Source of the DNA: Pseudomonas prosekii
GTDB lineage: Bacteria > Pseudomonadota > Gammaproteobacteria > Pseudomonadales > Pseudomonadaceae
Length of the DNA: 64,000 bases
Reading direction: 5' to 3'
NCBI RefSeq assembly: GCF_900105155.1
Contig: NZ_LT629762.1
Span: 248,001-312,000, forward strand
Position 1 is the first letter of the stretch, and each line of letters begins with the position of its first letter. Below are positions 1 to 64,000 of the stretch, piece after piece. The notes beneath the pieces are model-generated. The model had not been told where the DNA came from and ran no database searches. It was given only the letters and a program-made list of their open reading frames with translations. Both the position numbers and the translations under genes were made by a program.

Positions 1-1130
1 CTCACCACCACCGACATCCCCGGGCGCAGCCGTTCGCTTTGTTCCTGGCCGTCGTCCACGGTGATCCGCACGGGCACGCGCTGGGCGATCTTGACGAAGT
101 TGCCGGTGGCGTTGTCGGCCTGCAACAGGCTGAATTCCGAACCGGTCGCCGGTGAAATCCGCTGCACCTTGCCGTGGAATTTTCGATGGTTGAGCGCATC
201 GACGGTGAAGGTCACCGGTTGGCCGACGCGCACTTCATCCATCTGCGTTTCCTTCATGTTGGCGATCACCCACAACTGCTGTGGCACCAACGCCATCAGT
301 TGCGCGCCGGAGTTGACGAACGCGCCGAGGCGCACGCCAATTTGTCCGAGCTGGCCGTCACGTGGCGCCAGTACGCGGGTGTTCGACAGGTCGATGCGCG
401 CCAGTTGCACCGCCGCATCGGCACTGGCCACCGCCGCTTCCAGCGAACCGCGATTGACGATCACGGTTTGCAGGTCCTGCCGGGCGATTTCCAGATTGGC
501 TTGCGCTTGCGCGACCGCGGCGATGGTCTGCGCGTTGGCGGCCATGGTCACGTCCAACTCACGTTTGGACACCGAACCGTCATTGATCAATTCCTGGTTA
601 CGGCGCAGGTCCGCGGCGCTTTTGCGCGCCTGCGCCTGGCTGTCGACCACCGCGGCCTGCCGCAACTTGATGGTCGCTTCGGCGCTGTTGCGTTGCTGCA
701 CCACGTTGGCCAACGCGGCTTTCTGCACCGCCAGTTGCGCCAGCGATTGATCGAGACGCTGCTTGTAGATCCGGTCATCGAGGCGCACCAGCAAGTCGCC
801 GGCCTTCACATGCTGGAAGTCGGTCACCGGCACTTCATAGACGTAGCCGCTGAGCTGCGGGCCGATGATCGTCACTTGGCCACGGACCAAGGCGTTTTCG
901 GTGGTTTCGACGGCGCTGCTGAACGGCGGCAGTTGCCAGGCGTACAACACGATCAACACGCCAATAATCGCAATCGCCGCGAAGCCCAACGACGAGATGA
1001 TCCGCACCCGCAGCGAACGTGGTTCGGTGGCCGGCGAGGACGGCGGCGCGACGCCTTCCGGGGTGGCGGCGATGGCATTGGTGGTGGTCGTGGTCGACGC
1101 CGGCGTGGAGGTGTTAGTCGGTTCGGTCAT
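1..1130 (-). CDS. HlyD/EmrA-family membrane fusion protein of an efflux pump (partial, C-terminus outside window)
   Basis: Periplasmic adaptor that would link the inner-membrane DHA2 transporter encoded just upstream to an outer-membrane channel for drug or toxin export. The reading frame starts at ATG 1128-1130 and stays open for 376 codons to the window edge. A Thr/Pro/Ala-rich cytoplasmic N-terminus (about residues 1-42) is followed by one membrane segment (about 45-65), a biotinyl-lipoyl-like half (residues 80-120), an Ala/Gln-rich coiled-coil hairpin (about 120-245) and the start of the beta-barrel region. Its ATG overlaps the transporter stop codon (ATGA), so the two are translationally coupled. 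Substrate cannot be told from sequence. Confidence 0.9.
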   Translation of the reverse strand, partial: MTEPTNTSTPASTTTTTNAIAATPEGVAPPSSPATEPRSLRVRIISSLGFAAIAIIGVLIVLYAWQLPPFSSAVETTENALVRGQVTIIGPQLSGYVYEVPVTDFQHVKAGDLLVRLDDRIYKQRLDQSLAQLAVQKAALANVVQQRNSAEATIKLRQAAVVDSQAQARKSAADLRRNQELINDGSVSKRELDVTMAANAQTIAAVAQAQANLEIARQDLQTVIVNRGSLEAAVASADAAVQLARIDLSNTRVLAPRDGQLGQIGVRLGAFVNSGAQLMALVPQQLWVIANMKETQMDEVRVGQPVTFTVDALNHRKFHGKVQRISPATGSEFSLLQADNATGNFVKIAQRVPVRITVDDGQEQSERLRPGMSVVV

Positions 1131-2797
1131 GAAGAAGTGGCACCGCTGGGTTGAACGGAAGAAGTGGCAGTTTGAGCGGCGGGCGCGACCGCTTGGGTGG
1201 TGCTCATCAGCCACAGCGCGCGAGTGGAAATCCAGATCATCGTCAGCACCGCGATCAGCGCAATCAGCATGAACACATCGTTGTAGGCCAGCACATTGGC
1301 TTCGCGGGTGGCGGCCGTGGCCAGGCTGCGAATGCCCTGCAAATTGCGCAAACTCGGGTCGGCGATCAGCGAGCCAACCGCGTTGCCGCCGCTTTGCACC
1401 CGCGCGGCAACCCGCGGATCCATCAGGGTCAGGTGTTCGACAATGTTGCTCGAATGAAATTTCTCGCGGACGATCTGAAACGTGCCGAGCAGCGCCGCGC
1501 CAATCAGGCCGCCAAGGTTCTGGCAGATGCCGAACAGCACCGAAAAACTCACCAGATTGCGTGGGTTGGTCAGCACGTTGCGCGTGCCGAGGACCATGGT
1601 CGGGCCAAGGAAAAACGTACCGCCGAACGCCAACAGGAACTGGCTGAAATACATGTTCTCCGGGCGGGTCAGGTTGTTCGAATAACTGTCGATCACCGAG
1701 CCGGTCGCCATCAGCGCCAGCGACACGATCAGCGGCATGAACAGGTGTTTGGGATCAATCGTCAGCGCGCTGGTGGCGAGGCCGGCAATGCTGCCGAGCA
1801 ACATCACCACGTACAGGCTGTGCAGTTGCTGACTGCTCATGTTGAGCATTTGCATGAAACCGACAGCGCCGGTGGATTGCTCGGACAACACCATGCGAAT
1901 CAGGATCACCGCCAGCGCCAGACGAATCATCACGCCGCTACCGAGCCAACGGGTCATCAGCATCGGGTTGCTGCGGTTATGTTCGATGGCCAGGCCGGCG
2001 AGGATCAGCACGATTGACGCCGCCGACGCCACGCCGATCCACGGTGCTTCCAGCCACCAGTCGATGCGGCCCAGCGACAGCACCGCGCACAGCAGCGCCA
2101 CGCCCGAAGCGAGAATAGCGAAGGTCAGGAAGTCGAGTTTTTCGAAGGTTTTGAAGCGGTCGCCCGGCGGCAATTTGAGCAGGAACACGCAGCCCAGCGT
2201 CAGCAGCGCCATGCCCAGTTCGAACAAGTACAACCCGCGCCATTCGGCGATTTGCATCAGGTCCTCAGAGAACAATCGCGCCAGCGGCAACGCCAGTTGC
2301 GACGTGCCGAGACCGAGCACCAGCGCTTTCATCCGCCACTTCGCCGGGAACGCCTGGATCATGTAATACAACCCCAGCGAACTCAGTGCCGCGCCGACCA
2401 TGCCGTGGGCCGCGCGCACGGCAATCGCCGAATTGAGGTCGTTGACGAACAAGTGGCCGAAGGTCACTAGCGCATAGAGCACCAGAAACACTTCGGTGAA
2501 CGCGCGCAAACCGAATTGCTGGCGAAACTTCACCAGCAGCAGGTTCATCGAGACGTTGGTCATGACGTAGGCGGCCGGCAACCAGGCCATTTCGGCGGTG
2601 GTCGCGCCCAGCGCACCTTGCAGGTAAGGCAGGTTGGCGATCACCAGCGAGTTGCCGAGGCCACCGGTCAACGCCACCAACAGACCGACCAACGCATACG
2701 CCAGCCGCTTGGGCGTGGAGTGCAAGGGCGTCGAGGGGGAACCGGGCAAGCTGGGCCGCTCGTGGGGCTGCCAGTTGCGCGGGGCGTAGTGATCCAT
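1127..2797 (-). CDS. MFS transporter, DHA2 (EmrB-like) family
   Basis: Inner-membrane proton-driven exporter, 556 aa. The usual DHA2 length and a run of about 14 hydrophobic segments start at residue 33, after a soluble N-terminus rich in Pro and Ser. Pairing with the downstream HlyD gene (4-bp overlap) makes an EmrAB-type tripartite pump likely. Start ATG at 2797 has AAGG eight bases upstream. This subgroup of EmrB-like proteins is often found with no outer-membrane gene, as far as this window shows. No regulator is adjacent on this side. Exported compound is unknown. Confidence 0.9.
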   Translation of the reverse strand: MDHYAPRNWQPHERPSLPGSPSTPLHSTPKRLAYALVGLLVALTGGLGNSLVIANLPYLQGALGATTAEMAWLPAAYVMTNVSMNLLLVKFRQQFGLRAFTEVFLVLYALVTFGHLFVNDLNSAIAVRAAHGMVGAALSSLGLYYMIQAFPAKWRMKALVLGLGTSQLALPLARLFSEDLMQIAEWRGLYLFELGMALLTLGCVFLLKLPPGDRFKTFEKLDFLTFAILASGVALLCAVLSLGRIDWWLEAPWIGVASAASIVLILAGLAIEHNRSNPMLMTRWLGSGVMIRLALAVILIRMVLSEQSTGAVGFMQMLNMSSQQLHSLYVVMLLGSIAGLATSALTIDPKHLFMPLIVSLALMATGSVIDSYSNNLTRPENMYFSQFLLAFGGTFFLGPTMVLGTRNVLTNPRNLVSFSVLFGICQNLGGLIGAALLGTFQIVREKFHSSNIVEHLTLMDPRVAARVQSGGNAVGSLIADPSLRNLQGIRSLATAATREANVLAYNDVFMLIALIAVLTMIWISTRALWLMSTTQAVAPAAQTATSSVQPSGATSS

Positions 2798-2928
2798 TCA
2801 AAAGCCTTGTTCGGGGGACCGCGCCAGTTTGCCGGAAAATCACAGTCAATACACACCTGTGGAACAGCGCACTTCTGGCGAGAAGCTTGTGGCAGGGGCT
2901 GTGGCAGGGGCTTGTGCCAGGGGCCTGT

Positions 2929-3051
2929 GTGGCGAGGGGGCTTGCCCCGTTGGGTCGCGAAGCGGCCCCCTGTGTATACCAAACAAATATCACTGCTTGG
3001 TTTTGCGACTGCTGCGTAGCCGAACGGGGGCAAGCCCCCTCGCCACACAAG
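2929..3051. repeat. Inverted pair of GC-rich REP-like palindromes
   Basis: Two inversely oriented copies of a GTGGCGAGGGGGCTTGCCCC-type element face each other across about 50 bp. The same family recurs at 4554-4674 and 61041-61329. The rest of 2798-3083 holds nothing else I can support. Confidence 0.85.
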
Positions 3052-3083
3052 CCGCGCTCCAGCAGATTGATTTAGGCCCTCAC

Positions 3084-3162
3084 GTTGTCGTACAACTTGT
3101 GATTGACATTCCCGCGAACCCTCGCAAATAATCGCCGCCAATGTTGTACGACGACGTATAAC
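3084..3162 (+). promoter_or_regulatory. Promoter and two operator copies upstream of the OprD porin gene
   Basis: TTGACA (3103-3108) and AATAAT (3127-3132) form a sigma-70-like promoter with an 18-bp spacer. It is bracketed by two copies of one 13-bp motif: GTTGTCGTACAAC at 3084-3096 and, on the other strand, GTCGTCGTACAAC at 3143-3155 (12 of 13 identical). A third copy lies at the udh promoter. GTTGT/ACAAC half-sites suit a GntR (FadR-subfamily) repressor responding to sugar acids; the regulator itself is not in the window. Confidence 0.7.
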
Positions 3163-3201
3163 GAAAAATAAAAACAACAAAGAAACAAAGGGAACGTCAC
3201 T

Positions 3202-4497
3202 GTGAGCAAACTCGTCCGTCATTCCTCTGTCCGCACGCCCCGCCTCACCTTCAAACGCCGCCACACCCTGAGCCTGATCGGTTGCAGCAGCCTCGCACTG
3301 GCCTTGCCGCTGAGCAGCCACGCCGAAGGTTTTGTCGACGATGCCAGCGCCACGCTGAACCTGCGTAACGCCTATTTCAATCGCAACTTCACCAACCCGG
3401 CCTACCCGCAGGGCAAGGCTGAAGAATGGACGCAGAGCTTCATCCTCGACGCCAGATCCGGCTTCACCCAAGGCACGGTCGGCTTCGGCGTCGACGTGTT
3501 GGGCCTGTACTCGAAAAAACTCGATGGCGGCAAAGGCACCGGCGGCACCCAACTGTTGCCGCTGGACAGCGACGGGCGCCCAGCGGACAACTTCGGCCGC
3601 ACCAACGTCGCGTTCAAAGCCAAAGTCTCGAAGACTGAATTGAAGGTCGGCGAGTGGATGCCGCTGTTGCCAATCCTGCGCGCGGATGACGGCCGCTCGC
3701 TGCCGCAGACCTTTCGCGGTGGCCAGGTGACTTCCAGCGAAATTGACGGTTTGAAGCTCTACGGCGGCCAGTTCCGCGCCAACAGCCCGCGCAACGATTC
3801 GAGCATGGACGACATGTCGATGAACGGCCGAGCGGCGTTCACCTCGGACCGGTTCAACTTCGGTGGCGGCGAATACACCTTCAACGACAAGCGCACTTTG
3901 GTCGGCGTCTGGTACTCGGAACTCAGCGATATTTATCAGCAGCAGTATTTCAACCTCAGCCACAGCCAACCGATGGGCGACTGGACGCTGGGCGCCAACC
4001 TCGGTTTCTTCACCGGCAAAGAGGACGGCAGCGCATTGGCCGGCGAACTGGATAACAAGACCACTTTCGCCCTGCTCTCGGCCCGCTACGGTGGCAACAC
4101 GTTTTACGTTGGCCTGCAGAAACTCAGCGGCGACGATGCATGGATGCGCGTCAACGGCACCAGCGGCGGAACGTTGGCCAACGACAGCTACAACTCCAGT
4201 TATGACAACGCCAAGGAAAAATCCTGGCAAGTGCGCCACGACTACAACTTCGTCGCCCTCGGCGTGCCCGGCCTGACCCTGATGAACCGCTACATCAGCG
4301 GCGATAACGTGCACACCGGCACCATCACCGACGGCAAGGAATGGGGCCGCGAGTCGGAACTGGCCTACACCGTACAGAGCGGCGTATTGAAAAACCTCAA
4401 CGTCAAATGGCGTAATGCAAGCATCCGCCGCGACTACAGCACCAATGAATTCGACGAAAACCGGATCTTCGTCAGCTATCCGATATCGTTGTTGTGA
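3202..4497 (+). CDS. OprD-family outer-membrane porin
   Basis: Substrate-specific porin of 431 aa that lets small carboxylates through the outer membrane. A long signal peptide ends near residue 41 (SSHA|EG), followed by a beta-barrel sequence that ends in an aromatic/hydrophobic strand, as in OprD relatives (about 420-440 aa). GTG start at 3202 is the only start that keeps the twin-Arg-poor leader; an A/G-rich stretch precedes it. The uronate dehydrogenase and lactonase genes follow, under a shared operator motif, so uptake of galacturonate, glucuronate or the matching aldarates is the likely job. That assignment is inferred from context. Confidence 0.9.
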   Translation: MSKLVRHSSVRTPRLTFKRRHTLSLIGCSSLALALPLSSHAEGFVDDASATLNLRNAYFNRNFTNPAYPQGKAEEWTQSFILDARSGFTQGTVGFGVDVLGLYSKKLDGGKGTGGTQLLPLDSDGRPADNFGRTNVAFKAKVSKTELKVGEWMPLLPILRADDGRSLPQTFRGGQVTSSEIDGLKLYGGQFRANSPRNDSSMDDMSMNGRAAFTSDRFNFGGGEYTFNDKRTLVGVWYSELSDIYQQQYFNLSHSQPMGDWTLGANLGFFTGKEDGSALAGELDNKTTFALLSARYGGNTFYVGLQKLSGDDAWMRVNGTSGGTLANDSYNSSYDNAKEKSWQVRHDYNFVALGVPGLTLMNRYISGDNVHTGTITDGKEWGRESELAYTVQSGVLKNLNVKWRNASIRRDYSTNEFDENRIFVSYPISLL

Positions 4498-4553
4498 AAT
4501 TCGCCTGGCGTTCATAACGCTTGTGGCAAGGGAAGTCGTGGCAAGGCGCTTTT

Positions 4554-4674
4554 GTGGCGAGGGGGCTCGCCCCCGTTGGGTCGCGAAGCGGCCCCAGTGG
4601 TTGTTCAGATTCACCAAGTTGTCTGAGTTTGCGACTGCTTCGCCGCCGAACGGGGGCAAGCCCCCTCGCCACAG
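4554..4674. repeat. Inverted pair of GC-rich REP-like palindromes
   Basis: Same element family as 2929-3051, again as two inverted copies, filling most of the gap between the porin and udh genes. Confidence 0.85.
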
Positions 4675-4723
4675 GAGGAATGGCCAGCTGAGATTCAACA
4701 CATCAATTTCAGCCACCGCCGCG

Positions 4724-4774
4724 TTGACAAGCACTGGAATCCCTTACGATACTTCGCTCAAGTCATACGACAAC
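4724..4774 (+). promoter_or_regulatory. udh promoter with third operator copy
   Basis: TTGACA at 4724-4729 is followed by possible -10 hexamers TACGAT (4745-4750) or GATACT (4748-4753). Just downstream, 4762-4774 read on the minus strand is GTTGTCGTATGAC, 11 of 13 identical to the operator copy at 3084-3096. The position just past the promoter matches that of the second copy at the porin gene. Confidence 0.6.
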
Positions 4775-4813
4775 TTACAACAACTTCAATGACTCAAATA
4801 TTCAGGAATCTCC

Positions 4814-5647
4814 ATGCCCACTACCTCCCCTACCTCTTCGACCCCGACCCCGTTTAATCGCCTGCTCTTGACCGGCGCCGCCGGTGGCCTCGGTAAAGTC
4901 CTGCGCGAAACCCTGCGCCCTTACGCCAAGGTCATTCGCCTGTCGGACATTGTCGAAATCACCCCGGCCAGCGACAGCAGCGAAGAAGTCGTGACCTGCG
5001 ACCTCGCCGACAAACAAGCCGTGCACCAACTGGTCGAAGGCGTGGACGCGATCCTGCACTTTGGCGGCGTTTCGACCGAGCACGCGTTTGAAGAGATCCT
5101 CGGCGCCAACATCTGCGGCGTGTTCCATATCTACGAAGCGGCGCGCCGGCATGGGGTCAAACGCGTGATCTTCGCCAGTTCCAATCACGTTATCGGCTTC
5201 TATAAACAGGACGAAGTGATCGACGCACACTCCCCGCGCCGCCCGGACAGCTACTACGGTTTGTCCAAGTCCTACGGCGAAGACGTCGCCAGTTTCTACT
5301 TCGATCGCTACGGCATCGAAACCGTCAGCATCCGCATCGGCTCCTCGTTCCCGGAACCGCAAAACCGCAGGATGATGAGCACCTGGCTGAGCTTCGGCGA
5401 CCTCACGCAATTGCTCGAACGCGCTTTGTACGCGCCGAATGTCGGCCACACCATCATCTACGGCGTCTCCGACAACAAAAACGTCTGGTGGGATAACCGC
5501 CTCGCCGCCGGCCTCGGTTACGTGCCGCAAGACAGCTCCGAAGTGTTCCGCGACAAGGTCGAAGCGCAACCGATGCCAGCGGCCGATGACCCGGCGATGG
5601 TTTATCAGGGCGGCGCATTTGTCGCGGCCGGTCCGTTTGGCGATTGA
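4814..5647 (+). CDS. udh: Uronate dehydrogenase (NAD-dependent)
   Basis: Oxidises D-galacturonate or D-glucuronate to the aldarolactone with NAD+, the first step of oxidative uronate breakdown in the cytoplasm. 277 aa, extended SDR fold: nucleotide-binding GAAGGLG at residues 21-27, the ASSNHVIGFY segment around 121-130, and the catalytic YxxxK as Tyr148/Lys152. Length is close to known pseudomonad and Agrobacterium Udh proteins. The lactonase gene follows after 26 bp, so the two are probably one operon, with the porin gene controlled in parallel through the shared operator. Confidence 0.92.
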   Translation: MPTTSPTSSTPTPFNRLLLTGAAGGLGKVLRETLRPYAKVIRLSDIVEITPASDSSEEVVTCDLADKQAVHQLVEGVDAILHFGGVSTEHAFEEILGANICGVFHIYEAARRHGVKRVIFASSNHVIGFYKQDEVIDAHSPRRPDSYYGLSKSYGEDVASFYFDRYGIETVSIRIGSSFPEPQNRRMMSTWLSFGDLTQLLERALYAPNVGHTIIYGVSDNKNVWWDNRLAAGLGYVPQDSSEVFRDKVEAQPMPAADDPAMVYQGGAFVAAGPFGD

Positions 5648-5673
5648 GCCCTCGAGCAAAGGAATGAGCTGCC

Positions 5674-6561
5674 ATGCAAGCCGAATTGATTGTCGATGCC
5701 CGCAATACGGTCGGCGAAAGCCCGGTGTGGGTGCCTGAAGAAAACGCGCTGTACTGGGTCGATATTCCTGCCGGTGGCCTGCAACGCTGGCATGCCGAAA
5801 CCGGCCATGTCGATGCGTGGACCACGCCGGAAATGCTCGCCTGCATAGCGCGTTGCAGCGACGGCAGTTGGGTCGCCGGGATGGAAAGCGGGTTCTTCCA
5901 TTTGCACGCGAACAACGACGGCAGCCTCGACAGCGAGCTGCTCGCACACGTCGATCACGCGCGCCCGGACATGCGTTTGAACGATGGCCGCTGTGATCGC
6001 CAGGGACGTTTCTGGGCCGGCAGCATGGTCTTGAACATGGGCGCCAACGCCGCTGAAGGCACGATGTATCGCTTCAGCCACGGGCAACGCGGGCCGCTCG
6101 ATCCGCGGCTCAGCGGGTTTATCGTGCCCAACGGTCTGGGTTTCAGCCCGGATGGGCGGACGATGTACCTGTCCGACTCACATCCGCTGGCGCAGCAGAT
6201 CTGGGCGTTTGATTACGACATCGAAAGCGGCACGCCGAGCAATCGTCGATTGTTCGTCGACATGAATCACTTCTGCGGTCGCCCCGACGGCGCGGCGGTG
6301 GATGCCGACGGGTGTTACTGGATCTGCGCCAATGACGCCGGGCTGATTCACCGGTTTACCCCGGATGGCCGACTGGATCGCTCACTCGCGGTGCCGGTGA
6401 AGAAGCCGACCATGTGTGCGTTTGGCGGCAGTCGTCTGGACACGCTGTTCGTGACCTCGATCCGCCCTGGGGATGATCGGGACGAGCAGTCGTTGGCCGG
6501 TGGGGTTTTTGCCCTGGATCCGGGCGTCAAAGGCTTGCCCGAGCCGCTGTTTCAAGCCTGA
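5674..6561 (+). CDS. SMP-30/gluconolactonase-family sugar lactonase
   Basis: Six-bladed beta-propeller hydrolase, 295 aa, expected to open the aldarolactone made by Udh to galactarate or glucarate. Family metal and substrate residues are visible: Glu15 in GESPVW, Asn103 in RLNDGR, Asn153 in PNGLGFSPDG and Asp205 in RPDGAAVD. The start at 5674 has AAAGGA upstream. It lies 26 bp after udh on the same strand. The precise lactone substrate is inferred from this neighbour rather than from sequence. Confidence 0.88.
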   Translation: MQAELIVDARNTVGESPVWVPEENALYWVDIPAGGLQRWHAETGHVDAWTTPEMLACIARCSDGSWVAGMESGFFHLHANNDGSLDSELLAHVDHARPDMRLNDGRCDRQGRFWAGSMVLNMGANAAEGTMYRFSHGQRGPLDPRLSGFIVPNGLGFSPDGRTMYLSDSHPLAQQIWAFDYDIESGTPSNRRLFVDMNHFCGRPDGAAVDADGCYWICANDAGLIHRFTPDGRLDRSLAVPVKKPTMCAFGGSRLDTLFVTSIRPGDDRDEQSLAGGVFALDPGVKGLPEPLFQA

Positions 6562-6677
6562 AAAAGTCTTGCATTGATTGGATACATCACTTGCCAGGTC
6601 GGCCGGGGCTGCGATTGTTGGAGCGCGGGCAAGCGGCCGAATCAGGTTTCAGCCTGCACTATCGAGCGTTGCAGGGT

Positions 6678-7478
6678 TCAGGCGCGCAGCAGCATATAAG
6701 CCGCGACGACCAGGCAAACACTGGCAAATCCGACCTGCAACGCCCGCGCTGGCACCCGCGCGCAGAGTTTGCGACCGATCAGCATGCCGACAATGCTCGC
6801 GACGATGAACGTCACGCCGATGTGGTCGATCCGCACCCCGGCGTGAAACGCGCCGATGACGCCGATGGCCGAGATCAGGCTGATCACCATCAGCGATGTG
6901 GCGACGATGCCGCGCATTTGTACGTCGGTCAGTTGCTTGAACGCCGGAACGATCAGAAAACCGCCACCGACGCCGAGCAAACCAGAGACCAAGCCAGTGA
7001 CCGCGCCGAGTGCCGCCAGGGTCGCGGTGCATTTAGCGGTCCAGGAAAAACGTCCGGTGTGTTGATCGAGCATGCAGTTCTTTTGGCCCCAGTTGGCGTG
7101 ACCGTGGTCGCTCGGGCCCGCGTCCTTGCGCTCGCGGCGCAACATCCGCCAGGCCACCATGACCATCAGCAGACTGAACAGAACCATCAGGATTTTTTCC
7201 GACAACTGATGCGCGAAGTAGATACCCAACGGCGAAAACACCGCGCCGAGCGAAGCGATCAGCAGCGCCGCGCGATAGCGCACCAAACCATGGCGCAAAC
7301 CGTCGATGGCCCCGACCGCCGCCGCACTGCCCACCGCAAACAAGGCAACCGGCGCCGCTTGCGTCATGCTCCAGCCGAGCCCCAGCACCAACGCCGGCAC
7401 CGCCAGAATCCCGCCCCCGGCCCCGGTCAAACCAAGGACCAAGCCCATCACCACACCAAAAAAACTCGCCAGCAACAT
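6678..7478 (-). CDS. TSUP-family (TauE/SafE) sulfite or organosulfonate exporter
   Basis: Integral membrane protein of 266 aa with two homologous halves. Each begins with the glycine-rich signature of the family (GLTGAGGGIL near residue 17 and GLLGVGGGFL near 150), and about eight hydrophobic segments are present. I chose ATG 7478 because GAGAG lies just upstream; an in-frame start 36 bases earlier lacks such a site. In BigR-type loci this exporter removes sulfite formed by persulfide oxidation, which fits the repressor and hydrolase genes next door. Confidence 0.88.
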   Translation of the reverse strand: MLLASFFGVVMGLVLGLTGAGGGILAVPALVLGLGWSMTQAAPVALFAVGSAAAVGAIDGLRHGLVRYRAALLIASLGAVFSPLGIYFAHQLSEKILMVLFSLLMVMVAWRMLRRERKDAGPSDHGHANWGQKNCMLDQHTGRFSWTAKCTATLAALGAVTGLVSGLLGVGGGFLIVPAFKQLTDVQMRGIVATSLMVISLISAIGVIGAFHAGVRIDHIGVTFIVASIVGMLIGRKLCARVPARALQVGFASVCLVVAAYMLLRA

Positions 7479-7614
7479 TATTATTCTCTCAACCCAAACG
7501 GCCGCCGAAACCAATCACTAAAAACCCAACACCCAACCCGTGGCGAGCGAGCTTGCTCACGTTTGAGTGCGCAGCGCTCACAGCTCTTCAAAACCCGGCT
7601 TCAGCGGCACTGAC

Positions 7615-7950
7615 TCACGCCCAGCTTTTCAACACTGCGCCGCAATACAACCCGGACAAGGTTTTCATCACTTGAATCACTTCGTGGCTGGCCAGGCCAT
7701 AGAAAATGTATTTACCTTCACGCCGGGTTGCGACCAGGCCTTCGTCGCGCAGGATGCCGAGCTGTTGCGAGAGTGTCGGTTGGCGTACGCCGGTCATGGT
7801 TTCCAGTTCGCCAACGTTGCGTTCGCCCTGGGTCAATTGGCAGAGAATCAATAAACGATCCTCATTGGCCAATGCCTTGAGCAGCGCGCACGCTTTGGAC
7901 GCCGATGCCCGCAGTTGGGCGACTTCGCTTTCGGTCAGACTGGATTGCAT
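7615..7950 (-). CDS. ArsR-family sulfide/persulfide-sensing repressor (BigR/SqrR-like)
   Basis: 111-aa winged-helix repressor. Cys37 (in LILCQL) and Cys103 (in LYCG) are 66 residues apart, the same spacing as the redox pair of SqrR (Cys41/Cys107) that forms a polysulfide bridge. Metal-binding ELCVCDL of arsenic-type ArsR is absent, with VGELETMTG instead. ATG 7950 is preferred; a longer frame to 8013 would run through the palindrome at 7985-8006. It is divergent from the persulfide dioxygenase-like gene and probably represses that gene, itself and the exporter. Confidence 0.88.
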   Translation of the reverse strand: MQSSLTESEVAQLRASASKACALLKALANEDRLLILCQLTQGERNVGELETMTGVRQPTLSQQLGILRDEGLVATRREGKYIFYGLASHEVIQVMKTLSGLYCGAVLKSWA

Positions 7951-7984
7951 TTGCACGATGCCTTGGAGGTCACTTAAGCTGCAG

Positions 7985-8006
7985 ACATTATGTCTAAACA
8001 TAAAGT
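7985..8006. promoter_or_regulatory. Candidate BigR/ArsR-type operator palindrome
   Basis: ACATTATGT (7985-7993) and ACATAAAGT (7998-8006) form an inverted repeat with 8 of 9 arm positions paired, in the short gap between the divergent repressor and hydrolase genes. An AT-rich palindrome here would control both directions. Confidence 0.7.
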
Positions 8007-8065
8007 GTTGCAACTGATGACCGCTACCACAGCTTTCAGATCACTCCCTTCAGAGGCTAGAGCCC

Positions 8066-8929
8066 ATGCCCGCGCAGATTGAAGCCTTCCTCGACCCCGC
8101 CTCCTCGACCTACAGTTACGTGGTCTATGAAGAGGCTGGCGGGCAATGCGCAATCGTTGACCCGGTGCTCGATTACGACCCCGCCGCCGGGCGCAGCACC
8201 ACGGTTCAGGCTGATCGTTTGATCGCATTCGTGCGCGAAAACCAGCTGCAAGTGCAATGGCTGCTGGAGACCCACGCCCACGCCGATCACCTCTCCGCCG
8301 CGCCTTATCTGCGTCGCGAGTTGGGCGGCAAGATTGCGATTGGCCAGTCGATCAGCAAGGTTCAGGACGTGTTCAAAACCCTGTTCAATCTGGAACCGGA
8401 ATTTCGCATCGACGGTTCCCAGTTCGACCATCTGTTCGCGCCGAACGAGTCGTTTCGCATCGGTAACCTCAAAGCCACCGCGCTGCACGTCCCCGGCCAC
8501 ACGCCGGCCGACATGGCTTATCTGATCGACAGCGACGTGATTCTGGTCGGCGACACGCTGTTCATGCCCGACGTCGGCACCGCGCGTTGCGACTTTCCCG
8601 GCGGCGATGCGCGGCAGATGTTTGCCTCGATCCACAAGCTGCTGGTGTTCCCGGCCGGCGTGCGGCTTTTCGTCTGTCACGACTACCCGCCCGAGGGCCG
8701 CGCACCGCACTGCGAAACCACAGTGGGTGAGCAGCGCCAGAGCAATATTCACGTGCATGACGGTGTCGATGAAGCGGCGTTTGTCGCGATGCGCACCCAG
8801 CGCGATGCCGGGCTGGGCATGCCGAATTTGTTGCTGCCGGCGATTCAGGTAAATGTGCGGGCGGGGAACTTGCCCCCGGCTGAGGACAACGGCGTGACCT
8901 ACCTGAAGATCCCGCTGAACAAACTCTGA
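8066..8929 (+). CDS. MBL-fold hydrolase, persulfide dioxygenase-like (Blh/ETHE1 group)
   Basis: 287-aa metallo-beta-lactamase-fold protein with the metal motif THAHADH (His70, His72, Asp74, His75), a second ligand region HVPGHTPADM, GDTLF with the bridging Asp, and CHDYPP carrying the last His. Members beside BigR convert persulfides to sulfite and are needed for sulfide detoxification. Start ATG 8066 has GAGGCTAGAG just upstream. The adjacent ArsR sensor and sulfite exporter support this role; assignment as dioxygenase rather than glyoxalase II is from motif pattern and context. Confidence 0.87.
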   Translation: MPAQIEAFLDPASSTYSYVVYEEAGGQCAIVDPVLDYDPAAGRSTTVQADRLIAFVRENQLQVQWLLETHAHADHLSAAPYLRRELGGKIAIGQSISKVQDVFKTLFNLEPEFRIDGSQFDHLFAPNESFRIGNLKATALHVPGHTPADMAYLIDSDVILVGDTLFMPDVGTARCDFPGGDARQMFASIHKLLVFPAGVRLFVCHDYPPEGRAPHCETTVGEQRQSNIHVHDGVDEAAFVAMRTQRDAGLGMPNLLLPAIQVNVRAGNLPPAEDNGVTYLKIPLNKL

Positions 8930-8969
8930 CGCTCAATCGTTGCAACGCTTTGCGTGGCAACGATCAGCC

Positions 8970-9458
8970 TCAACTGCCAAGGGTCAACCCGTTCGCCGGC
9001 AGCGGCAGCGCAGTTTTGTAACGCACCTGCTTCAAGGCAAAACTCGAACGAATATTCGCGACACCGGGGACTTTGGTCAGGAAATCCATCATGAAGCGCT
9101 CCAGCGACTGAATCGTCGGCACCAGCACACGGATCAGATAATCCGGATCGCCCGCCATCAGATAACACTCCATCACTTCCGGGCGATCCGAAATCGCCTC
9201 TTCGAAATGCGCCAGCGCTTCTTCGACCTGCTTCTCTAGGCTGACATGAATGAACACATTCACATGCAGCCCGAGCAAATCAGCATCCAGTAGCGTGACC
9301 TGCTCGCGTATCAGGCCCAATTCTTCCATTGCCTTGACCCGGTTGAAGCACGGCGTAGGCGACAGGTTGACCGAGCGTGCGAGGTCAGCATTGGTGATGC
9401 GGGCGTTCTCCTGAAGGCTGTTGAGAATGCCGATATCGGTACGATCCAATTTGCGCAT
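8970..9458 (-). CDS. bkdR: Lrp/AsnC-family activator of the bkd operon
   Basis: 162 aa: N-terminal helix-turn-helix (residues about 5-60, with [19 protein letters not shown]) and C-terminal RAM/AsnC effector domain (about 65-150). It is transcribed away from bkdA1, as in P. putida where BkdR, with branched-chain amino acids as effectors, activates bkdA1A2B-lpdV. The 186-bp gap to bkdA1 should contain its binding sites; it is A/T-rich near 9475-9560, but I could not define single sites by eye. Confidence 0.93.
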
Positions 9459-9599
9459 GAGACAAAACCACCTGTTATTTTTGTTAATGCAGATTTTTTA
9501 TCCCCAAATGACCGACAACGCAACGAAACAGAGATAAATATTCTCCCGCGCCGAGCCTATGATGTTTGTAGGACAAGATTTCCACTCACCGTGGAATGA

Positions 9600-10880
<1,281 letters not shown>

Positions 10881-10881
10881 C

Positions 10882-11940
10882 ATGAACGATCACAACAACC
10901 AAATCGAGTTGGAAACCGCCATGACCACAACCACCATGACCATGATCCAGGCCCTGCGCTCGGCCATGGACGTGATGCTTGAGCGCGACGATAACGTCGT
11001 GGTATTCGGCCAGGACGTGGGCTATTTCGGCGGCGTGTTCCGTTGCACCGAAGGCCTGCAGAACAAGTACGGCACCTCGCGCGTGTTCGATGCGCCGATT
11101 TCCGAAAGCGGCATCGTCGGCGTCGCCGTCGGTATGGGCGCCTACGGTTTGCGCCCGGTGGCCGAGATTCAGTTCGCCGACTACGTCTACCCGGCGTCCG
11201 ACCAGATCATTTCCGAAGCCGCGCGTCTGCGTTATCGCTCGGCCGGCGAGTTCACCGCACCGATGACCCTGCGCATGCCTTGCGGCGGCGGCATTTATGG
11301 CGGCCAGACCCACAGCCAAAGTATCGAGGCGATGTTCACCCAGGTCTGCGGCCTGCGCACGGTGATGCCGTCCAACCCTTACGACGCCAAAGGCTTGCTG
11401 ATCGCCTCCATCGAAAACGATGACCCGGTGATCTTCCTTGAGCCAAAACGCCTGTACAACGGCCCGTTCGACGGCCACCACGACCGCCCGGTAACGCCGT
11501 GGTCAAAACACCCTGCCGCACAAGTGCCGGACGGTTATTACACCGTGCCGCTGGACGTCGCCGCCATTGCCCGCCCGGGCAAGGAAGTGACGATTCTGAC
11601 TTACGGCACCACGGTTTATGTCTCGCAAGTCGCCGCCGAAGAAAGCGGCGTCGATGCCGAAGTCATCGACCTGCGCAGCCTGTGGCCGCTGGACCTTGAA
11701 ACCATCGTCAAATCGGTGAAGAAAACCGGCCGTTGCGTGATCGTTCACGAAGCCACGCGCACCTGCGGTTTTGGCGCCGAACTGGTCGCGCTGGTGCAAG
11801 AGCATTGCTTCCACTACCTGGAAGCGCCAATCGAACGCGTCACTGGTTGGGACACCCCCTACCCGCACGCGCAAGAGTGGGCGTATTTCCCAGGGCCGTC
11901 CCGAGTGGGCGCGGCGTTGAAACGGGTCATGGAGGTCTGA
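10882..11940 (+). CDS. bkdA2: Branched-chain 2-oxo acid dehydrogenase E1 beta subunit
   Basis: 352 aa from ATG 10882; an alternative ATG at 10921 gives 339 aa, the length I recall for P. putida BkdA2, and is preceded by GGAAA. Either could be used; the region between is not conserved domain. The transketolase pyrimidine-binding part (VFGQDVGYFGGVF) and C-terminal transketolase domain (EVIDLRSLWPLDLETI) are complete. It pairs with BkdA1 in the E1 heterotetramer. Confidence 0.95.
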   Translation: MNDHNNQIELETAMTTTTMTMIQALRSAMDVMLERDDNVVVFGQDVGYFGGVFRCTEGLQNKYGTSRVFDAPISESGIVGVAVGMGAYGLRPVAEIQFADYVYPASDQIISEAARLRYRSAGEFTAPMTLRMPCGGGIYGGQTHSQSIEAMFTQVCGLRTVMPSNPYDAKGLLIASIENDDPVIFLEPKRLYNGPFDGHHDRPVTPWSKHPAAQVPDGYYTVPLDVAAIARPGKEVTILTYGTTVYVSQVAAEESGVDAEVIDLRSLWPLDLETIVKSVKKTGRCVIVHEATRTCGFGAELVALVQEHCFHYLEAPIERVTGWDTPYPHAQEWAYFPGPSRVGAALKRVMEV

Positions 11941-13236
11941 ATGGGCACGCACGTTATTAAAATGCCGGACATTGGCGAAGGCATTGCCGAAGTCGAATTG
12001 TCGGTGTGGCACGTCAAAGTCGGCGACATGGTCGTCGAAGATCAGGTCCTGGCCGACGTCATGACCGACAAAGCGATGGTCGATATTCCATCGCCGGTAC
12101 ACGGCAAAGTCATTTCGCTGGGCGGCCAGCCGGGCGAAGTGATGGCGGTTGGCAGCATTCTGATCAGCATCGAAGTGGAAGGCGCGGGCAACTATAAAGA
12201 GCCGGCGCATAAAGAGTCGGCCCAGCCGATTGCTGCGGCTAAAGAAGCGCCAGTTGCAGCGCCGACCAAAGTCGAACCCGTCGTTGAAAGCAAACCGGCC
12301 GCGTCTGCGCGCCCAGCCGCTGTGTGCCAAGGCCCGATGGTCGGCCGTGAAGCCGATGAGCGCCCACTGGCCTCGCCGGCCGTGCGCAAACATGCGCTCG
12401 ACCTTGGGATTCAGTTGCGTCTGGTGCGTGGCACTGGCCCGGCCGGCCGCGTATTGCACGAAGACCTCGACGCCTACCTGGCGCAAGGTCAGACGAACGC
12501 TTCGACCGCCCCCGCTGCTTACGCCCAGCGTACCGACGAGCAGCAAATCCCGGTGATCGGCATGCGCCGCAAGATCGCCCAGCGCATGCAGGACGCCACT
12601 CAGCGCGCCGCCCACTTCAGCTACGTCGAGGAAATCGACGTGACCGCCGTGGAAGAACTGCGCGCGCACCTCAACGAGAAACACGGCGCAACACGCGGCA
12701 AGTTGACCTTGCTGCCGTTCCTGGTCCGCGCGCTGGTCGTCGCCCTGCGCGACTTCCCGCAGATCAACGCCCGTTACGACGACGAAGCGCAAGTCATCAC
12801 CCGCCTCGGTGCGGTGCATGTCGGCGTCGCCACGCAAAGCGATATTGGCTTGATGGTGCCGGTGGTGCGTCACGCCGAGGCTCGCAGCTTGTGGGACAGC
12901 GCTGCGGAAATCTCCCGTTTGGCCAGCGCCGCGCGCAATGGCAAGGCCAGCCGCGATGAGCTGTCAGGCTCAAGCATCACCTTGACCAGCCTCGGCGCAT
13001 TGGGCGGGATCGTCAGCACGCCGGTGCTGAACCTGCCGGAAGTGGCGATCGTCGGCGTCAACAAAATCGTCGAACGGCCGATGGTGGTCAAAGGCCAGAT
13101 CGTCATTCGCAAGATGATGAACCTCTCCAGTTCCTTCGATCACCGCGTGGTCGATGGCATGGACGCGGCGCAATTCATCCAGGCCATTCGTGGCTTGCTC
13201 GAACAACCCGCCACCCTGTTTGTGGATGCGTTTTGA
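11941..13236 (+). CDS. bkdB: Branched-chain 2-oxo acid dehydrogenase E2 (lipoamide acyltransferase)
   Basis: Core acyltransferase of the complex, 431 aa. A single lipoyl domain has the lipoylated Lys44 in TDKAMVDIP; an Ala/Pro/Glu linker (about 85-125) leads to the E1/E3-binding domain ([14 protein letters not shown] region), a second linker and the catalytic CoA-acyltransferase domain with His401 in SFDHRVVDG. The ATG directly follows the bkdA2 stop, with GGAGG in the end of bkdA2 as ribosome binding site. Confidence 0.95.
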
Positions 13237-13247
13237 CTGGAGCAGTT

Positions 13248-14633
<1,386 letters not shown>

Positions 14634-14664
14634 CCCGGGGGATTGATGGGGTCAGTGATGGCCT

Positions 14665-14760
14665 CATCGCGAGCAAGCTCGCTCCCACAGGGGATTTGTG
14701 GTGTTTGTAGATGTCAAGACAGACCGGGATCAAATGGGGGAGCGAGCTTGCTCGCGATTT
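14665..14760. repeat. REP pair between lpdV and ilvE
   Basis: Inverted copies: reverse unit 14665-14690 (ATCGCGAGCAAGCTCGCTCC) and forward unit 14738-14760 (GGGAGCGAGCTTGCTCGCG). Confidence 0.9.
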
Positions 14761-14902
14761 TCGCAGGCGACTCGATTTATCTGCCAATCACCCAATAGTC
14801 CGGGCTGCGATTTAGGCCCGGAATGAAGTATTGTTGTCCCCATCCAAAAAAACGTCAGAAGCCTTGAACCGTTTCGACGGTTGTTCAGTGATAGAGGGTG
14901 TC

Positions 14903-15922
14903 ATGGGTAACGAAAGCATCAATTGGGACAAGCTGGGTTTTGATTACATCAAGACCGACAAACGCTATCTGTCGTACTGGCGCAATGGCGAGTGGGACGC
15001 AGGCACCCTGACCGAAGATAACGTGCTGCACATCAGCGAAGGCTCGACTGCCCTTCACTATGGCCAGCAATGCTTCGAAGGCATGAAGGCTTATCGTTGC
15101 AAGGACGGCTCGATCAACCTGTTCCGTCCTGATCAGAATGCCCTGCGCATGCAACGCAGCTGCGCGCGCCTGCTGATGCCGTTCGTCGAAACCGAGCAGT
15201 TCATCGAAGCCTGCAAAGCCGTGGTGCGCGCCAACGAGCGTTTCATTCCGCCTTACGGCACCGGCGGCGCGCTGTACCTGCGTCCGTTTGTGATCGGCGT
15301 CGGTGACAACATCGGCGTGCGCACTGCGCCCGAGTTCATCTTCTCGATCTTCGCAATCCCGGTCGGCGCCTACTTCAAGGGCGGCCTGACCCCGCACAAC
15401 TTCCTGATTTCCAGCTTCGACCGCGCGGCCCCACAAGGCACCGGCGCGGCCAAGGTCGGTGGCAACTATGCCGCGAGCCTGATGCCTGGTTCGCAAGCCA
15501 AGAAAGCCAACTTCGCCGACTGCATCTACCTCGACCCGATGACCCACTCGAAAATCGAAGAAGTCGGCTCGGCCAACTTCTTCGGTATCACCCACGACGA
15601 CAAATTCATCACGCCGAAGTCGCCTTCGGTGCTGCCGGGTATCACCCGTCTGTCGTTGATCGAGCTGGCGAAATCGCGTCTCGGTCTGGAAGTGATCGAA
15701 GGTGACGTATTCATCGACAAGCTCTCGGACTTCAAAGAGGCCGGCGCTTGCGGTACGGCTGCCGTGATCACCCCGATCGGCGGCATCAGCTACAACGACA
15801 AACTGCACGTGTTCCACAGCGAAACCGAAGTCGGCCCGGTCACCCAGAAGCTCTACAAAGAGCTGACCTGTGTGCAAACCGGCGACGTCGAAGCGCCAGC
15901 GGGCTGGATCGTCAAGGTTTGA
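14903..15922 (+). CDS. ilvE: Branched-chain amino acid aminotransferase
   Basis: 339-aa fold-IV PLP enzyme that interconverts Val, Leu, Ile and their 2-oxo acids. PLP lysine is Lys184 in KVGGNYAAS; the GTGGALYLRP and GSANFFGI segments are typical of the eukaryote-like long BCAT group. ATG 14903 has GAGGG upstream and gives the family N-terminus MGNESINWDKL; an upstream TTG at 14831 would add an unrelated stretch. It has its own gap and terminator, but sits beside bkd, whose substrates it produces. Confidence 0.94.
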   Translation: MGNESINWDKLGFDYIKTDKRYLSYWRNGEWDAGTLTEDNVLHISEGSTALHYGQQCFEGMKAYRCKDGSINLFRPDQNALRMQRSCARLLMPFVETEQFIEACKAVVRANERFIPPYGTGGALYLRPFVIGVGDNIGVRTAPEFIFSIFAIPVGAYFKGGLTPHNFLISSFDRAAPQGTGAAKVGGNYAASLMPGSQAKKANFADCIYLDPMTHSKIEEVGSANFFGITHDDKFITPKSPSVLPGITRLSLIELAKSRLGLEVIEGDVFIDKLSDFKEAGACGTAAVITPIGGISYNDKLHVFHSETEVGPVTQKLYKELTCVQTGDVEAPAGWIVKV

Positions 15923-15940
15923 TCTGACGCCAGCTACCAA

Positions 15941-15978
15941 AAGCCCCTCATTGCTTTGGTGATGAGGGGCTTTTTTAT
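15941..15978 (+). terminator. Rho-independent terminator of ilvE
   Basis: AAGCCCCTCAT (15941-15951), loop, ATGAGGGGCTT (15962-15972), then TTTTTT. Confidence 0.93.
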
Positions 15979-16001
15979 GCGTGCTGAAAACTGCTTTTCC
16001 G

Positions 16002-16095
16002 TAGGAGCGAGGCTTGCCCGCGAAAGCGCTGTATCAGTCAAATAGATGTTGGCTGTGCCGGCGCCTTCGCGGGCAAGCCTCGCTCCTACGGTAAG
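16002..16095. repeat. REP pair after ilvE
   Basis: GTAGGAGCGAGGCTTGCCCG and its inverted copy at 16066-16091 form one BIME between ilvE and the convergent repair gene. Confidence 0.9.
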
Positions 16096-16098
16096 TCG

Positions 16099-16953
16099 TT
16101 ACTCCGAATTCACCGCAGAACCGCGCTCGCCATCGCCCAGCGCAATGCGTTTACCGCCCCTGCCCTTGATGCTGCTGGCCTGCCCGTCCTGCTGCTTGCC
16201 GGTTCGTGCCTGAGTGATCAGCCCGGGAATCAACGCGCCTTCCGGCAGATTCTTCCAGAACCGCGCCGGCAAATGGCCCTGCATGACCTTCGGGTTCAGC
16301 CGCGCCGGGTTGAAGATGTGGCTGTAATAAGTCAGCCACATGTCGCCGTGCGGATCGTCGACGTTCTGCGCCAGTTTTTGCCATTCAATCGGGCACTGAC
16401 GTTCGTGGATCAACTGTTCGCCGTCGTAATAAACCCCGTCGCGTGGCGTGGCGATCAACCAGCGATGGCGGCCCATACGACCGATGAAGTGCTCACTCGC
16501 GCTGTGCAGAATGTCGTGGGCTGCTTCGTGCCACGCCACGTATTGCGGACCTTCGACGTTTGGCGGCCGCTCGACGAAACGCACGAACGCGTGCAGGTGA
16601 TGGGCCTCGCGCTGCACTTGCTTGATCCGCCGCTGCAATTCGCTGCCAAGCTTGTCGCCGGCAAGCATCGCCGTGCGATCGCCATGGCTGACTCGCCACA
16701 ACACTTCGTAAAGCAGGCTCCAGCGCTGATCACCGCGATAGCGTGAGGCGCTTTCGAGAATGCCCAGCAGCGCCATGGGAATACGCGCCTGGAACGGCCC
16801 TTGGCCCTCGGGCGGCGAATCATCGCTGGCGAACAGGTCGGCAACACCTTCCGACGCCCAACTGACCAGACTCGGATCAACCTCATGGCTGAGCAACCAG
16901 CGCGCCTGCTGGCGCCAGAGGTCGAAGAGGTCGTCGCAATCGAGGTTGATCAT
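16099..16953 (-). CDS. TIGR03915-family DNA metabolism protein (UDG-related)
   Basis: 284 aa. The protein resembles the family that is almost always encoded with a TIGR03916 radical-SAM protein and is thought to act in DNA repair; conserved segments seen include SHGDRTAMLAGDKLGSELQR, HAFVRFVE, YVAWHEAAHDIL, FIGRMG and WQKLAQNVDDPHGDMW. Its ATG (16953) overlaps the upstream stop (ATGA), and a GTG at 16959 is the only alternative. The C-terminus (last 40 residues) is charged and low complexity. Its chemistry is not established in what I know; role in SOS repair follows from the LexA box upstream of the operon. Confidence 0.85.
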   Translation of the reverse strand: MINLDCDDLFDLWRQQARWLLSHEVDPSLVSWASEGVADLFASDDSPPEGQGPFQARIPMALLGILESASRYRGDQRWSLLYEVLWRVSHGDRTAMLAGDKLGSELQRRIKQVQREAHHLHAFVRFVERPPNVEGPQYVAWHEAAHDILHSASEHFIGRMGRHRWLIATPRDGVYYDGEQLIHERQCPIEWQKLAQNVDDPHGDMWLTYYSHIFNPARLNPKVMQGHLPARFWKNLPEGALIPGLITQARTGKQQDGQASSIKGRGGKRIALGDGERGSAVNSE

Positions 16954-18170
16954 CCCCACAAGCCCATTTGTTGCGGCTGCGGCCGGTCACGCAGTTGCTG
17001 ATAAAGCAAATGGCTGGTGACTTCCGACTGCTGCGGGTGGTAATCGCTGGTGATGAAGAACGGTTTGGCTTTGGCCAACACGCAACGCATGCGCGCCAGG
17101 TCTTCATATCGAATACGCCGCTGGCGGCGCAGCTCCACCAACCGCTCGGTGGTGCGCAAGCCAATCCCCGGAATACGCGCGATCAACGAGGCTTCGGCGC
17201 GATTCAGGTCCAGCGGAAATACCTCGCGATTCTCCAGCGCCCAAGCCAGTTTCGGGTCAATGTCCAGCGCCAGATGCCCCGGCCCCTTGAACAGCTCACC
17301 AGCGGTAAAGCCATAGCTGCGCAGGAGAAAATCCGCTTGGTACAAACGGTGTTCACGCATCAGCGGCGGCGCCGCGAGCGGCACACTTTTCGGGCTGTTC
17401 GGGATCGGACTGAACGCCGAGTAGTAAACCCGCCGCAGCTTGAAGTTGCCGTAAAGTGCCTGGGCGCCGTGCAGAATAGTGCTGTCATCGGTGTCGTCGG
17501 CGCCGACAATCATCTGCGTGCTCTGCCCGGCCGGGGCAAACTTCGGTGCGCGAGGCTCGTTCAGCACAGTCTGCTCGCCGGTGTAGATGGTCTGCATCGC
17601 TTGTTTGATCGAGCCCAGTTGTTTCTCCGGCGCCAGGGTTTGCAGGCTGGCATCGGTGGGCAATTCGATGTTGACGCTGAGGCGATCGGCATAACGCCCC
17701 GCTTCTGCAATCAATGCTGGATCGGCTTCGGGAATCGTCTTCAAATGAATGTAGCCACGGAACTCGTGCTCTTCGCGCAACAGTTTGGCTACGCGGATCA
17801 GTTGTTCCATGGTGTAGTCGGCGGAACGAATGATCCCTGAACTGAGGAACAATCCGCTGACGCAATTGCGCCGGTAGAAATCCATGGTCAGCGTCACCAC
17901 TTCTTCTGGCGTGAACCGCGCCCGAGGTACATCGCTAGAGCGGCGATTAACGCAGTATTGGCAGTCGTAGAGACAGAAATTGGTCAGGAGGATTTTCAGC
18001 AGCGACACGCAGCGCCCGTCCGGCGTGTAGCTGTGGCAAATGCCCATGCCATCGGTGGAACCCAGCCCGCTCTTGCCTTCGGAGCTGCGCTTGGGCGCGC
18101 CACTGCTGGCGCAAGACGCGTCGTACTTGGCGGCGTCGGCGAGAATGCTGAGCTTGTCGATGAGTTCCAT
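16950..18170 (-). CDS. Putative DNA modification/repair radical-SAM protein (TIGR03916)
   Basis: 406 aa. The iron-sulfur motif CxxxCxxC is Cys66/Cys70/Cys73 in NFCLYDCQYCV, and a helix-hairpin-helix DNA-binding motif (IARIPGIGLRTTERLVELRR) lies near residues 340-360. This combination points to radical chemistry on DNA. It is first in a two-gene operon with the TIGR03915 protein and begins 15 bp after a canonical LexA box, so it is probably damage-inducible. Confidence 0.9.
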   Translation of the reverse strand: MELIDKLSILADAAKYDASCASSGAPKRSSEGKSGLGSTDGMGICHSYTPDGRCVSLLKILLTNFCLYDCQYCVNRRSSDVPRARFTPEEVVTLTMDFYRRNCVSGLFLSSGIIRSADYTMEQLIRVAKLLREEHEFRGYIHLKTIPEADPALIAEAGRYADRLSVNIELPTDASLQTLAPEKQLGSIKQAMQTIYTGEQTVLNEPRAPKFAPAGQSTQMIVGADDTDDSTILHGAQALYGNFKLRRVYYSAFSPIPNSPKSVPLAAPPLMREHRLYQADFLLRSYGFTAGELFKGPGHLALDIDPKLAWALENREVFPLDLNRAEASLIARIPGIGLRTTERLVELRRQRRIRYEDLARMRCVLAKAKPFFITSDYHPQQSEVTSHLLYQQLRDRPQPQQMGLWG

Positions 18171-18185
18171 GAGGAGAGCCTTTTA

Positions 18186-18201
18186 CTGTTCAGATATACA
18201 G
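18186..18201. promoter_or_regulatory. LexA (SOS) box
   Basis: CTGTTCAGATATACAG fits CTG-N10-CAG with an AT-rich core, extended by TA on both sides (18184-18203). On the minus strand it overlaps a TATACT -10 hexamer and ends 15 bp before the radical-SAM start, as expected for repression by LexA. Confidence 0.85.
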
Positions 18202-18327
18202 TATAGACTCGGCTCCCGACGCACAACCCGGCAACAGACCCTTCCGTCGGACCGGATGAAATCGGCGCATGGACCGATTCCTCACTAAACTAGCCGCGTG
18301 TGAATGCCCCCGACAGGTATTAAGACC

Positions 18328-18669
18328 ATGAACAAATTCTGGCGAAAGTATCTGGCCTTGCTGGACACCGACTTCACCACGCAGGTGTTCGACAACATCA
18401 AGAACCTGCTGGTCTGCGCGTTATTGTTCGCGGCGGGCACCAATGCCCTCGACAGTAGCCATCACCTATATATGGGGCTGCTGGCCGCGGATCTGGCCGG
18501 TTGGGCGCTGATCGGCTTGTCGGCAGTGTTGATGCTGCTCAACGTCAGCGATGGCATGCGGCGATTGTCGCGGTTGCCCTACCACACGGCGTTTCAGGTG
18601 ATTTTGTTTCTGATTTATCTGGTGTTGGCGATTCGCGTGGTGGAAATAGTCTGGGATTTTCGGGCGTAG
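18328..18669 (+). CDS. Small multi-pass membrane protein, unknown function
   Basis: 113 aa from ATG 18328; an ATG 24 bases upstream (18304) is also in frame but the shorter start gives the typical MNKFWRKY basic N-terminus. Three hydrophobic segments are visible (about residues 25-40, 50-70 and 85-105). I do not recognise the family with confidence; it looks like a conserved pseudomonad membrane protein. It stands alone between the repair operon and the P450 gene. Confidence 0.65.
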   Translation: MNKFWRKYLALLDTDFTTQVFDNIKNLLVCALLFAAGTNALDSSHHLYMGLLAADLAGWALIGLSAVLMLLNVSDGMRRLSRLPYHTAFQVILFLIYLVLAIRVVEIVWDFRA

Positions 18670-18775
18670 GACAGCGTTTGTTCCGCTTCAGGCATGTGCG
18701 CGCAAACCGTCGGCGCTGACCGCGCAAGTCCGCTACTTGGCAACACTTTCTCCTCCACGAACAAGGCTGCGGCCC

Positions 18776-19882
18776 ATGGACCCGATCATCGCTGCGACTC
18801 ACGCCGATCCTTATCCGTATTACGCGCAACTGCGCGCCGCGGGTGGACTGGTTTTTCATCAGCAATTGCAGCTTTGGGTCGCGAGCAGCGCCGCCGCCGT
18901 CGCCGCGGTGCTGGCGCATCCCGACTGCCACGTGCGCCCGTTCGCCGAGCCGGTGCCCAAGGCGATTGCCGATGGCGAGGCCGGTGAAGTGTTCGGTCGG
19001 CTGATGCGAATGAATGACGGCCCGCGCCAGCAATGTCCGCGCGCGGCAGTCGAGCCGGGCCTGGCGATGATTGATCAGGACGAAGTACGCGCGCTGGTTC
19101 GCGCACGACTGCTCACTGCGGACGCCGACGGCCTGAACAAAGCGATGCTGCGTGACCCGGTGTGCGTGGTCGCAGCGCTGCTCGGATTTACCCCCGATCA
19201 GGGACGGATGATCAGCGATTTGACAGCCGACTTCGTCGCTTGCCTGTCACCGCTGAGCACGACGGCGCAACTGGCGGCGGCGCATTCGGCGACTGAACAG
19301 TTGCGCGGGTATTTCATAGAGTTGCTTGAAATTCCGGGCGTGCACAGCTCACTGCTAACGGGCATCAGGCAGCGGGCCGGCGATCTGGATCGAGAGACAC
19401 TGATCGCTAACTTGATCGGGCTCTGTTCGCAAACCTGCGAGGCGACGGCCGGGTTGATTGGCAATGCGTTGGTGACATTGATTCAAAACCCGCCGTTGCC
19501 GGGTGGCGCCGACGAATTTCTAGCCGAAGTCCAACGTTTCGATCCGCCAGTGCAAAACACTCGTCGATTCGTCGCTGCGGCGTGTGAAATTGACCGCGTC
19601 AGCCTGGCGCGCGGGGACACGATTCTTTTGTTGCTAGCCTCCGCCAATCGCGACCCGTTGCTCAATGAACAGCCCGACACGTTCCTGATCGACCGCCCGA
19701 ACCGTCGCAGCTTTAGCTTCGGCGCAGGTCGGCATCAATGTCCCGGGCAATTGCTGGCGCTGACGATTGCGAGTGCCACCCTGACGCAGATTTTGGCGAT
19801 GAAGCCAGCGTTGGAGCGGTTGTCATGGGTTTATCGCCCTTCGCTGAACGGGCGGATTCCGGTTTTCCATTGGTTTGAATGA
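18776..19882 (+). CDS. Cytochrome P450
   Basis: 368-aa soluble bacterial P450. Heme ligand Cys322 lies in FSFGAGRHQCPGQ, and the ExxR pair is in EVQRFDPP followed by NTRRF. Two family positions are unusual: the I-helix region reads LCSQTCEATAG rather than the usual AGxE/DT, and the C-helix HxxxR that contacts heme propionate appears as DGPRQQCPR. ATG 18776 is the first Met before the conserved PYPYYAQLR; a TTG at 18737 is possible. No ferredoxin or reductase gene is adjacent, so the redox partner is elsewhere. Substrate unknown. Confidence 0.88.
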   Translation: MDPIIAATHADPYPYYAQLRAAGGLVFHQQLQLWVASSAAAVAAVLAHPDCHVRPFAEPVPKAIADGEAGEVFGRLMRMNDGPRQQCPRAAVEPGLAMIDQDEVRALVRARLLTADADGLNKAMLRDPVCVVAALLGFTPDQGRMISDLTADFVACLSPLSTTAQLAAAHSATEQLRGYFIELLEIPGVHSSLLTGIRQRAGDLDRETLIANLIGLCSQTCEATAGLIGNALVTLIQNPPLPGGADEFLAEVQRFDPPVQNTRRFVAAACEIDRVSLARGDTILLLLASANRDPLLNEQPDTFLIDRPNRRSFSFGAGRHQCPGQLLALTIASATLTQILAMKPALERLSWVYRPSLNGRIPVFHWFE

Positions 19883-20060
19883 GCAAGACAGAATCTGGGC
19901 TCAAGACCTGTGTCTGAAATACATCAACAATGACGTCGAATCTGTCGCGACTTCCGCCATCGCTGCGCTCGGTCATATAGCCCGTAGTCATGGTGAACTG
20001 GGTATGAAAGCAGTGACACCTCTTCAGCCAGCGGGGTTTGGTCATTCACGCCACCACCGA

Positions 20061-20399
20061 TCAATCATCGCGCGTCAGCACTTCCAGCAATTCAATCTCG
20101 AAAATCAGGTTCGAATTCGGTGTGATTGCGCCCATGCTGCGCTCGCCGTAAGCCAGATGTGCCGGCACCAGCAGCTTGCGTTTGCCGCCGACCTGCATGC
20201 CCATGATTCCCTGGTCCCAGCCCTTGATCACGCGCCCGGTGCCGATCACGCACTGAAAGGGCTTGCCGCGACTGTAGGAAGAATCGAACTCGGTTCCGTC
20301 CTCCAGCCATCCACGGTATTGCGTGGTGATCAAAGCGCCTTTTACCGCAGCCTTGCCATCACCCGATTCGAGATCGATTACCTGAAGTTCTTCGTTCAT
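20061..20399 (-). CDS. FKBP-type peptidyl-prolyl cis-trans isomerase
   Basis: 112 aa, one FKBP domain without signal peptide, so probably cytoplasmic. Core residues are present: YRGWLEDGTEFDSS, the VIKGWDQGIMGMQVGGKRKL segment with the conserved Trp, PAHLAYG and NSNLIFEIELLEV. ATG 20399 is preferred to an in-frame GTG at 20408. The 178-bp space toward the P450 gene contains nothing I can assign. Confidence 0.93.
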   Translation of the reverse strand: MNEELQVIDLESGDGKAAVKGALITTQYRGWLEDGTEFDSSYSRGKPFQCVIGTGRVIKGWDQGIMGMQVGGKRKLLVPAHLAYGERSMGAITPNSNLIFEIELLEVLTRDD

Positions 20400-20605
20400 T
20401 GCCCGCACTCATCTGTTCTGTTTTGTTCATTAGCCGCAAGGGCTGAATGGGCGCCGTTTTCCCAGAATTTTGCGGAGTTGGCAACTGTCTTGAGGAGTGG
20501 TTTCTGTGAAGGAAGTCTGCGCGCCGAGCCGAGCGATGGGAAACGACTGCCCGGCGCGCGCTAACGGTCAGCGTCAAGCGTGCGCCGAAACAATTGATTC
20601 AGGGG

Positions 20606-20914
20606 CTAACGCTCAACCGGCCGAATATCCACAATCGTCCCGTTGGTGATCATCACCATCATGTACTTGTCATTGATCTGCACCCACTGCGAATCAGCCT
20701 TCGGCGATTGCAGACCTTTTTCTTTCCAGTTTTTCAGGGCTTTTTCGCTGCGCTGGTAGATGTCCGGGGCACGGTCACCGACTTCCAGGGTGCGTTTGTT
20801 GTTGACCCCGGGCTGCACGGTTTTTTGCGGATTGTCCGCCGCTTGAACGATTGGAGTGGCTGCGGCGAAGCCTGCGACGAGGGCGAGGCTGGCGATAAGG
20901 GTTTTGCTTGTCAT
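20606..20914 (-). CDS. RcnB-like periplasmic protein
   Basis: 102 aa with a signal peptide cleaved near VQA|AD (residue 26). The mature part has the RcnB-type pattern GDRAPDIYQR...NWKEKGLQ...WVQINDKYMMV...NGTIVDI. RcnB in E. coli helps nickel/cobalt homeostasis, but many members have no tested role. Ribosome binding site GAGG precedes ATG 20914. Single gene. Confidence 0.78.
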   Translation of the reverse strand: MTSKTLIASLALVAGFAAATPIVQAADNPQKTVQPGVNNKRTLEVGDRAPDIYQRSEKALKNWKEKGLQSPKADSQWVQINDKYMMVMITNGTIVDIRPVER

Positions 20915-21120
20915 CGGTAAACCTCTGGGATGTCTGGGTACTGAAGTTCGGACTGCGCGCGCGGCAAATCATTCCTTGCTGCGGTGATCAAATTTGCCAG
21001 AACAATACGCTTGGCCGCTCAACGCATGACCAGACATTGATCCGCTTCACGCATCAATACATGCCAACAATGCAATTAACATATCGATGGCCCTGCTCCA
21101 CTATCCGCCCCAATAAGAAC

Positions 21121-21146
21121 CGTGCGCCGCTGCAACGAGGCGCACG
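21121..21146. repeat. Perfect 8-bp inverted repeat in the leader of the MFS gene
   Basis: CGTGCGCC (21121-21128) and GGCGCACG (21139-21146) lie 27 bp before the transporter ATG. It could be an operator or an mRNA hairpin; no T-run follows. The remaining 20915-21120 shows no other clear signal. Confidence 0.5.
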
Positions 21147-21172
21147 TCATAAAAGCGGTGGAGACACATCAA

Positions 21173-22471
21173 ATGACTGCAGCAATTCCTTCCGGTGGTT
21201 CGCGAGCCGGGGCGATCTTCCGAGTGACCTCGGGCAACTTCCTCGAACAATTCGACTTCTTCCTTTTCGGCTTCTACGCCACGCAGATCGCGGCTGTGTT
21301 CTTCCCGGCCAGCAGCGAATTCGCCTCCCTGATGATGACCTTTGCGGTGTTCGGCGCCGGGTTCCTGATGCGGCCATTGGGCGCCGTGGTGCTCGGTGCG
21401 TATATCGACGATGTCGGGCGGCGCAAGGGTTTGATCGTGACGTTGTCGATCATGGCCAGCGGCACCATTTTGATTGTGCTGGTGCCCGGTTACGAGAGCA
21501 TCGGCCTGTTTGCCCCGGCGATTGTGTTGATCGGCCGCCTGCTTCAGGGCTTCTCGGCGGGCGCGGAAATGGGCGGTGTGTCGGTGTATCTGTCGGAGAT
21601 CGCGACACCGGGCAATAAGGGCTTTTTCACCAGTTGGCAGTCGGCCAGTCAGCAAGTGGCGATCATTGTCGCCGCAGGGTTGGGCTATGGGCTGAACCAG
21701 TGGATGGCGCCGGCGATGATTGCCGATTGGGGCTGGCGGATTCCGTTTTTTGTCGGTTGCCTGATCGTCCCGTTCATCTTCTTCCTGCGCCGTAACCTGG
21801 AAGAAACCGAGGAGTTTGCCGCGCGCAAACACCGCCCAAGCATGGGCGAGGTGTTTCGCACGCTGGCGCAGAATTGGGTGATTGTGTTTGCCGGGATGAT
21901 GATGGTCGCCCTGACCACCACCGCGTTTTACCTGATCACCGTGTACGCGCCGACCTTCGGCAAAACCGTGCTGCACCTGAGCACCGCCGATGCGTTGCTG
22001 GTGACGTTGCTGGTGGGGGTTTCGAACTTTTTCTGGTTGCCGATTGGCGGCGCGTTGTCCGACCGCATCGGCCGGCGTCCGGTGCTGATCGCCATGGCGC
22101 TGCTGACCCTGGCCACGGCTTATCCGGCGCTGACGTACCTGGTCAACGCGCCGAGTTTCCTCAACATGCTGCTGGTGTTGCTGTGGTTGTCGTTCATCTA
22201 CGGCTTGTACAACGGCGCGATGATTGCCGCCCTCACCGAAATCATGCCGGTAGAGGTGCGGGTCGCCGGTTTTTCCCTGGCGTACAGCCTAGCCACGGCG
22301 GTGTTCGGTGGTTTCACCCCGGCCATGTCGACGTTGCTGATCGAGTACACCGGCGACAAAGCCGCGCCCGGTTACTGGATGAGTTTCGCCGCACTCTGCG
22401 CGTTGTGCGCGACGCTGTTTCTGTATCGCCGTTCGACTGGTCGCCTGCAATCGGCTCTTTCGCAATCCTGA
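21173..22471 (+). CDS. MFS transporter, metabolite:H+ symporter group (citrate/tricarballylate carrier-like)
   Basis: 432 aa with 12 predicted membrane segments. Family marks: [16 protein letters not shown] in helix 1, [21 protein letters not shown] in loop 2-3, and [14 protein letters not shown] in helix 4, close to CitA/TcuC-type tricarboxylate symporters. ATG 21173 is chosen for the conserved start; a frame extension to 21122 covers the inverted repeat. An orphan ModA-like binding protein gene follows after 18 bp and a convergent LysR gene after that, which probably regulates this pair. Confidence 0.88.
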
Positions 22472-22489
22472 CTTTTTGAGAATCAACTG

Positions 22490-23266
22490 ATGAAAAAACT
22501 ATTCAACTTCGCCGCGCTGGCCCTGGTCGCCAGCCTTGGATTGAGCAGCGTTGCCCAGGCTGAAGAGCTGCGGGTGATGACCTCGGGCGGGTTTACCGCG
22601 GCCTACAAAATTCTCGGCCCGGAATTCGCTGCGGCCACCGGCCACACTTTGGACACAGCGCTTGGGCCGTCGATGGGCAAGGCACCCGAGGCGATCCCCA
22701 ATCGTCTGGCGCGCGGCGAAAAGGCTGATGTGGTGATCATGGTCGGTTACGCGTTGGATGAGCTGATCAAACAAGGCAAGGTCGACCCGGCCTCGCGAGT
22801 CGAACTGGCGGATTCGCGGATCGGTCTGGTGGTGCGTAACGGCGCGGCGAAACCCGACATCAGTTCCGAAGCGGCGTTGAAAAAGACCCTGCTTGACGCG
22901 CAATCGGTGGCGTATTCCGATAGCGCCAGCGGTGTCTACATCGAGCAGCAACTGTTCAAGCGCCTGGGCATCGAGGACCAACTCAAACCCAAATCGAAGA
23001 TGATCGCGAAGATTCCGGTCGGCTCGGTGGTTGCCACGGGCGACTATCAATTGGGTTTCCAGCAGGTCAGCGAATTGCTGCCAGTACCCGGTGTGAGTTT
23101 TGTCGCAAAGATTCCGGAATCGATGCAGTCGGTGACGCGTTTCGCTGCGGGCATTCCGGTCGGCGCGCAACATCCGGCGCAAGCCAAGGCCTTGCTGAGC
23201 TTCCTGGCCTCCCCGGCCGTTCAGCCGCAAGTGCAGAGCACCGGGCTGGATTCGGTCAGTCGTTAA
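22490..23266 (+). CDS. ModA-like periplasmic substrate-binding protein
   Basis: 258 aa with a signal peptide cleaved near AQA|EE (residue 24) and a type II periplasmic binding fold (LRVMTSGGFTAAYKILGPEF, then ADVVIMVGYALDELIKQGKV and GDYQLGFQQVSELLPVPG). Related to ModA and similar extracellular binding proteins, yet no ABC permease or ATPase gene is present; it is co-directional with the MFS carrier 18 bp upstream. Its stop lies 3 bp from the convergent LysR stop. Ligand unknown; a carboxylate is more likely than molybdate given the partner. Confidence 0.8.
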   Translation: MKKLFNFAALALVASLGLSSVAQAEELRVMTSGGFTAAYKILGPEFAAATGHTLDTALGPSMGKAPEAIPNRLARGEKADVVIMVGYALDELIKQGKVDPASRVELADSRIGLVVRNGAAKPDISSEAALKKTLLDAQSVAYSDSASGVYIEQQLFKRLGIEDQLKPKSKMIAKIPVGSVVATGDYQLGFQQVSELLPVPGVSFVAKIPESMQSVTRFAAGIPVGAQHPAQAKALLSFLASPAVQPQVQSTGLDSVSR

Positions 23267-23269
23267 CCG

Positions 23270-24184
23270 TCAGTTGTTGAGCGTTGCCGGCTGAACTTTC
23301 ATTTCGACCACCAGACGTTCCAGTTCCAGGGCTGCCGGGGTCAAGGTGCGACCCCGGCGCTTGATCAGCCCGACGCTGCGCATCACTTGCGGGTCGGTCA
23401 GCGGCACGCGCGTGAGAATTGGATGATCCTCGGCCGGCATCGCCATTAGCGGCACTGCGGCCACCCCCAGTCCGGCTTCGACCAATCCGATCATGGTCGT
23501 GACGTGGCGGGTTTCGCAGATGCTCGGGCGTTGTGGGACCACGCCGGCCAACGCCTGGTCGAGCAGAAAACGGTTGCCCGAAGTCTTGTCGAGCGAGATG
23601 TAATCCTGTCGATAAAACTCGTCCCACGTCACGCTGCGGCGCTCGGCCAACGGGTGATCGCGGCGGCAGGCGACCACGTAGCCTTCTTGCACCAAGGGTT
23701 CGAAATCGACTTCGGCCTCCAGCGTGCCCATAAAACTCAAACCGAAATCCGCCTCGCCGTTGACCACGGCGCTAAGCACGTCGTGGGCGCTGGAATCGAG
23801 GACTTTGACCTTGATTCGGGGGAACTGCCGATGGTAACGGGCGACCACTCGCGGCATGAAGTAGTACGCCGCCGACGGCACGCAGGCGACCGTGACGTGG
23901 CCGAGCCGGGTCGAGGCCACTTCGCTGATGCCCAACAGCGCCACGTCCAGATCATCCAGCAAACGCTCGACGCTGGGGATGAAGCCGCGCCCCGCCTGGG
24001 TCAGGCTGACCTTGCGCGTGGTGCGCTCGAACAGTTTTACCCCTAGCGCCTCTTCAAGTTTTTCGATGCGCCGGCTCAGCGCCGGTTGGGAAATGCGCAC
24101 GGTATCGGCAGCCTTGCGAAAGCTGCCCTGCTCGACCACCGCGCGGAAGGCTTGCAGATCGTTGAGGTCGAAATTGATCGCCAT
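23270..24184 (-). CDS. LysR-family transcriptional regulator
   Basis: 304 aa: N-terminal winged helix (NDLQAFRAVVEQGSFRKAA, SQPALSRRIEKLEEALGVKLFERTTR) and C-terminal effector domain starting near residue 90. ATG 24184 is taken; a GTG nine bases upstream is in frame. It is convergent with the MFS/binding-protein pair and ends 3 bp from it, so it may control that pair although it does not share a promoter region with it. Confidence 0.92.
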   Translation of the reverse strand: MAINFDLNDLQAFRAVVEQGSFRKAADTVRISQPALSRRIEKLEEALGVKLFERTTRKVSLTQAGRGFIPSVERLLDDLDVALLGISEVASTRLGHVTVACVPSAAYYFMPRVVARYHRQFPRIKVKVLDSSAHDVLSAVVNGEADFGLSFMGTLEAEVDFEPLVQEGYVVACRRDHPLAERRSVTWDEFYRQDYISLDKTSGNRFLLDQALAGVVPQRPSICETRHVTTMIGLVEAGLGVAAVPLMAMPAEDHPILTRVPLTDPQVMRSVGLIKRRGRTLTPAALELERLVVEMKVQPATLNN

Positions 24185-24403
24185 GGTGCGCACTCGAAAA
24201 CAGACAGACTGATCAGCTTATCCTATGAATGTAACCAATTGATGCAGAATGTGCCGAAGGTTGGGTTGGCTGGAGAGTGCCTTCGCGAACAGGCTCACTC
24301 CTACAGGGGAATGAGGTGGCGCTGGCGAATGCGCAGCTGACGCCTGCGGCCTCAGCCTTTATCCTTGTCGCCCCCGCCGTATCGAGTCGTTGGAGTTTTT
24401 GTC

Positions 24404-26215
24404 ATGCCCCATGAAGGCAACTTGTTGCAAGCCGCTGTCGTGTTTCTGTTCGCGGCGGTGCTCACCGTGCCGTTGGCCAAACGCCTGCAATTGGGTGCGG
24501 TGCTGGGTTACCTGTTTGCCGGGGTGATTATCGGGCCGTCGGTGCTGGGGTTGATCGGCAACCCGCAAAGCGTCAGCCATATTTCTGAACTGGGCGTGGT
24601 GTTGCTGCTGTTTATCATTGGTCTGGAGTTGTCGCCGCGGCGTTTGTGGGTGATGCGCAAATCGGTGTTTGGCGTCGGGCTGGCGCAGGTGTTGCTGACC
24701 GGTTCGGTGATTGGTGTGCTGGCGTTGTTCGTGTTCGGCCAGCCGTTGAACAGCGCGATCGTGTTAGGCCTGGGCCTGGCGCTGTCCTCCACTGCATTCG
24801 GCTTGCAAAGCCTGGCCGAACGCAAGGAACTGACCAGTCCTCATGGGCGATTGGCCTTCGCGATTCTGTTGTTTCAGGACATCGCCGCGATCCCGCTGAT
24901 CGCGATGGTGCCGCTGCTCGCCGGCGGTGATCACACCACCACGGCCGCCGAAGATTTGAATCACGGTTTGCGTGTGCTGGGCAGTATCGCCGTGGTGGTG
25001 ATCGGCGGACGTTACCTGCTGCGCCCGGTGTTTCGCGTGGTGGCCAAGACCGGCCTGCCGGAAGTGTCGACCGCCACCGCGTTGCTGGTAGTGATCGGCA
25101 CCGCGTATCTGATGGATCAAGTCGGCGTGTCAATGGCGCTGGGCGCGTTCCTCGCGGGTTTGCTGTTGGCGGATTCTGAATACCGTCACGAATTGGAAGC
25201 GCAGATCGAACCGTTCAAAGGCTTGCTGCTGGGTTTGTTCTTTATCAGCGTCGGCATGGGCGCCAACCTGAGCCTGCTGCTGAGCGCGCCAATCACCGTG
25301 CTCGGGCTGACGCTGTTGCTGATCGCGATCAAGTTGCCGCTGCTGTTTGTAGTTGGGCGCCTGGCCGGTGGGCTGGGCAAAGTCAGTGCGATTCGCCTCG
25401 GTATCGTCCTCGCGGCCGGGGGTGAATTTGCGTTTGTGGTGTTCAAGATCGGGCGCGACCAAGGGCTGTTCGAGCCACGTTTGTACGACCTGCTGGTGCT
25501 GACCATCACCCTGTCGATGGCGGTGACGCCGCTGTTGCTGCTGTTATGCGCGCGGCTGTATTCGCCGAAAGTGCAGCCAGTCGTGGTGCCGGAGAAATTC
25601 CGCGAAATCGACACCGACGCGCCGCGTGTGGTGATTGCCGGCATGGGCCGGATGGGCCAGATCGTTGCGCGTATCTTGCGCGCGCAGAACATCAAGTTTG
25701 TTGCGCTGGACACCTCGGTGGAAACCATTGAACTGTCGCGCAGCTTCGGCGGTGTGCCGGTGTTTTACGGCGACCCGATGCGCCCGGAAATCCTCAGTGC
25801 GGCGAAGGTTGGGGAAGCGGAATATTTCGTCATCGCCACCGACGATCCGGACACCAATATCAAAACCGCTGAACTGGTGCACAAGCTCTACCCGCACATG
25901 AAAATCATCGCGCGGGCGCGTAACCGTCAGCACGTTCACCGTTTGGTCGATCTGGGCGCAGAAGCGGTGCGCGAAACCTATTACTCGAGCCTGGAAATGA
26001 GCCGTCGCACACTGGTCGGGTTGGGCCTGACGCAAGCGCAGGCGGATGCGCGGATCAAGCGCTTCAAGCATCACGACGAACAGGTGCTGGAAGCCCAGCA
26101 TGCTATCTACGACGACGCCGCCAAAGTCCTGCAAACCGCCCAGGAAGCCCGGGCGGAATTGGCCAGATTGTTTGAGTCGGATCAATTGGAAGAGCAGGAA
26201 TCGGGCAAGGTTTAA
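24404..26215 (+). CDS. CPA2-family monovalent cation:proton antiporter (KefB/KefC-like)
   Basis: 603 aa. About 12 membrane segments (residues 5-380) are followed by a TrkA-N/RCK domain with the Rossmann motif VVIAGMGRMGQIVARIL near 410, and a charged, coiled C-terminus. Likely potassium (or sodium) efflux in exchange for protons, gated by a nucleotide or glutathione adduct as in KefC. No KefF/KefG ancillary gene is adjacent. ATG 24404 has TGGAG upstream. A solitary REP unit (24284-24303) lies in the gap before it. Confidence 0.92.
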   Translation: MPHEGNLLQAAVVFLFAAVLTVPLAKRLQLGAVLGYLFAGVIIGPSVLGLIGNPQSVSHISELGVVLLLFIIGLELSPRRLWVMRKSVFGVGLAQVLLTGSVIGVLALFVFGQPLNSAIVLGLGLALSSTAFGLQSLAERKELTSPHGRLAFAILLFQDIAAIPLIAMVPLLAGGDHTTTAAEDLNHGLRVLGSIAVVVIGGRYLLRPVFRVVAKTGLPEVSTATALLVVIGTAYLMDQVGVSMALGAFLAGLLLADSEYRHELEAQIEPFKGLLLGLFFISVGMGANLSLLLSAPITVLGLTLLLIAIKLPLLFVVGRLAGGLGKVSAIRLGIVLAAGGEFAFVVFKIGRDQGLFEPRLYDLLVLTITLSMAVTPLLLLLCARLYSPKVQPVVVPEKFREIDTDAPRVVIAGMGRMGQIVARILRAQNIKFVALDTSVETIELSRSFGGVPVFYGDPMRPEILSAAKVGEAEYFVIATDDPDTNIKTAELVHKLYPHMKIIARARNRQHVHRLVDLGAEAVRETYYSSLEMSRRTLVGLGLTQAQADARIKRFKHHDEQVLEAQHAIYDDAAKVLQTAQEARAELARLFESDQLEEQESGKV

Positions 26216-26286
26216 GCCGCAGGCGGTCAACAAATCCTGTTCACGAGCAGGCTCTCTCCCACCAGGGATCTGAGCCTTGCCGCGGA

Positions 26287-26380
26287 CCTGTGGGAGCCGA
26301 GCTTGCTCGCGATGGCGCGGTGTCAGACAGCGCAATATCAGCTGGCCCACCGCTACCGCGAGCAAGCTCGGCTCCCACAG
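26287..26380. repeat. REP pair between the antiporter and hcnC
   Basis: Forward GTGGGAGCCGAGCTTGCTCG and inverted CGCGAGCAAGCTCGGCTCCC copies separated by about 45 bp; converging gene ends on both sides. Confidence 0.9.
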
Positions 26381-26384
26381 TTCA

Positions 26385-27644
26385 TCAGGCCAGTTCCAGT
26401 TCTTTGTTTGCGACTGCCGCCCTGGCTTGAAAGCGATCCGCCGAAAACGGTGTGATGTCCAGCGGCAGCGGTTCGTTGTTGATCAGCTTGTCCAGCAACA
26501 CCCCGGTAATCGCCGACGTCAGAATGCCGGTGCGGAAATGTCCGCAGGCATTCAGATAGCCTTCCACCCCGTTCATTGGCCCGAGAATCGGCAACTCATC
26601 CGACGAGCCCGGACGCAATCCGGCCCAGGTGCGCTTGAGGTTTACCTCGGCCAGCTCCGGAATGCAGCGCACCGCGCCTTGCACCAGTCCGGCGATTTCC
26701 GGGTAGGTGGTGGTGACGTCGAAGCCTTTGTCCTCGGTGGTGCTGCCGATCAGGATCTCGCCGTTGTCCTTCTGCGCCACGTAGCAATCGCTGGTAGTCA
26801 GGCAGCCGCGCAGGATCTTCGGCATGCGCTCGGTCAGCAGAATCTGACCTTTGACCGGGTTCACCGGAATCCGGATGCCGGTGGCCTGTTCGCTCAAATC
26901 AGCCGCCCACGCCCCCGCCGCGTTGATCAACGTGTCGCAATGGAACACCCCGGCCTCGGCGGTTTGCACCCCGGTCACCCGCGAGCCGTGATGCAGCACG
27001 CCGGTGACGTTGGTGTTGAAGTACATATCGACACCATTCTGCCGCGCACCTTCGGTGTAGGCATCGGCGAGGCGAAACGGGCTGACCTGATGATCGCAGA
27101 GAAACTCCAGCGCGCCCCTCGCCTCATGGCTGACGCTTGGCTCGGCCTCGCGCAGTGCGGCTTGATCGAGCCAGCGCACTTGTTCGGCCAGATGCGGAAT
27201 GCACGCCACGATGTGCTCGGCGTAGAGCCGATCTTCGTCGTCGTAAATCACGAACTTCAGTCCGGTTTTCTCGAACTTGAAATCCATCCCGTGGTTGTCC
27301 TGCAACTCTTTGTGCAGGGCCGGGTACAGCGCGTTGGACTGCAAGGCAAAATCGAAGAACGACTGCGGCAGGATGTGCGGCGTGCTCGAATCGACCACTA
27401 CCGCCGAACCCTGGGCTTCGCGTTTGCGATTGGCCGACATCATGCGGAAGAAAATCACTCCGCAGCCCAAGCCGACCGACTCCCCAATCGCCCACAAACC
27501 GCCCGCCGATGCGCGGGTCGCGTTGCCCGGACGCTTGGCGTCGATCAGCGCCACTTTGAGGTTTTTGCGTTTGGATAATTGATAGGCGCAAGACGCACCG
27601 ATTACACCGCCACCGGCGATGACCACGTCATAGAACTTACTCAT
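26385..27644 (-). CDS. hcnC: Hydrogen cyanide synthase subunit C
   Basis: 419 aa, FAD-dependent amine oxidase fold of the D-amino acid oxidase family with the dinucleotide motif VIAGGGVIGASCAYQL near residue 10 and the GLRPGSSDELPILGP C-terminal FAD signature. With HcnA and HcnB it oxidises glycine to HCN and CO2 at the membrane. ATG 27644 lies 8 bp inside the hcnB end with GGAGG before it. Assigned to HCN synthase rather than an opine oxidase because of the HcnA sequence and the promoter architecture. Confidence 0.93.
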   Translation of the reverse strand: MSKFYDVVIAGGGVIGASCAYQLSKRKNLKVALIDAKRPGNATRASAGGLWAIGESVGLGCGVIFFRMMSANRKREAQGSAVVVDSSTPHILPQSFFDFALQSNALYPALHKELQDNHGMDFKFEKTGLKFVIYDDEDRLYAEHIVACIPHLAEQVRWLDQAALREAEPSVSHEARGALEFLCDHQVSPFRLADAYTEGARQNGVDMYFNTNVTGVLHHGSRVTGVQTAEAGVFHCDTLINAAGAWAADLSEQATGIRIPVNPVKGQILLTERMPKILRGCLTTSDCYVAQKDNGEILIGSTTEDKGFDVTTTYPEIAGLVQGAVRCIPELAEVNLKRTWAGLRPGSSDELPILGPMNGVEGYLNACGHFRTGILTSAITGVLLDKLINNEPLPLDITPFSADRFQARAAVANKELELA

Positions 27645-29046
27645 GATCGGCGCCCTCCGTGGCGGCGTTGTGGAAAGCGGAAAACGGGATCGGGTCGATC
27701 GGAAAGCGCGGGCGCAACCAGCCAACGTCCTGGCGCCCGGTGGCTTCGCGCAAGCGGTCGCTGCAGTAGCCGACGCACATGCGCCCCTGGCAATCGCCCA
27801 TGCTCACGCGGGTGCGCATTTTCAGGCTGGCCATGTCTTGCACGCCTTGCTGCAGCGCGCGGTCGATGTCGGCGCGAGTCGCGTGTTCACAACGGCAGAT
27901 CACTGTTTCGGCAGCAGGCAATGCGGTCTGCCCGGCGCCGCGCTCGGTGTAACGATCGACCGCCGCGCGGAAACGCACAATCGACTTGAGTTTCGCCAGG
28001 TAGCGGTCTCGCCGCAGCAACGCCAATTGCGGGTCCAGCACCTCGCGTTGCAGCAGTATCGAGGTCGCGGCAATTCGCCCGGCGAGCATCGCCGCTTCAC
28101 CGCCACGAATGCCACCCATGTCCCCGGCCAGATGCACGTGCGGTTCGTTGCTCTGCTGCCAAATGTTCGACTGGGCGCGCAGGTAACCGTCGTCGCTGAA
28201 CCCGTGGTTCAGGCCCATTTGCTGACTGAGTTGAGTGCGCGGGATAAACCCGTAGCCGACCGCCAGGGTCTGCGCGGCAATGGTTTGTGCACGGCTCAAA
28301 TCCGCCGTCCAGTCGCGCGAATACGGCGCGACGGTGACGGATTGCAGTTCGTTGTCGCCCTGCCCCTCGACCACGCCCCAGCCGTACAACATCGGGATGC
28401 CGTGTAATTTGAGGAACGCGAGCATGCTCAGGCCATCGAGAAACAGCTGCGGTTTGTTCAGCAGCGCTAGGCTTTCGCGGGCAATCTTGCCAAACGCGCA
28501 CGCCTCGTAAACCCCCGCCACGGTGACCCCGGACGCGTGCAACTGGCACGCCACCAGCGGCAACAACGGCCCAGTGCCGGTGATGACCACCAGACCTTGC
28601 GGCTTGACCACGCCGCTCTTGATTTGCAGTTGCAAACCACCAAGCAGAATCACCCCCGGCAAGGTCCAACCCGGAAACGGCACACTGCGTTCGTGGCAAC
28701 CGGCAGCAAGCAACAACTGCGAATACTCGATCTCCTGCAAACGTTCTTCACCATCCAGCACCACCAGCGCCCGCGTGCCTTCGGCGCCGACCACCCGATG
28801 GTTGAGGCGCACATCGATCAGGCCGGATTGCTCCTGGAAGTCGCCATGCAATTTGCCCAACACTTCGCAATACCGTGGCCCGAGGTAATCGAGCTGAACG
28901 CCGTCACGCAACGGTCCGCGATAGACCACGCCACCAAGGCGCGACGCTTCTTCGAGCAAGGTACACCGCACGCCGTGCCGGGCCAGTTCAATGGCCGCAG
29001 ACATGCCCGCCGGGCCGCCGCCGACGATCACCGGTTGCAGGCTCAT
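27637..29046 (-). CDS. hcnB: Hydrogen cyanide synthase subunit B
   Basis: 469 aa. FAD-binding VIVGGGPAGMSAAIELARHG at the N-terminus, a second nucleotide-binding stretch (VVITGTGPLLPLVACQL), and a C-terminal BFD-like iron-sulfur part with CRCEHATRADIDRAL and DCQGRMCVGYC. The DNA at 28613-28638 closely matches the conserved hcnB segment used for typing hcn genes (from memory). Start ATG 29046 overlaps the hcnA stop and follows CAGGAGGTTTT. Confidence 0.94.
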   Translation of the reverse strand: MSLQPVIVGGGPAGMSAAIELARHGVRCTLLEEASRLGGVVYRGPLRDGVQLDYLGPRYCEVLGKLHGDFQEQSGLIDVRLNHRVVGAEGTRALVVLDGEERLQEIEYSQLLLAAGCHERSVPFPGWTLPGVILLGGLQLQIKSGVVKPQGLVVITGTGPLLPLVACQLHASGVTVAGVYEACAFGKIARESLALLNKPQLFLDGLSMLAFLKLHGIPMLYGWGVVEGQGDNELQSVTVAPYSRDWTADLSRAQTIAAQTLAVGYGFIPRTQLSQQMGLNHGFSDDGYLRAQSNIWQQSNEPHVHLAGDMGGIRGGEAAMLAGRIAATSILLQREVLDPQLALLRRDRYLAKLKSIVRFRAAVDRYTERGAGQTALPAAETVICRCEHATRADIDRALQQGVQDMASLKMRTRVSMGDCQGRMCVGYCSDRLREATGRQDVGWLRPRFPIDPIPFSAFHNAATEGADHE

Positions 29047-29357
29047 AAAACCTCCTGCTCGGGAATGCGATTGACTTGGGTTTCAACGGTCATGCCATCA
29101 CGAACAATGGTCTGGCAGGCGCGGCGCTTGTGCCGGCCGTTGATTTTCACCAGGCAGCATTGGCACACGCCCATGCCGCAATAGGCGCCGCTGATTTGAT
29201 CGTGATCGTTGCGAGCCACTTGGCGAATGCCAAGGGATTGAATGACCGTCAGGACGGTCTCGCCGACGGCAGCGCTGACCGCTTGGCCGTTGATGTGCAA
29301 AGTCATATCCGCGCGCACCAGCGGCTGGATATCGAAGGTTCTGTCTGAGGGTTGCAT
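29043..29357 (-). CDS. hcnA: Hydrogen cyanide synthase subunit A ([2Fe-2S] protein)
   Basis: 104 aa, the known HcnA length. Small ferredoxin-like electron carrier with cluster cysteines Cys60, Cys65, Cys68 and Cys81 (CGMGVCQCC...RRACQ). The CGMGVC-CC signature is that of fluorescent-pseudomonad HcnA. ATG 29357 lies just behind an RsmA/RsmE-type hairpin that covers its ribosome binding site; a longer frame upstream is non-conserved leader. First gene of hcnABC. Confidence 0.95.
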   Translation of the reverse strand: MQPSDRTFDIQPLVRADMTLHINGQAVSAAVGETVLTVIQSLGIRQVARNDHDQISGAYCGMGVCQCCLVKINGRHKRRACQTIVRDGMTVETQVNRIPEQEVL

Positions 29358-29360
29358 TAC

Positions 29361-29378
29361 GTGATTCTTCCGTGAAAG
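29361..29378 (-). promoter_or_regulatory. Candidate RsmA/RsmE-binding hairpin over the hcnA ribosome binding site
   Basis: On the minus strand the mRNA reads UUCACGGAAGAA, able to form UUC/GAA with ACGGAA in the loop, 8-19 nt before the hcnA AUG. It differs by one base from the P. protegens CHA0 hcnA target UUCACGGAUGAA used in RsmE binding studies. Three more GGA triplets lie upstream in the leader (about 29400, 29432, 29464), fitting Gac/Rsm translational control. Confidence 0.8.
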
Positions 29379-29558
29379 TTTCAGGTGGATTTTGTCAGCT
29401 CCAAGCTGCACTACACCTTGCCGAACAACTGATCCGCGAAAAACGCGCAGGTCTGCACCGGTACTCCGACAGCGCATCAGCTGCGCGCCAATGCACTGTA
29501 GTTGAAGCTGCAGCGAGGGCTTAGTCTTTTACGTTAAGCGATATTTCATTGCGAAATA

Positions 29559-29572
29559 TTGATCCACGCCAT
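29559..29572 (-). promoter_or_regulatory. Candidate ANR (FNR-type) box of the hcnA promoter
   Basis: Minus-strand ATGGC-GTGG-ATCAA has one perfect half of TTGAT-N4-ATCAA and one degenerate half, closely like the TTGGC-N4-ATCAA box described for CHA0 hcnA. It is about 200 bp before the hcnA start, leaving a leader of about 165 nt if it is centred at -41.5. Supports low-oxygen induction. Confidence 0.65.
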
Positions 29573-29599
29573 TGAACCTGCCCCGCTACCACCCGCTCG

Positions 29600-30139
29600 T
29601 CAGTCGGAAAATACGAACTGGCCCTTGATCTTTTTCGGGCCGATGAAACCCAGGTCAGGGAACAGCAGGTTTTTCATGTACGCCACGAAAAACACCATTG
29701 CCAAGGTGATCGCAGCACCGATCAGCACGGACACCGGGTCCTCGGAAAAATCCTTGAACAGACGTGGAAACTGGCTGAGGGAAAGGATCACGTAGACCGT
29801 ATAGAACTGCGCTTTGACGGTGTAGAAACCGTAGGCGAACAGCAGTGGAATGCCGGCCGCGAACAGGGTGAAAAACAGCGTCGCAATCGGCCCGATCATC
29901 ATGCCGAGGAAGAACCCGGCAATCGCGCCGAGCACCGCTTGGGCAATCGTCAGCGCCAGCAATATTTTCATTTTGCCTTGGTGCTGCGCGGTACGCGCCG
30001 GGTCCGGGTGCGCGCCAATCCAGTAGGCCAGCACCCGATCCTTGACCGCGCCACCGGAAAAGGTCTTGAACGTTTCGGTTTTCGAGCGACCGGCATCGAG
30101 CATCGCCACGAGTTGCCGTTTGATTTCCTTCTTGTCCAA
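29600..30139 (-). CDS. Yip1-family membrane protein
   Basis: 179 aa, soluble N-terminal 55 residues followed by four to five hydrophobic segments (from ILLALTIAQAVLGAIAGFFLG on). Matches the bacterial Yip1/DUF1282-type pattern; function unknown. Start is a TTG at 30139, supported by GGAG eight bases upstream (GGAGTAACACG) and by the family-like MDKKEIKRQL start; no ATG fits before the conserved part. It is the lone gene between the hcn promoter and a terminator. Confidence 0.78.
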   Translation of the reverse strand: MDKKEIKRQLVAMLDAGRSKTETFKTFSGGAVKDRVLAYWIGAHPDPARTAQHQGKMKILLALTIAQAVLGAIAGFFLGMMIGPIATLFFTLFAAGIPLLFAYGFYTVKAQFYTVYVILSLSQFPRLFKDFSEDPVSVLIGAAITLAMVFFVAYMKNLLFPDLGFIGPKKIKGQFVFSD

Positions 30140-30226
30140 CGTGTTACTCCCTGATACGACAAAAATAATGTAGGGGCGAGCCTGCTCCCACAAGGATACA
30201 TCGGGTTACATAGTGCCCCAAAATGC

Positions 30227-30258
30227 AAAAAGCCGCTTCTACCAAGGGCAGAAGCGGC
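30227..30258 (-). terminator. Rho-independent terminator of the small membrane-protein operon
   Basis: On the minus strand GCCGCTTCT, 9-nt loop, AGAAGCGGC, then TTTTT (30231-30227). It ends transcription from the two genes at 30298-31327. A lone REP unit (30172-30193) lies beyond. Confidence 0.9.
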
Positions 30259-30297
30259 GGAGGCATGAGCCTCGTAAGCGTTATTGCATTAAACGGA

Positions 30298-30372
30298 TCA
30301 GTGCATGAACAGCGCGATCAGAATGATGATCGGGATCGGCACGCCGAGAAAGAACAGAAGTAGTGAGCGCAT
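30298..30372 (-). CDS. 24-residue hydrophobic small membrane protein
   Basis: ATG 30372 to TGA 30298. Translation begins MRSLLLFFLGVPIPI and ends ALFMH: a single membrane span of about 18 residues with a central Pro pair. AAGGAG lies nine bases before the ATG, and the operon terminator follows within 40 bp. It sits 16 bp after the 312-aa membrane protein gene, so the two are probably co-transcribed. Function unknown; the strong ribosome binding site argues it is real. Confidence 0.7.
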   Translation of the reverse strand: MRSLLLFFLGVPIPIIILIALFMH

Positions 30373-30388
30373 GGTTATTTCTCCTTGA

Positions 30389-31327
30389 TTAGCGAACTGG
30401 TGGCAGCGAGTTGGTGGTCACGTAGGCATCGGATTCCAGATACACCACGGCATCCCGACGACGACCGCCGAAAGTAGCTGCGAAACTGGCGAAGAACGCA
30501 CCGGCCAGCAGCGCAACGAACATCCACAACGCGGTCCAGGCAGCAATTTTGGCGGCGGTGTCGGCAGCTTGTTGAGCGGCAACCTTAGCGTCGGCAACGG
30601 CTTTCTGGGCACGGGCATAGACTTCGTCAACCCGGCGCTCGGCATCTGCCTGAGTCAGGTTGGTACGTTGGGCAACCAGTTGTGCGAGGTAGGTACGATC
30701 TTCCGGCGACAGGCCTTCATTGCTCAGGCTGCGCACGAAGATGCGGGTCACGGTGCCACGTGCAGCGTCATCGCTGACGGCAGCTGGACGATCATCGCGG
30801 AACAGGCTGTCGATGAAGTAACCGTACTGGTCGCTGTCAGTATTGGCAGCGGCTGTGCCTGCAGCTTGGGTCATTGCACTTGCGGCGCCACCGGCAACGC
30901 TTGCACCGGCCTGCACACCACCGCTGACGATGCTGCTGACCGAACCGACGATCAGCGTCGCGGCCACCAGAGTCGCCACACACCATGAGAGGAAGCCATG
31001 CGCGGTGTCGCGGAAATACACTTCATCGCCGTGCATGTTGGCCCATTTCACACGAAGACGACCGGCAATGTAGCCACCGAGCCCGGAAGCAATAATCTGC
31101 GTTGCGGCCAGCCAGACGATTGTGGAAATGCCCAGGCCCTTGGCGCTGACGCCCTCGTTGGCCCACGGTGAAACAGCCGAGAAGCCCAGACCGAAGCCGA
31201 GCAGCACCAGAATCAGCGATAACGCCGCTGCCGCAGCAGCCCCTGCGAAAATCGCGCCCCAGGACACGCCCGAGAGCGTGCTCGATTCATCTGCGGCAGC
31301 GTAATAACCCTCAGAAGATCTATTCAT
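30389..31327 (-). CDS. Membrane protein of unknown function (PhnA-like annotation in pseudomonads)
   Basis: 312 aa. Hydrophobic segments near residues 22-52, 65-88, 113-138 and 272-298. An extramembrane middle (about 160-265) contains an Ala-rich charged helix (DAERRVDEVYARAQKAVADAKVAAQQAADTAAK) that could form a coiled coil or amphipathic helix. Start ATG 31327. I recall similar proteins annotated PhnA-like or hypothetical; there is no evidence for an enzymatic role. Forms an operon with the 24-residue peptide. Confidence 0.75.
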   Translation of the reverse strand: MNRSSEGYYAAADESSTLSGVSWGAIFAGAAAAAALSLILVLLGFGLGFSAVSPWANEGVSAKGLGISTIVWLAATQIIASGLGGYIAGRLRVKWANMHGDEVYFRDTAHGFLSWCVATLVAATLIVGSVSSIVSGGVQAGASVAGGAASAMTQAAGTAAANTDSDQYGYFIDSLFRDDRPAAVSDDAARGTVTRIFVRSLSNEGLSPEDRTYLAQLVAQRTNLTQADAERRVDEVYARAQKAVADAKVAAQQAADTAAKIAAWTALWMFVALLAGAFFASFAATFGGRRRDAVVYLESDAYVTTNSLPPVR

Positions 31328-31696
31328 TATTGTTCAGCTCCAGGCATGAAAGATGGTGTTACAACTTGTTGTCAGGAGAGGAATTGCAGGCAGCGTGCCA
31401 GTCGTCCGAATTTAATAATTCGTTATAAATCATAAGGTTAAAAAATCAGATGTTCTGAAGACCATGCAATTTGCAAGAGTTGCTTAATATCAGCGGGTTT
31501 TATGCATTGGACGGCAAGCGCGAATCCGGTGTTAAGCGCCCTACTTGCGCTTGTAGCTTTTATTACCGCTTGGGGTCAGGCGAAACCTGCGCCCGCAGCT
31601 GATCTCCCAGCAACATGAAAGTTAATTTAATTAGCCGCGCGCATTTCTTGGCAAAATGCCCGCATTCTGTAACGAACCGCACAGCAGGCCGCCCTT
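31328..31696. other. Gene-free divergent promoter region
   Basis: AT-richer than its surroundings, especially 31408-31450. It must hold the promoters of the membrane-protein operon (leftward) and the two-component operon (rightward), but I see no convincing operator or RNA gene in it. Confidence 0.5.
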
Positions 31697-32380
31697 ATGA
31701 CGCGCATTTTGACCATCGAAGACGACGCCGTGACCGCCCGCGAGATTGTCGCTGAGTTGAGCAGCCACGGGCTCGACGTGGATTGGGTCGACAATGGCCG
31801 CGAAGGCCTGGCGCGCGCGGTCAGCGGCGATTACGACCTGATCACCCTCGACCGCATGTTGCCGGAGCTCGATGGTTTGGCCATCGTTACCACGCTGCGG
31901 ACCATGGGCGTGGCCACGCCGATCCTGATGATCAGCGCGCTGTCCGACGTTGATGAGCGCGTGCGCGGCTTGCGCGCCGGCGGCGACGATTACCTGACCA
32001 AGCCTTTCGCCACCGACGAAATGGCCGCGCGGGTCGAAGTGTTGCTGCGTCGGCAGAACACCGTCAGCGCCCAAGCCACCACGCTGCGGGTGGCGGACCT
32101 GGAACTGAATTTGATCAGCCACGAAGCGAGCCGCAACGGCGAATTGCTGACGTTGCTGCCGACCGAATACAAACTGCTCGAATTCCTCATGCGCAACACC
32201 GGGCAGATTCTGTCGCGGATGATGATTTTCGAGGAAGTCTGGGGTTATCACTTCGACCCCGGCACCAACCTGATCGACGTGCACATCGGCCGCTTGCGCA
32301 AGAAGATCGATCCGCCCGGCAATGTCCCGTTGATCCGCACCGTGCGAGGCTCGGGGTATGTCATTGCTGAACCCCTATAA
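31697..32380 (+). CDS. OmpR/PhoB-family response regulator
   Basis: 227 aa. Receiver domain with acidic pair Glu8-Asp9-Asp10, phospho-acceptor Asp52 (LITLDRMLP) and Lys102 (YLTKPF); winged-helix domain from about residue 130 ending in IRTVRGSGYVI. Close to the CzcR/CopR/QseB-type group. The kinase gene starts 23 bp before this stop, so the pair is translationally coupled. The signal is not known. Confidence 0.94.
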   Translation: MTRILTIEDDAVTAREIVAELSSHGLDVDWVDNGREGLARAVSGDYDLITLDRMLPELDGLAIVTTLRTMGVATPILMISALSDVDERVRGLRAGGDDYLTKPFATDEMAARVEVLLRRQNTVSAQATTLRVADLELNLISHEASRNGELLTLLPTEYKLLEFLMRNTGQILSRMMIFEEVWGYHFDPGTNLIDVHIGRLRKKIDPPGNVPLIRTVRGSGYVIAEPL

Positions 32381-33752
32381 AGGCTGGCGGTCCTCCAGCA
32401 GCCGATTGCTCGCGCTCTACAGTTCACTGTTTGTGGCGTGGAGCGCGATCCTCATGGGCGTCATGTATTACGAGGTTTCCGGCTACCTCGACAACCTCGC
32501 CAAGCACTCGTTGATGCAGCGCCAGCACTTGTTTTCACGCTTTCAGGGCGAGCAACTGGTAGACGCGCTCGGCGCCAGCATGATGTTTGATATTCGCGGC
32601 ATCGACGCCTATGGCTTGTTCGATGCCGAGCAGCGTTACCTCAGCGGCGCCCTGCGCGAGATCCCCGCGGAATTGCCGTTGGACGGGCGGATTCACATGC
32701 TCTCCAGTTGCGCCGAATCCGACGACCCGACCCTGCCCGCCGACAGTTGTGATGCAGTGGCCACGCGCACATTGGATGGGCGTTGGCTGGTGCTGGTGCG
32801 CGACAACGGTTCGCTGTTTGCTGTGACGCAAATCATCCTGCACGCGTTGTTCTGGGGGGTTTCGCTGACGATCCTGCCGGGCATCGCCGGCTGGCATCTG
32901 TTGCGCCGCCGGCCGCTGCGGCGGATCCGCGCGATCCAGGCCAGCGCCGAGGCCATCGTCGCCGGCGACCTGACCCATCGCTTGCCGCTGTCGAACCGCC
33001 GCGACGAACTGGACATGCTCGCCGCTATCGTCAACGCCATGCTCGAACGCATCGAACGCTTGATGAACGAAGTCAAAGGCGTGTGCGACAACATTGCCCA
33101 CGATCTGCGCACGCCCCTCACACGGCTGCGCGCTCAGCTGTACCGGATTCAGCAACAGGCCGACGACAGTTCGCCGCTGGTGCAGCAACTGGATTCGGTG
33201 CTGGCTGAGGCCGATACGCTGATGGCGCGCTTTCGTGGGTTGTTGCGGATTTCCGAACTGGAAGATCGGCAGCGGCGCTCGGGGTTTGTGCAGCTTGACC
33301 CGATGCCGTTGCTGCAGGAACTGCATGACTTTTATCTGCCATTGGCGGAAGAAGGCGAACTGGTTTTCCAGCTGCAACTGCCGGAGTCGCTGCCCTCATT
33401 GAACGGTGATCGCGCGTTGCTGTTTGAGGCGATTGCGAACCTGTTGAGCAACTCGATCAAATTCACGCCGCCGGGTGGCGAGGTGATTTTGCGTGGGTTG
33501 AATGAGGGCGGACATACGCGCATTGAAGTGTTGGATTCCGGACCGGGAATTGCGCTGGCGGAACGTGAAGCGGTGTTTCGACGCTTCTATCGCGCGGAGG
33601 GTGGCAATCAGCAGAGCGGGTTTGGCCTGGGATTATCGATCGTCGCGGCAATCGTCAGCCTGCACGGCTTCACCCTCGACGTCGGCACCAGCGAACGCGG
33701 CGGCGCACGCCTGGTGCTTGATTGCCGAGAAAACCTCATCGCCCAGACCTGA
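32358..33752 (+). CDS. Sensor histidine kinase partner
   Basis: 464 aa. Two membrane segments (about 20-40 and 158-180) bracket a periplasmic sensor of about 115 residues that contains two cysteines (SSCAES and ADSCDA), possibly a disulfide. HAMP (about 182-235), dimerisation helix with His248 in CDNIAHDLRTPLTRL, and an HATPase domain with NLLSNSIKF, DSGPGI and GFGLGLSIV follow. It would phosphorylate the regulator encoded just upstream. Confidence 0.93.
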   Translation: MSLLNPYKGWRSSSSRLLALYSSLFVAWSAILMGVMYYEVSGYLDNLAKHSLMQRQHLFSRFQGEQLVDALGASMMFDIRGIDAYGLFDAEQRYLSGALREIPAELPLDGRIHMLSSCAESDDPTLPADSCDAVATRTLDGRWLVLVRDNGSLFAVTQIILHALFWGVSLTILPGIAGWHLLRRRPLRRIRAIQASAEAIVAGDLTHRLPLSNRRDELDMLAAIVNAMLERIERLMNEVKGVCDNIAHDLRTPLTRLRAQLYRIQQQADDSSPLVQQLDSVLAEADTLMARFRGLLRISELEDRQRRSGFVQLDPMPLLQELHDFYLPLAEEGELVFQLQLPESLPSLNGDRALLFEAIANLLSNSIKFTPPGGEVILRGLNEGGHTRIEVLDSGPGIALAEREAVFRRFYRAEGGNQQSGFGLGLSIVAAIVSLHGFTLDVGTSERGGARLVLDCRENLIAQT

Positions 33753-33762
33753 CGAAACCGCC

Positions 33763-34524
33763 GTGGGAGCAAAGCTTGCTCGCGATGGCGGTCTGCCAGT
33801 TGAAAATTGTGGTGACTGACCCACCGCTATCGCGAGCAAGCTCAGCTCCCACAGGTTTTTTTGCTGAGTCCGGATTTGTGGCTTAACACCAATCCCTGTA
33901 GGAGTGAGCCTGCTCGCGATAGCAGTGGGTCAGGCATTTGGTGTCGGCTGATAGACCGCTATCGCGAGCAAGCTCAGCTCCTACAGGTTTTTTGGTTGGG
34001 ATAGGGATTGGTGGTTTTGCACCAATCTCTGTGGGAGCAAAGCTTGCTCGCGATTGCGGTAGGTCAGCCAGTTTGGCTTCAGCTGACAGACCGCTTTCGC
34101 GAGCAAGCTCTGCTCCTACAGGTTTTTTTGCTGGCGTCCGGATTTTTGGCTTAGCCCCAATCCCTGTAGGAGTGAGCCTGCTCGCGATGGCGGTCTGCCA
34201 GTTGAAAATTGTGGTGACTGACCCACCGCTATCGCGAGCAAGCTCAGCTCCCACAGGTTTTTTGGTTGGGATCGGGATTGGTGGTTTGCCACAAATCCCT
34301 GTGGGAGCGAGCTTGCTCGCGATAGCAGTGGGCCAGTCAATTTGGTGTTGGCTGATAGACCGCTATCGCGAGCAAGCTCAGCTCCTACAGGTTTTTTTGC
34401 TGGCATCGGGATTTGTGGTTGGGCACCAATCCCTGTGGGAGCAAAGCTTGCTCGCGATGGCAGTGGGTCAGCCAATTTGATGTCGGCTGATAGACCACTT
34501 TCGCGAGCAAGCTCTGCTCCTACA
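33763..34524. repeat. REP array of six forward/reverse pairs (12 units)
   Basis: Forward units begin at 33763, 33898, 34031, 34166, 34301 and 34435, a period of 133-135 bp; each is followed about 65 bp later by an inverted unit ending in CAGGTTTTTTTG. Spacers between pairs are themselves similar (for example GGGATTGGTGGTTTGCACC). The whole 780-bp gap between the kinase and SRPBCC genes is this array; no gene fits. Confidence 0.93.
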
Positions 34525-34532
34525 CGGGGGTT

Positions 34533-34943
34533 TTAGGCCGGGTAGTTCGCGCGCAGGGCTTCGAGGCCGCCCTTGTAGATGCCGTCGAACAGCGCTTCCA
34601 CTTCGGCATCGGTCACGCCTTTGGCGTTAAAACGACCGGACCACGTTACCCGCGCGCCCTGCCCTTGCGCTTCTACGCGCAATGTCGCCAGGTAATCGGT
34701 CGCCGGGAATGGCGCTTGTTCAATCGAGTAGCTGTAGGTTTTTGCCGCGTTGTCGAACGTTTGCAAACGCTCGACGACCACCGCGCCGTCCGCCGTTTGC
34801 AGGGTGCGCACGCGCCCGCCTTCACTCAGTTCACTCTTGGGAATGAACGGCAGCCAGTTCGGCAACGTGTCGAAGCCGCCGATCAATTGCCACACTTCGT
34901 CGGCCGAAGCCGGGATGTCGATAAATGCTGATGCAGTTGCCAT
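34533..34943 (-). CDS. SRPBCC-family (polyketide cyclase/START-like) protein
   Basis: 136 aa. Opens with the family pattern of a helix-grip fold (IDIPASADEVWQLIGGFDTLPNWLPFI) and ends with the long C-terminal helix (VEALFDGIYKGGLEALRANY). It binds small hydrophobic ligands in relatives; role here unknown. It follows the SDR and aldo/keto reductase genes on the same strand, 28 bp after the SDR, so probably belongs to that operon. A frame extension to 35231 is rejected as antisense to nothing conserved. Confidence 0.85.
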   Translation of the reverse strand: MATASAFIDIPASADEVWQLIGGFDTLPNWLPFIPKSELSEGGRVRTLQTADGAVVVERLQTFDNAAKTYSYSIEQAPFPATDYLATLRVEAQGQGARVTWSGRFNAKGVTDAEVEALFDGIYKGGLEALRANYPA

Positions 34944-34971
34944 AAATGATTTCTCTCGATGAATTCGGGGT

Positions 34972-35769
34972 TCAGATTGCCATGCTGTCGACGACGCCGC
35001 CATCAACGCGCAACGCAGCGCCAGTGGTTGCCGAGGACAGAGGCGATGCAATGTAAGCGACCAGATTCGCCACTTCGGCGACGTCCGCGACGCGCTGGAT
35101 GATCGAGCTTGGCCGCGCCTTGCGGACAAAAGCGTCGGCCTCTTCGCGGGCGCTGCGGCCGGATTCGGCGGTGGCGTCCTTGAGCATTTCTTCCAGACCA
35201 TCCGTGAACGTCGGGCCAGGCAAAATCGCATTGACCGTCACACCAGTGCCCGCCAGGCGTTTGGCCAAGCCATGCGACACCGCCAGGTTGGCGCTTTTGG
35301 TCACGCCGTAGTTGATCATGTCCGCCGGGATCGCCACGCCGGATTCCGAGGACAGGAAGATCACCCGGCCCCAGCCGTTGTTGACCATCTGCGGCGTGTA
35401 ATGCCGCGCCAGTCGGACGCCAGAGATCACGTTGACTTCATAGAAGCGCGTCCATTCGCTGTCCGGCGCGTCGAAGAAGTCCACCTCGTTGAAGATCCCG
35501 AGGTTGTTGACCAGGATGTCGGCGTGCGGTTCGGCGGCGAAGAGTTTTTCGGCGCCTTCGGCAGTGCCGAGGTCGGCGGTCAGGCTCCGCAATTGCGCGC
35601 CCGGCACGTCGTGGAGAATGCTCGCCAACGCCTGCTCAACCTTGGCCGAGTCGCGGCCGATCACCACCACCGTCGCGCCGGATTCGGCCAGCGCCTTGCT
35701 GATGCCCAAGCCAATGCCAGCGGTGCTGCCGCTGACAATCGCGAGTTTTCCAGTCAGATCAATTTTCAT
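34972..35769 (-). CDS. Short-chain dehydrogenase/reductase
   Basis: 265 aa classical SDR: cofactor motif GSTAGIGLG near residues 14-22, NNLG, catalytic SSESG Ser and YGVTK Tyr/Lys, and the C-terminal VDGGVVDSM. Conserved Arg after the TGxxxGxG region (GRDSAKV) suggests NADP(H). ATG 35769 has GGAGC nine bases upstream. Two bases separate it from the aldo/keto reductase stop. Substrate unknown. Confidence 0.9.
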   Translation of the reverse strand: MKIDLTGKLAIVSGSTAGIGLGISKALAESGATVVVIGRDSAKVEQALASILHDVPGAQLRSLTADLGTAEGAEKLFAAEPHADILVNNLGIFNEVDFFDAPDSEWTRFYEVNVISGVRLARHYTPQMVNNGWGRVIFLSSESGVAIPADMINYGVTKSANLAVSHGLAKRLAGTGVTVNAILPGPTFTDGLEEMLKDATAESGRSAREEADAFVRKARPSSIIQRVADVAEVANLVAYIASPLSSATTGAALRVDGGVVDSMAI

Positions 35770-35771
35770 GC

Positions 35772-36788
35772 TCAAGCTCCAATGATCGGCAGTGGCGCGC
35801 GTTCGGAAATCAGCTTCGAATCACGCAGTGCCTGCCAGAACGCTGCAGGAATCACTTCGTTCAACGCCGCGACATCTTCGGCAATTCGCTCGGGACGGCT
35901 GGCCCCAGGAATCACCGCAGCGACCGCCGGGTTCGCCAGGGAAAACTGCAACGCCGCCGCTTTGATGCTGACGCCGTGAGCCGCGGCGATGCGCTTGATT
36001 TGCTCGACTTTGTTGATAATCGCCGGGCTGGCTTGCTGGTACTCAAAGTGCGCACCGCCGGCGAGGATGCCCGAGCTGTACGGACCGCCGACGACGATTT
36101 CAACGTTTTGCGCCAGTGCCGACTCCATCAAACGCTGCAACGCGCGGTCGTGGTCGAGCAACGTGTAGCGGCCGGCCAAGAGGAAACCGTCCGGCTGCGC
36201 TTCGGTCAGGTCGAGGGTCAGTTCGCAAGGTTCGACCTTGTTCACGCCCAGACCCCAGCCCTTGATCACGCCTTCTTCACGCAAACGGGTGAGCACTTTG
36301 AACGCGCCGGTGCGCGCCTGATTGAAGTATTCCAGCCACTGATCACCGTAGAAATCCTGGGCGATGTCGTGAATCCAGACAATGTCGAGGCGATCGGTTT
36401 GCAGACGCTTGAGGCTGTCTTCAATCGAACGCAGGGTCGCGTCGGCGCTGTAGTCGTTGACGATTTTGTTCGGCCGGCCGTGTTCGAACACGCCGCTCTT
36501 CTCGCCCAGATCGCGCGATGCGGTGTCTTCGATTTCATCGAGAATTACCCGGCCAACCTTGCTGCTGAGCACGTAGTCGTCGCGGTTGTACTGGGCCAAT
36601 GCGGCGCCCAAGCGAATTTCCGAGAGGCCCGAACCGTAGAACGGCGCGGTGTCGAAGTAGCGCACGCCAGCATCCCAGGCAGCGTGCACGGTGGCTTGCG
36701 CTTCTTCTTCAGGGATGGCGCGGAACATGTTGCCGAGTGGTGCGGTGCCGAAACCCAGCGCGCCGGGCAGTTTGTCTTTCAAGCTCAT
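35772..36788 (-). CDS. Aldo/keto reductase (D-threo-aldose/pyridoxal dehydrogenase-like)
   Basis: 338-aa TIM-barrel oxidoreductase. Tetrad residues are visible as Asp and Tyr in YFDTAPFYGSG, Lys in SSKVGR and His in WIHDI; the PGASRPER segment binds NADP(H). The pattern resembles the L-fucose/D-threo-aldose and pyridoxal 4-dehydrogenase group. GAGGAA precedes ATG 36788. First gene of the AKR-SDR-SRPBCC operon, divergent from the LysR gene that likely controls it. Confidence 0.9.
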   Translation of the reverse strand: MSLKDKLPGALGFGTAPLGNMFRAIPEEEAQATVHAAWDAGVRYFDTAPFYGSGLSEIRLGAALAQYNRDDYVLSSKVGRVILDEIEDTASRDLGEKSGVFEHGRPNKIVNDYSADATLRSIEDSLKRLQTDRLDIVWIHDIAQDFYGDQWLEYFNQARTGAFKVLTRLREEGVIKGWGLGVNKVEPCELTLDLTEAQPDGFLLAGRYTLLDHDRALQRLMESALAQNVEIVVGGPYSSGILAGGAHFEYQQASPAIINKVEQIKRIAAAHGVSIKAAALQFSLANPAVAAVIPGASRPERIAEDVAALNEVIPAAFWQALRDSKLISERAPLPIIGA

Positions 36789-36903
36789 GGGTGATTCCTC
36801 TGTGTTGAGGGTCAGCTCTTGTGACCGTTGAGCCGATCGTAGATTGCGAGAGTCGGACCGTCCAAGACATAATGCGCAGCACTTGAGTCCCCAGAGGTCT
36901 GAC

Positions 36904-37806
36904 ATGATCGACATCCGCCAATTGCGCTACTTCGTCGCCGTCGCCGAGGAAGAACACGTCGGTCGCGCCGCCGAACGTTTGCACATTTCGCAATCGCCGC
37001 TGAGTCGGCAGATCGCTCAACTCGAAGAGCGTTTGGGCCTGACGCTGTTCGAACGCAGCCAGCAGCGCATCCGCTTGACCCGCGACGGCCAGACTTTTCT
37101 CGCCGAAACTCGCGCCTTGCTGACCCACGCCAACCGCCTCGAATCCTTGGGCAAACGCCTGGGTCGTGGCGAAGAAGGCGGTTTGTGCATCGGCTATATC
37201 GAGAACGCCATGCACGCCGGCGTGCTGCCGAATGCGTTGCGCGTGTTGCGCGTGGATCGGCCCAATGTGCACGTCGCGTTGTACAACCTCAGCTCCGCCG
37301 AACAACTCGAAGGCCTACGCCAGCGTAGTCTGGATATCGCTTTGGTCAGTGAACCGCCCGTCGCCGATGACCCGGATTTGTTGGGTTTTCAGGTACTGGA
37401 CGACCCGATGCTGCTGGCATTGCCGGAGCATCATCCGTTGGCGCAGCAGCCAACTTTGCGCGCGGAAGACCTCGCTGATCAGGAATGGATTGGCGTGCAG
37501 CATCGGCAAAATTGTGCGAGCCGCGAAGACTTTATCAGCGCCTGTATCCGCGCCGGTTTTACCCCGGATATTCGTATGGAAGCGACCGAGCCGTTTACCG
37601 CGCTGGGGCTGGTGGCGTCGGGGCTGGGGATCGCGATGATTCAGAAAGGCTTGAGCCGCAACGCCCCGCCGGGCGTAGTGTTGCGAGACGTGCCGTGGAT
37701 TTCGTTCACCACACCCTTGTGGGCGGCATGGCACCGGATCAACCTGCGACCGCTGGTGGAAACGTTCCGCAAAGTGCTGACTGAACCGGTTTCGTCGACC
37801 GACTGA
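36904..37806 (+). CDS. LysR-family transcriptional regulator
   Basis: 300 aa with standard helix-turn-helix (LRYFVAVAEEEHVGRAAERLHISQSPLSRQI) and a substrate-binding domain of the BenM/CatR-like kind. Divergent from the aldo/keto reductase operon across 115 bp, the usual place of a LysR target. ATG 36904 is the conserved start. Confidence 0.92.
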   Translation: MIDIRQLRYFVAVAEEEHVGRAAERLHISQSPLSRQIAQLEERLGLTLFERSQQRIRLTRDGQTFLAETRALLTHANRLESLGKRLGRGEEGGLCIGYIENAMHAGVLPNALRVLRVDRPNVHVALYNLSSAEQLEGLRQRSLDIALVSEPPVADDPDLLGFQVLDDPMLLALPEHHPLAQQPTLRAEDLADQEWIGVQHRQNCASREDFISACIRAGFTPDIRMEATEPFTALGLVASGLGIAMIQKGLSRNAPPGVVLRDVPWISFTTPLWAAWHRINLRPLVETFRKVLTEPVSSTD

Positions 37807-37841
37807 TCAACATGAAGCCTGCGTCCCTGCGAAGATCCCTC

Positions 37842-38201
37842 GTAGGAGCCGAGCTTGCTCGCGAAAGCGGTGGGTCAGTGACATAAAACTGGCTGACCCA
37901 CCGCCATCGCGAGCAAGCTCGGCTCCCACAAGGATGGGCGGCACCACACCAATTTCGCTACTCACAAAAATCCCCTTGTAGGAGTGAGCCTGCTCGCGAA
38001 AGCGGTGGGTCAGTGACATCAAACTGGCTGACCCACCGCCATCGCGAGCAAGCTCGGCTCCCACAAGGATGGGTGGCACCACACCAATTTCGCTACTCAC
38101 AAAAATCCCCTTGTAGGAGTGAGCTTGCTCGCGAACGCGGTGGGTCAGTGACATTAAACCGGCTGACCCACCGCCATCGCGAGCAGGCTCACTCCTACAG
38201 G
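37842..38201. repeat. REP array of three pairs (6 units)
   Basis: Forward units begin at 37842, 37978 and 38113 (period 135-136 bp), each with an inverted mate. The inter-pair spacer GGCACCACACCAATTTCGCT is repeated nearly exactly. Nothing else occupies 37807-38213. Confidence 0.93.
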
Positions 38202-38213
38202 GGGAACGTCGAT

Positions 38214-39152
38214 TCAGTGAATCGCGACCGGGTTGATGTTGACCTGGGTCGAGCCTTTGTACAGCGGCTGGCCGAGGACGAACATGAACTCCCAGGCCTT
38301 GTCTTTGACCAGCGCGCGGCTGTCGATCAACTCGAGGTTATAGATGCCGTTCTTGGCGAGCATGTACTGGTTGACCGGGAATTCCTGGCCGTCTTTCGCC
38401 GGGTAGATCTCCGACGCCCAGGTGTCCCCGCCGAACGCGACGATCTGTTTGTCGACCAGCCATTTCGCGGCAGCCATGCCGATGCCCGGCTCGACGGCGA
38501 GGAATTTTTTGTCGTCCTTGCCGAGCAGTTCCAGCCAACCGGTGTTGAACAACACCACATCGCCCTTCTGGATGGTCACGCCTTGCAGGTCGAGAGCTTT
38601 CTGGATATCGGCGACGCTGAATTCGGTTTTTTCCGGGACGATTGGCGTGCCGTACACGGCGGTCATGTCCAGCACCACGCCACGGGTGACAATCGGCGGC
38701 ACCTTCTCGATGCCGAGTTTTTTCACGCCTTCGACGGTGACGAAATCGGCGGCGCGGTTGCCGTTGTAGTAGACGTAATCGATGCCGATATGGCCGATAC
38801 CGTTGAGCTGCGTGCCGACGCCGGTCCAGCCGACCACCAGCTCATCGTTGAAAGTGAATTTGTTCGGCCCCATCGTCGTGCCGCCGGCCTCGCCCGGCTG
38901 GACGTTGGTCAGGTTGAAACTGCGATGACGGAAGGCTGGCAGCGTTTTGTCGATCGGCACGGCGAGCGGATAGGTTTTGCCGGTCTTGATCAGTTTGGCG
39001 GCGTTGAGCACCGAGTCGGCGTTCAACAGATTCAGCGCACCGATTTCGTCGTCAGCACCGTATTTTGACGGGTACCATTTTTCGGCATCGGCGGCATGGG
39101 CGGCGCTGAACGAGAAGAGCAAGGTGAATGGCAGGATCAAACGATTGAGCAT
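38214..39152 (-). CDS. Periplasmic cyclase-family hydrolase (kynurenine formamidase fold)
   Basis: 312 aa with a signal peptide cleaved near AHA|AD (residue 20). Matches the PF04199 cyclase family: the metal region that is HxGTHxDxPxH in formamidases reads VGTQLNGIGHIG here, so two positions (His to Gln, Asp to Asn) differ; WASEIYP and FNTGWLELLG are also family-like. Long bacterial members have this GTQ form. Substrate unknown. ATG 39152 follows GGGACGCCCCC. Confidence 0.85.
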   Translation of the reverse strand: MLNRLILPFTLLFSFSAAHAADAEKWYPSKYGADDEIGALNLLNADSVLNAAKLIKTGKTYPLAVPIDKTLPAFRHRSFNLTNVQPGEAGGTTMGPNKFTFNDELVVGWTGVGTQLNGIGHIGIDYVYYNGNRAADFVTVEGVKKLGIEKVPPIVTRGVVLDMTAVYGTPIVPEKTEFSVADIQKALDLQGVTIQKGDVVLFNTGWLELLGKDDKKFLAVEPGIGMAAAKWLVDKQIVAFGGDTWASEIYPAKDGQEFPVNQYMLAKNGIYNLELIDSRALVKDKAWEFMFVLGQPLYKGSTQVNINPVAIH

Positions 39153-39266
39153 GGGGGCGTCCCTGTGGGTTGGCAGTGACCCCACGGTACGCAGCCCGCC
39201 TGTGCGGAAACAGACAGGCGCGGGCAATACATTTGTTCCGGATACTCACGAGTGCTCTGGTTGTCG

Positions 39267-39376
39267 CGTGGGAGCATGGCTTGCCCGCGAATGCCGTGGT
39301 TGTCTTGTGGGAGCATGGCTTGCCCGCGATAGCGATTTCAGCAACGCCATCGCGGGCAAGCCATGCTCCCACAAGA
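39267..39376. repeat. REP-like cluster of a different subtype (three units)
   Basis: Two direct forward units GTGGGAGCATGGCTTGCCCG (about 39268 and 39308) and one inverted unit ending near 39374. Occupies the gap between the cyclase and HAD genes. Confidence 0.88.
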
Positions 39377-39417
39377 CAAGGATCAGCCAGCGTGGTGGCG
39401 AATCAATGCAATGTCGG

Positions 39418-40086
39418 TCAAGTCGGCTGCAAGCGCAGTCGGCCATCCGCATCTACGACGACTTCGACCGCATCGTAACTGGCCAATGTCGCGTGCGGCG
39501 TTTCCAGCGGATGCTCGTGAGTCGAGGTGATCACCAACACATCAGCGCCAGCCGCTTCCGCCGCTTGAATACCCACGGTCGCATCTTCGAAAATCAGGCA
39601 TTCGGTCACGTCCACGCCCAACCGCTGAGCGGCCAGCCGATAACCCGCAGGATCAGGCTTGCCGGCCTTCACGTCCTCGGCCGTGACCATCATTGCCGGC
39701 TCGGGAATCCCCGCCGCCGCCATCCGCCGCAACGCCAAAGCCCTCGGTGCCGACGTCACGATTGCCCACTGCTGCGCAGGCAAGGTTTTGAGGAATTTCG
39801 CCGCGTTGGCGACTTCGACAATGCCTTCTACGTCCTCGACTTCCGCTTCGGTGATAAACCTTGCCTCGGCTTCTGCATCAATTCCGGGCAAGGCCTGGCG
39901 ATTGATCGTATCGATGGCGCGCGCACCGTGGATGGTCGGCAAAAACGTCACAACGTCGAGGCCGTGACGCTCGGCCCACGCGGCCCAGACGCGCTCGGCG
40001 GCGGCGATGGAGTTGAGCACGGTGCCGTCCATGTCGAACAGAAACGCGCGGTATGAGGTGTTGAAAACAGATTTTTGAGCAGACAA
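39418..40086 (-). CDS. HAD-superfamily phosphatase (sugar/glycerol phosphate type)
   Basis: 222 aa. Motif I is FLFDMDGT with nucleophile Asp18 and Asp20; motif II is VTSAPR, Lys of motif III is in AGKPDP and motif IV is FEDATVG. A small helical cap makes it like GPP1/DOG-type sugar-phosphate phosphatases. Start is a TTG at 40086 with AGGAAG seven bases before; it gives MSAQKSVFN, which matches my memory of relatives. Substrate unknown. Confidence 0.88.
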   Translation of the reverse strand: MSAQKSVFNTSYRAFLFDMDGTVLNSIAAAERVWAAWAERHGLDVVTFLPTIHGARAIDTINRQALPGIDAEAEARFITEAEVEDVEGIVEVANAAKFLKTLPAQQWAIVTSAPRALALRRMAAAGIPEPAMMVTAEDVKAGKPDPAGYRLAAQRLGVDVTECLIFEDATVGIQAAEAAGADVLVITSTHEHPLETPHATLASYDAVEVVVDADGRLRLQPT

Positions 40087-40191
40087 AAGACAACTTCCTA
40101 TCGGGCCGGACCAGTGCGGCAATGTAGCACCGCAGGTCGGCCGCAATCGACTGTGTAGAGGGTAAATCGCCGTACAGGCTAAAGCGTCGGT

Positions 40192-40599
40192 CTAAGGCGC
40201 GGTGCGCGATTTCAATGCGCCTTCAACGCAATCGAGCAACTGCCCCAGCGCCCAAGGCTTCTTGATGAACGACACCTCGTGACGCACCCCGGAAGTTTCC
40301 GGCGTCTCGAAACCGGACATGATCATGATCGGTTTTTCCGGCCAGCGATCGCCGAAATCATTCGCCAGGTCGGCGCCGTTGCGCTTGCCGGGCATGGTGA
40401 TGTCGGTCAGCAACAGGCTGATCTTATCGGCGTTTTCTTCGAGGTACAACGTCGCCGCGTCCGCGCTGATCTGCGGCTCTACGGCAAAACCTTCTTCCTG
40501 CAGAATCTCGCACAGAAACTCCAGGATCAACGGGTCGTCCTCCACTACCAGAATCAAGCCGCCAGGACCCGGCTCGCCCGCCATTGTTATTGGATTCAT
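40192..40599 (-). CDS. Stand-alone response-regulator receiver protein
   Basis: 135 aa: a receiver domain only, with acidic Glu20-Asp21-Asp22, phospho-acceptor Asp66 (LLLTDITMPG) and Lys in FIKKPW. No output domain and no kinase gene adjacent. Of the kind that acts with hybrid kinases. ATG 40599 with GGGAG upstream. Confidence 0.9.
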   Translation of the reverse strand: MNPITMAGEPGPGGLILVVEDDPLILEFLCEILQEEGFAVEPQISADAATLYLEENADKISLLLTDITMPGKRNGADLANDFGDRWPEKPIMIMSGFETPETSGVRHEVSFIKKPWALGQLLDCVEGALKSRTAP

Positions 40600-40817
40600 G
40601 ACCGTCCCACTCCCTGATTGCACAAATGAATTTGCAGCTCAATTACGCTACCTATCAGGTATGAGCAGCGGACTCTGAGGAAATTCATTTTTGATACAAG
40701 CAAGTGACGAAATCACCGAACAAAGCTGCACAGCGCTGCCAGCGAGTTGATATCCAGACGTTGCTCAAGGACGTTTGTGGTTAAAATGCCGCCCCCTCAC
40801 ATTGCCGACGTTGCCCG

Positions 40818-41759
40818 ATGAACCCTGACGCCCTCGCCATTCTTCACGCTCACCTGCTGACCGCCCTGGCCACTGCCCCGGCCGAAACTCGGCGGCTGTT
40901 TCACGGGCGCGGGCGCTGCTGGCCAGGGCTGGAGCAGTTGACCGTCGACTGGTTGCAGGGCGTGGTGCTGGTGTCGTTGTTCAAAGAACCCGAACCGCAG
41001 CAGCTTGAGGATTTGAAGCAGTTGCTGATGGACCTCACGCGCTCCGCCGAATGGCAGCAATCCGCCGCGCACACCTTGCTGCTGCAGCACAGGTATTTGC
41101 TGCAAAGCACCACCGAATGGCTGCTGGGCGATGCGCTGGATGAGATGACCATCACCGAGGGTGGCCTGAATTATCGGGTGGACCTGGGCCGCAAACAGAA
41201 CGCCGGGTTGTTCCTCGACATGCGTTACGGCCGCGATTGGGTGCGGGCAAATGCCGAGGGCAAACGGGTGCTGAATCTGTTCGCGTACACCTGCGGGTTT
41301 TCCGTGACGGCGATCGAGGGCGGCGCGGCGCACGTGGTCAACCTGGACATGTCCAGTTCGGCGCTGAGCCGTGGCCGCGACAATCATCGGCTCAATGGCC
41401 ATGACCTGAGCAAAGTGACATTCCTCGGTCACGACCTGTTCAAGTCCTGGGGCAAGGTGATTGGCAAAGGGCCTTATGACTTGGTGATTATTGATCCGCC
41501 GTCGTTTCAGAAAGGCAGTTTTCTCCTGACCAAGGATTACCAGCGCGTGCTACGGCGCTTGCCGGAATTGCTCACCGAGACAGGCACGGTGCTGGCGTGC
41601 ATGAACGATCCGGCGTTTGGCTCGGACTTCTTGATCGACGGCGTAACCCGTGAGGCGCCGAGTTTGCACTTCGTCGAACGCCTGGAAAACCCACCGGAAT
41701 TTCCCGACGCCGATGTTGAACGCGGGTTGAAAGCGTTGGTGTTTCAGCAAGGGAATTGA
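40818..41759 (+). CDS. Class I SAM-dependent methyltransferase (RlmI/RlmK-type catalytic domain)
   Basis: 313 aa. NxGLFLDMR (QNAGLFLDMRYGRDWV), the SAM-binding VLNLFAYTCGFSVTAIEGGA and the DPPSFQKGSF motif are those of the PF10672 domain found in 23S rRNA m5C/m7G methyltransferases such as RlmI and the RlmKL C-terminal half; the PUA or THUMP RNA-binding part is missing. rRNA is a reasonable but unproven target. The stop codon runs into the REP array that follows. Confidence 0.88.
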   Translation: MNPDALAILHAHLLTALATAPAETRRLFHGRGRCWPGLEQLTVDWLQGVVLVSLFKEPEPQQLEDLKQLLMDLTRSAEWQQSAAHTLLLQHRYLLQSTTEWLLGDALDEMTITEGGLNYRVDLGRKQNAGLFLDMRYGRDWVRANAEGKRVLNLFAYTCGFSVTAIEGGAAHVVNLDMSSSALSRGRDNHRLNGHDLSKVTFLGHDLFKSWGKVIGKGPYDLVIIDPPSFQKGSFLLTKDYQRVLRRLPELLTETGTVLACMNDPAFGSDFLIDGVTREAPSLHFVERLENPPEFPDADVERGLKALVFQQGN

Positions 41760-42380
41760 GCCTGCTCGCGATAGCGGTTAAATATTCACAATTTGCGTGT
41801 CAGACACACCGCCATCGCGAGCAAGCTCGGCTCCCACAGGGATTTTCAGTGGATGCTGGATTTATGGGCAACAGAGATTCCATGTAGGAGTGAGCCTGCT
41901 CGCGATAGCGGTTTCACATTCACAATTCGCGTGTCAGACACACCGCCATCGCGAGCAAGCTCGGCTCCCACTGGGGATCTTCAGTGGATGTTGGATTGGA
42001 GGACAACACAGATCCAATGTAGGAGTGAGCCTGCTCGCGATAGCGGTTTCACATTCACCATGTGCGTGCCAGGCACACCGCCATCGCGAGCAGGCTCGGC
42101 TCCCACACGGGATCTTCAGTGGATGCTGGATTTATGGGCAACACAGATCCAATGTAGGAGTGAGCCTGCTCGCGATAGCAGTTTCACATTCACAATTTGC
42201 GTGTCAGACACACCGCCATCGCGAGCAAGCTCGGCTCCCACAGGGGATCTTCAGTGGATGCTGGATTTTGCGGGCAACATAAATCCAATGTGGGAGCGAG
42301 CTTGCTCGCGATAGCAGTTCCACATTCACCACGTGCGTGCCAGACACACCGCCATCGCGAGCAAGCTCGGCTCCTACAGG
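41757..42380. repeat. REP array of five pairs (10 units)
   Basis: Forward units begin about 41750 (truncated by the methyltransferase stop), 41884, 42019, 42154 and 42290; period 134-136 bp. Spacers such as TTCAGTGGATGCTGGAT repeat between pairs. The array creates long but spurious open frames. No gene in 41760-42402. Confidence 0.93.
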
Positions 42381-42402
42381 GGATTTGGCTGGGGCGCGGG
42401 AG

Positions 42403-43125
42403 TTACACCAGGCGCAATCTTGGGGTGATGGCCGGCACGGCGGCGTCGCCCAAGCGCTCGCGGACAAATTCGTTGGCCTTGCGCGTCAGTTGGTCCAGAT
42501 GCCGATCGCGCTGTTTTTCCGCGTCGGTCATCGCCCGTTTGCCATTCTTCTGCAGCAGGTAATGGTGAATCTGCCGCACTTCCAGCGAGCTGTAGATCGG
42601 TGCCGTGTCCAGCACCGCCATCAAGCCATCGGTGCCGTGATCGCGGGTATTCATCAGCACTTGCGTGGCGCGCACGCCGACCACTTGAAACCCCAGCGCT
42701 TCGAAATAACCGACCTTGGCCACGCTGCAGGTCAGTTCGGCATGCGGGTAGCGGCCGACCATTTCGCGCAGCATCGCGCGGGCCACGCCCTGGCCCCGAT
42801 GGCTCGCGTCCACCGCCATGTACGCGACGCCACAGGCCTCGGGATCGTCCTTCACCGGCAGGTACAACACGAAGCCGATGACCTTCTGCGGGTCGTCGAC
42901 ATCGGTCGCCACGATCAACTCCACCGCAACGCCCTTCGCCCCGTTCAACGCCTCCAGATAGAGGTGAACTTCATAGCCGATCGCGTATTGGTAAACGTTG
43001 TACAACAGGTTACTCGGCGGCAACGCGACGGCGCTGATGTCGGTCAGGTTGTCGACCACCAGTTGCAGGACTTGGCTATTGATGTGCTCCGGGCACGGCG
43101 TTTTGAAATGGCTGATCTGGTGCAT
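42403..43125 (-). CDS. GNAT-family N-acetyltransferase
   Basis: 240 aa. Acetyl-CoA-binding motif A is VDASHRGQGVARAMLREMV (residues about 115-135), with motif B following (YFEALGFQVVGVR). An extra N-terminal 60 residues and a C-terminal charged stretch (KKNGKRAMTDAEKQRDR region) flank the domain. ATG 43125 follows GGAGTC. Substrate unknown; not in an obvious operon. Confidence 0.85.
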   Translation of the reverse strand: MHQISHFKTPCPEHINSQVLQLVVDNLTDISAVALPPSNLLYNVYQYAIGYEVHLYLEALNGAKGVAVELIVATDVDDPQKVIGFVLYLPVKDDPEACGVAYMAVDASHRGQGVARAMLREMVGRYPHAELTCSVAKVGYFEALGFQVVGVRATQVLMNTRDHGTDGLMAVLDTAPIYSSLEVRQIHHYLLQKNGKRAMTDAEKQRDRHLDQLTRKANEFVRERLGDAAVPAITPRLRLV

Positions 43126-43225
43126 CGAAAGGCTGACTCCGGGGATAAAGGCGTTGACGCGTTCGCAGCGGGCCGGCGCATTGTAACGCGTCAGCCGCCT
43201 TACGCCGCCTGCGCATTCGCACCCG

Positions 43226-43789
43226 CTAGCGCTGGGGCGCGACGATGCGAAAGCGAATGTCGATGTTTTTCGAAACCACGCTGTCGGCCCACTCCCCGGC
43301 GCCGATCTTGAAGTCATCCCGATTGAGCGCAAACTCGCCGACGAATATGCCGATGCCGCTTTCTGCGCTCAGTTGGACCTGGACTTCTATCGGGCGGGCG
43401 ACGGCTTTGAGCGTGAGGTCGCCGCTGAACAGATAGCGGTCATCGCCGAGAGCTCGGATGCTGGTGGACTGGAAAATCGCCAACGGATGCGCGGCAGTGT
43501 CGAACCAGGCGGGTTTCTGCAATTCGGTATTGGCGTCGCTGCTGCCGGCGTCGATGCTGGTCAGGTCGATGTGCAGCGTCGAATGCGCTGCACCGGGGTT
43601 TTGTGTGTCGAAATCGAGTGTGCCTTCGAACTTGCCGAAGGTGCCGTAGACCCGCGAGCCGAATTGGCTGAAGGTGAAACTGATCTGGCTGGCGGCGACA
43701 TTGACCTCGCTGAACTCGGCGGCCTGGCTGCTGACGGCGAAGACCATGGCCGCCACAATGACGGCGAAATGCGGGAAACGAAAGCGCAT
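43226..43789 (-). CDS. YceI-family periplasmic lipid-binding protein
   Basis: 187 aa with a signal peptide cleaved near SQA|AE (residue 22). Lipocalin-like YceI pattern: SQISFTFSQFGSRVYGTFGKFEGTLDFD, SIDAGSSDAN, FDTAAHPLAIFQST, LTLKAVARPIEV. Relatives bind isoprenoid chains and are often acid or osmotically induced. No cytochrome b561 gene accompanies it. Confidence 0.92.
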   Translation of the reverse strand: MRFRFPHFAVIVAAMVFAVSSQAAEFSEVNVAASQISFTFSQFGSRVYGTFGKFEGTLDFDTQNPGAAHSTLHIDLTSIDAGSSDANTELQKPAWFDTAAHPLAIFQSTSIRALGDDRYLFSGDLTLKAVARPIEVQVQLSAESGIGIFVGEFALNRDDFKIGAGEWADSVVSKNIDIRFRIVAPQR

Positions 43790-43899
43790 GGGATTCTCCG
43801 ATCGGCGAATTGCCGGGATAGGAGGAATAAAGCAAAGAACCCGCGTTTGCGCCACCGCGATATTCGCCAGCCACAAACCCCACCCCCACCAAAAATCCC

Positions 43900-44122
43900 G
43901 TAGGAGCAAAGCTTGCTCGCGAAGGCGTAATCCCAACCAACACATACATCACCTGACCCACCGCTTTCGCGAGCAAGCTCAGCTCCTACAGGATCAACGC
44001 CGAGCACAAACCCCGCACCCTCCACAAATCCAGTGTAGGAGTGAGCCTGCTCGCGATAGCGTCATCCCAGCCAACACATACATCACCTGACCCACCGCTA
44101 TCGCGAGCAAGCTCAGCCCCAC
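43900..44122. repeat. REP array of two pairs (4 units)
   Basis: Forward units at 43900 and 44035 (135 bp apart), with inverted mates near 43966 and 44098. Fills most of the 359-bp gap between the YceI and homospermidine synthase genes. Confidence 0.92.
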
Positions 44123-44148
44123 CAATATCTCTAATTCTCCCCAGCGCT

Positions 44149-45561
44149 TCAGCGACTCACAAACTGCTCAAACTGCCAGGGATCCGGCGCTTTACCCGGC
44201 GCACAAAATGGCTGCAACACCCTCTCCGGCGGCTGCCAATCGGTCTGCACGCCGGTCAACGTGCCGAGGTAAGGCGTGGCGATTTCCAGCACTTCCTCGT
44301 AGTCCATTTGCTCCGCCTCAACGATGCCTTCGTTCGGATGGCGCACCGCCCAGACAATCCCCGACAACACCCCGGCAGCCACCTGCAGACTGGTCGCCGT
44401 GTTGAACGGCGCGATGGCCCGCGCCTCGTCGATGCGCAACAGCGAGCCATACCAATACGCGTTCAAATCGTGGCCCATCAGCAACACCCCGAGCGCATCG
44501 ACGCCGCCCAGAATGATCTCATCGTTCATGATTCGTTTATGGGTTTGCGGTTTCCAGCCACGGCCAATCAACTCGTCAATCGACAGCAACGCGTCGTCGC
44601 ACGGGTGATAAGCGTAATAAACAGTCGGTCGGTAGACTTCTTTGCCCAACTCGCGGACGGTCAGGTAATCGGCGGTGGACACAGTTTCGTGGTGCGTAAT
44701 CATCCGCCCCAGGCACGGCCCGCCGAGCGGCGTCCAGGTGTAAACCTGCACACTGGCGCCCGGCCGCTCGAGGAAAATCGAGTTACGCGAACCGAACTGA
44801 TGACGCTGCGCATCCACCGGCCAAGTCTTCTCGTGCGTGCCCCAACTCAGCTCCGCTGGTTGCAGACTCTCACTCAAAAACCCATCGACCGACCACGTAT
44901 TGACGAACTCGTCGTCCTCCTTGATCTGCCGGGTTTTCTGCGTATCGCGCTCGGCGACATGAATGACCTTCACGCCCATGTCCATCGCCAGCGCCGCCCA
45001 ATTAACGCCCTTGCGCGTCATCGGCAACGCAGTTTTCAGTTGCCCCGCCAGTTGCACCAAACCAGCCTTCAACAGATGCGAAATCAAACCCGGATTGGCG
45101 CCGTGCGCGACGACTGCCGTCGGGCCTTTATCAATCACTTCACGCAGTTCAAGCACGCTATGCCGAAGCGCATAGTTGGTGCGCTGGGACAACGACATGT
45201 CCGGACTGGCATAACCGCCTTCCCAAGGTTCAACGCAAGTGTCGAGGTACAACGCGCCAACATGCGCGGCATAGTGCATCAGCGCTACCGAACTGACGCC
45301 CACCGAAACATTGACGATAAAGTCACCGGGGTTGACGTAACGATCCAGCGTTTTTGCATAGTTGTCTTGGGTCAGTTGCGCTTCAATGAACTCAATACCC
45401 TGCTGCGCAAACCATTCGCGGTCTTCAATAATAGGCGCGAGTACGGTGATGTCGCCGACCGAAATATGCTCCTGCCTCAGCAACAATGGCAATGTCGCCC
45501 GGGCAATAGAACCAAATCCGACAAATACGAACCTGCCGGAAAATACGCAGTGATTGTCCAT
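44149..45561 (-). CDS. hss: Homospermidine synthase
   Basis: 470 aa. Makes sym-homospermidine from putrescine (and/or spermidine) with NAD+ as prosthetic cofactor. The N-terminal Rossmann motif FVGFGSIARATLPLLLR and the segments HGANPGLISHLLKAGL, TWSVDGFLSES, GSRNSIFLERPGASV and YYAYHPCDDALLSIDEL fit bacterial Hss of the saccharopine dehydrogenase superfamily. ATG 45561 has GGAGG upstream. The MATE gene follows on the same strand upstream but 150 bp away; no polyamine transporter is adjacent. Confidence 0.92.
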   Translation of the reverse strand: MDNHCVFSGRFVFVGFGSIARATLPLLLRQEHISVGDITVLAPIIEDREWFAQQGIEFIEAQLTQDNYAKTLDRYVNPGDFIVNVSVGVSSVALMHYAAHVGALYLDTCVEPWEGGYASPDMSLSQRTNYALRHSVLELREVIDKGPTAVVAHGANPGLISHLLKAGLVQLAGQLKTALPMTRKGVNWAALAMDMGVKVIHVAERDTQKTRQIKEDDEFVNTWSVDGFLSESLQPAELSWGTHEKTWPVDAQRHQFGSRNSIFLERPGASVQVYTWTPLGGPCLGRMITHHETVSTADYLTVRELGKEVYRPTVYYAYHPCDDALLSIDELIGRGWKPQTHKRIMNDEIILGGVDALGVLLMGHDLNAYWYGSLLRIDEARAIAPFNTATSLQVAAGVLSGIVWAVRHPNEGIVEAEQMDYEEVLEIATPYLGTLTGVQTDWQPPERVLQPFCAPGKAPDPWQFEQFVSR

Positions 45562-45711
45562 GTTGATTGCGCCTCCATGCCCGTTGCCCGTTACACGGCC
45601 CGACAACTTAACGGTATGCAATCAACCTACTCGCGCCCTGCCCCGGCGACTACTGTCATATCTGACAGCCAGCCACCAAAGGACAGCTTTCAACTTCAGC
45701 AAACAACTGCG

Positions 45712-47070
45712 CTATACCAACCGCTCGATCTTCTGGTGCCGCCAGACGAACTTGTAGTAAGCCGTCTGCAACGCCAACATGCCCAAGTAAGCCACCGGAA
45801 ACGCCATCCACACACCTTGCAGTCCATAGTGCGTATCCAGCCAATACGCGACCGGCAACTGCACGCCGACCACACAGACAATTGAAATCGCCATCGGCAC
45901 CAACACCGTGCCGCTGGCGCGCATGATCCCGCCGATAATTGCCTGGAAACCAAACACCAACAAACTCCACAACATGATGTGCAACAGATGCTCGGCCATC
46001 GCTTGCGTCGTCGGTTCAGTAAGGAACAACCCCAATAACCAGTGCGACAACAAATACCCCAGCAATACCAAACCACCGGTCAAACACACATTGATCAACA
46101 GGCCCGTGCGCAAGATCGGCGTAATCCGCTGTAGTTGCCCCGCGCCAATCGCCTGCGCGCCGAGAATCGATGCCGTAATCGCAATCGACAACGCCGGAAA
46201 CTGCACGTAATTGACAATCTGCGTCACCGCCCCATACGCCGCCGTCGCCTGCGAGCCATGCTGATTGACCAACGCCAGAATCACCAACTCCGACGCCGAC
46301 AACACCACCATCTGCAACCCGGTCGGCAAGCCGATGCGCAAGACCTTGCCGAGAATCGCCAGGTCGAGACGCATCGCCGCAAACATCTCGCGATCCGGCG
46401 CCAATGGATGCCCCTTGCGAATCAACCGCCACGCCAGCCACCCCATCGCCGACAAATTGCCCACCAACCCCGCATACGCCGCACTTTGAATCCCCTGCGG
46501 CGCAAAACCAAGCCAACCGCGAATCAACGCCGGCGTCAGCGCCAACCCGATACACGTCGACACCACCAACGCCACCAACGGCGAAACCGTGTCGCTGACC
46601 CCGCGCAACAACTGCGTAAACAGCACATAAACCAACAGCGACGGCATGATCCACATCATCACGTGCGCATACGAAACCGCGTCGTCCAACACATCCGCCG
46701 GCGTGCCCAAACCCTGCAACGCCGGCCTGGCAAAAATGCTCCCCAACACCGCCGCAAGCAGCCCGATCATCGCGCCCAACAGCAACGTCGTCGCGGCGAT
46801 AGTTTTGACCAAATGCGTCTCCCGCGCGCCCCAGGCCTGCCCGATCAGTACACCCGCGCCAGCCCCGAGCCCGATCACCAGAGCAATAAAGAAGAACACG
46901 ATCGGGAACATCCCCGACACAGCCGCGAGCGCCTGAGTGCCGAGCATTTGGCCGATGTAGATGCTGTTAATCGTGCCCGACATGGATTGCAGAAAGTTGG
47001 AGAGGACCATGGGGGCGAGGAAAAGCAGGTAGGTTTTCCAGAGGGGGTATTGGGTGGTTGGGGTTTGCAT
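45712..47070 (-). CDS. MATE-family multidrug efflux transporter
   Basis: 452 aa, 12 membrane segments in two similar halves; both halves carry the MATE-like membrane patterns (SMSGTINSIYIGQMLG, then NYVQFPALSIAITASILGAQAIGAG). NorM/DinF-like cation-coupled drug or metabolite exporter. It ends 150 bp before homospermidine synthase, so co-transcription is possible but uncertain. Substrate unknown. Confidence 0.9.
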   Translation of the reverse strand: MQTPTTQYPLWKTYLLFLAPMVLSNFLQSMSGTINSIYIGQMLGTQALAAVSGMFPIVFFFIALVIGLGAGAGVLIGQAWGARETHLVKTIAATTLLLGAMIGLLAAVLGSIFARPALQGLGTPADVLDDAVSYAHVMMWIMPSLLVYVLFTQLLRGVSDTVSPLVALVVSTCIGLALTPALIRGWLGFAPQGIQSAAYAGLVGNLSAMGWLAWRLIRKGHPLAPDREMFAAMRLDLAILGKVLRIGLPTGLQMVVLSASELVILALVNQHGSQATAAYGAVTQIVNYVQFPALSIAITASILGAQAIGAGQLQRITPILRTGLLINVCLTGGLVLLGYLLSHWLLGLFLTEPTTQAMAEHLLHIMLWSLLVFGFQAIIGGIMRASGTVLVPMAISIVCVVGVQLPVAYWLDTHYGLQGVWMAFPVAYLGMLALQTAYYKFVWRHQKIERLV

Positions 47071-47318
47071 TGAGAGTCCGTCTCGGGTGGCGGGTGGGGC
47101 TTGGGGGATTCTACGCTAAGGGAGGCTGGGTTGATGGGGTTGGATGTATTGGGGTTGATTTGGGTTTGCGTGGAGGGAGTTGAAGCGGATTTTATCCGTT
47201 CGTGCGGGGCAGAGATCGGCCAAAAGCGGGCATTGAGGAGCGTTCTATTTCCTACAGTCCTAGGGTCTGTAATGCAGCCGGTCGCTAAGGGCCTACATCG
47301 CTGCAAGCCCTTGACCTG

Positions 47319-47669
47319 CTAACGGTTGAAAATCTGAATCGACGGCACTCCTTTAGCGAATTGGCAGACGGCCTGATATTCCAGTTGTAAACCAAAAGCG
47401 TTCTTGGCTTCGAAATCCATTTTGACTCTAGACGATCCGCCCGGGCCTTTCCGGTCACTTGATGTGCCTGCCAGCTCGTGGAGGACTACTGTAGATGGGT
47501 GGGTTGCAGAGGTTTTGATCAGCTCAGAGCATTTCATTATTTCCGATGAGCTAGCTCTTTCGGGCTTCGGTTCGGTGGGTTTTTTCTCTGCCGGCCATAA
47601 AATCCAACTGAAGAGTACGACCCCCAAAACCCCCGCAAAAATCCATTCAAACTTGCTATATCCCAGCAT
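47319..47669 (-). CDS. Hypothetical single-span membrane protein
   Basis: 116 aa. One membrane segment (about residues 10-28, WIFAGVLGVVLFSWILW), then a Pro/Glu/Lys linker and an extracytoplasmic part with two Cys (KCSELI and AVCQFA). ATG 47669 is chosen because AAGGGA is nine bases before it; ATG 47678 is an alternative. No family recognised. Lower GC than its neighbours to the left; first gene of the accessory stretch. Confidence 0.6.
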   Translation of the reverse strand: MLGYSKFEWIFAGVLGVVLFSWILWPAEKKPTEPKPERASSSEIMKCSELIKTSATHPSTVVLHELAGTSSDRKGPGGSSRVKMDFEAKNAFGLQLEYQAVCQFAKGVPSIQIFNR

Positions 47670-48021
47670 TGAAATCATTCCCTTTTCATTTGGGCCTACG
47701 AGCGGCATCGCTTGGGTGATTGCATCTGATCGCAACTTAACATGGCCGCTTGTCGCGCGTCGCGACCGGCAGCAAAGGGTCGAAAGCAGCCCTTACCCAC
47801 TAAGTGCGAGCATTAGTGAAGCTCCACTAATAAGCCGAGGACTGCTTGCTACAAGTCTTTGAAAAAATGACCCCATACTCCTACACCAATCTCGGAGTTT
47901 TCCCCTATCGCCGCAAACCAATAAAACCTAGAGTCACCCCGTCGCCCCAAAAAGCGACCCAGGTTTGGCGACCTGCAGATCGGATCAGTCCTTTACTTAA
48001 ATCTGATTCGGAGTTTCACCT
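47670..48021. other. Gene-free stretch
   Basis: No supported gene. A short partly palindromic GCGACCGGCAGCAAAGGGTCG segment near 47761 resembles scattered pseudomonad intergenic sequence; otherwise nothing seen. Confidence 0.4.
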
Positions 48022-48294
48022 ATGGAACGCTACATGCCTCTAACCGGAATCGACCTGGTCCCGGCTTCCCTGCTCATCGACACCCAAGCCCCACTCGACG
48101 TCCTGCAAGCCATGGCCGATTACCGCATTCGTTCGGTTACGCAGGTGTTGGAAAACATCGCCTACCGCGCCGAGATTGGTTGCGACACGGTAGTGTTGGC
48201 GGACTTCTGCAAGTTGCTGGTCATTTCGTTGCGCGACGGTTGCGACTTGATGGACGTGATCGGCCGGCGCTTGCGAGCGCAGGTTAAAGAGTAA
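48022..48294 (+). CDS. Hypothetical small protein
   Basis: 90 aa, helical and soluble in appearance, with two Cys. CGGAG lies nine bases before ATG 48022 and a clear terminator follows within 10 bp, so it looks like a real single-gene unit. I do not recognise the family. Confidence 0.65.
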   Translation: MERYMPLTGIDLVPASLLIDTQAPLDVLQAMADYRIRSVTQVLENIAYRAEIGCDTVVLADFCKLLVISLRDGCDLMDVIGRRLRAQVKE

Positions 48295-48301
48295 ATAAAA
48301 A

Positions 48302-48330
48302 GGGCGCCGTATTGGCGCCCGTTTTTTTTT
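48302..48330 (+). terminator. Rho-independent terminator (first copy of a duplicated segment)
   Basis: GGGCGCC (48302-48308), loop GTATT, GGCGCCC (48314-48320), then a run of T. Nearly identical to the one at 48988-49016. Confidence 0.92.
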
Positions 48331-48389
48331 GCCCGTGATCGTCGTAGCATTGCGGGTCTTGCCTCTTCCCTACTTCTGTCGAGTAACCG

Positions 48390-48503
48390 ATGACCATGGA
48401 TGAATTTCATCAAGGAAACTGTCTCTGCGGCGCAGTCAGATATGAGGTTTCGGCGCCGCTTAAAGATGTTCCGGACTGCCAATGTCGGAAATGCAGACGA
48501 TGA
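48390..48503 (+). pseudogene. Truncated 5' duplicate of the GFA-family gene
   Basis: The frame (ATG 48390 to TGA 48503, 37 residues) matches the first 37 codons of the intact GFA gene at 49078 at most positions, including the zinc cysteines CLCG and CQCRKC, then stops. Upstream DNA back to the terminator is also duplicated (48296-48500 versus 48984-49188). The ribosome binding site differs, GAGTAA here versus GAGGAA in the intact copy. Likely a non-functional remnant. Confidence 0.85.
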
Positions 48504-48570
48504 GTGCTAATGACTGCGGACGTCCTTCACCAAATGAGTTCTCGTCGGGTGATCTGGAGGAGTTTTCCCA

Positions 48571-48927
48571 TTGGGACATTTTCTGACCGAACCACAACTG
48601 ACAGACGTCAGAACCGCGCTGTCCGAACCATTCAATTATTTTCCAACCGATTACGAATATATCGCGCGCGAAGTCAAAGGGGTCGATGCAGAAGTCCTCT
48701 ATGAAATCTTTTACTCAGAAGTAGCGCCCGTGTGCTTCTCCAATATTGCAGCAGTCCTGCCCTCGGTCTGGACAGGTTTTGACCCCGACTGGCTGAGAAC
48801 TACCATTGAGGAAAGACTGGCGGCGCAGGAACGTAATTGGCTGCGGAGGCAGTTCGATAAGGCGCTGGTGCTATGGCTGAAATACAACTACGACTACATG
48901 TGGAAGGAAATTGCTCAGAGGCTTTGA
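48571..48927 (+). CDS. Hypothetical protein lying between duplicated segments
   Basis: 118 aa from a TTG at 48571, strongly supported by GGAGGAG eight bases upstream. Soluble, Trp/Tyr/Phe-rich; segments FYSEVAPVCFSNIAAVLPSVWTGFDPDWL stand out. It vaguely recalls small DUF7079-type proteins, but I cannot confirm this. It is followed by a second copy of the terminator and flanked by a duplicated GFA 5' region, suggesting it was brought in as a cassette. Confidence 0.7.
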   Translation: MGHFLTEPQLTDVRTALSEPFNYFPTDYEYIAREVKGVDAEVLYEIFYSEVAPVCFSNIAAVLPSVWTGFDPDWLRTTIEERLAAQERNWLRRQFDKALVLWLKYNYDYMWKEIAQRL

Positions 48928-48987
48928 CTCCCCAATGCACAATCGAATTTTTACCCGCAGAGTTTTATGAAATACCAGTTACGAAAA

Positions 48988-49016
48988 ACGGGCGCCGTGT
49001 TGGCGCCCGTTTTTTT
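48988..49016 (+). terminator. Rho-independent terminator (second copy)
   Basis: ACGGGCGCC (48988-48996), loop GTGTT, GGCGCCCGT (49002-49010), T-run. Duplicate of 48302-48330. Confidence 0.9.
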
Positions 49017-49077
49017 GTGCCCGTGATCGTCGTAGCATTGCGGGCCTTGCCCCTCCCCTACTTCTGTCGAGGAACCG

Positions 49078-49485
49078 ATGACCATGGATGAATTTCATCA
49101 AGGAAGCTGTCTCTGCGGCGCAGTCAAATATCAGGTTTCGGCGCCGCTGAAAGCCGTTTCGCATTGCCATTGTGGCAAGTGCCGAAAGGCTCACGGCGCC
49201 GCGTTTGCGACTTATGCCAGCGCCCCGAGGTCGGCGGTTTCGATTTCGAGTAGCGTCGAGGCGCTCAAGCGTTTTCAATCGTCGCCCGGCATCACGCGGC
49301 AGTTCTGTTCTAACTGCGGGACTTCGCTGTTTTGGTCTGACGCCAACGGCGCGTATGCGGATTGGATTTCGATTGCAGTTGGCACACTTGATACGCCGTT
49401 TCGTGCGGCGAAGCAGCGGCATACGTGTGTATCGGAGAAGGCGTCGTGGTTCGAGATTGAAGATCGGTGGCCGCAGGAGCAGTGA
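49078..49485 (+). CDS. GFA/CENP-V-family zinc protein
   Basis: 135 aa. Zinc ligands typical of glutathione-dependent formaldehyde-activating enzyme relatives: Cys11, Cys13, Cys30, Cys32, Cys35 and Cys77, Cys80 (CLCG, CHCGKC, CSNCG). Most members have no proven formaldehyde role. GAGGAA precedes ATG 49078. A truncated duplicate of its 5' end lies about 690 bp upstream. Confidence 0.9.
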   Translation: MTMDEFHQGSCLCGAVKYQVSAPLKAVSHCHCGKCRKAHGAAFATYASAPRSAVSISSSVEALKRFQSSPGITRQFCSNCGTSLFWSDANGAYADWISIAVGTLDTPFRAAKQRHTCVSEKASWFEIEDRWPQEQ

Positions 49486-49525
49486 TGGTTTTCGGTCAGT
49501 TGTGATTAATCTGCGATGGAAGAAA

Positions 49526-49553
49526 ACGGGCACCGCGATGGTGCCCGTTTTTT
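49526..49553 (+). terminator. Rho-independent terminator of the GFA gene
   Basis: ACGGGCACC (49526-49534), short loop, GGTGCCCGT (49540-49548), then TTTTTT; only 15 bp before the convergent lipoprotein stop. Confidence 0.92.
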
Positions 49554-49567
49554 ATTGTGCGTTGCTC

Positions 49568-50224
49568 TTACCAACTACCGTAAGGGATGCCGTACTGATC
49601 GATGTAGCGCTTAGCCTTCTCACTTACGGGATAGGCGTACCGGCCTTCATTCTTGCCTTGGTCGGGTCCTAAGGGCTCAATCTCCGCCAAACCTTTGGCA
49701 ACCTTCACGGGTTGGTTACACGAGTCCCTGACCCAAACTTGCACAACTCCGCCAGGAGCCAGACCTAAATAAACAGAGGCCATAAACCTGGGTTCTTTTT
49801 CAGGAGTTGTGGAGCACCGCTCGCTGGTAGAAGAGGTCATGATCTGACGAGCCTTCTCCGGTATGTCCACCCATGCCCGGTAGGTTTTCTGCTCCACAAT
49901 CGATTGCCACCGTACAAATATCCGAATGGGCAAATCCGCACCTACGACGGTTTTTCCGCTACCACCGACTCCCGTCCAGCCACGAGCCGACTCTTTCCCA
50001 TCTTCAGGTTCGCCACCCGCCGCGCGCCCGCCGCCTGTTTTAAAAAACACTTTGCCAGTAATGTCCTGGACAGAGCTGTCTTCAACCCAGACCTTCATGT
50101 AGTCAGGCTCGGTAAAAGCGAGCTCCCACGCTTTTGCCTGGGTATCACTTGGTGCGGAAAGCGAGTAGGCAGACTGACAGCCTGTAATGAGCAACGCGCC
50201 CAGAAGCGATATCCATATTTTCAT
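49568..50224 (-). CDS. DUF2931-family lipoprotein, candidate immunity protein
   Basis: 218 aa. Lipoprotein signal peptide with lipobox LITGC (lipidated Cys16 after start at 50224). The middle holds a Gly-rich segment (TGGGRAAGGEPEDGKESARG) and the WVDIPEKARQIM region typical of DUF2931. Its ATG overlaps the DUF2235 gene stop (TAATG), so the two are co-translated. Families like this accompany DUF2235/Tle lipase effectors and, being periplasm-facing, suit protection against a phospholipase. That role is inferred. Confidence 0.8.
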   Translation of the reverse strand: MKIWISLLGALLITGCQSAYSLSAPSDTQAKAWELAFTEPDYMKVWVEDSSVQDITGKVFFKTGGGRAAGGEPEDGKESARGWTGVGGSGKTVVGADLPIRIFVRWQSIVEQKTYRAWVDIPEKARQIMTSSTSERCSTTPEKEPRFMASVYLGLAPGGVVQVWVRDSCNQPVKVAKGLAEIEPLGPDQGKNEGRYAYPVSEKAKRYIDQYGIPYGSW

Positions 50225-51762
50225 TACCAAAGCGTCCAGTCGGGTACATGAGGGTGTTTTACGCGGACACCGTCCTGCGTAGGTGCGTTGATGTAAACAG
50301 CCTTCAAACCGCTTCCATCATTTCGACCCAGGGGATGATTCCAGTTCGCCGACGTGTGAATGTACTTCAGTCCCAGCACCTGTTCTTCTTGAGGCGTAGT
50401 GCTGTAGTCGCCGGCGACGAATCTGTCGCTCATAGCTTGAAGTTCCTGCGGGACCGCCAGCCCGGAAGTATCGGGGATATCGTCAAACTGAACTCCTTTC
50501 TCCTTTGCCAATTTGTGCATCAGATGCAAGTAGACCCTCGACAGTTTTCCGCTTATAGGGCGTTTGAGCTGCAATGCCGCATAAACTCGCTTCATGGGAG
50601 GACTGAACCGGTCTTGCTGATCCTTTATCTGAATCGCTGGAGGCGTGACGATCTCTAAAAACTCTGCGGGCCACCCCTTGGCTAACCATTGGCTTCTGAC
50701 CTTAACGGCATCGCGGTAGATCGAGGTAGTCACTACATCCGTATGGATCGACACTTCCAACGCTTGCATTGGGCTGATCAGTACACACTCCTGAGCTTCA
50801 TCGAGATAACCGCCACCAATATCAGAGTGCACACCTGGCAAGGTAATCTCAGGGAAATCCGGCTTGATGCTACTGAGAGCAAAGTTGCCTCGACATTCGT
50901 CGCGGGCGGCTAACTGCACGACGTCGTCGAAAAACCTTCGATCCAAATAGAGCTTTATCCCCGTAGCGACGGAGCTCTTTATATTGCCCAAATTCGACCA
51001 TCCGGCAATCGATGGCACCGTATCAAACAAACCTATAAAGCCCATGTTGATTCCGCTTTTGTACTGGGCGATGAAGTTTGAACTGAAAGCTTCTGAACTC
51101 CCGCGCAACACATTCCCTAAAGGGCCTTGTGGGCCGCGTACGACTTCATTGGCAAAATGGCGAGCCGCCGCCGCACCTCGGCTGAACCCGAAAGTATCGA
51201 AGATCAATGATGTGATTTCGCAGCCGGGATGGTTCGCGAGCACGTCATCAATTCGTTGTTGTATTTGAGCGAATGAAAGCTGCACACGCCCGGCGACGCC
51301 CGTATCACCCCTGCCGGTACCCTGCCCGACCAGGTTGTCTTTTTCGCCCGACAGAGTGCCGATACCCTCCATGTAGATCATGCGAGATGCGCGTTTTTGT
51401 GGGCCCTCGCCTTCAGTCTTTTGCGGTGCGTAATACAGGTCACTCAGCTTTTTTATATTGCTGACGTCATTGCCATAACTACTGTCAGGATCAGCCATAA
51501 ACGGCTTGCAACTGGGGTCAATGTCCGCCGCAGCTATGGGGTTGTGCGCACCACACAACAACCCAGCAGCCGTATTATTCGCGTTGTTGCCAGTGCCATC
51601 GAAGAACACGCCAATTCTCAGCGCGATGCTGATTTTTTCTTTTTGAGGAGCCGGCGCCTTTCCGTGTTTCTCATATTCTGCCCAGCGTCGGGCATGGATA
51701 TCGACAGGCTTGGCCTCGTGGTATCGATAGTCTTTTGGGGGGTTGGGGACGTAGCCACTCAT
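50224..51762 (-). CDS. DUF2235 (Tle1-like) phospholipase, candidate type VI secretion effector
   Basis: 512 aa alpha/beta-hydrolase. The family opener VFFDGTGNN is at residues 52-60; the triad candidates are Ser194 in GFSRGAAAAR, Asp247 in GLFDTVPS and His312 in VHSDIGGGY. Known Tle1 proteins are phospholipase A effectors injected by type VI secretion. No signal peptide, as usual for such effectors. No VgrG, PAAR or chaperone gene is adjacent. ATG 51762 is chosen over an in-frame TTG at 51789. Overlaps the DUF2931 gene. Confidence 0.85.
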   Translation of the reverse strand: MSGYVPNPPKDYRYHEAKPVDIHARRWAEYEKHGKAPAPQKEKISIALRIGVFFDGTGNNANNTAAGLLCGAHNPIAAADIDPSCKPFMADPDSSYGNDVSNIKKLSDLYYAPQKTEGEGPQKRASRMIYMEGIGTLSGEKDNLVGQGTGRGDTGVAGRVQLSFAQIQQRIDDVLANHPGCEITSLIFDTFGFSRGAAAARHFANEVVRGPQGPLGNVLRGSSEAFSSNFIAQYKSGINMGFIGLFDTVPSIAGWSNLGNIKSSVATGIKLYLDRRFFDDVVQLAARDECRGNFALSSIKPDFPEITLPGVHSDIGGGYLDEAQECVLISPMQALEVSIHTDVVTTSIYRDAVKVRSQWLAKGWPAEFLEIVTPPAIQIKDQQDRFSPPMKRVYAALQLKRPISGKLSRVYLHLMHKLAKEKGVQFDDIPDTSGLAVPQELQAMSDRFVAGDYSTTPQEEQVLGLKYIHTSANWNHPLGRNDGSGLKAVYINAPTQDGVRVKHPHVPDWTLW

Positions 51763-51980
51763 TCCTTGATTTCCTGCTCCTGGGTGCAACGGGCGTCGAG
51801 GGTGCCACCGCGGGTCCTTTCAGGCAACGTGTAGCCAGATGCCATCACTCAAACCATAGGCGCTTCATTCCGACCATTACCAACGTCGATAGTTACCATC
51901 ACGTCAATGAAGTTCTCATAAAAAATCCGCGGCGTAACATCCGCTCCATACCCAACTAACAACACCCGGAGCACACGATC

Positions 51981-52460
51981 ATGAAACGCCAAATCCTTCT
52001 CAGCATCGCTTTCTCGGTTTTCGCAGTTAACGCTTTCGCCGCTTCCTCTGCTCACCAGGCTGTCGCTGAAGGCGGCTCGGATCGACTGATTGAAAGCCGC
52101 GTGGCTGAAGGTGGTTCGGACCGTTTGAACCAGAATCGTGTTGCTGAAGGTGGCTCGGATCGTTTGATCGAGAACCGCGTGGCTGAAGGTGGCTCGGATC
52201 GTCTGAACCAGAACCGCGTCGCTGAAGGTGGCTCGGATCGTTTGAACCAGAATCGCGTTGCCGAAGGTGGCTCGGATCGTCTGAACCAGAACCGCGTTGC
52301 CGAAGGTGGTTCCGACCGTCTGAACCAAAACCGCGTTGCCGAAGGTGGCTCGGACCGTCTGAACCAGAACCGCGTTGCCGAAGGTGGTTCCGACCGTCTG
52401 AACCAGAACCGCGTCGCTGAAGGTGGCTCCGACCGTCTGAACCAAAACCGCATCGCATGA
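51981..52460 (+). CDS. Secreted tandem-repeat protein (ten 13-residue repeats)
   Basis: 159 aa. Signal peptide (residues 1-20, cleavage near AFA|AS), a short spacer, then ten uninterrupted repeats of VAEGGSDRLNQNR (residues 28-157; units 1 and 3 end LIESR and LIENR) and a final Ile-Ala. Each repeat has one Glu, one Asp and two Arg. Similar pseudomonad proteins are called 'phage infection protein' in databases without evidence I know of. CGGAG precedes ATG 51981. Function unknown; predicted disordered or fibrous, exported. Confidence 0.85.
   Translation: MKRQILLSIAFSVFAVNAFAASSAHQAVAEGGSDRLIESRVAEGGSDRLNQNRVAEGGSDRLIENRVAEGGSDRLNQNRVAEGGSDRLNQNRVAEGGSDRLNQNRVAEGGSDRLNQNRVAEGGSDRLNQNRVAEGGSDRLNQNRVAEGGSDRLNQNRIA
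52062..52451 (+). repeat. Ten tandem 39-bp coding repeats
   Basis: Unit length 39 bp without spacers. Units use two synonymous patterns (GGTGGCTCGGATCGT and GGTGGTTCCGACCGT) that alternate in the second half, so pairs of units were probably duplicated together. Since 39 is a multiple of three, antisense frames also stay open. Confidence 0.95.
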
Positions 52461-52491
52461 ATGAAGAGTTCTAAAGCAGTGCGCCAACAAA

Positions 52492-52516
52492 AAGCCCGGC
52501 CTAATCAGCCGGGCTT
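52492..52516 (-). terminator. Terminator between the repeat-protein gene and the convergent hypothetical gene
   Basis: AAGCCCGGC (52492-52500) and GCCGGGCTT (52508-52516). On the minus strand it is followed by TTTTTG, so it serves mainly the 52536-52901 gene; on the plus strand it may act weakly for the repeat-protein gene. Confidence 0.8.
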
Positions 52517-52535
52517 ATTCGCACTTGGAATTCTG

Positions 52536-52901
52536 CTAATCGCACACCTCAACATAGCTCGACTCCCCTCCTCCAGTCGCCCCCGACAACCAACCCCAAA
52601 CGAACGCCAGCGTCGTCCGGCCAGCATCATCAACGCCAACCGTGCCTCGGGACCAACCGGCAAGCATCTCGCCATCCGTGGTCAGGCATTGGAAAAGCAA
52701 CTCGATCGTGTCAGGCCCGGTTACGTGGCCGACCTGATTTCCCGTGCGAATCCTGCCGCCCTGATACGTGCTCGAAATGACATGCCCGTCGACGTAGTAA
52801 TGGAAAACCGTGCCCGCACCGGAAACCCCGTGGGCGTTGCCCGCTACGGCGAATCGACGATTGTGCAAACGCTCGCTGACTGGGGAAAAATGGTCGTCCA
52901 T
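52536..52901 (-). CDS. Conserved hypothetical protein (often labelled N-acetylglutamate synthase without basis)
   Basis: 121 aa, beta-rich. Segments GAGTVFHYYVDGHVISSTYQGGRIRTGNQVG and AFVWGWLSGATGGGESSYVEV match a widespread small family whose common label is not supported by any acetyltransferase motif. AAAGGAC precedes ATG 52901. Convergent with the repeat-protein gene. Confidence 0.78.
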   Translation of the reverse strand: MDDHFSPVSERLHNRRFAVAGNAHGVSGAGTVFHYYVDGHVISSTYQGGRIRTGNQVGHVTGPDTIELLFQCLTTDGEMLAGWSRGTVGVDDAGRTTLAFVWGWLSGATGGGESSYVEVCD

Positions 52902-53027
52902 AAATTTCGTGTCCTTTAGTTGGTAGTTACCATTGGGTTGGCAATTACCTAACAGGCTGACATGACTGACATCTTTGTCAAAAACACTTTCTCGATCTGA
53001 TTTACAGCATCTACACCGCGACTAAAT

Positions 53028-55613
53028 TCAAACACTGCTCTTAACGGCACTCATGTCAGCGGCTTCGACCAACGCGTCAAACGCGTCGATGTCCAGCGGT
53101 CGGCTTAAGAAGTAACCCTGCCCTTCATCGCAAGACACCGCTTTAAGCATCTTCAAGTGTTCTGCTGTTTCAATGCCTTCCGCTGTAACAGTGAGGGATA
53201 AAGCGCGTCCGAGGCCGACAATGGCGTGGATGATCGCGTTGTCGTCGGCACTTTCTTCCAGTCGATTCAAAAAGCTGCGGTCTATTTTCAAGCCGTCGAA
53301 CGGGAAGGCGCGCAAGTAACTCAACGAGGAATACCCGGTGCCGAAGTCGTCCATGCAAATGCGCACACCGAGGCGCTTGAGGTTTTTCATGACTTCCAAT
53401 GCGCCAGCGGCATCGTCCAGCATCACACTTTCAGTGATTTCCAACTCTACGCGGGCCGGATCGATTCCGCTGTTGTGAAGCGTTTTCTGGATGCGTTCGA
53501 ACAAGTTGCCGGTCTTGAATTCGATCGGCGAAAGATTGACTGAGACGAAAAGATTTTGCGGCCACTGCGCGGCTTGACTGCAAGCGGTGTTCAGCACCCA
53601 GTTGCTTAAAGCCAGGATCAGTCCGGATTCTTCGGCAATCGGGATGAACGTGTCGGGAGATATCAAGCCGCGTTCGGGATGCTGCCACCGCACTAGCGCC
53701 TCAGCGCCAACCATGCGTCCATCGGCGATGGAATAACGTGGCTGGAAATACAGCCGCAGTTCGTTGTTCTTGATGGCGAAGCGCAAATCGCTTTCCAGAC
53801 GCCGGCGCTCGATGATCCTGACGTTCATATCGCCGGCATAGTAGCGCCAGGTATTACGCCCGGCGGCCTTGGCTTCATACAGCGCAATATCGGCATAACG
53901 CAGTAACTCGGCGGCTTCAAGCGCGTCGGTTGGCGCCATCGCAATGCCAATACTGGCGCTGACGAACACTTCCTGTTCATCCAGCGCTATCGGCCGCTCA
54001 ATGGAATCAATCAATCGACGGCAGAGCGCTTCAACTTCTACCGATGAGTTCATGTCGGTCAGGATCAGTACAAACTCATCGCCGCCGATCCGTGCTACCA
54101 AGTCCCCCTCGCGTACGCAATCTGCCAAACGGCTGGAAACTTCATTAAGTACCAGGTCGCCGGCCGCGTGCCCGAGTAAATCGTTGACCGGTTTGAATCG
54201 ATCAAGATCCAGGCTGAGCATTACCAACGGTTGCTCAACTGTCGGCAACGCCTTGAGTTTGCCGTCCAGAAACTCCTGCAGACGCGTTCTGTTAGGTAGC
54301 CCGGTCAGCGCGTCATGTTGTGACAGAAATTCAATCCGGCGGCGCGCTTCTACTTCCTCGGTAACATCCGTCGCCGTGCCGCGAAATCCTTCACCGGACA
54401 TTTCTCGAGCGGACAGGCGCGTGATGCGTTCCCGTCCTTTTATATCGACGTAACGGCATTGAACGCTGATATCCGGGCGACGATTGGGAATGCTCAGCCA
54501 TTGCGACAAAGTGCCTAACTCAGTGCTCAACAGATCGTCTATTGATGCGCCGGTCCAGGCAGTTCTGGAAAGTCCCGTCACTGCTTCGAATCGCTCGGAC
54601 AAGAAGGTCAGACGCCAATCAGCATCTATTTCCCAGACCCAATCCGAACTGGCTTCAACCACGTCACGAAAACGCGCTTCACTGGTGGCCAACGCCTGTT
54701 GACTGCTTTGCAGCGAGGCGTAACTGGCGTCGAGCACCAGCGCCCCGGCGGTTGTACGACGCAAAATGGCCCATGTCATCAAACACACTAACAACGCGGC
54801 AATACCGATCAACGGCAAGCCTATTCCCAACAAACGCAGGCCTGGCCTGGATGAAGTCCAGTAGAGGCTGCCAATTGCGGCGTTATCACTTAGGGGAACA
54901 GCAAACGCTGCACTCATTTCATCGGGCGTCGCGACATGTAAGCGCGTCACTCCGAAGTCATTTCCCATCAACTCGAGCTTGGCGCTGTTCAGCAAGTTGA
55001 CGAAGATCAACACCGACGCGGGCCGATCATCAGCCACGGCTGTTGGGTCAGTGCCCGGTGTTATGGCCGCCGCGGCGACAAGCGCCGGCGCGCCATTAAC
55101 ATTGATAAACGCAGTTGTCGGTGTTTCCGTTTCTGCACCTGCGCGCGCTTTATCGACTATCGCGGTAATCGACTGACCGAGCCATTGCGATACTTCAACC
55201 GCTTTCAACTCTCCCTTGACCACCGAATACACCGTGCGATTGGTGTCGTTGACCACGAACAGGCCTTGAAAGCCAAAATCGGAATAGATAGTTGGCCCGA
55301 TATTTTGTTGAACGAAGGCCCAATCGACGTCTACTTCAACGTGCAAGTGCCTGTAGGCATCGCCCCAGAACGCATAATCCCTGACAGTCGAAAGCATCGA
55401 CTTTTCCAGCGACTGCATTGCCTTCTTCGCATAAAACGCACTTTCAACTTCTTCCGTGCGATCCAGGTCATTTGCCAGATACACCAGTGAAACGCTGGCA
55501 AGCACAAACACCCCTGCCAGCAGCGCGACAAACTTGAACAAAGAAGCGCGGGCCAGCGACAGGCTTGAGCGATCAGTGAGGCGATTGGCAATTGAGGCGA
55601 GATTGGTCGGCAT
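53028..55613 (-). CDS. CHASE4-PAS-GGDEF-EAL cyclic-di-GMP enzyme
   Basis: 861 aa. Membrane segment about residues 27-47, periplasmic CHASE4-like sensor to about 255, second segment about 262-284, PAS about 310-420, GGDEF about 428-590 and EAL about 610-855. The GGDEF motif is intact (RIGGDEF, 510-514) with an RxxD inhibitory site five residues before it (REGD), and EAL is intact (GAEALVRW), so both cyclase and phosphodiesterase activity are possible. ATG 55613 is preferred to a TTG at 55625. Divergent from the FIST chemoreceptor gene across about 200 bp. Confidence 0.93.
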   Translation of the reverse strand: MPTNLASIANRLTDRSSLSLARASLFKFVALLAGVFVLASVSLVYLANDLDRTEEVESAFYAKKAMQSLEKSMLSTVRDYAFWGDAYRHLHVEVDVDWAFVQQNIGPTIYSDFGFQGLFVVNDTNRTVYSVVKGELKAVEVSQWLGQSITAIVDKARAGAETETPTTAFINVNGAPALVAAAAITPGTDPTAVADDRPASVLIFVNLLNSAKLELMGNDFGVTRLHVATPDEMSAAFAVPLSDNAAIGSLYWTSSRPGLRLLGIGLPLIGIAALLVCLMTWAILRRTTAGALVLDASYASLQSSQQALATSEARFRDVVEASSDWVWEIDADWRLTFLSERFEAVTGLSRTAWTGASIDDLLSTELGTLSQWLSIPNRRPDISVQCRYVDIKGRERITRLSAREMSGEGFRGTATDVTEEVEARRRIEFLSQHDALTGLPNRTRLQEFLDGKLKALPTVEQPLVMLSLDLDRFKPVNDLLGHAAGDLVLNEVSSRLADCVREGDLVARIGGDEFVLILTDMNSSVEVEALCRRLIDSIERPIALDEQEVFVSASIGIAMAPTDALEAAELLRYADIALYEAKAAGRNTWRYYAGDMNVRIIERRRLESDLRFAIKNNELRLYFQPRYSIADGRMVGAEALVRWQHPERGLISPDTFIPIAEESGLILALSNWVLNTACSQAAQWPQNLFVSVNLSPIEFKTGNLFERIQKTLHNSGIDPARVELEITESVMLDDAAGALEVMKNLKRLGVRICMDDFGTGYSSLSYLRAFPFDGLKIDRSFLNRLEESADDNAIIHAIVGLGRALSLTVTAEGIETAEHLKMLKAVSCDEGQGYFLSRPLDIDAFDALVEAADMSAVKSSV

Positions 55614-55812
55614 AGATTCCCGCAATCGTAGAGGCGAGTTGTTGTATCTGAAGTTATCGGCCGGGGTCGCAGAATTATGAGTTTATTGACCTAACGGACA
55701 AGTGGTCGCAAAAAAACCTGCTGAAACGCTTCAGCCGAGATGCAAGCTGCCGATACATCACATCGCGCCGAACATACGTCACGTCACGCCTTCCTTTAAA
55801 ACGAGCTCCCTC

Positions 55813-57840
55813 ATGAACCCTCTGAACCTTTTCACCAAGGCCCGCGCCCATGCCCAAGGCACCGCGAGCGTGTCTTGCAGCGCTGGCGAACTCGACAATG
55901 CCTTGGCCGCGCTGCGCATTGCGCCGGTGTTGGTCACCGGGTTTGTCTCACCGCATCTGGACATTGACCAAGTCGCCGCCAAGTTGAAACGGCGTTTTGC
56001 CAACTGTGCGATCAGCCTCTGCACGACGTCGGGGGAGTTGAGCAACGGCGCGAGTTCGTTGTATTGCGCGACCGGCGAGCGTTGGGATCGGTTGGTGTTG
56101 CAGTTGTTCGACGCCAGTGTGATTGCCTCCGCCGAGGTGGTGATGGTGCCGCTGGAGTGCGAGGACATTCGCGGCGGTGGGCCGCGCATGGCGATGCGCG
56201 AGCGGATTGCGAAACTGGTGAACAACATCAAACACGCTCAGGTGCGTACACCGATTGATCATCGCGACACCTTGGCTTACGTGGTTTTCGACGGCCTGTC
56301 GGCGTCCGAATCGTTCTTTATGGAAGCGCTTTATGAGTCGGGGCGTTTCCCTTGTCTGTTCGTCGGCGGATCGGCGGGTGGCAAGTCCGACTTCAAGCAA
56401 ACGCTGATCCACGACGGCCAGCGCAGCTACCAGAATCACGCGCAGATTGTGTTCCTGAAAACCGCAGCGGATGTGCGTTTCGGCGTGTTCAAAAGTCAGA
56501 ATTTCCAACCGGCCGGGCTGAGTTTCAGCGTGCTGACGGCGTCGGTGGAAGATCGCACCATCGACCAGGTGATCGACAGTCGCGGCAATATCAAAAGCAT
56601 GGTCCAGGCACTGTGCGACGCCTTCGAGTGCAGCGCTCAGGCGCTGGAAAAGAAGCTGGCCGATTACTCGTTTGCGATCCGCGTGGGCGACGAATTGTTT
56701 GTGCGCTCGATTGCGCGCATCGACTATCAACAGCAAATCGTTCAGTTGTTTTGCGACGTCGCACCCGGCGAAGAAATGGTCATGGTCAAGCGCACGCCGT
56801 TGCGCGAAGCCACGCGCTCCGATTACCAGAAATTCCTGCGCGGCAAAGGGGGTCAGCCGCTGGCGGCGATTCTCAACGACTGCATCTTGCGCCGACTGAA
56901 TAACGGCAGCGATCTGGCGAGCATGACCGGGATTTTCGGTGATGTGCCGTTGGCAGGTTTTTCGACGTTCGGCGAGATTCTGGGGTTGAACCTGAACCAG
57001 ACGCTGACCGCGATTTTCTTCTTTCGCGTGGCCAAGGGCGCCACGTTTGCCGATGAATACGTCGACAATTTCATCGCGCACTATGGCGAATTCAAAGCGT
57101 TTTTCCTGCGCCGGCAGATCAAGAAACTCGCCGGTTTGAACCACGTCGTGGTCAAGCAAATCATGGCGTTCAAGGAACAGGATTTCAGCAGCGCGCTGGA
57201 AACTCGTGGCCTCGACAGCACGATTCTGCCGGTGTTTGACGGCCTCGCGGACTTGGGTCAAGTGTTGGCCCAGGCCCGTGCGCAGCAAGAGCAGATGTCG
57301 ACGCAAATCAAGCATTACTCGGGCGAGTTGCACCATTCGATGGATGACTTGGCCGGCACTATCGACCGGCAGAACACGGTAGCTACGCAGGCCGGGACTA
57401 CGGTTGAGCACTTGGCCACACAAGCAGGTGAAGCGGTGGTCGGCGCCCGCGCATTGGCCGGTTCGAGCCTGCGAATTCAGTCGATTGTGCAAGTGATCCA
57501 GCAGATCGCCGGGCAGACCAATTTGCTCGCGCTCAACGCCGCCATTGAAGCGGCGCGGGCCGGCGAGATGGGCCGAGGCTTCGCCGTGGTGGCGGACGAA
57601 GTGCGCAAACTGGCGGAAATCACCCGCAAGAATGCGGCGGAGATTGGCGTCGATATTGATTTACTGTCGGGCGAGATCCAGCTGGTGGCGCAGCAAATCG
57701 AGGACCAATCCGTTGCGGTGGAAGCCTTGCGCGAAATGCTCGACGTGCTGGAAGAGTCAAGCCGCACCACCGAAGGCACGGCGCAACGGACCAAATCCAT
57801 CGCCGACACCTTGACCGGGCTGACCCACGCGACGTTTTGA
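55813..57840 (+). CDS. Soluble methyl-accepting chemotaxis protein with FIST sensor
   Basis: 675 aa without membrane segments. N-terminal FIST domain (about 25-215) and FIST C domain (about 225-375) are small-ligand sensors; the C-terminal third is an MCP signalling domain with the hairpin tip [35 protein letters not shown]. It is short of the usual second helix bundle and methylation sites. Similar FIST receptors exist in P. aeruginosa. Start ATG 55813 gives a natural N-terminus; upstream codons are not conserved. It would feed a CheA array from the cytoplasm. Confidence 0.92.
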
Positions 57841-57858
57841 CCCATAACACAACCTTTT

Positions 57859-57992
57859 GTAGCAGCTGGCGAAGCCTGCGTCCGGCTGCGAAGCAGTCGT
57901 AAACCCTCAACGCGTAGTCTTTCTGAAACACCGCGTTTGCTGATTTTACGACTGCTGCGCAGCCGGACGCAGGCTGCGCCAGCTGCTACAGG
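57859..57992. repeat. Inverted pair of a third intergenic palindrome type
   Basis: TGTAGCAGCTGGCGAAGCCTGCGTCCGGCTGCG-like element and its inverted copy face each other over about 40 bp (TTTACGACTGCTGCGCAGCC on the right). Lies between converging genes. Confidence 0.88.
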
Positions 57993-57996
57993 TTTG

Positions 57997-59196
57997 TCAG
58001 TGGGTTTTTTCGGGTTGCCCGAACTGTTGAACCTGGACGCATTTGCGCCGCTGAATCCAATAGCCCAACAGCGCCATCGGCACGGTCGCGAGCATCACTA
58101 CCACGGCGATTTCCAGCGGCCGCTCGATCCACGTCGACACCAGCAGGCTCGCGGCAAAGCACAGACCCAGTTGCAATGCGTTCTGTAAAGCCGCCGCTTT
58201 GCCGGAGTTTTCCGAGAATGGCGTCAGAGCATTCGTCACGATGATTGGGAAACTGGCACCGTTGACCAATCCCATCAGGCAAAACGGGATCAGCAAGGTG
58301 GTCAATGTCGGCGTGGTCAGCGTCGCGACCAGGTACAGCGCGACCAGGCTCACGCAGTACGCGAGGATCAGCCACGGCAACATCAGGTTACCGCTGATGC
58401 GTTGCAGCAGGCTGCGGCAACTGAAGCCACCGATGAGGAAACCCAGGGTCGGCAAGGCGTAGCTCAGGCCGATGTCGTTGGGGCTGTAACCCATACCGCC
58501 GAGGATGAACGGTGACGCTGTCAGCCAAGCGAAAAACGCCGCCGAGCTGGCTGCGTAGATCAATACGTTGCCGCTGAACGCCGGTGATTTGAGGATTTGT
58601 CCGAAGCTGATGCGTGAACGTTCGCCGTTGGCTGTCAGACGTTTCGGCGTGGCTTTGAGCAGCGCGGTGGGCAACAGCAAACCGACGCTGATGCACAGCA
58701 ACACGGTGAAAATCGCCTGCCAGCCAAAGTGATTAAGCAGCAAGGCACCGAGCAGCGGCGCGAGCGCGGGTGACAGTGACATCAGCGGAATAATCGCGGC
58801 GAACAGGCGATTGGCCTGATGTGGCGGGTAGCGGTCGATCACCAGCGCTTGCCAACTGACCGCCGCCGAACACACGCCGATCGCCTGAATGAAGCGCAGA
58901 GTCCACAGTTGCACCGCGGTTTCGACCCAGAACATGCCGAGGCAACCGACGGCGAACAGGCTCAGACCCATCAACAGCACCGGTTTGCGCCCGATGCGGT
59001 CGGACATCGGCCCCCACAACAGTTGGCCGACGGCGAAACCGGCGAGGAAAATGCTCAGGCTGGCGCCCACCGCGCCGGCGGATAAATGCAGGTCGCTGCC
59101 GATCACGCCGAACGCCGGCAGGTACATGTCCATGCCCAAATAGCCGAGCATGCTCAGCCCAATCAAGTAACAGGTGAATCCAAACGAGTTTTTCAT
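57997..59196 (-). CDS. punC: MFS transporter of the Bcr/CflA group, PunC-like purine nucleoside importer
   Basis: 399 aa with 12 membrane segments. Signature RxxxGRKPVLLMGLSLFAVGCLG (loop 2-3) and the DMYLPAFGVIGSDL start are those of the DHA1 Bcr/CflA type. The divergent LysR gene is clearly PunR-like, and in E. coli the divergent punR-punC pair (formerly ydhB-ydhC) governs purine nucleoside uptake, so PunC is the best assignment. ATG 59196 has AGGG upstream; a longer frame begins at 59223. Confidence 0.85.
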   Translation of the reverse strand: MKNSFGFTCYLIGLSMLGYLGMDMYLPAFGVIGSDLHLSAGAVGASLSIFLAGFAVGQLLWGPMSDRIGRKPVLLMGLSLFAVGCLGMFWVETAVQLWTLRFIQAIGVCSAAVSWQALVIDRYPPHQANRLFAAIIPLMSLSPALAPLLGALLLNHFGWQAIFTVLLCISVGLLLPTALLKATPKRLTANGERSRISFGQILKSPAFSGNVLIYAASSAAFFAWLTASPFILGGMGYSPNDIGLSYALPTLGFLIGGFSCRSLLQRISGNLMLPWLILAYCVSLVALYLVATLTTPTLTTLLIPFCLMGLVNGASFPIIVTNALTPFSENSGKAAALQNALQLGLCFAASLLVSTWIERPLEIAVVVMLATVPMALLGYWIQRRKCVQVQQFGQPEKTH

Positions 59197-59244
59197 CAAT
59201 GCCCTAACTGAATCTTCAATCAAATAATTTGTTAGCAGCGTGTC

Positions 59245-59280
59245 ATTATCGGCAATGCGCTTTTACTGTGAAGCGATAAT
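59245..59280. promoter_or_regulatory. Candidate operator between punC and punR
   Basis: Perfect 7-bp inverted repeat ATTATCG (59245-59251) and CGATAAT (59274-59280) with a 22-bp centre, in the 122-bp divergent promoter region. Spacing is wide for a single LysR site but suits a pair of half-sites for a tetramer. Confidence 0.5.
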
Positions 59281-59318
59281 AATTGGACGTTTCTATCAAT
59301 ATTTTTGAAGGCAAGTGA

Positions 59319-60239
59319 ATGTGGTCTGAATATTCCCTCGATGTGGTTGATGCCGTGGCCCGGCACGGCAGCTTCAGCGCGGCGGCGCAGGAGTTGCATC
59401 GCGTGCCGTCGGCGGTCAGTTACACGGTGCGCCAGCTCGAACAATGGCTGGCGGTGCCGCTGTTTGTGCGGCGTCATCGCGATGTCGAGCTGACGCCGGC
59501 CGGCAAATTGTTTATCGAGCAGTCACGCGGCGTGATGAAAGCCATGCTTGACACCCGTCGCCGCTGCCAGCAAGTGGCCAATGGCTGGAGCGGTCAGCTG
59601 CGCGTGGCGGTGGATGCCATCGTTAAACAGCAGCGCTGCCGGCAATTGGTGCTGGATTTTTATAAACAGTTTCCCGACGTCGAGTTGCTGCTCGGCTACG
59701 AAGTGTTTAACGGCGTATGGGATGCCCTCGCCGACGAGCGCACCGACATTGTCATCGGCGCCACCAGCGCGGTGCCGGTGGCCAGTCACTACAGCTTCCG
59801 CGACATGGGCCTGTTGAATTGGCTGTGTGTCGCCAGCGCCCGCCATCCGCTGGCGGCGCTAAACGGTCCGTTGAATGACGATCAACTACGCCCCTACCCC
59901 GCGCTGTGCATGAACGACACTTCTCGCCAGCTGCCCAAACGCGATACCTGGGCGTTGGACAATCAACGACGGCTGGTCGCGCCGAACTGGGCCTCGGCGC
60001 TGGATTGTCTGGGTGAAGGTTTGTGCGTTGGCATGGCGCCGGCGCACTTGGTGATGCCGTTGATCGAGCAAGGTCAATTGGTCGCGCTCAATCTGGAGCG
60101 ACCCTTCGCCGCCAGCCCGTCGTGCGTGGCGTGGAACCAGAACAAGCATTCGCCAGCGATGGCCTGGTTGCTCGATTACCTGGGGGACGCCGAGACGATG
60201 AATCAGGAATGGTTAAACGGCGAGCGCGCTGATACGTAA
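59319..60239 (+). CDS. punR: LysR-family regulator, PunR-like
   Basis: 306 aa. The N-terminus MWSEYSLDVVDAVARHGSFS and the recognition helix RVPSAVSYTVRQLEQWL closely follow E. coli PunR, and the last 50 residues (WNQNKHSPAMAWLLDYLGD) do too. It should activate punC in response to adenine nucleosides. The stop codon lies within the first operator of the next operon (60236-60251). Confidence 0.88.
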   Translation: MWSEYSLDVVDAVARHGSFSAAAQELHRVPSAVSYTVRQLEQWLAVPLFVRRHRDVELTPAGKLFIEQSRGVMKAMLDTRRRCQQVANGWSGQLRVAVDAIVKQQRCRQLVLDFYKQFPDVELLLGYEVFNGVWDALADERTDIVIGATSAVPVASHYSFRDMGLLNWLCVASARHPLAALNGPLNDDQLRPYPALCMNDTSRQLPKRDTWALDNQRRLVAPNWASALDCLGEGLCVGMAPAHLVMPLIEQGQLVALNLERPFAASPSCVAWNQNKHSPAMAWLLDYLGDAETMNQEWLNGERADT

Positions 60240-60291
60240 AGCTCCCTTTACATCTTTTAAGTCTTCGGCGAGTATGTAAAGCACCTTTTAC
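60236..60291 (+). promoter_or_regulatory. Twin palindromic operators for the membrane-protein/XRE operon
   Basis: GTAAAGCTCCCTTTAC (60236-60251) and GTAAAGCACCTTTTAC (60276-60291), 40 bp centre to centre, i.e. about four helical turns. Copy 1 contains the punR stop codon; copy 2 ends 15 bp before the first operon ATG. Natural targets for the small XRE repressor encoded in the operon. Confidence 0.75.
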
Positions 60292-60305
60292 ATCAGGACG
60301 ATGAA

Positions 60306-60680
60306 ATGAAACGCTATTACACCGAATTGGGCGCGGCACTGACGATCTACGTGATTATGTTGATCGGCTCGATAATGCTGCTTCAACACCTGGAAAACGC
60401 CGGCATGCCATTGCGCATTGTTATTACGCTGATGCCGGTATTGCCGGCGGTCCTGATGTGCTGGGCGATCGTGCGCAATCTTCGGCAGATGGATGAAATG
60501 CACTTGCGCATCCAACTTGAAGCGCTCGGTTTCGCTTTCGCAGCTTCCGCGTTGCTGACCTTCAGTTATGGCTTTCTGGAGAATGTCGGCTTTCCGCATC
60601 TGTCATGGACACTGGTGTGGCCGGTAATGGGTTTGATGTGGATCATCGGCTTGCAAGTTGCCAGACGTCGTTATCAATGA
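60306..60680 (+). CDS. Four-pass membrane protein, unknown function
   Basis: 124 aa. Four hydrophobic segments (about 8-28, 38-57, 75-95 and 100-118). AGGACG precedes ATG 60306. The stop overlaps the ATG of the XRE gene (ATGA). Small membrane protein plus small XRE regulator is a recurring pair in bacteria; the membrane protein may relay a signal or be the regulated output. Function not known. Confidence 0.78.
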   Translation: MKRYYTELGAALTIYVIMLIGSIMLLQHLENAGMPLRIVITLMPVLPAVLMCWAIVRNLRQMDEMHLRIQLEALGFAFAASALLTFSYGFLENVGFPHLSWTLVWPVMGLMWIIGLQVARRRYQ

Positions 60681-60874
60681 AAAACCAGCTCAAGGAACTG
60701 CGCGCCGCACGCAAGTGGTCGCAAGTTGATCTGGCGGCGCTGTTGAACGTCTCTCGGCAGACGATCAATGCGATTGAAAACGGTCGCTACGATCCGAGCC
60801 TGCCGCTGGCGTTTCAGATTGCGCGGGTTTTTCAATTGCCGATTGAAAGCATCTTTGATGATGAGGCACTTTGA
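60677..60874 (+). CDS. Small XRE-family transcriptional regulator
   Basis: 65 aa, hardly more than one helix-turn-helix: RKWSQVDLAALLNVSRQTINAIENGRYDPSLPLAFQIARVFQ, ending IESIFDDEAL. The same architecture as YozG-like regulators. ATG 60677 overlaps the membrane-protein stop; probable autoregulator through the two palindromes upstream of the operon. Confidence 0.88.
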   Translation: MKNQLKELRAARKWSQVDLAALLNVSRQTINAIENGRYDPSLPLAFQIARVFQLPIESIFDDEAL

Positions 60875-60917
60875 TTGAAACCAGGCTTCTCAATCACCGT
60901 CGGCAGAATCGGATAGC

Positions 60918-61360
60918 TGCGGGGGCAGGACTTGCCCGCGATGGGCGGTAATGCGCTGAGCCTGATGCTTCGCGGCGCCTGCTTCGCGAGCAAGCTTTGC
61001 TCCTACAAGATCAAAAACAGTTGTGTGCCTGCCAGAAATTCTGTGGCGAGGGGGCTTGCCCCCGTTCGGCTGCGCAGCAGTCGCAAAACCAGCGCTCGCG
61101 GTACTCCAGACAAAACGCGACCACAGGTTTTGGGGCCGCTGCGCAGCCCAGCGCGAGCAAGCTCGCTCGCCACGGTTTTTGGGTTTGGCGTGCTTGCGAT
61201 AAGGATTGACAGATAGTTGGGACCATCCTGCCCTCCAAAGTCAGCCAGCCACACCACAACCCCTGTGGCGAGGGGGCTTGCCCCCGTTCGGCTGCGCAGC
61301 AGTCGCAAAACCAGCGTTCGCGGTACACCTGACACACCCCGATCACAGGTTTTGGGTTTG
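60918..61360. repeat. Mixed REP-like array
   Basis: Contains a small inverted pair (60918-61005) of the cgcgagcaag type and two direct copies (61041-61106 and 61264-61329, about 66 bp, nearly identical) of the GGCGAGGGGGCTTGCCCCCG element, with an inverted fragment between them (61135-61176). No gene fits in 60875-61380. Confidence 0.9.
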
Positions 61361-61380
61361 GCGTGCCTGCGATGTGTTTT

Positions 61381-62307
61381 CTAGCGCTTGTCCGGCGCAA
61401 CGATCGGTGCGTGTTGCGCCATCAATTCCGCGATCCAATCAATGAACACTCGCACCTTGAGGCTGATGTGCCGGTTCGGCGGAAATGCCACGTACAACGG
61501 CATCGAATCCAGCCGCCAATCCCCAAACAATCGCACCAGCTCGCCGCGTTCTTCGTGCGCCTTGGACATGTAATCCGGCAACCAGAAAACCCCCATCCCG
61601 GCCAGGCCCGCTGCCAGGTAGGCGTTGCCGTCATCCACCGCCAGCACGTAGCGGCCGGTGATCTGCAACTGCTCCGTGGCGCTGCGCATCGCGTACGGCA
61701 ACGCCCGGCCAGTGCGGGCCCAGAGGAAACCAATCACCCGATGTTCGGAATCTTCCAGTTCTCGTGGATGCAGCGGCGTGCCGAGCCGGGCCAGGTAATT
61801 CGGCGCGGCGAATACGCCGAGCTGCAGGTCGCCGACTCGCCGCGCCATCAACGACTGATCGATAAGCTCGCCGCCGCGCACCACGCAATCGACGTTCTCG
61901 CCGATGATATCGACGATGCGATCGCTGACGCCCATGTCGATCTGGATGTCCGGGTAACGCGCGTGAAACGCTGGCAATGCCGGCATCAGAATCATCCGCG
62001 CCAACGGGCTCGGCACGTCCACGCGCAATCGCCCCCGGGGCAATACGGCGGCGCTCGACAGGCTGGTTTCGGCGTCGTCCATGTCAGCCAGCAGGCGCAG
62101 AACCCGTTCGTAAAACACCGCGCCGTCGGCAGTCACGTTGACCTTGCGCGTGGTGCGGTTGAGCAGTTTGACCCGCAGCCGCGCCTCCAATTGCTGCACC
62201 AGTTGCGTCACGCTGGTTTTGCTCATGTGCAGCGTCTCGGCAGCCTTGGTGAAACTGCCGGTTTCCACCACTCGCGCAAAGGCCTGCATCGCGTCAAAAC
62301 GGTCCAT
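61381..62307 (-). CDS. LysR-family transcriptional regulator
   Basis: 308 aa, CrgA/DmlR-like subgroup: MDRFDAMQAFARVVETGSFTKAAETLHMSKTSVTQLVQQLE. ATG 62307 is the family start; the frame continues to 62376 without conserved sequence. Divergent from the Rid-family gene (137 bp apart), which is its likely target. Confidence 0.92.
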   Translation of the reverse strand: MDRFDAMQAFARVVETGSFTKAAETLHMSKTSVTQLVQQLEARLRVKLLNRTTRKVNVTADGAVFYERVLRLLADMDDAETSLSSAAVLPRGRLRVDVPSPLARMILMPALPAFHARYPDIQIDMGVSDRIVDIIGENVDCVVRGGELIDQSLMARRVGDLQLGVFAAPNYLARLGTPLHPRELEDSEHRVIGFLWARTGRALPYAMRSATEQLQITGRYVLAVDDGNAYLAAGLAGMGVFWLPDYMSKAHEERGELVRLFGDWRLDSMPLYVAFPPNRHISLKVRVFIDWIAELMAQHAPIVAPDKR

Positions 62308-62444
62308 ATCGCCTCGGATTGTTTGGGATTGGCAAACAGTGATGGCTAAGGTTGCCGGTTTATCGGGTCGGCGCAAGTGCCTAGAGTCGGTTCATCGTTA
62401 ACCCGGGTCGGACCTGACCCTGATGCACTTCTGGAGGCACCGTT

Positions 62445-62843
62445 ATGACACCGCGCGATGTAGTTTTCCCCGCTGGACGCCAGGCACTTTACGACATCAA
62501 CCGTTACTCGCCAGCGATCAAATCCAATGGCTTTTTATTCGTCTCTGGGCAAGTCGGCAGCCGCGAGGACGGTTCGCCGGAACCGGACCTGCAAACCCAA
62601 GTGCGGCGCGCGTTCACCAACCTCAATGCGATCCTCGAAGCGGCCGGTTGCACGTTCGACGACGTGATCGACGTCACGGGATTTATCGTCGATCCAGCGA
62701 AAAACTTCGAAGCAGTCTGGGCCGTGGTGCCGGAGTTTTGGGGTAACGCGCCGCACCCGACACTGACCTGCATCGGCGTGACGTGGCTGTACGGCTTCGA
62801 TTTCGAGATCAAGGTCATCGCCAAATTGCCGGAAACCGCCTGA
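62445..62843 (+). CDS. RidA-family (YjgF/YER057c) protein lacking the usual catalytic arginine
   Basis: 132 aa. Shape of the Rid fold is clear (SNGFLFVSGQVG, RAFTNLNAILEAAGCTFDDVIDVTGFIVDP). In enamine deaminases a conserved Arg sits in the stretch before the last strand; here the corresponding part reads HPTLTCIGVTW with no Arg, so deaminase activity is doubtful. Activated perhaps by the divergent LysR regulator. GGAGG precedes ATG 62445. Confidence 0.88.
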   Translation: MTPRDVVFPAGRQALYDINRYSPAIKSNGFLFVSGQVGSREDGSPEPDLQTQVRRAFTNLNAILEAAGCTFDDVIDVTGFIVDPAKNFEAVWAVVPEFWGNAPHPTLTCIGVTWLYGFDFEIKVIAKLPETA

Positions 62844-62986
62844 CCCGCAGGCAAAACCCACGGCGAGGGAGCCTGCTCCCCCGCCCAATCGGCCGCAGGC
62901 GGCTTTCATAATTCTTCTCGAACCTTTTAAAACGCGCCCCCGTCCTAGCTCTATCAACTTGCCGATAAAGCCTGCCGGAGTGGCCG

Positions 62987-64000
62987 ATGCTCATTCATCC
63001 GAAAAAACATTTTCACCCCTACACCCACGCGAGCGGCGGCTGGGGTTCGGCGCAATCGGTGATGAAAATCCTCTGGCGCGAACAGGCGTTTGCCAAAGGT
63101 TCGGTGGCGTTGCTCAAACAGAACAAACCGGATGGTTTCGCCTGTGTCAGTTGCGCCTGGGCCAAGCCCGGCCGGCCGCACGCGCTGGAGTTTTGCGAGA
63201 ACGGCGCCAAGGCCACTGCATGGGAGCTGACGTCGCTGAAAACCGACCCGGCGTTCTTCACCCGGCACACCCTCACCGAACTGCGGCAATGGCCCGATTA
63301 CGATTTGGAGCAGCACGGGCGGCTGACTCATCCGCTGCGTTACGACGCGGCCAGCGACCGTTATCAGGAAACATCCTGGGACGAGGCTTATCGCGAGATC
63401 GGCGCGCAGTTGCAGACGATGCAGCCCGACAGCGTGGTGTTTTACGCCTCCGGGCGCGCCTCGCTGGAAACCTCGTTCATGTACCAGTTGTTCGCCCGCG
63501 CCTACGGCACCAACAACCTGCCCGACAGCTCGAACATGTGCCACGAAAGCACTTCGGTGGGTTTGCAGGAAAGCATCGGCGTGCCGGTCGGCACGGTGAC
63601 GCTGGACGATTTCGAGCACACCGATTGCCTGTTTTTCTTCGGCCAGAACGTCGGCAGCAACGCGCCGCGCATGCTTCATCAATTGCAGGACGTGCGCAAA
63701 CGCGATGTGCCGATCATCACCTTCAACCCTTTGCGCGAGCGCGGCCTGGAGCGTTTCGTCAATCCGCAGTCCCCCATCGAGATGCTCACGCCGGCATCGA
63801 CCCTCATCAGCACCCAATACCACCAAGTGGCGATTGGCGGCGACACGGCAGCGCTGATCGGCCTGGCCAAGGTGTTGCTGGACATGGAGGATCGCGCGCC
63901 GTCGACCATTCTCGATCACGCTTTTATCGCCGAACACACCCAGGGTTTCGACGCCTTCGCGAGCATGGTTCGCGGCTGTCACTGGCAACAGATCGAACGC
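62987..64000 (+). CDS. YdeP-like FdhF/molybdopterin oxidoreductase (partial, C-terminus outside window)
   Basis: First 338 codons of a long bis-MGD enzyme. N-terminal cysteines Cys53, Cys56 and Cys70 (ACVSCAWAK...EFCENGAKA), then the NMCHESTSVGL and GQNVGSNAPRM segments, match the YdeP/formate dehydrogenase alpha-like family (TIGR01701), linked to acid resistance in E. coli. Substrate not established. GGAG lies seven bases before ATG 62987. Confidence 0.9.
   Translation, partial: MLIHPKKHFHPYTHASGGWGSAQSVMKILWREQAFAKGSVALLKQNKPDGFACVSCAWAKPGRPHALEFCENGAKATAWELTSLKTDPAFFTRHTLTELRQWPDYDLEQHGRLTHPLRYDAASDRYQETSWDEAYREIGAQLQTMQPDSVVFYASGRASLETSFMYQLFARAYGTNNLPDSSNMCHESTSVGLQESIGVPVGTVTLDDFEHTDCLFFFGQNVGSNAPRMLHQLQDVRKRDVPIITFNPLRERGLERFVNPQSPIEMLTPASTLISTQYHQVAIGGDTAALIGLAKVLLDMEDRAPSTILDHAFIAEHTQGFDAFASMVRGCHWQQIER

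Follow-up and report, generated by a model that had tools for sequence, protein, structure and literature searches.

A Pseudomonas family of tandem-repeat proteins with a MexT-type promoter box

The gene described here lies in a 64,000-nucleotide stretch of Pseudomonas prosekii DNA that was analysed as a whole (the window), and the small repeat protein that it encodes is, on sequence comparison, a member of a large Pseudomonas family and not a one-off. Our data demonstrate the gene family, the anatomy of its repeats, a nod box whose distance to the start codon hardly varies, a peptide that is conserved between units, and turnover of copy number and of units between species. New in this work is the exact match to the MexT nod box ahead of the repeat gene and of 73 of 127 family genes. 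We consider the gene family and its promoter element to be well supported, and infer the identity of the regulator. Because most of the family genes examined carry a MexT-like promoter element, the repeat protein is probably stress-induced and of the cell envelope.

Anatomy of the repeat gene

The open reading frame begins with ATG and contains ten units of exactly 13 residues (residues 28-157), which confirms the constant unit length claimed in an earlier note on this DNA; the ribosome binding site described there is also present (Table 1). TRF analysis of the array reports a period of 39 with 9.9 copies and a score of 522, far above chance. The same note took the array to be one sequence repeated ten times, and this holds for eight units, which read VAEGGSDRLNQNR; unit 1 is VAEGGSDRLIESR, ending in LIESR, and unit 3 is VAEGGSDRLIENR, ending in LIENR. 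Nor is the array free of spacer and tail, as had been stated: a linker of about seven residues (ASSAHQA) precedes it if cleavage occurs after AFA, and two residues (IA) follow it. Export of the protein is probable. The inverted repeat beyond the stop codon, as a terminator candidate, is not above chance, the scan finding one such repeat against a shuffle mean of 1.3.

Table 1. Features of the repeat gene and its promoter, in window coordinates
Feature	Position	Strand	Basis
MexT-type LysR nod box ATTA-N7-CGAT (51876-51890) + N4 + ACCAT (51895-51899)	51876..51899	+	Exact consensus match
Promoter stretch shared by the family, containing TCAATGAAGTTCTC and GGCGTAACAT; putative -10 TAACAT at 51935-51940	51900..51940	+	Family promoter alignment
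GGAG ribosome binding site, 9 nt before ATG	51968..51971	+	Sequence; kept in family promoter consensus
Tandem-repeat protein, 159 aa, probably exported	51981..52460	+	Profile match, relatives
Signal-peptide-like N-terminus, residues 1-20, ends AFA	51981..52040	+	Sequence; relatives start alike
Ten 39-bp units encoding VAEGGSDRL-x-x-x-R	52062..52451	+	Unit comparison
Inverted repeat just past stop codon, possible terminator	52492..52516	.	Scan reports - strand only

Comparison of the ten units with one another gives pN 0.031, pS 0.485 and pN/pS 0.065. Units 6 and 8, and units 7 and 9, differ by a single nucleotide each, and all other pairs differ by 2-13 nucleotides; the pairing within units 6-9 is the pattern that a two-unit duplication would be expected to leave. 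Two alternating synonymous patterns, as previously proposed, are therefore seen in units 6-9, and the unit-by-unit nucleotide comparison rules out alternation along the whole array. The low pN/pS between units agrees with the purifying selection that had been suggested for the peptide, although residues 10-12 vary strongly between relatives. Because these residues are variable and L9 and usually R13 are retained, only part of the unit is conserved. Three further arrays in the window, at 33763-34524, 37837-38190 and 41757-42384, have a 135-bp period and consensus units that contain GCGAGCAAGCTC.

The promoter box and its possible regulator

The sequence from 51876 to 51940 is conserved over family members. 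Its first part, ATTACCAACGTCGAT, lies 105 nt ahead of the start codon and fits the nod-box consensus of MexT, ATYA(N7)YGAT, without a mismatch (consensus as given in PMC11432991). The -10 hexamer in Table 1 was assigned by eye, and scanning the promoter stretch for the sigma-70 consensus found none. Within the 127-gene set, entry to which required two motifs, the exact pattern ATYA-N7-YGAT occurs in 73 upstream regions, compared with a mean of 2.18 and a maximum of 7 in 50 dinucleotide shuffles, and the box extended by N4-ACYAT in 57 (shuffle mean 0.02); because the family promoters are related, these shuffles overstate independence. Almost all box positions (72/75) lie 103-116 nt before the start codon. 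Among the 54 promoters lacking an exact box, 45 have one with a single mismatch at 98-120 nt (the shuffle baselines refer to the exact forms), four are two mismatches away, and five (L031, L055, L056, L072 and L149) are three or four away. Of the one-mismatch boxes, 31 have ATTG and 11 have ATCG in place of ATYA.

Searching 59 same-genus genomes with the box pattern extended by family sequence gave 87 matches in 46 genomes, and none with the reversed control. When 30 of these matches, one being the window, were fetched as loci, a family-type ORF was found downstream in every case, 18 by script and 12 by reading; one of these loci is frameshifted (L268) and two contain masked bases (L260 and L274). 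Outside the genus, the exact box is present at 10 of 14 loci from one other genus. The box is also still carried by L273, which has one unit, and by L277, which has a leader and no clear repeat array.

In the P. prosekii genome itself, the extended consensus ATYAN7YGATN4ACYAT is matched exactly at five places (reversed control, 0), with a small ORF 98-109 nt downstream of each: two family genes, ORFs of 81 and 71 residues with hydrophobic starts, and one of 34 residues. No RND pump or efflux operon is found downstream of these five boxes by the ORFs read, and for neither of the two LysR proteins that were scanned do the 25 best NCBIfam matches listed include a MexT model. Similar boxes are also recognised by other LysR regulators. 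With no efflux operon behind any of the five boxes and no MexT recognised in the genome, "MexT-type LysR regulator" is the limit of the evidence; the promoter sequences suggest that the repeat family would be under MexT control. The window box differs by one mismatch from a longer MexT consensus reportedly described by Tian and colleagues in 2009. Allowing one mismatch to that longer form yields seven genome matches, of which two belong to family genes and another two (L200 and L203) fall within long ORFs, and allowing up to two mismatches yields 44, many within long ORFs, so that loose matches mean little.

Several of the small ORFs behind these boxes may be described individually. The 81-residue protein at L056 (box at genome 5567336-5567359, - strand) has a signal-like start, ends in AENRPEFGTKHQRIDA and possesses its own exact nod box; its gene adjoins a family paralogue ending in AENRPEFGSKYQRY, and it perhaps represents another small family that is regulated in the same way. 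At L206 (genome 5588019) an exact nod box precedes the 71-residue ORF by 98 nt, and at L204 (genome 5429044) another lies about 108 nt before the 34-residue ORF, which also has a hydrophobic start.

In P. aeruginosa, antibiotic efflux and quorum sensing are both affected by the MexT regulon, and deletion of mexT reduces PA4881, mexEF-oprN, PA3229, PA1942, PA4623, PA1744 and PA2486 most strongly (PMC12607905). Several of the strongest targets are hypothetical proteins (PMC12607905, PMC3848899), with PA3229, PA4623 and PA4881 so listed in a portion of PMC3848899. The strongly MexT-dependent hypothetical proteins PA4881, PA3229, PA4623 and PA2486 are likened to the repeat family by their descriptions only. 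A large repeat family that has a MexT-type box in two genera, and a motif in common with PtrA-type proteins, offers a concrete gene set for probing MexT outputs.

Distribution, turnover and neighbourhood of the family

Relatives are present in 33 of 36 same-genus genomes, the P. prosekii genome counted, and in none of 21 genomes from other families of the order. A 20-row profile finds the family in at least 92 of 198 Pseudomonadaceae genomes and in 10 of 19 genera, a lower bound with 18 candidates scored per genome. All of the best 80 of 272 confirmed stretches in a scan of named genomes come from records titled Pseudomonas. The P. prosekii genome has matches at seven places and relatives' genomes have up to 10 each, partly pieces of one gene or antisense. 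Only two of 72,556 plasmid records match: one, from Pseudomonas asturiensis, is annotated as hypothetical and shows 51.5% identity over 61%, and the other, from Vibrio, is antisense to its annotated gene and is therefore taken as chance. No Pfam family, RTX and other repeat families included, scores over its cut-off for the window protein, there are no matches to it among solved structures, and no description of the family was found in the literature searched, of which we had a partial view.

Paralogues share a common signal peptide, units of the form [VLI]A[EAQ][GDN]G[SA]D[RKH] and a variable end, with 3-21 copies per gene (median 9 in the 127-gene set). Adjacent units (994 pairs) are spaced by 13 residues in 889 cases, by 12 in 48, 14 in 21, 15 in 25 and more in 11, and spacings are mixed within single proteins at L056 and L245. 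G5 is set by the detection pattern, which also limits the residues allowed at positions 1-4, 7 and 8, so that low entropy at all these positions is partly built in. Outside them, every one of the 103 distinct units has L, V or T at position 9, 82 have R at position 13, and residues 10-12 have an entropy of 2.2-2.9 bits between relatives. That each unit ends in arginine, as first reported, is true of the window protein and is no family rule: the paralogue units VAADGSDRVGAGA and VAADGYDRTGSAT lack the terminal arginine, and the DR within the motif is retained more often. Five family genes with 12-residue units, such as VAQDGSDRTMNR, are packed into 4.5 kb at L064 (G023).

The copy-number change proposed from the window alone is borne out by comparing species, not strains, at one syntenic site, recognised by a gene of the DUF1615 cluster no more than two genes downstream. 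Of 32 loci carrying the repeat gene there, 31 are intact and have 7-12 units; the last (L148) reads three units because its frame breaks at N. Residues 10-12 differ between species at this site. Unit composition is more alike between paralogues of one genome (mean cosine 0.81, 18 pairs) than between same-site genes of different genomes (0.34, 435 pairs), a gap reached by none of 2000 label shuffles, which ignore species kinship. This test used 78 of the 80 named loci (the best 80 matches to the window protein), L114 and L148 being left out. In 8 of 14 comparisons, one genome being counted twice among the eight, no orthologue is as close as the paralogue; the remaining six depart from this pattern. 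In one paralogue pair (MOBR) the cosine falls to 0.07. Concerted evolution and recent duplication would both fit the likeness of units within a genome, and the apparent homogenisation between loci offers a tractable bacterial case of concerted evolution. Decay is also seen: the G034 gene (L070 and L268) is frameshifted, and L273 keeps a single unit.

Beside the window gene, at 49568-51789, lie a gene for a Tle1-like T6SS phospholipase (PF09994, 45.1 bits against a cut-off of 27) and an adjacent DUF2931 gene, which are perhaps an effector-immunity pair. The adjoining genes thus agree with the effector island noted earlier, but among 100 loci around relatives (L054-L153) the Tle1-like gene occurs at none, DUF2931 at one and the 121-aa ORF at two. 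Because the Tle1-like gene is missing from all 100 loci, this neighbourhood looks incidental and we rejected its link to the repeat gene. The recurrent neighbour clusters, named from one Pfam-scanned member each, are DUF1615 (32 loci) and GST (27), with LysR, azoreductase, cupin and ecotin in fewer. The azoreductase cluster is found near seven loci (L062, L077, L085, L086, L091, L106 and L145), with LysR clusters near most; it hints at redox control, but the syntenic groups are few, and we did not retain it as a sign of such control. A GGDEF/EAL gene is matched in 15 of the 100 loci, three at more than 80% identity, being convergent to the family gene in L074 and L100, as in the window, and divergent in L099. 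At L107, five DUF2931-like matches follow one another. A paralogue in the P. prosekii genome (L055:3885-5013, units VAADGSDRVGAGA), which is without a nod box, lies directly upstream of an ORF for methionine sulfoxide reductase (PF01625), at a distance of 31 nt.

Proposed function of the array and its similarity to PtrA-type proteins

The best explanation that we can offer, to which we give an even chance of being correct, is a periplasmic, stress-induced, multivalent motif array. A MexT-type LysR regulator would activate the repeat gene under redox or electrophile-type stress, and the protein, probably Sec-exported, would then fill the periplasm, where many copies of (A)EGG[S/G]DR would act as a multivalent binding array. 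Copy number would set the strength of binding, and the partner might be an envelope protein, a sensor, a protease or a ligand.

A disordered, hydrophilin-like shield, which is glycine-rich, charged and unstructured, would instead guard envelope proteins by its bulk properties and not by a motif. Hydrophilins have more than 6% glycine and a hydrophilicity above 1. The mature window protein has 14.4% glycine, a hydrophilicity of 1.16, 0.7% C/M/H/W/Y and a net charge near zero, and the two AlphaFold models are of low pLDDT (mean 56.4 and pTM 0.40 with 30 sequences; mean 38.6 and pTM 0.19 with 15 sequences for a member from the other genus). Only 10 of the 127 family proteins exceed both thresholds, however, and the strict conservation of single residues exceeds what composition needs, so that we regard a shield as unlikely. 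Both of these low-confidence models place about two short strands in each unit over much of the array, as expected for a beta-solenoid or fibre in which every unit forms one coil and the whole a rod or an adhesive fibre. Nevertheless, neither model has a residue at pLDDT 70 or above, the pTM values are low, spacings of 12, 13, 14 and 15 residues occur and are mixed at L056 and L245, and the L273 gene has a single unit; we think a solenoid somewhat less probable than a shield. The matrix fibre put forward in the earlier note gains nothing from Pfam, in which no adhesin or anchor domain scored above its cut-off.

The two arginines of each unit might also serve as a sacrificial sink that takes up dicarbonyl electrophiles or reactive aldehydes in the periplasm. 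Such a role would suit the MexT-type box, MexEF-OprN being reportedly induced by electrophiles (according to Juarez in 2017), but it leaves the conserved E, G and D residues unexplained, several paralogues have one arginine per unit, and stoichiometric scavenging is costly; we judge it improbable. Least likely of all, in our estimation, is the precursor that cleavage at arginine would turn into multiple copies of a secreted peptide, an idea with little or no support. Its near-identical units ending in arginine invite the idea, as do an ecotin (protease inhibitor) cluster near the gene in six of 100 loci, one member being Pfam-confirmed, and an exporter-type ABC transporter about 1 kb upstream of the P. 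prosekii paralogue L054, whose similarity cluster recurs in four other loci. The unit-terminal arginine is lost in several paralogues, however, these neighbours occur in only 5-6 of 100 loci, and neither is among the scanned genes beside the window gene. The phage decoy that was earlier suggested, and a phage-borne origin, were both rejected, as a search of 50,697 phage records gave no match at E 1e-5, and of 102 stretches in viral contigs that fit the pattern not one was confirmed. "Phage infection protein" is presumably an older label from automatic annotation for repeat proteins of this kind; entries so called in P. fluorescens transcriptomes were compared by name only, and the name is no evidence of a phage role. 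One such entry has a Sec/SPI signal and is up-regulated by InvF (PMC8490769, in part). Another, in P. fluorescens In5 with Rhizoctonia solani, is up 32-fold together with azoreductases, pirin, quercetinases and glutathionyl-hydroquinone reductase, according to an excerpt of PMC5557065.

The multivalent motif array is further informed by likeness to PtrA-type proteins. PtrA (PA2808) is described as a copper-induced periplasmic copper-tolerance protein, for which control by CopRS and CzcRS has been reported (excerpts of PMC8872213 and PMC7763554), and whose role as a T3SS repressor was reported and then disputed (PMC7744410, in part). Against NF041599, the NCBIfam model of the PtrA N-terminal domain, the window protein scores 90.3 bits summed over its repeats; because its best single stretch scores 22.1 bits, it passes the cut-off of 31 by summing. 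Among six other-class paralogues, L064 is over the cut-off (57.2 bits), L054, L056 and L057 are below it, and L055 and L058 have no match. NF041599 matches occur in 106 of 149 same-genus genomes at E 1e-3 and over the cut-off in 83, and in none of 14 control genomes. The NF041599 proteins read (8 of 30 loci, on the + strand, ten further ORFs, and one more in the P. prosekii genome) are short and, like the window protein, carry (A)EGG[GSA][DE]R after a signal peptide, where the window protein has (A)EGG[S/G]DR. In contrast to its ten units, they have a single copy of the motif, immediately behind the signal peptide, followed by a tail of another kind, which ends in H-x-N-C in six of the eight proteins from those loci. 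The window protein thus lacks the single N-terminal motif and PtrA-type tail of PtrA proper, and the similarity rests on a signal peptide and about seven residues. We advance only tentatively, and with more doubt than confidence, the broader proposal that MexT-type-controlled periplasmic arrays in at least two genera, homogenised both inside single loci and from locus to locus of one genome, might, together with MexEF-OprN, be a main output of the MexT stress response whose strength depends on copy number, and that the motif shared with PtrA-type proteins might link redox and copper envelope stress through a common partner.

L056 was considered as a copR-ptrA locus and rejected, the best score of its response regulator being OmpR, below cut-off. 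The P. prosekii genome has a PtrA-like gene of its own (L038, genome 5772878-5772958, - strand), with a single EGGAER after the AFA/signal peptide and a score of 22.1 bits, which does not reach the cut-off of NF041599. Near it (in L060) is a gene for a TonB-dependent receptor.
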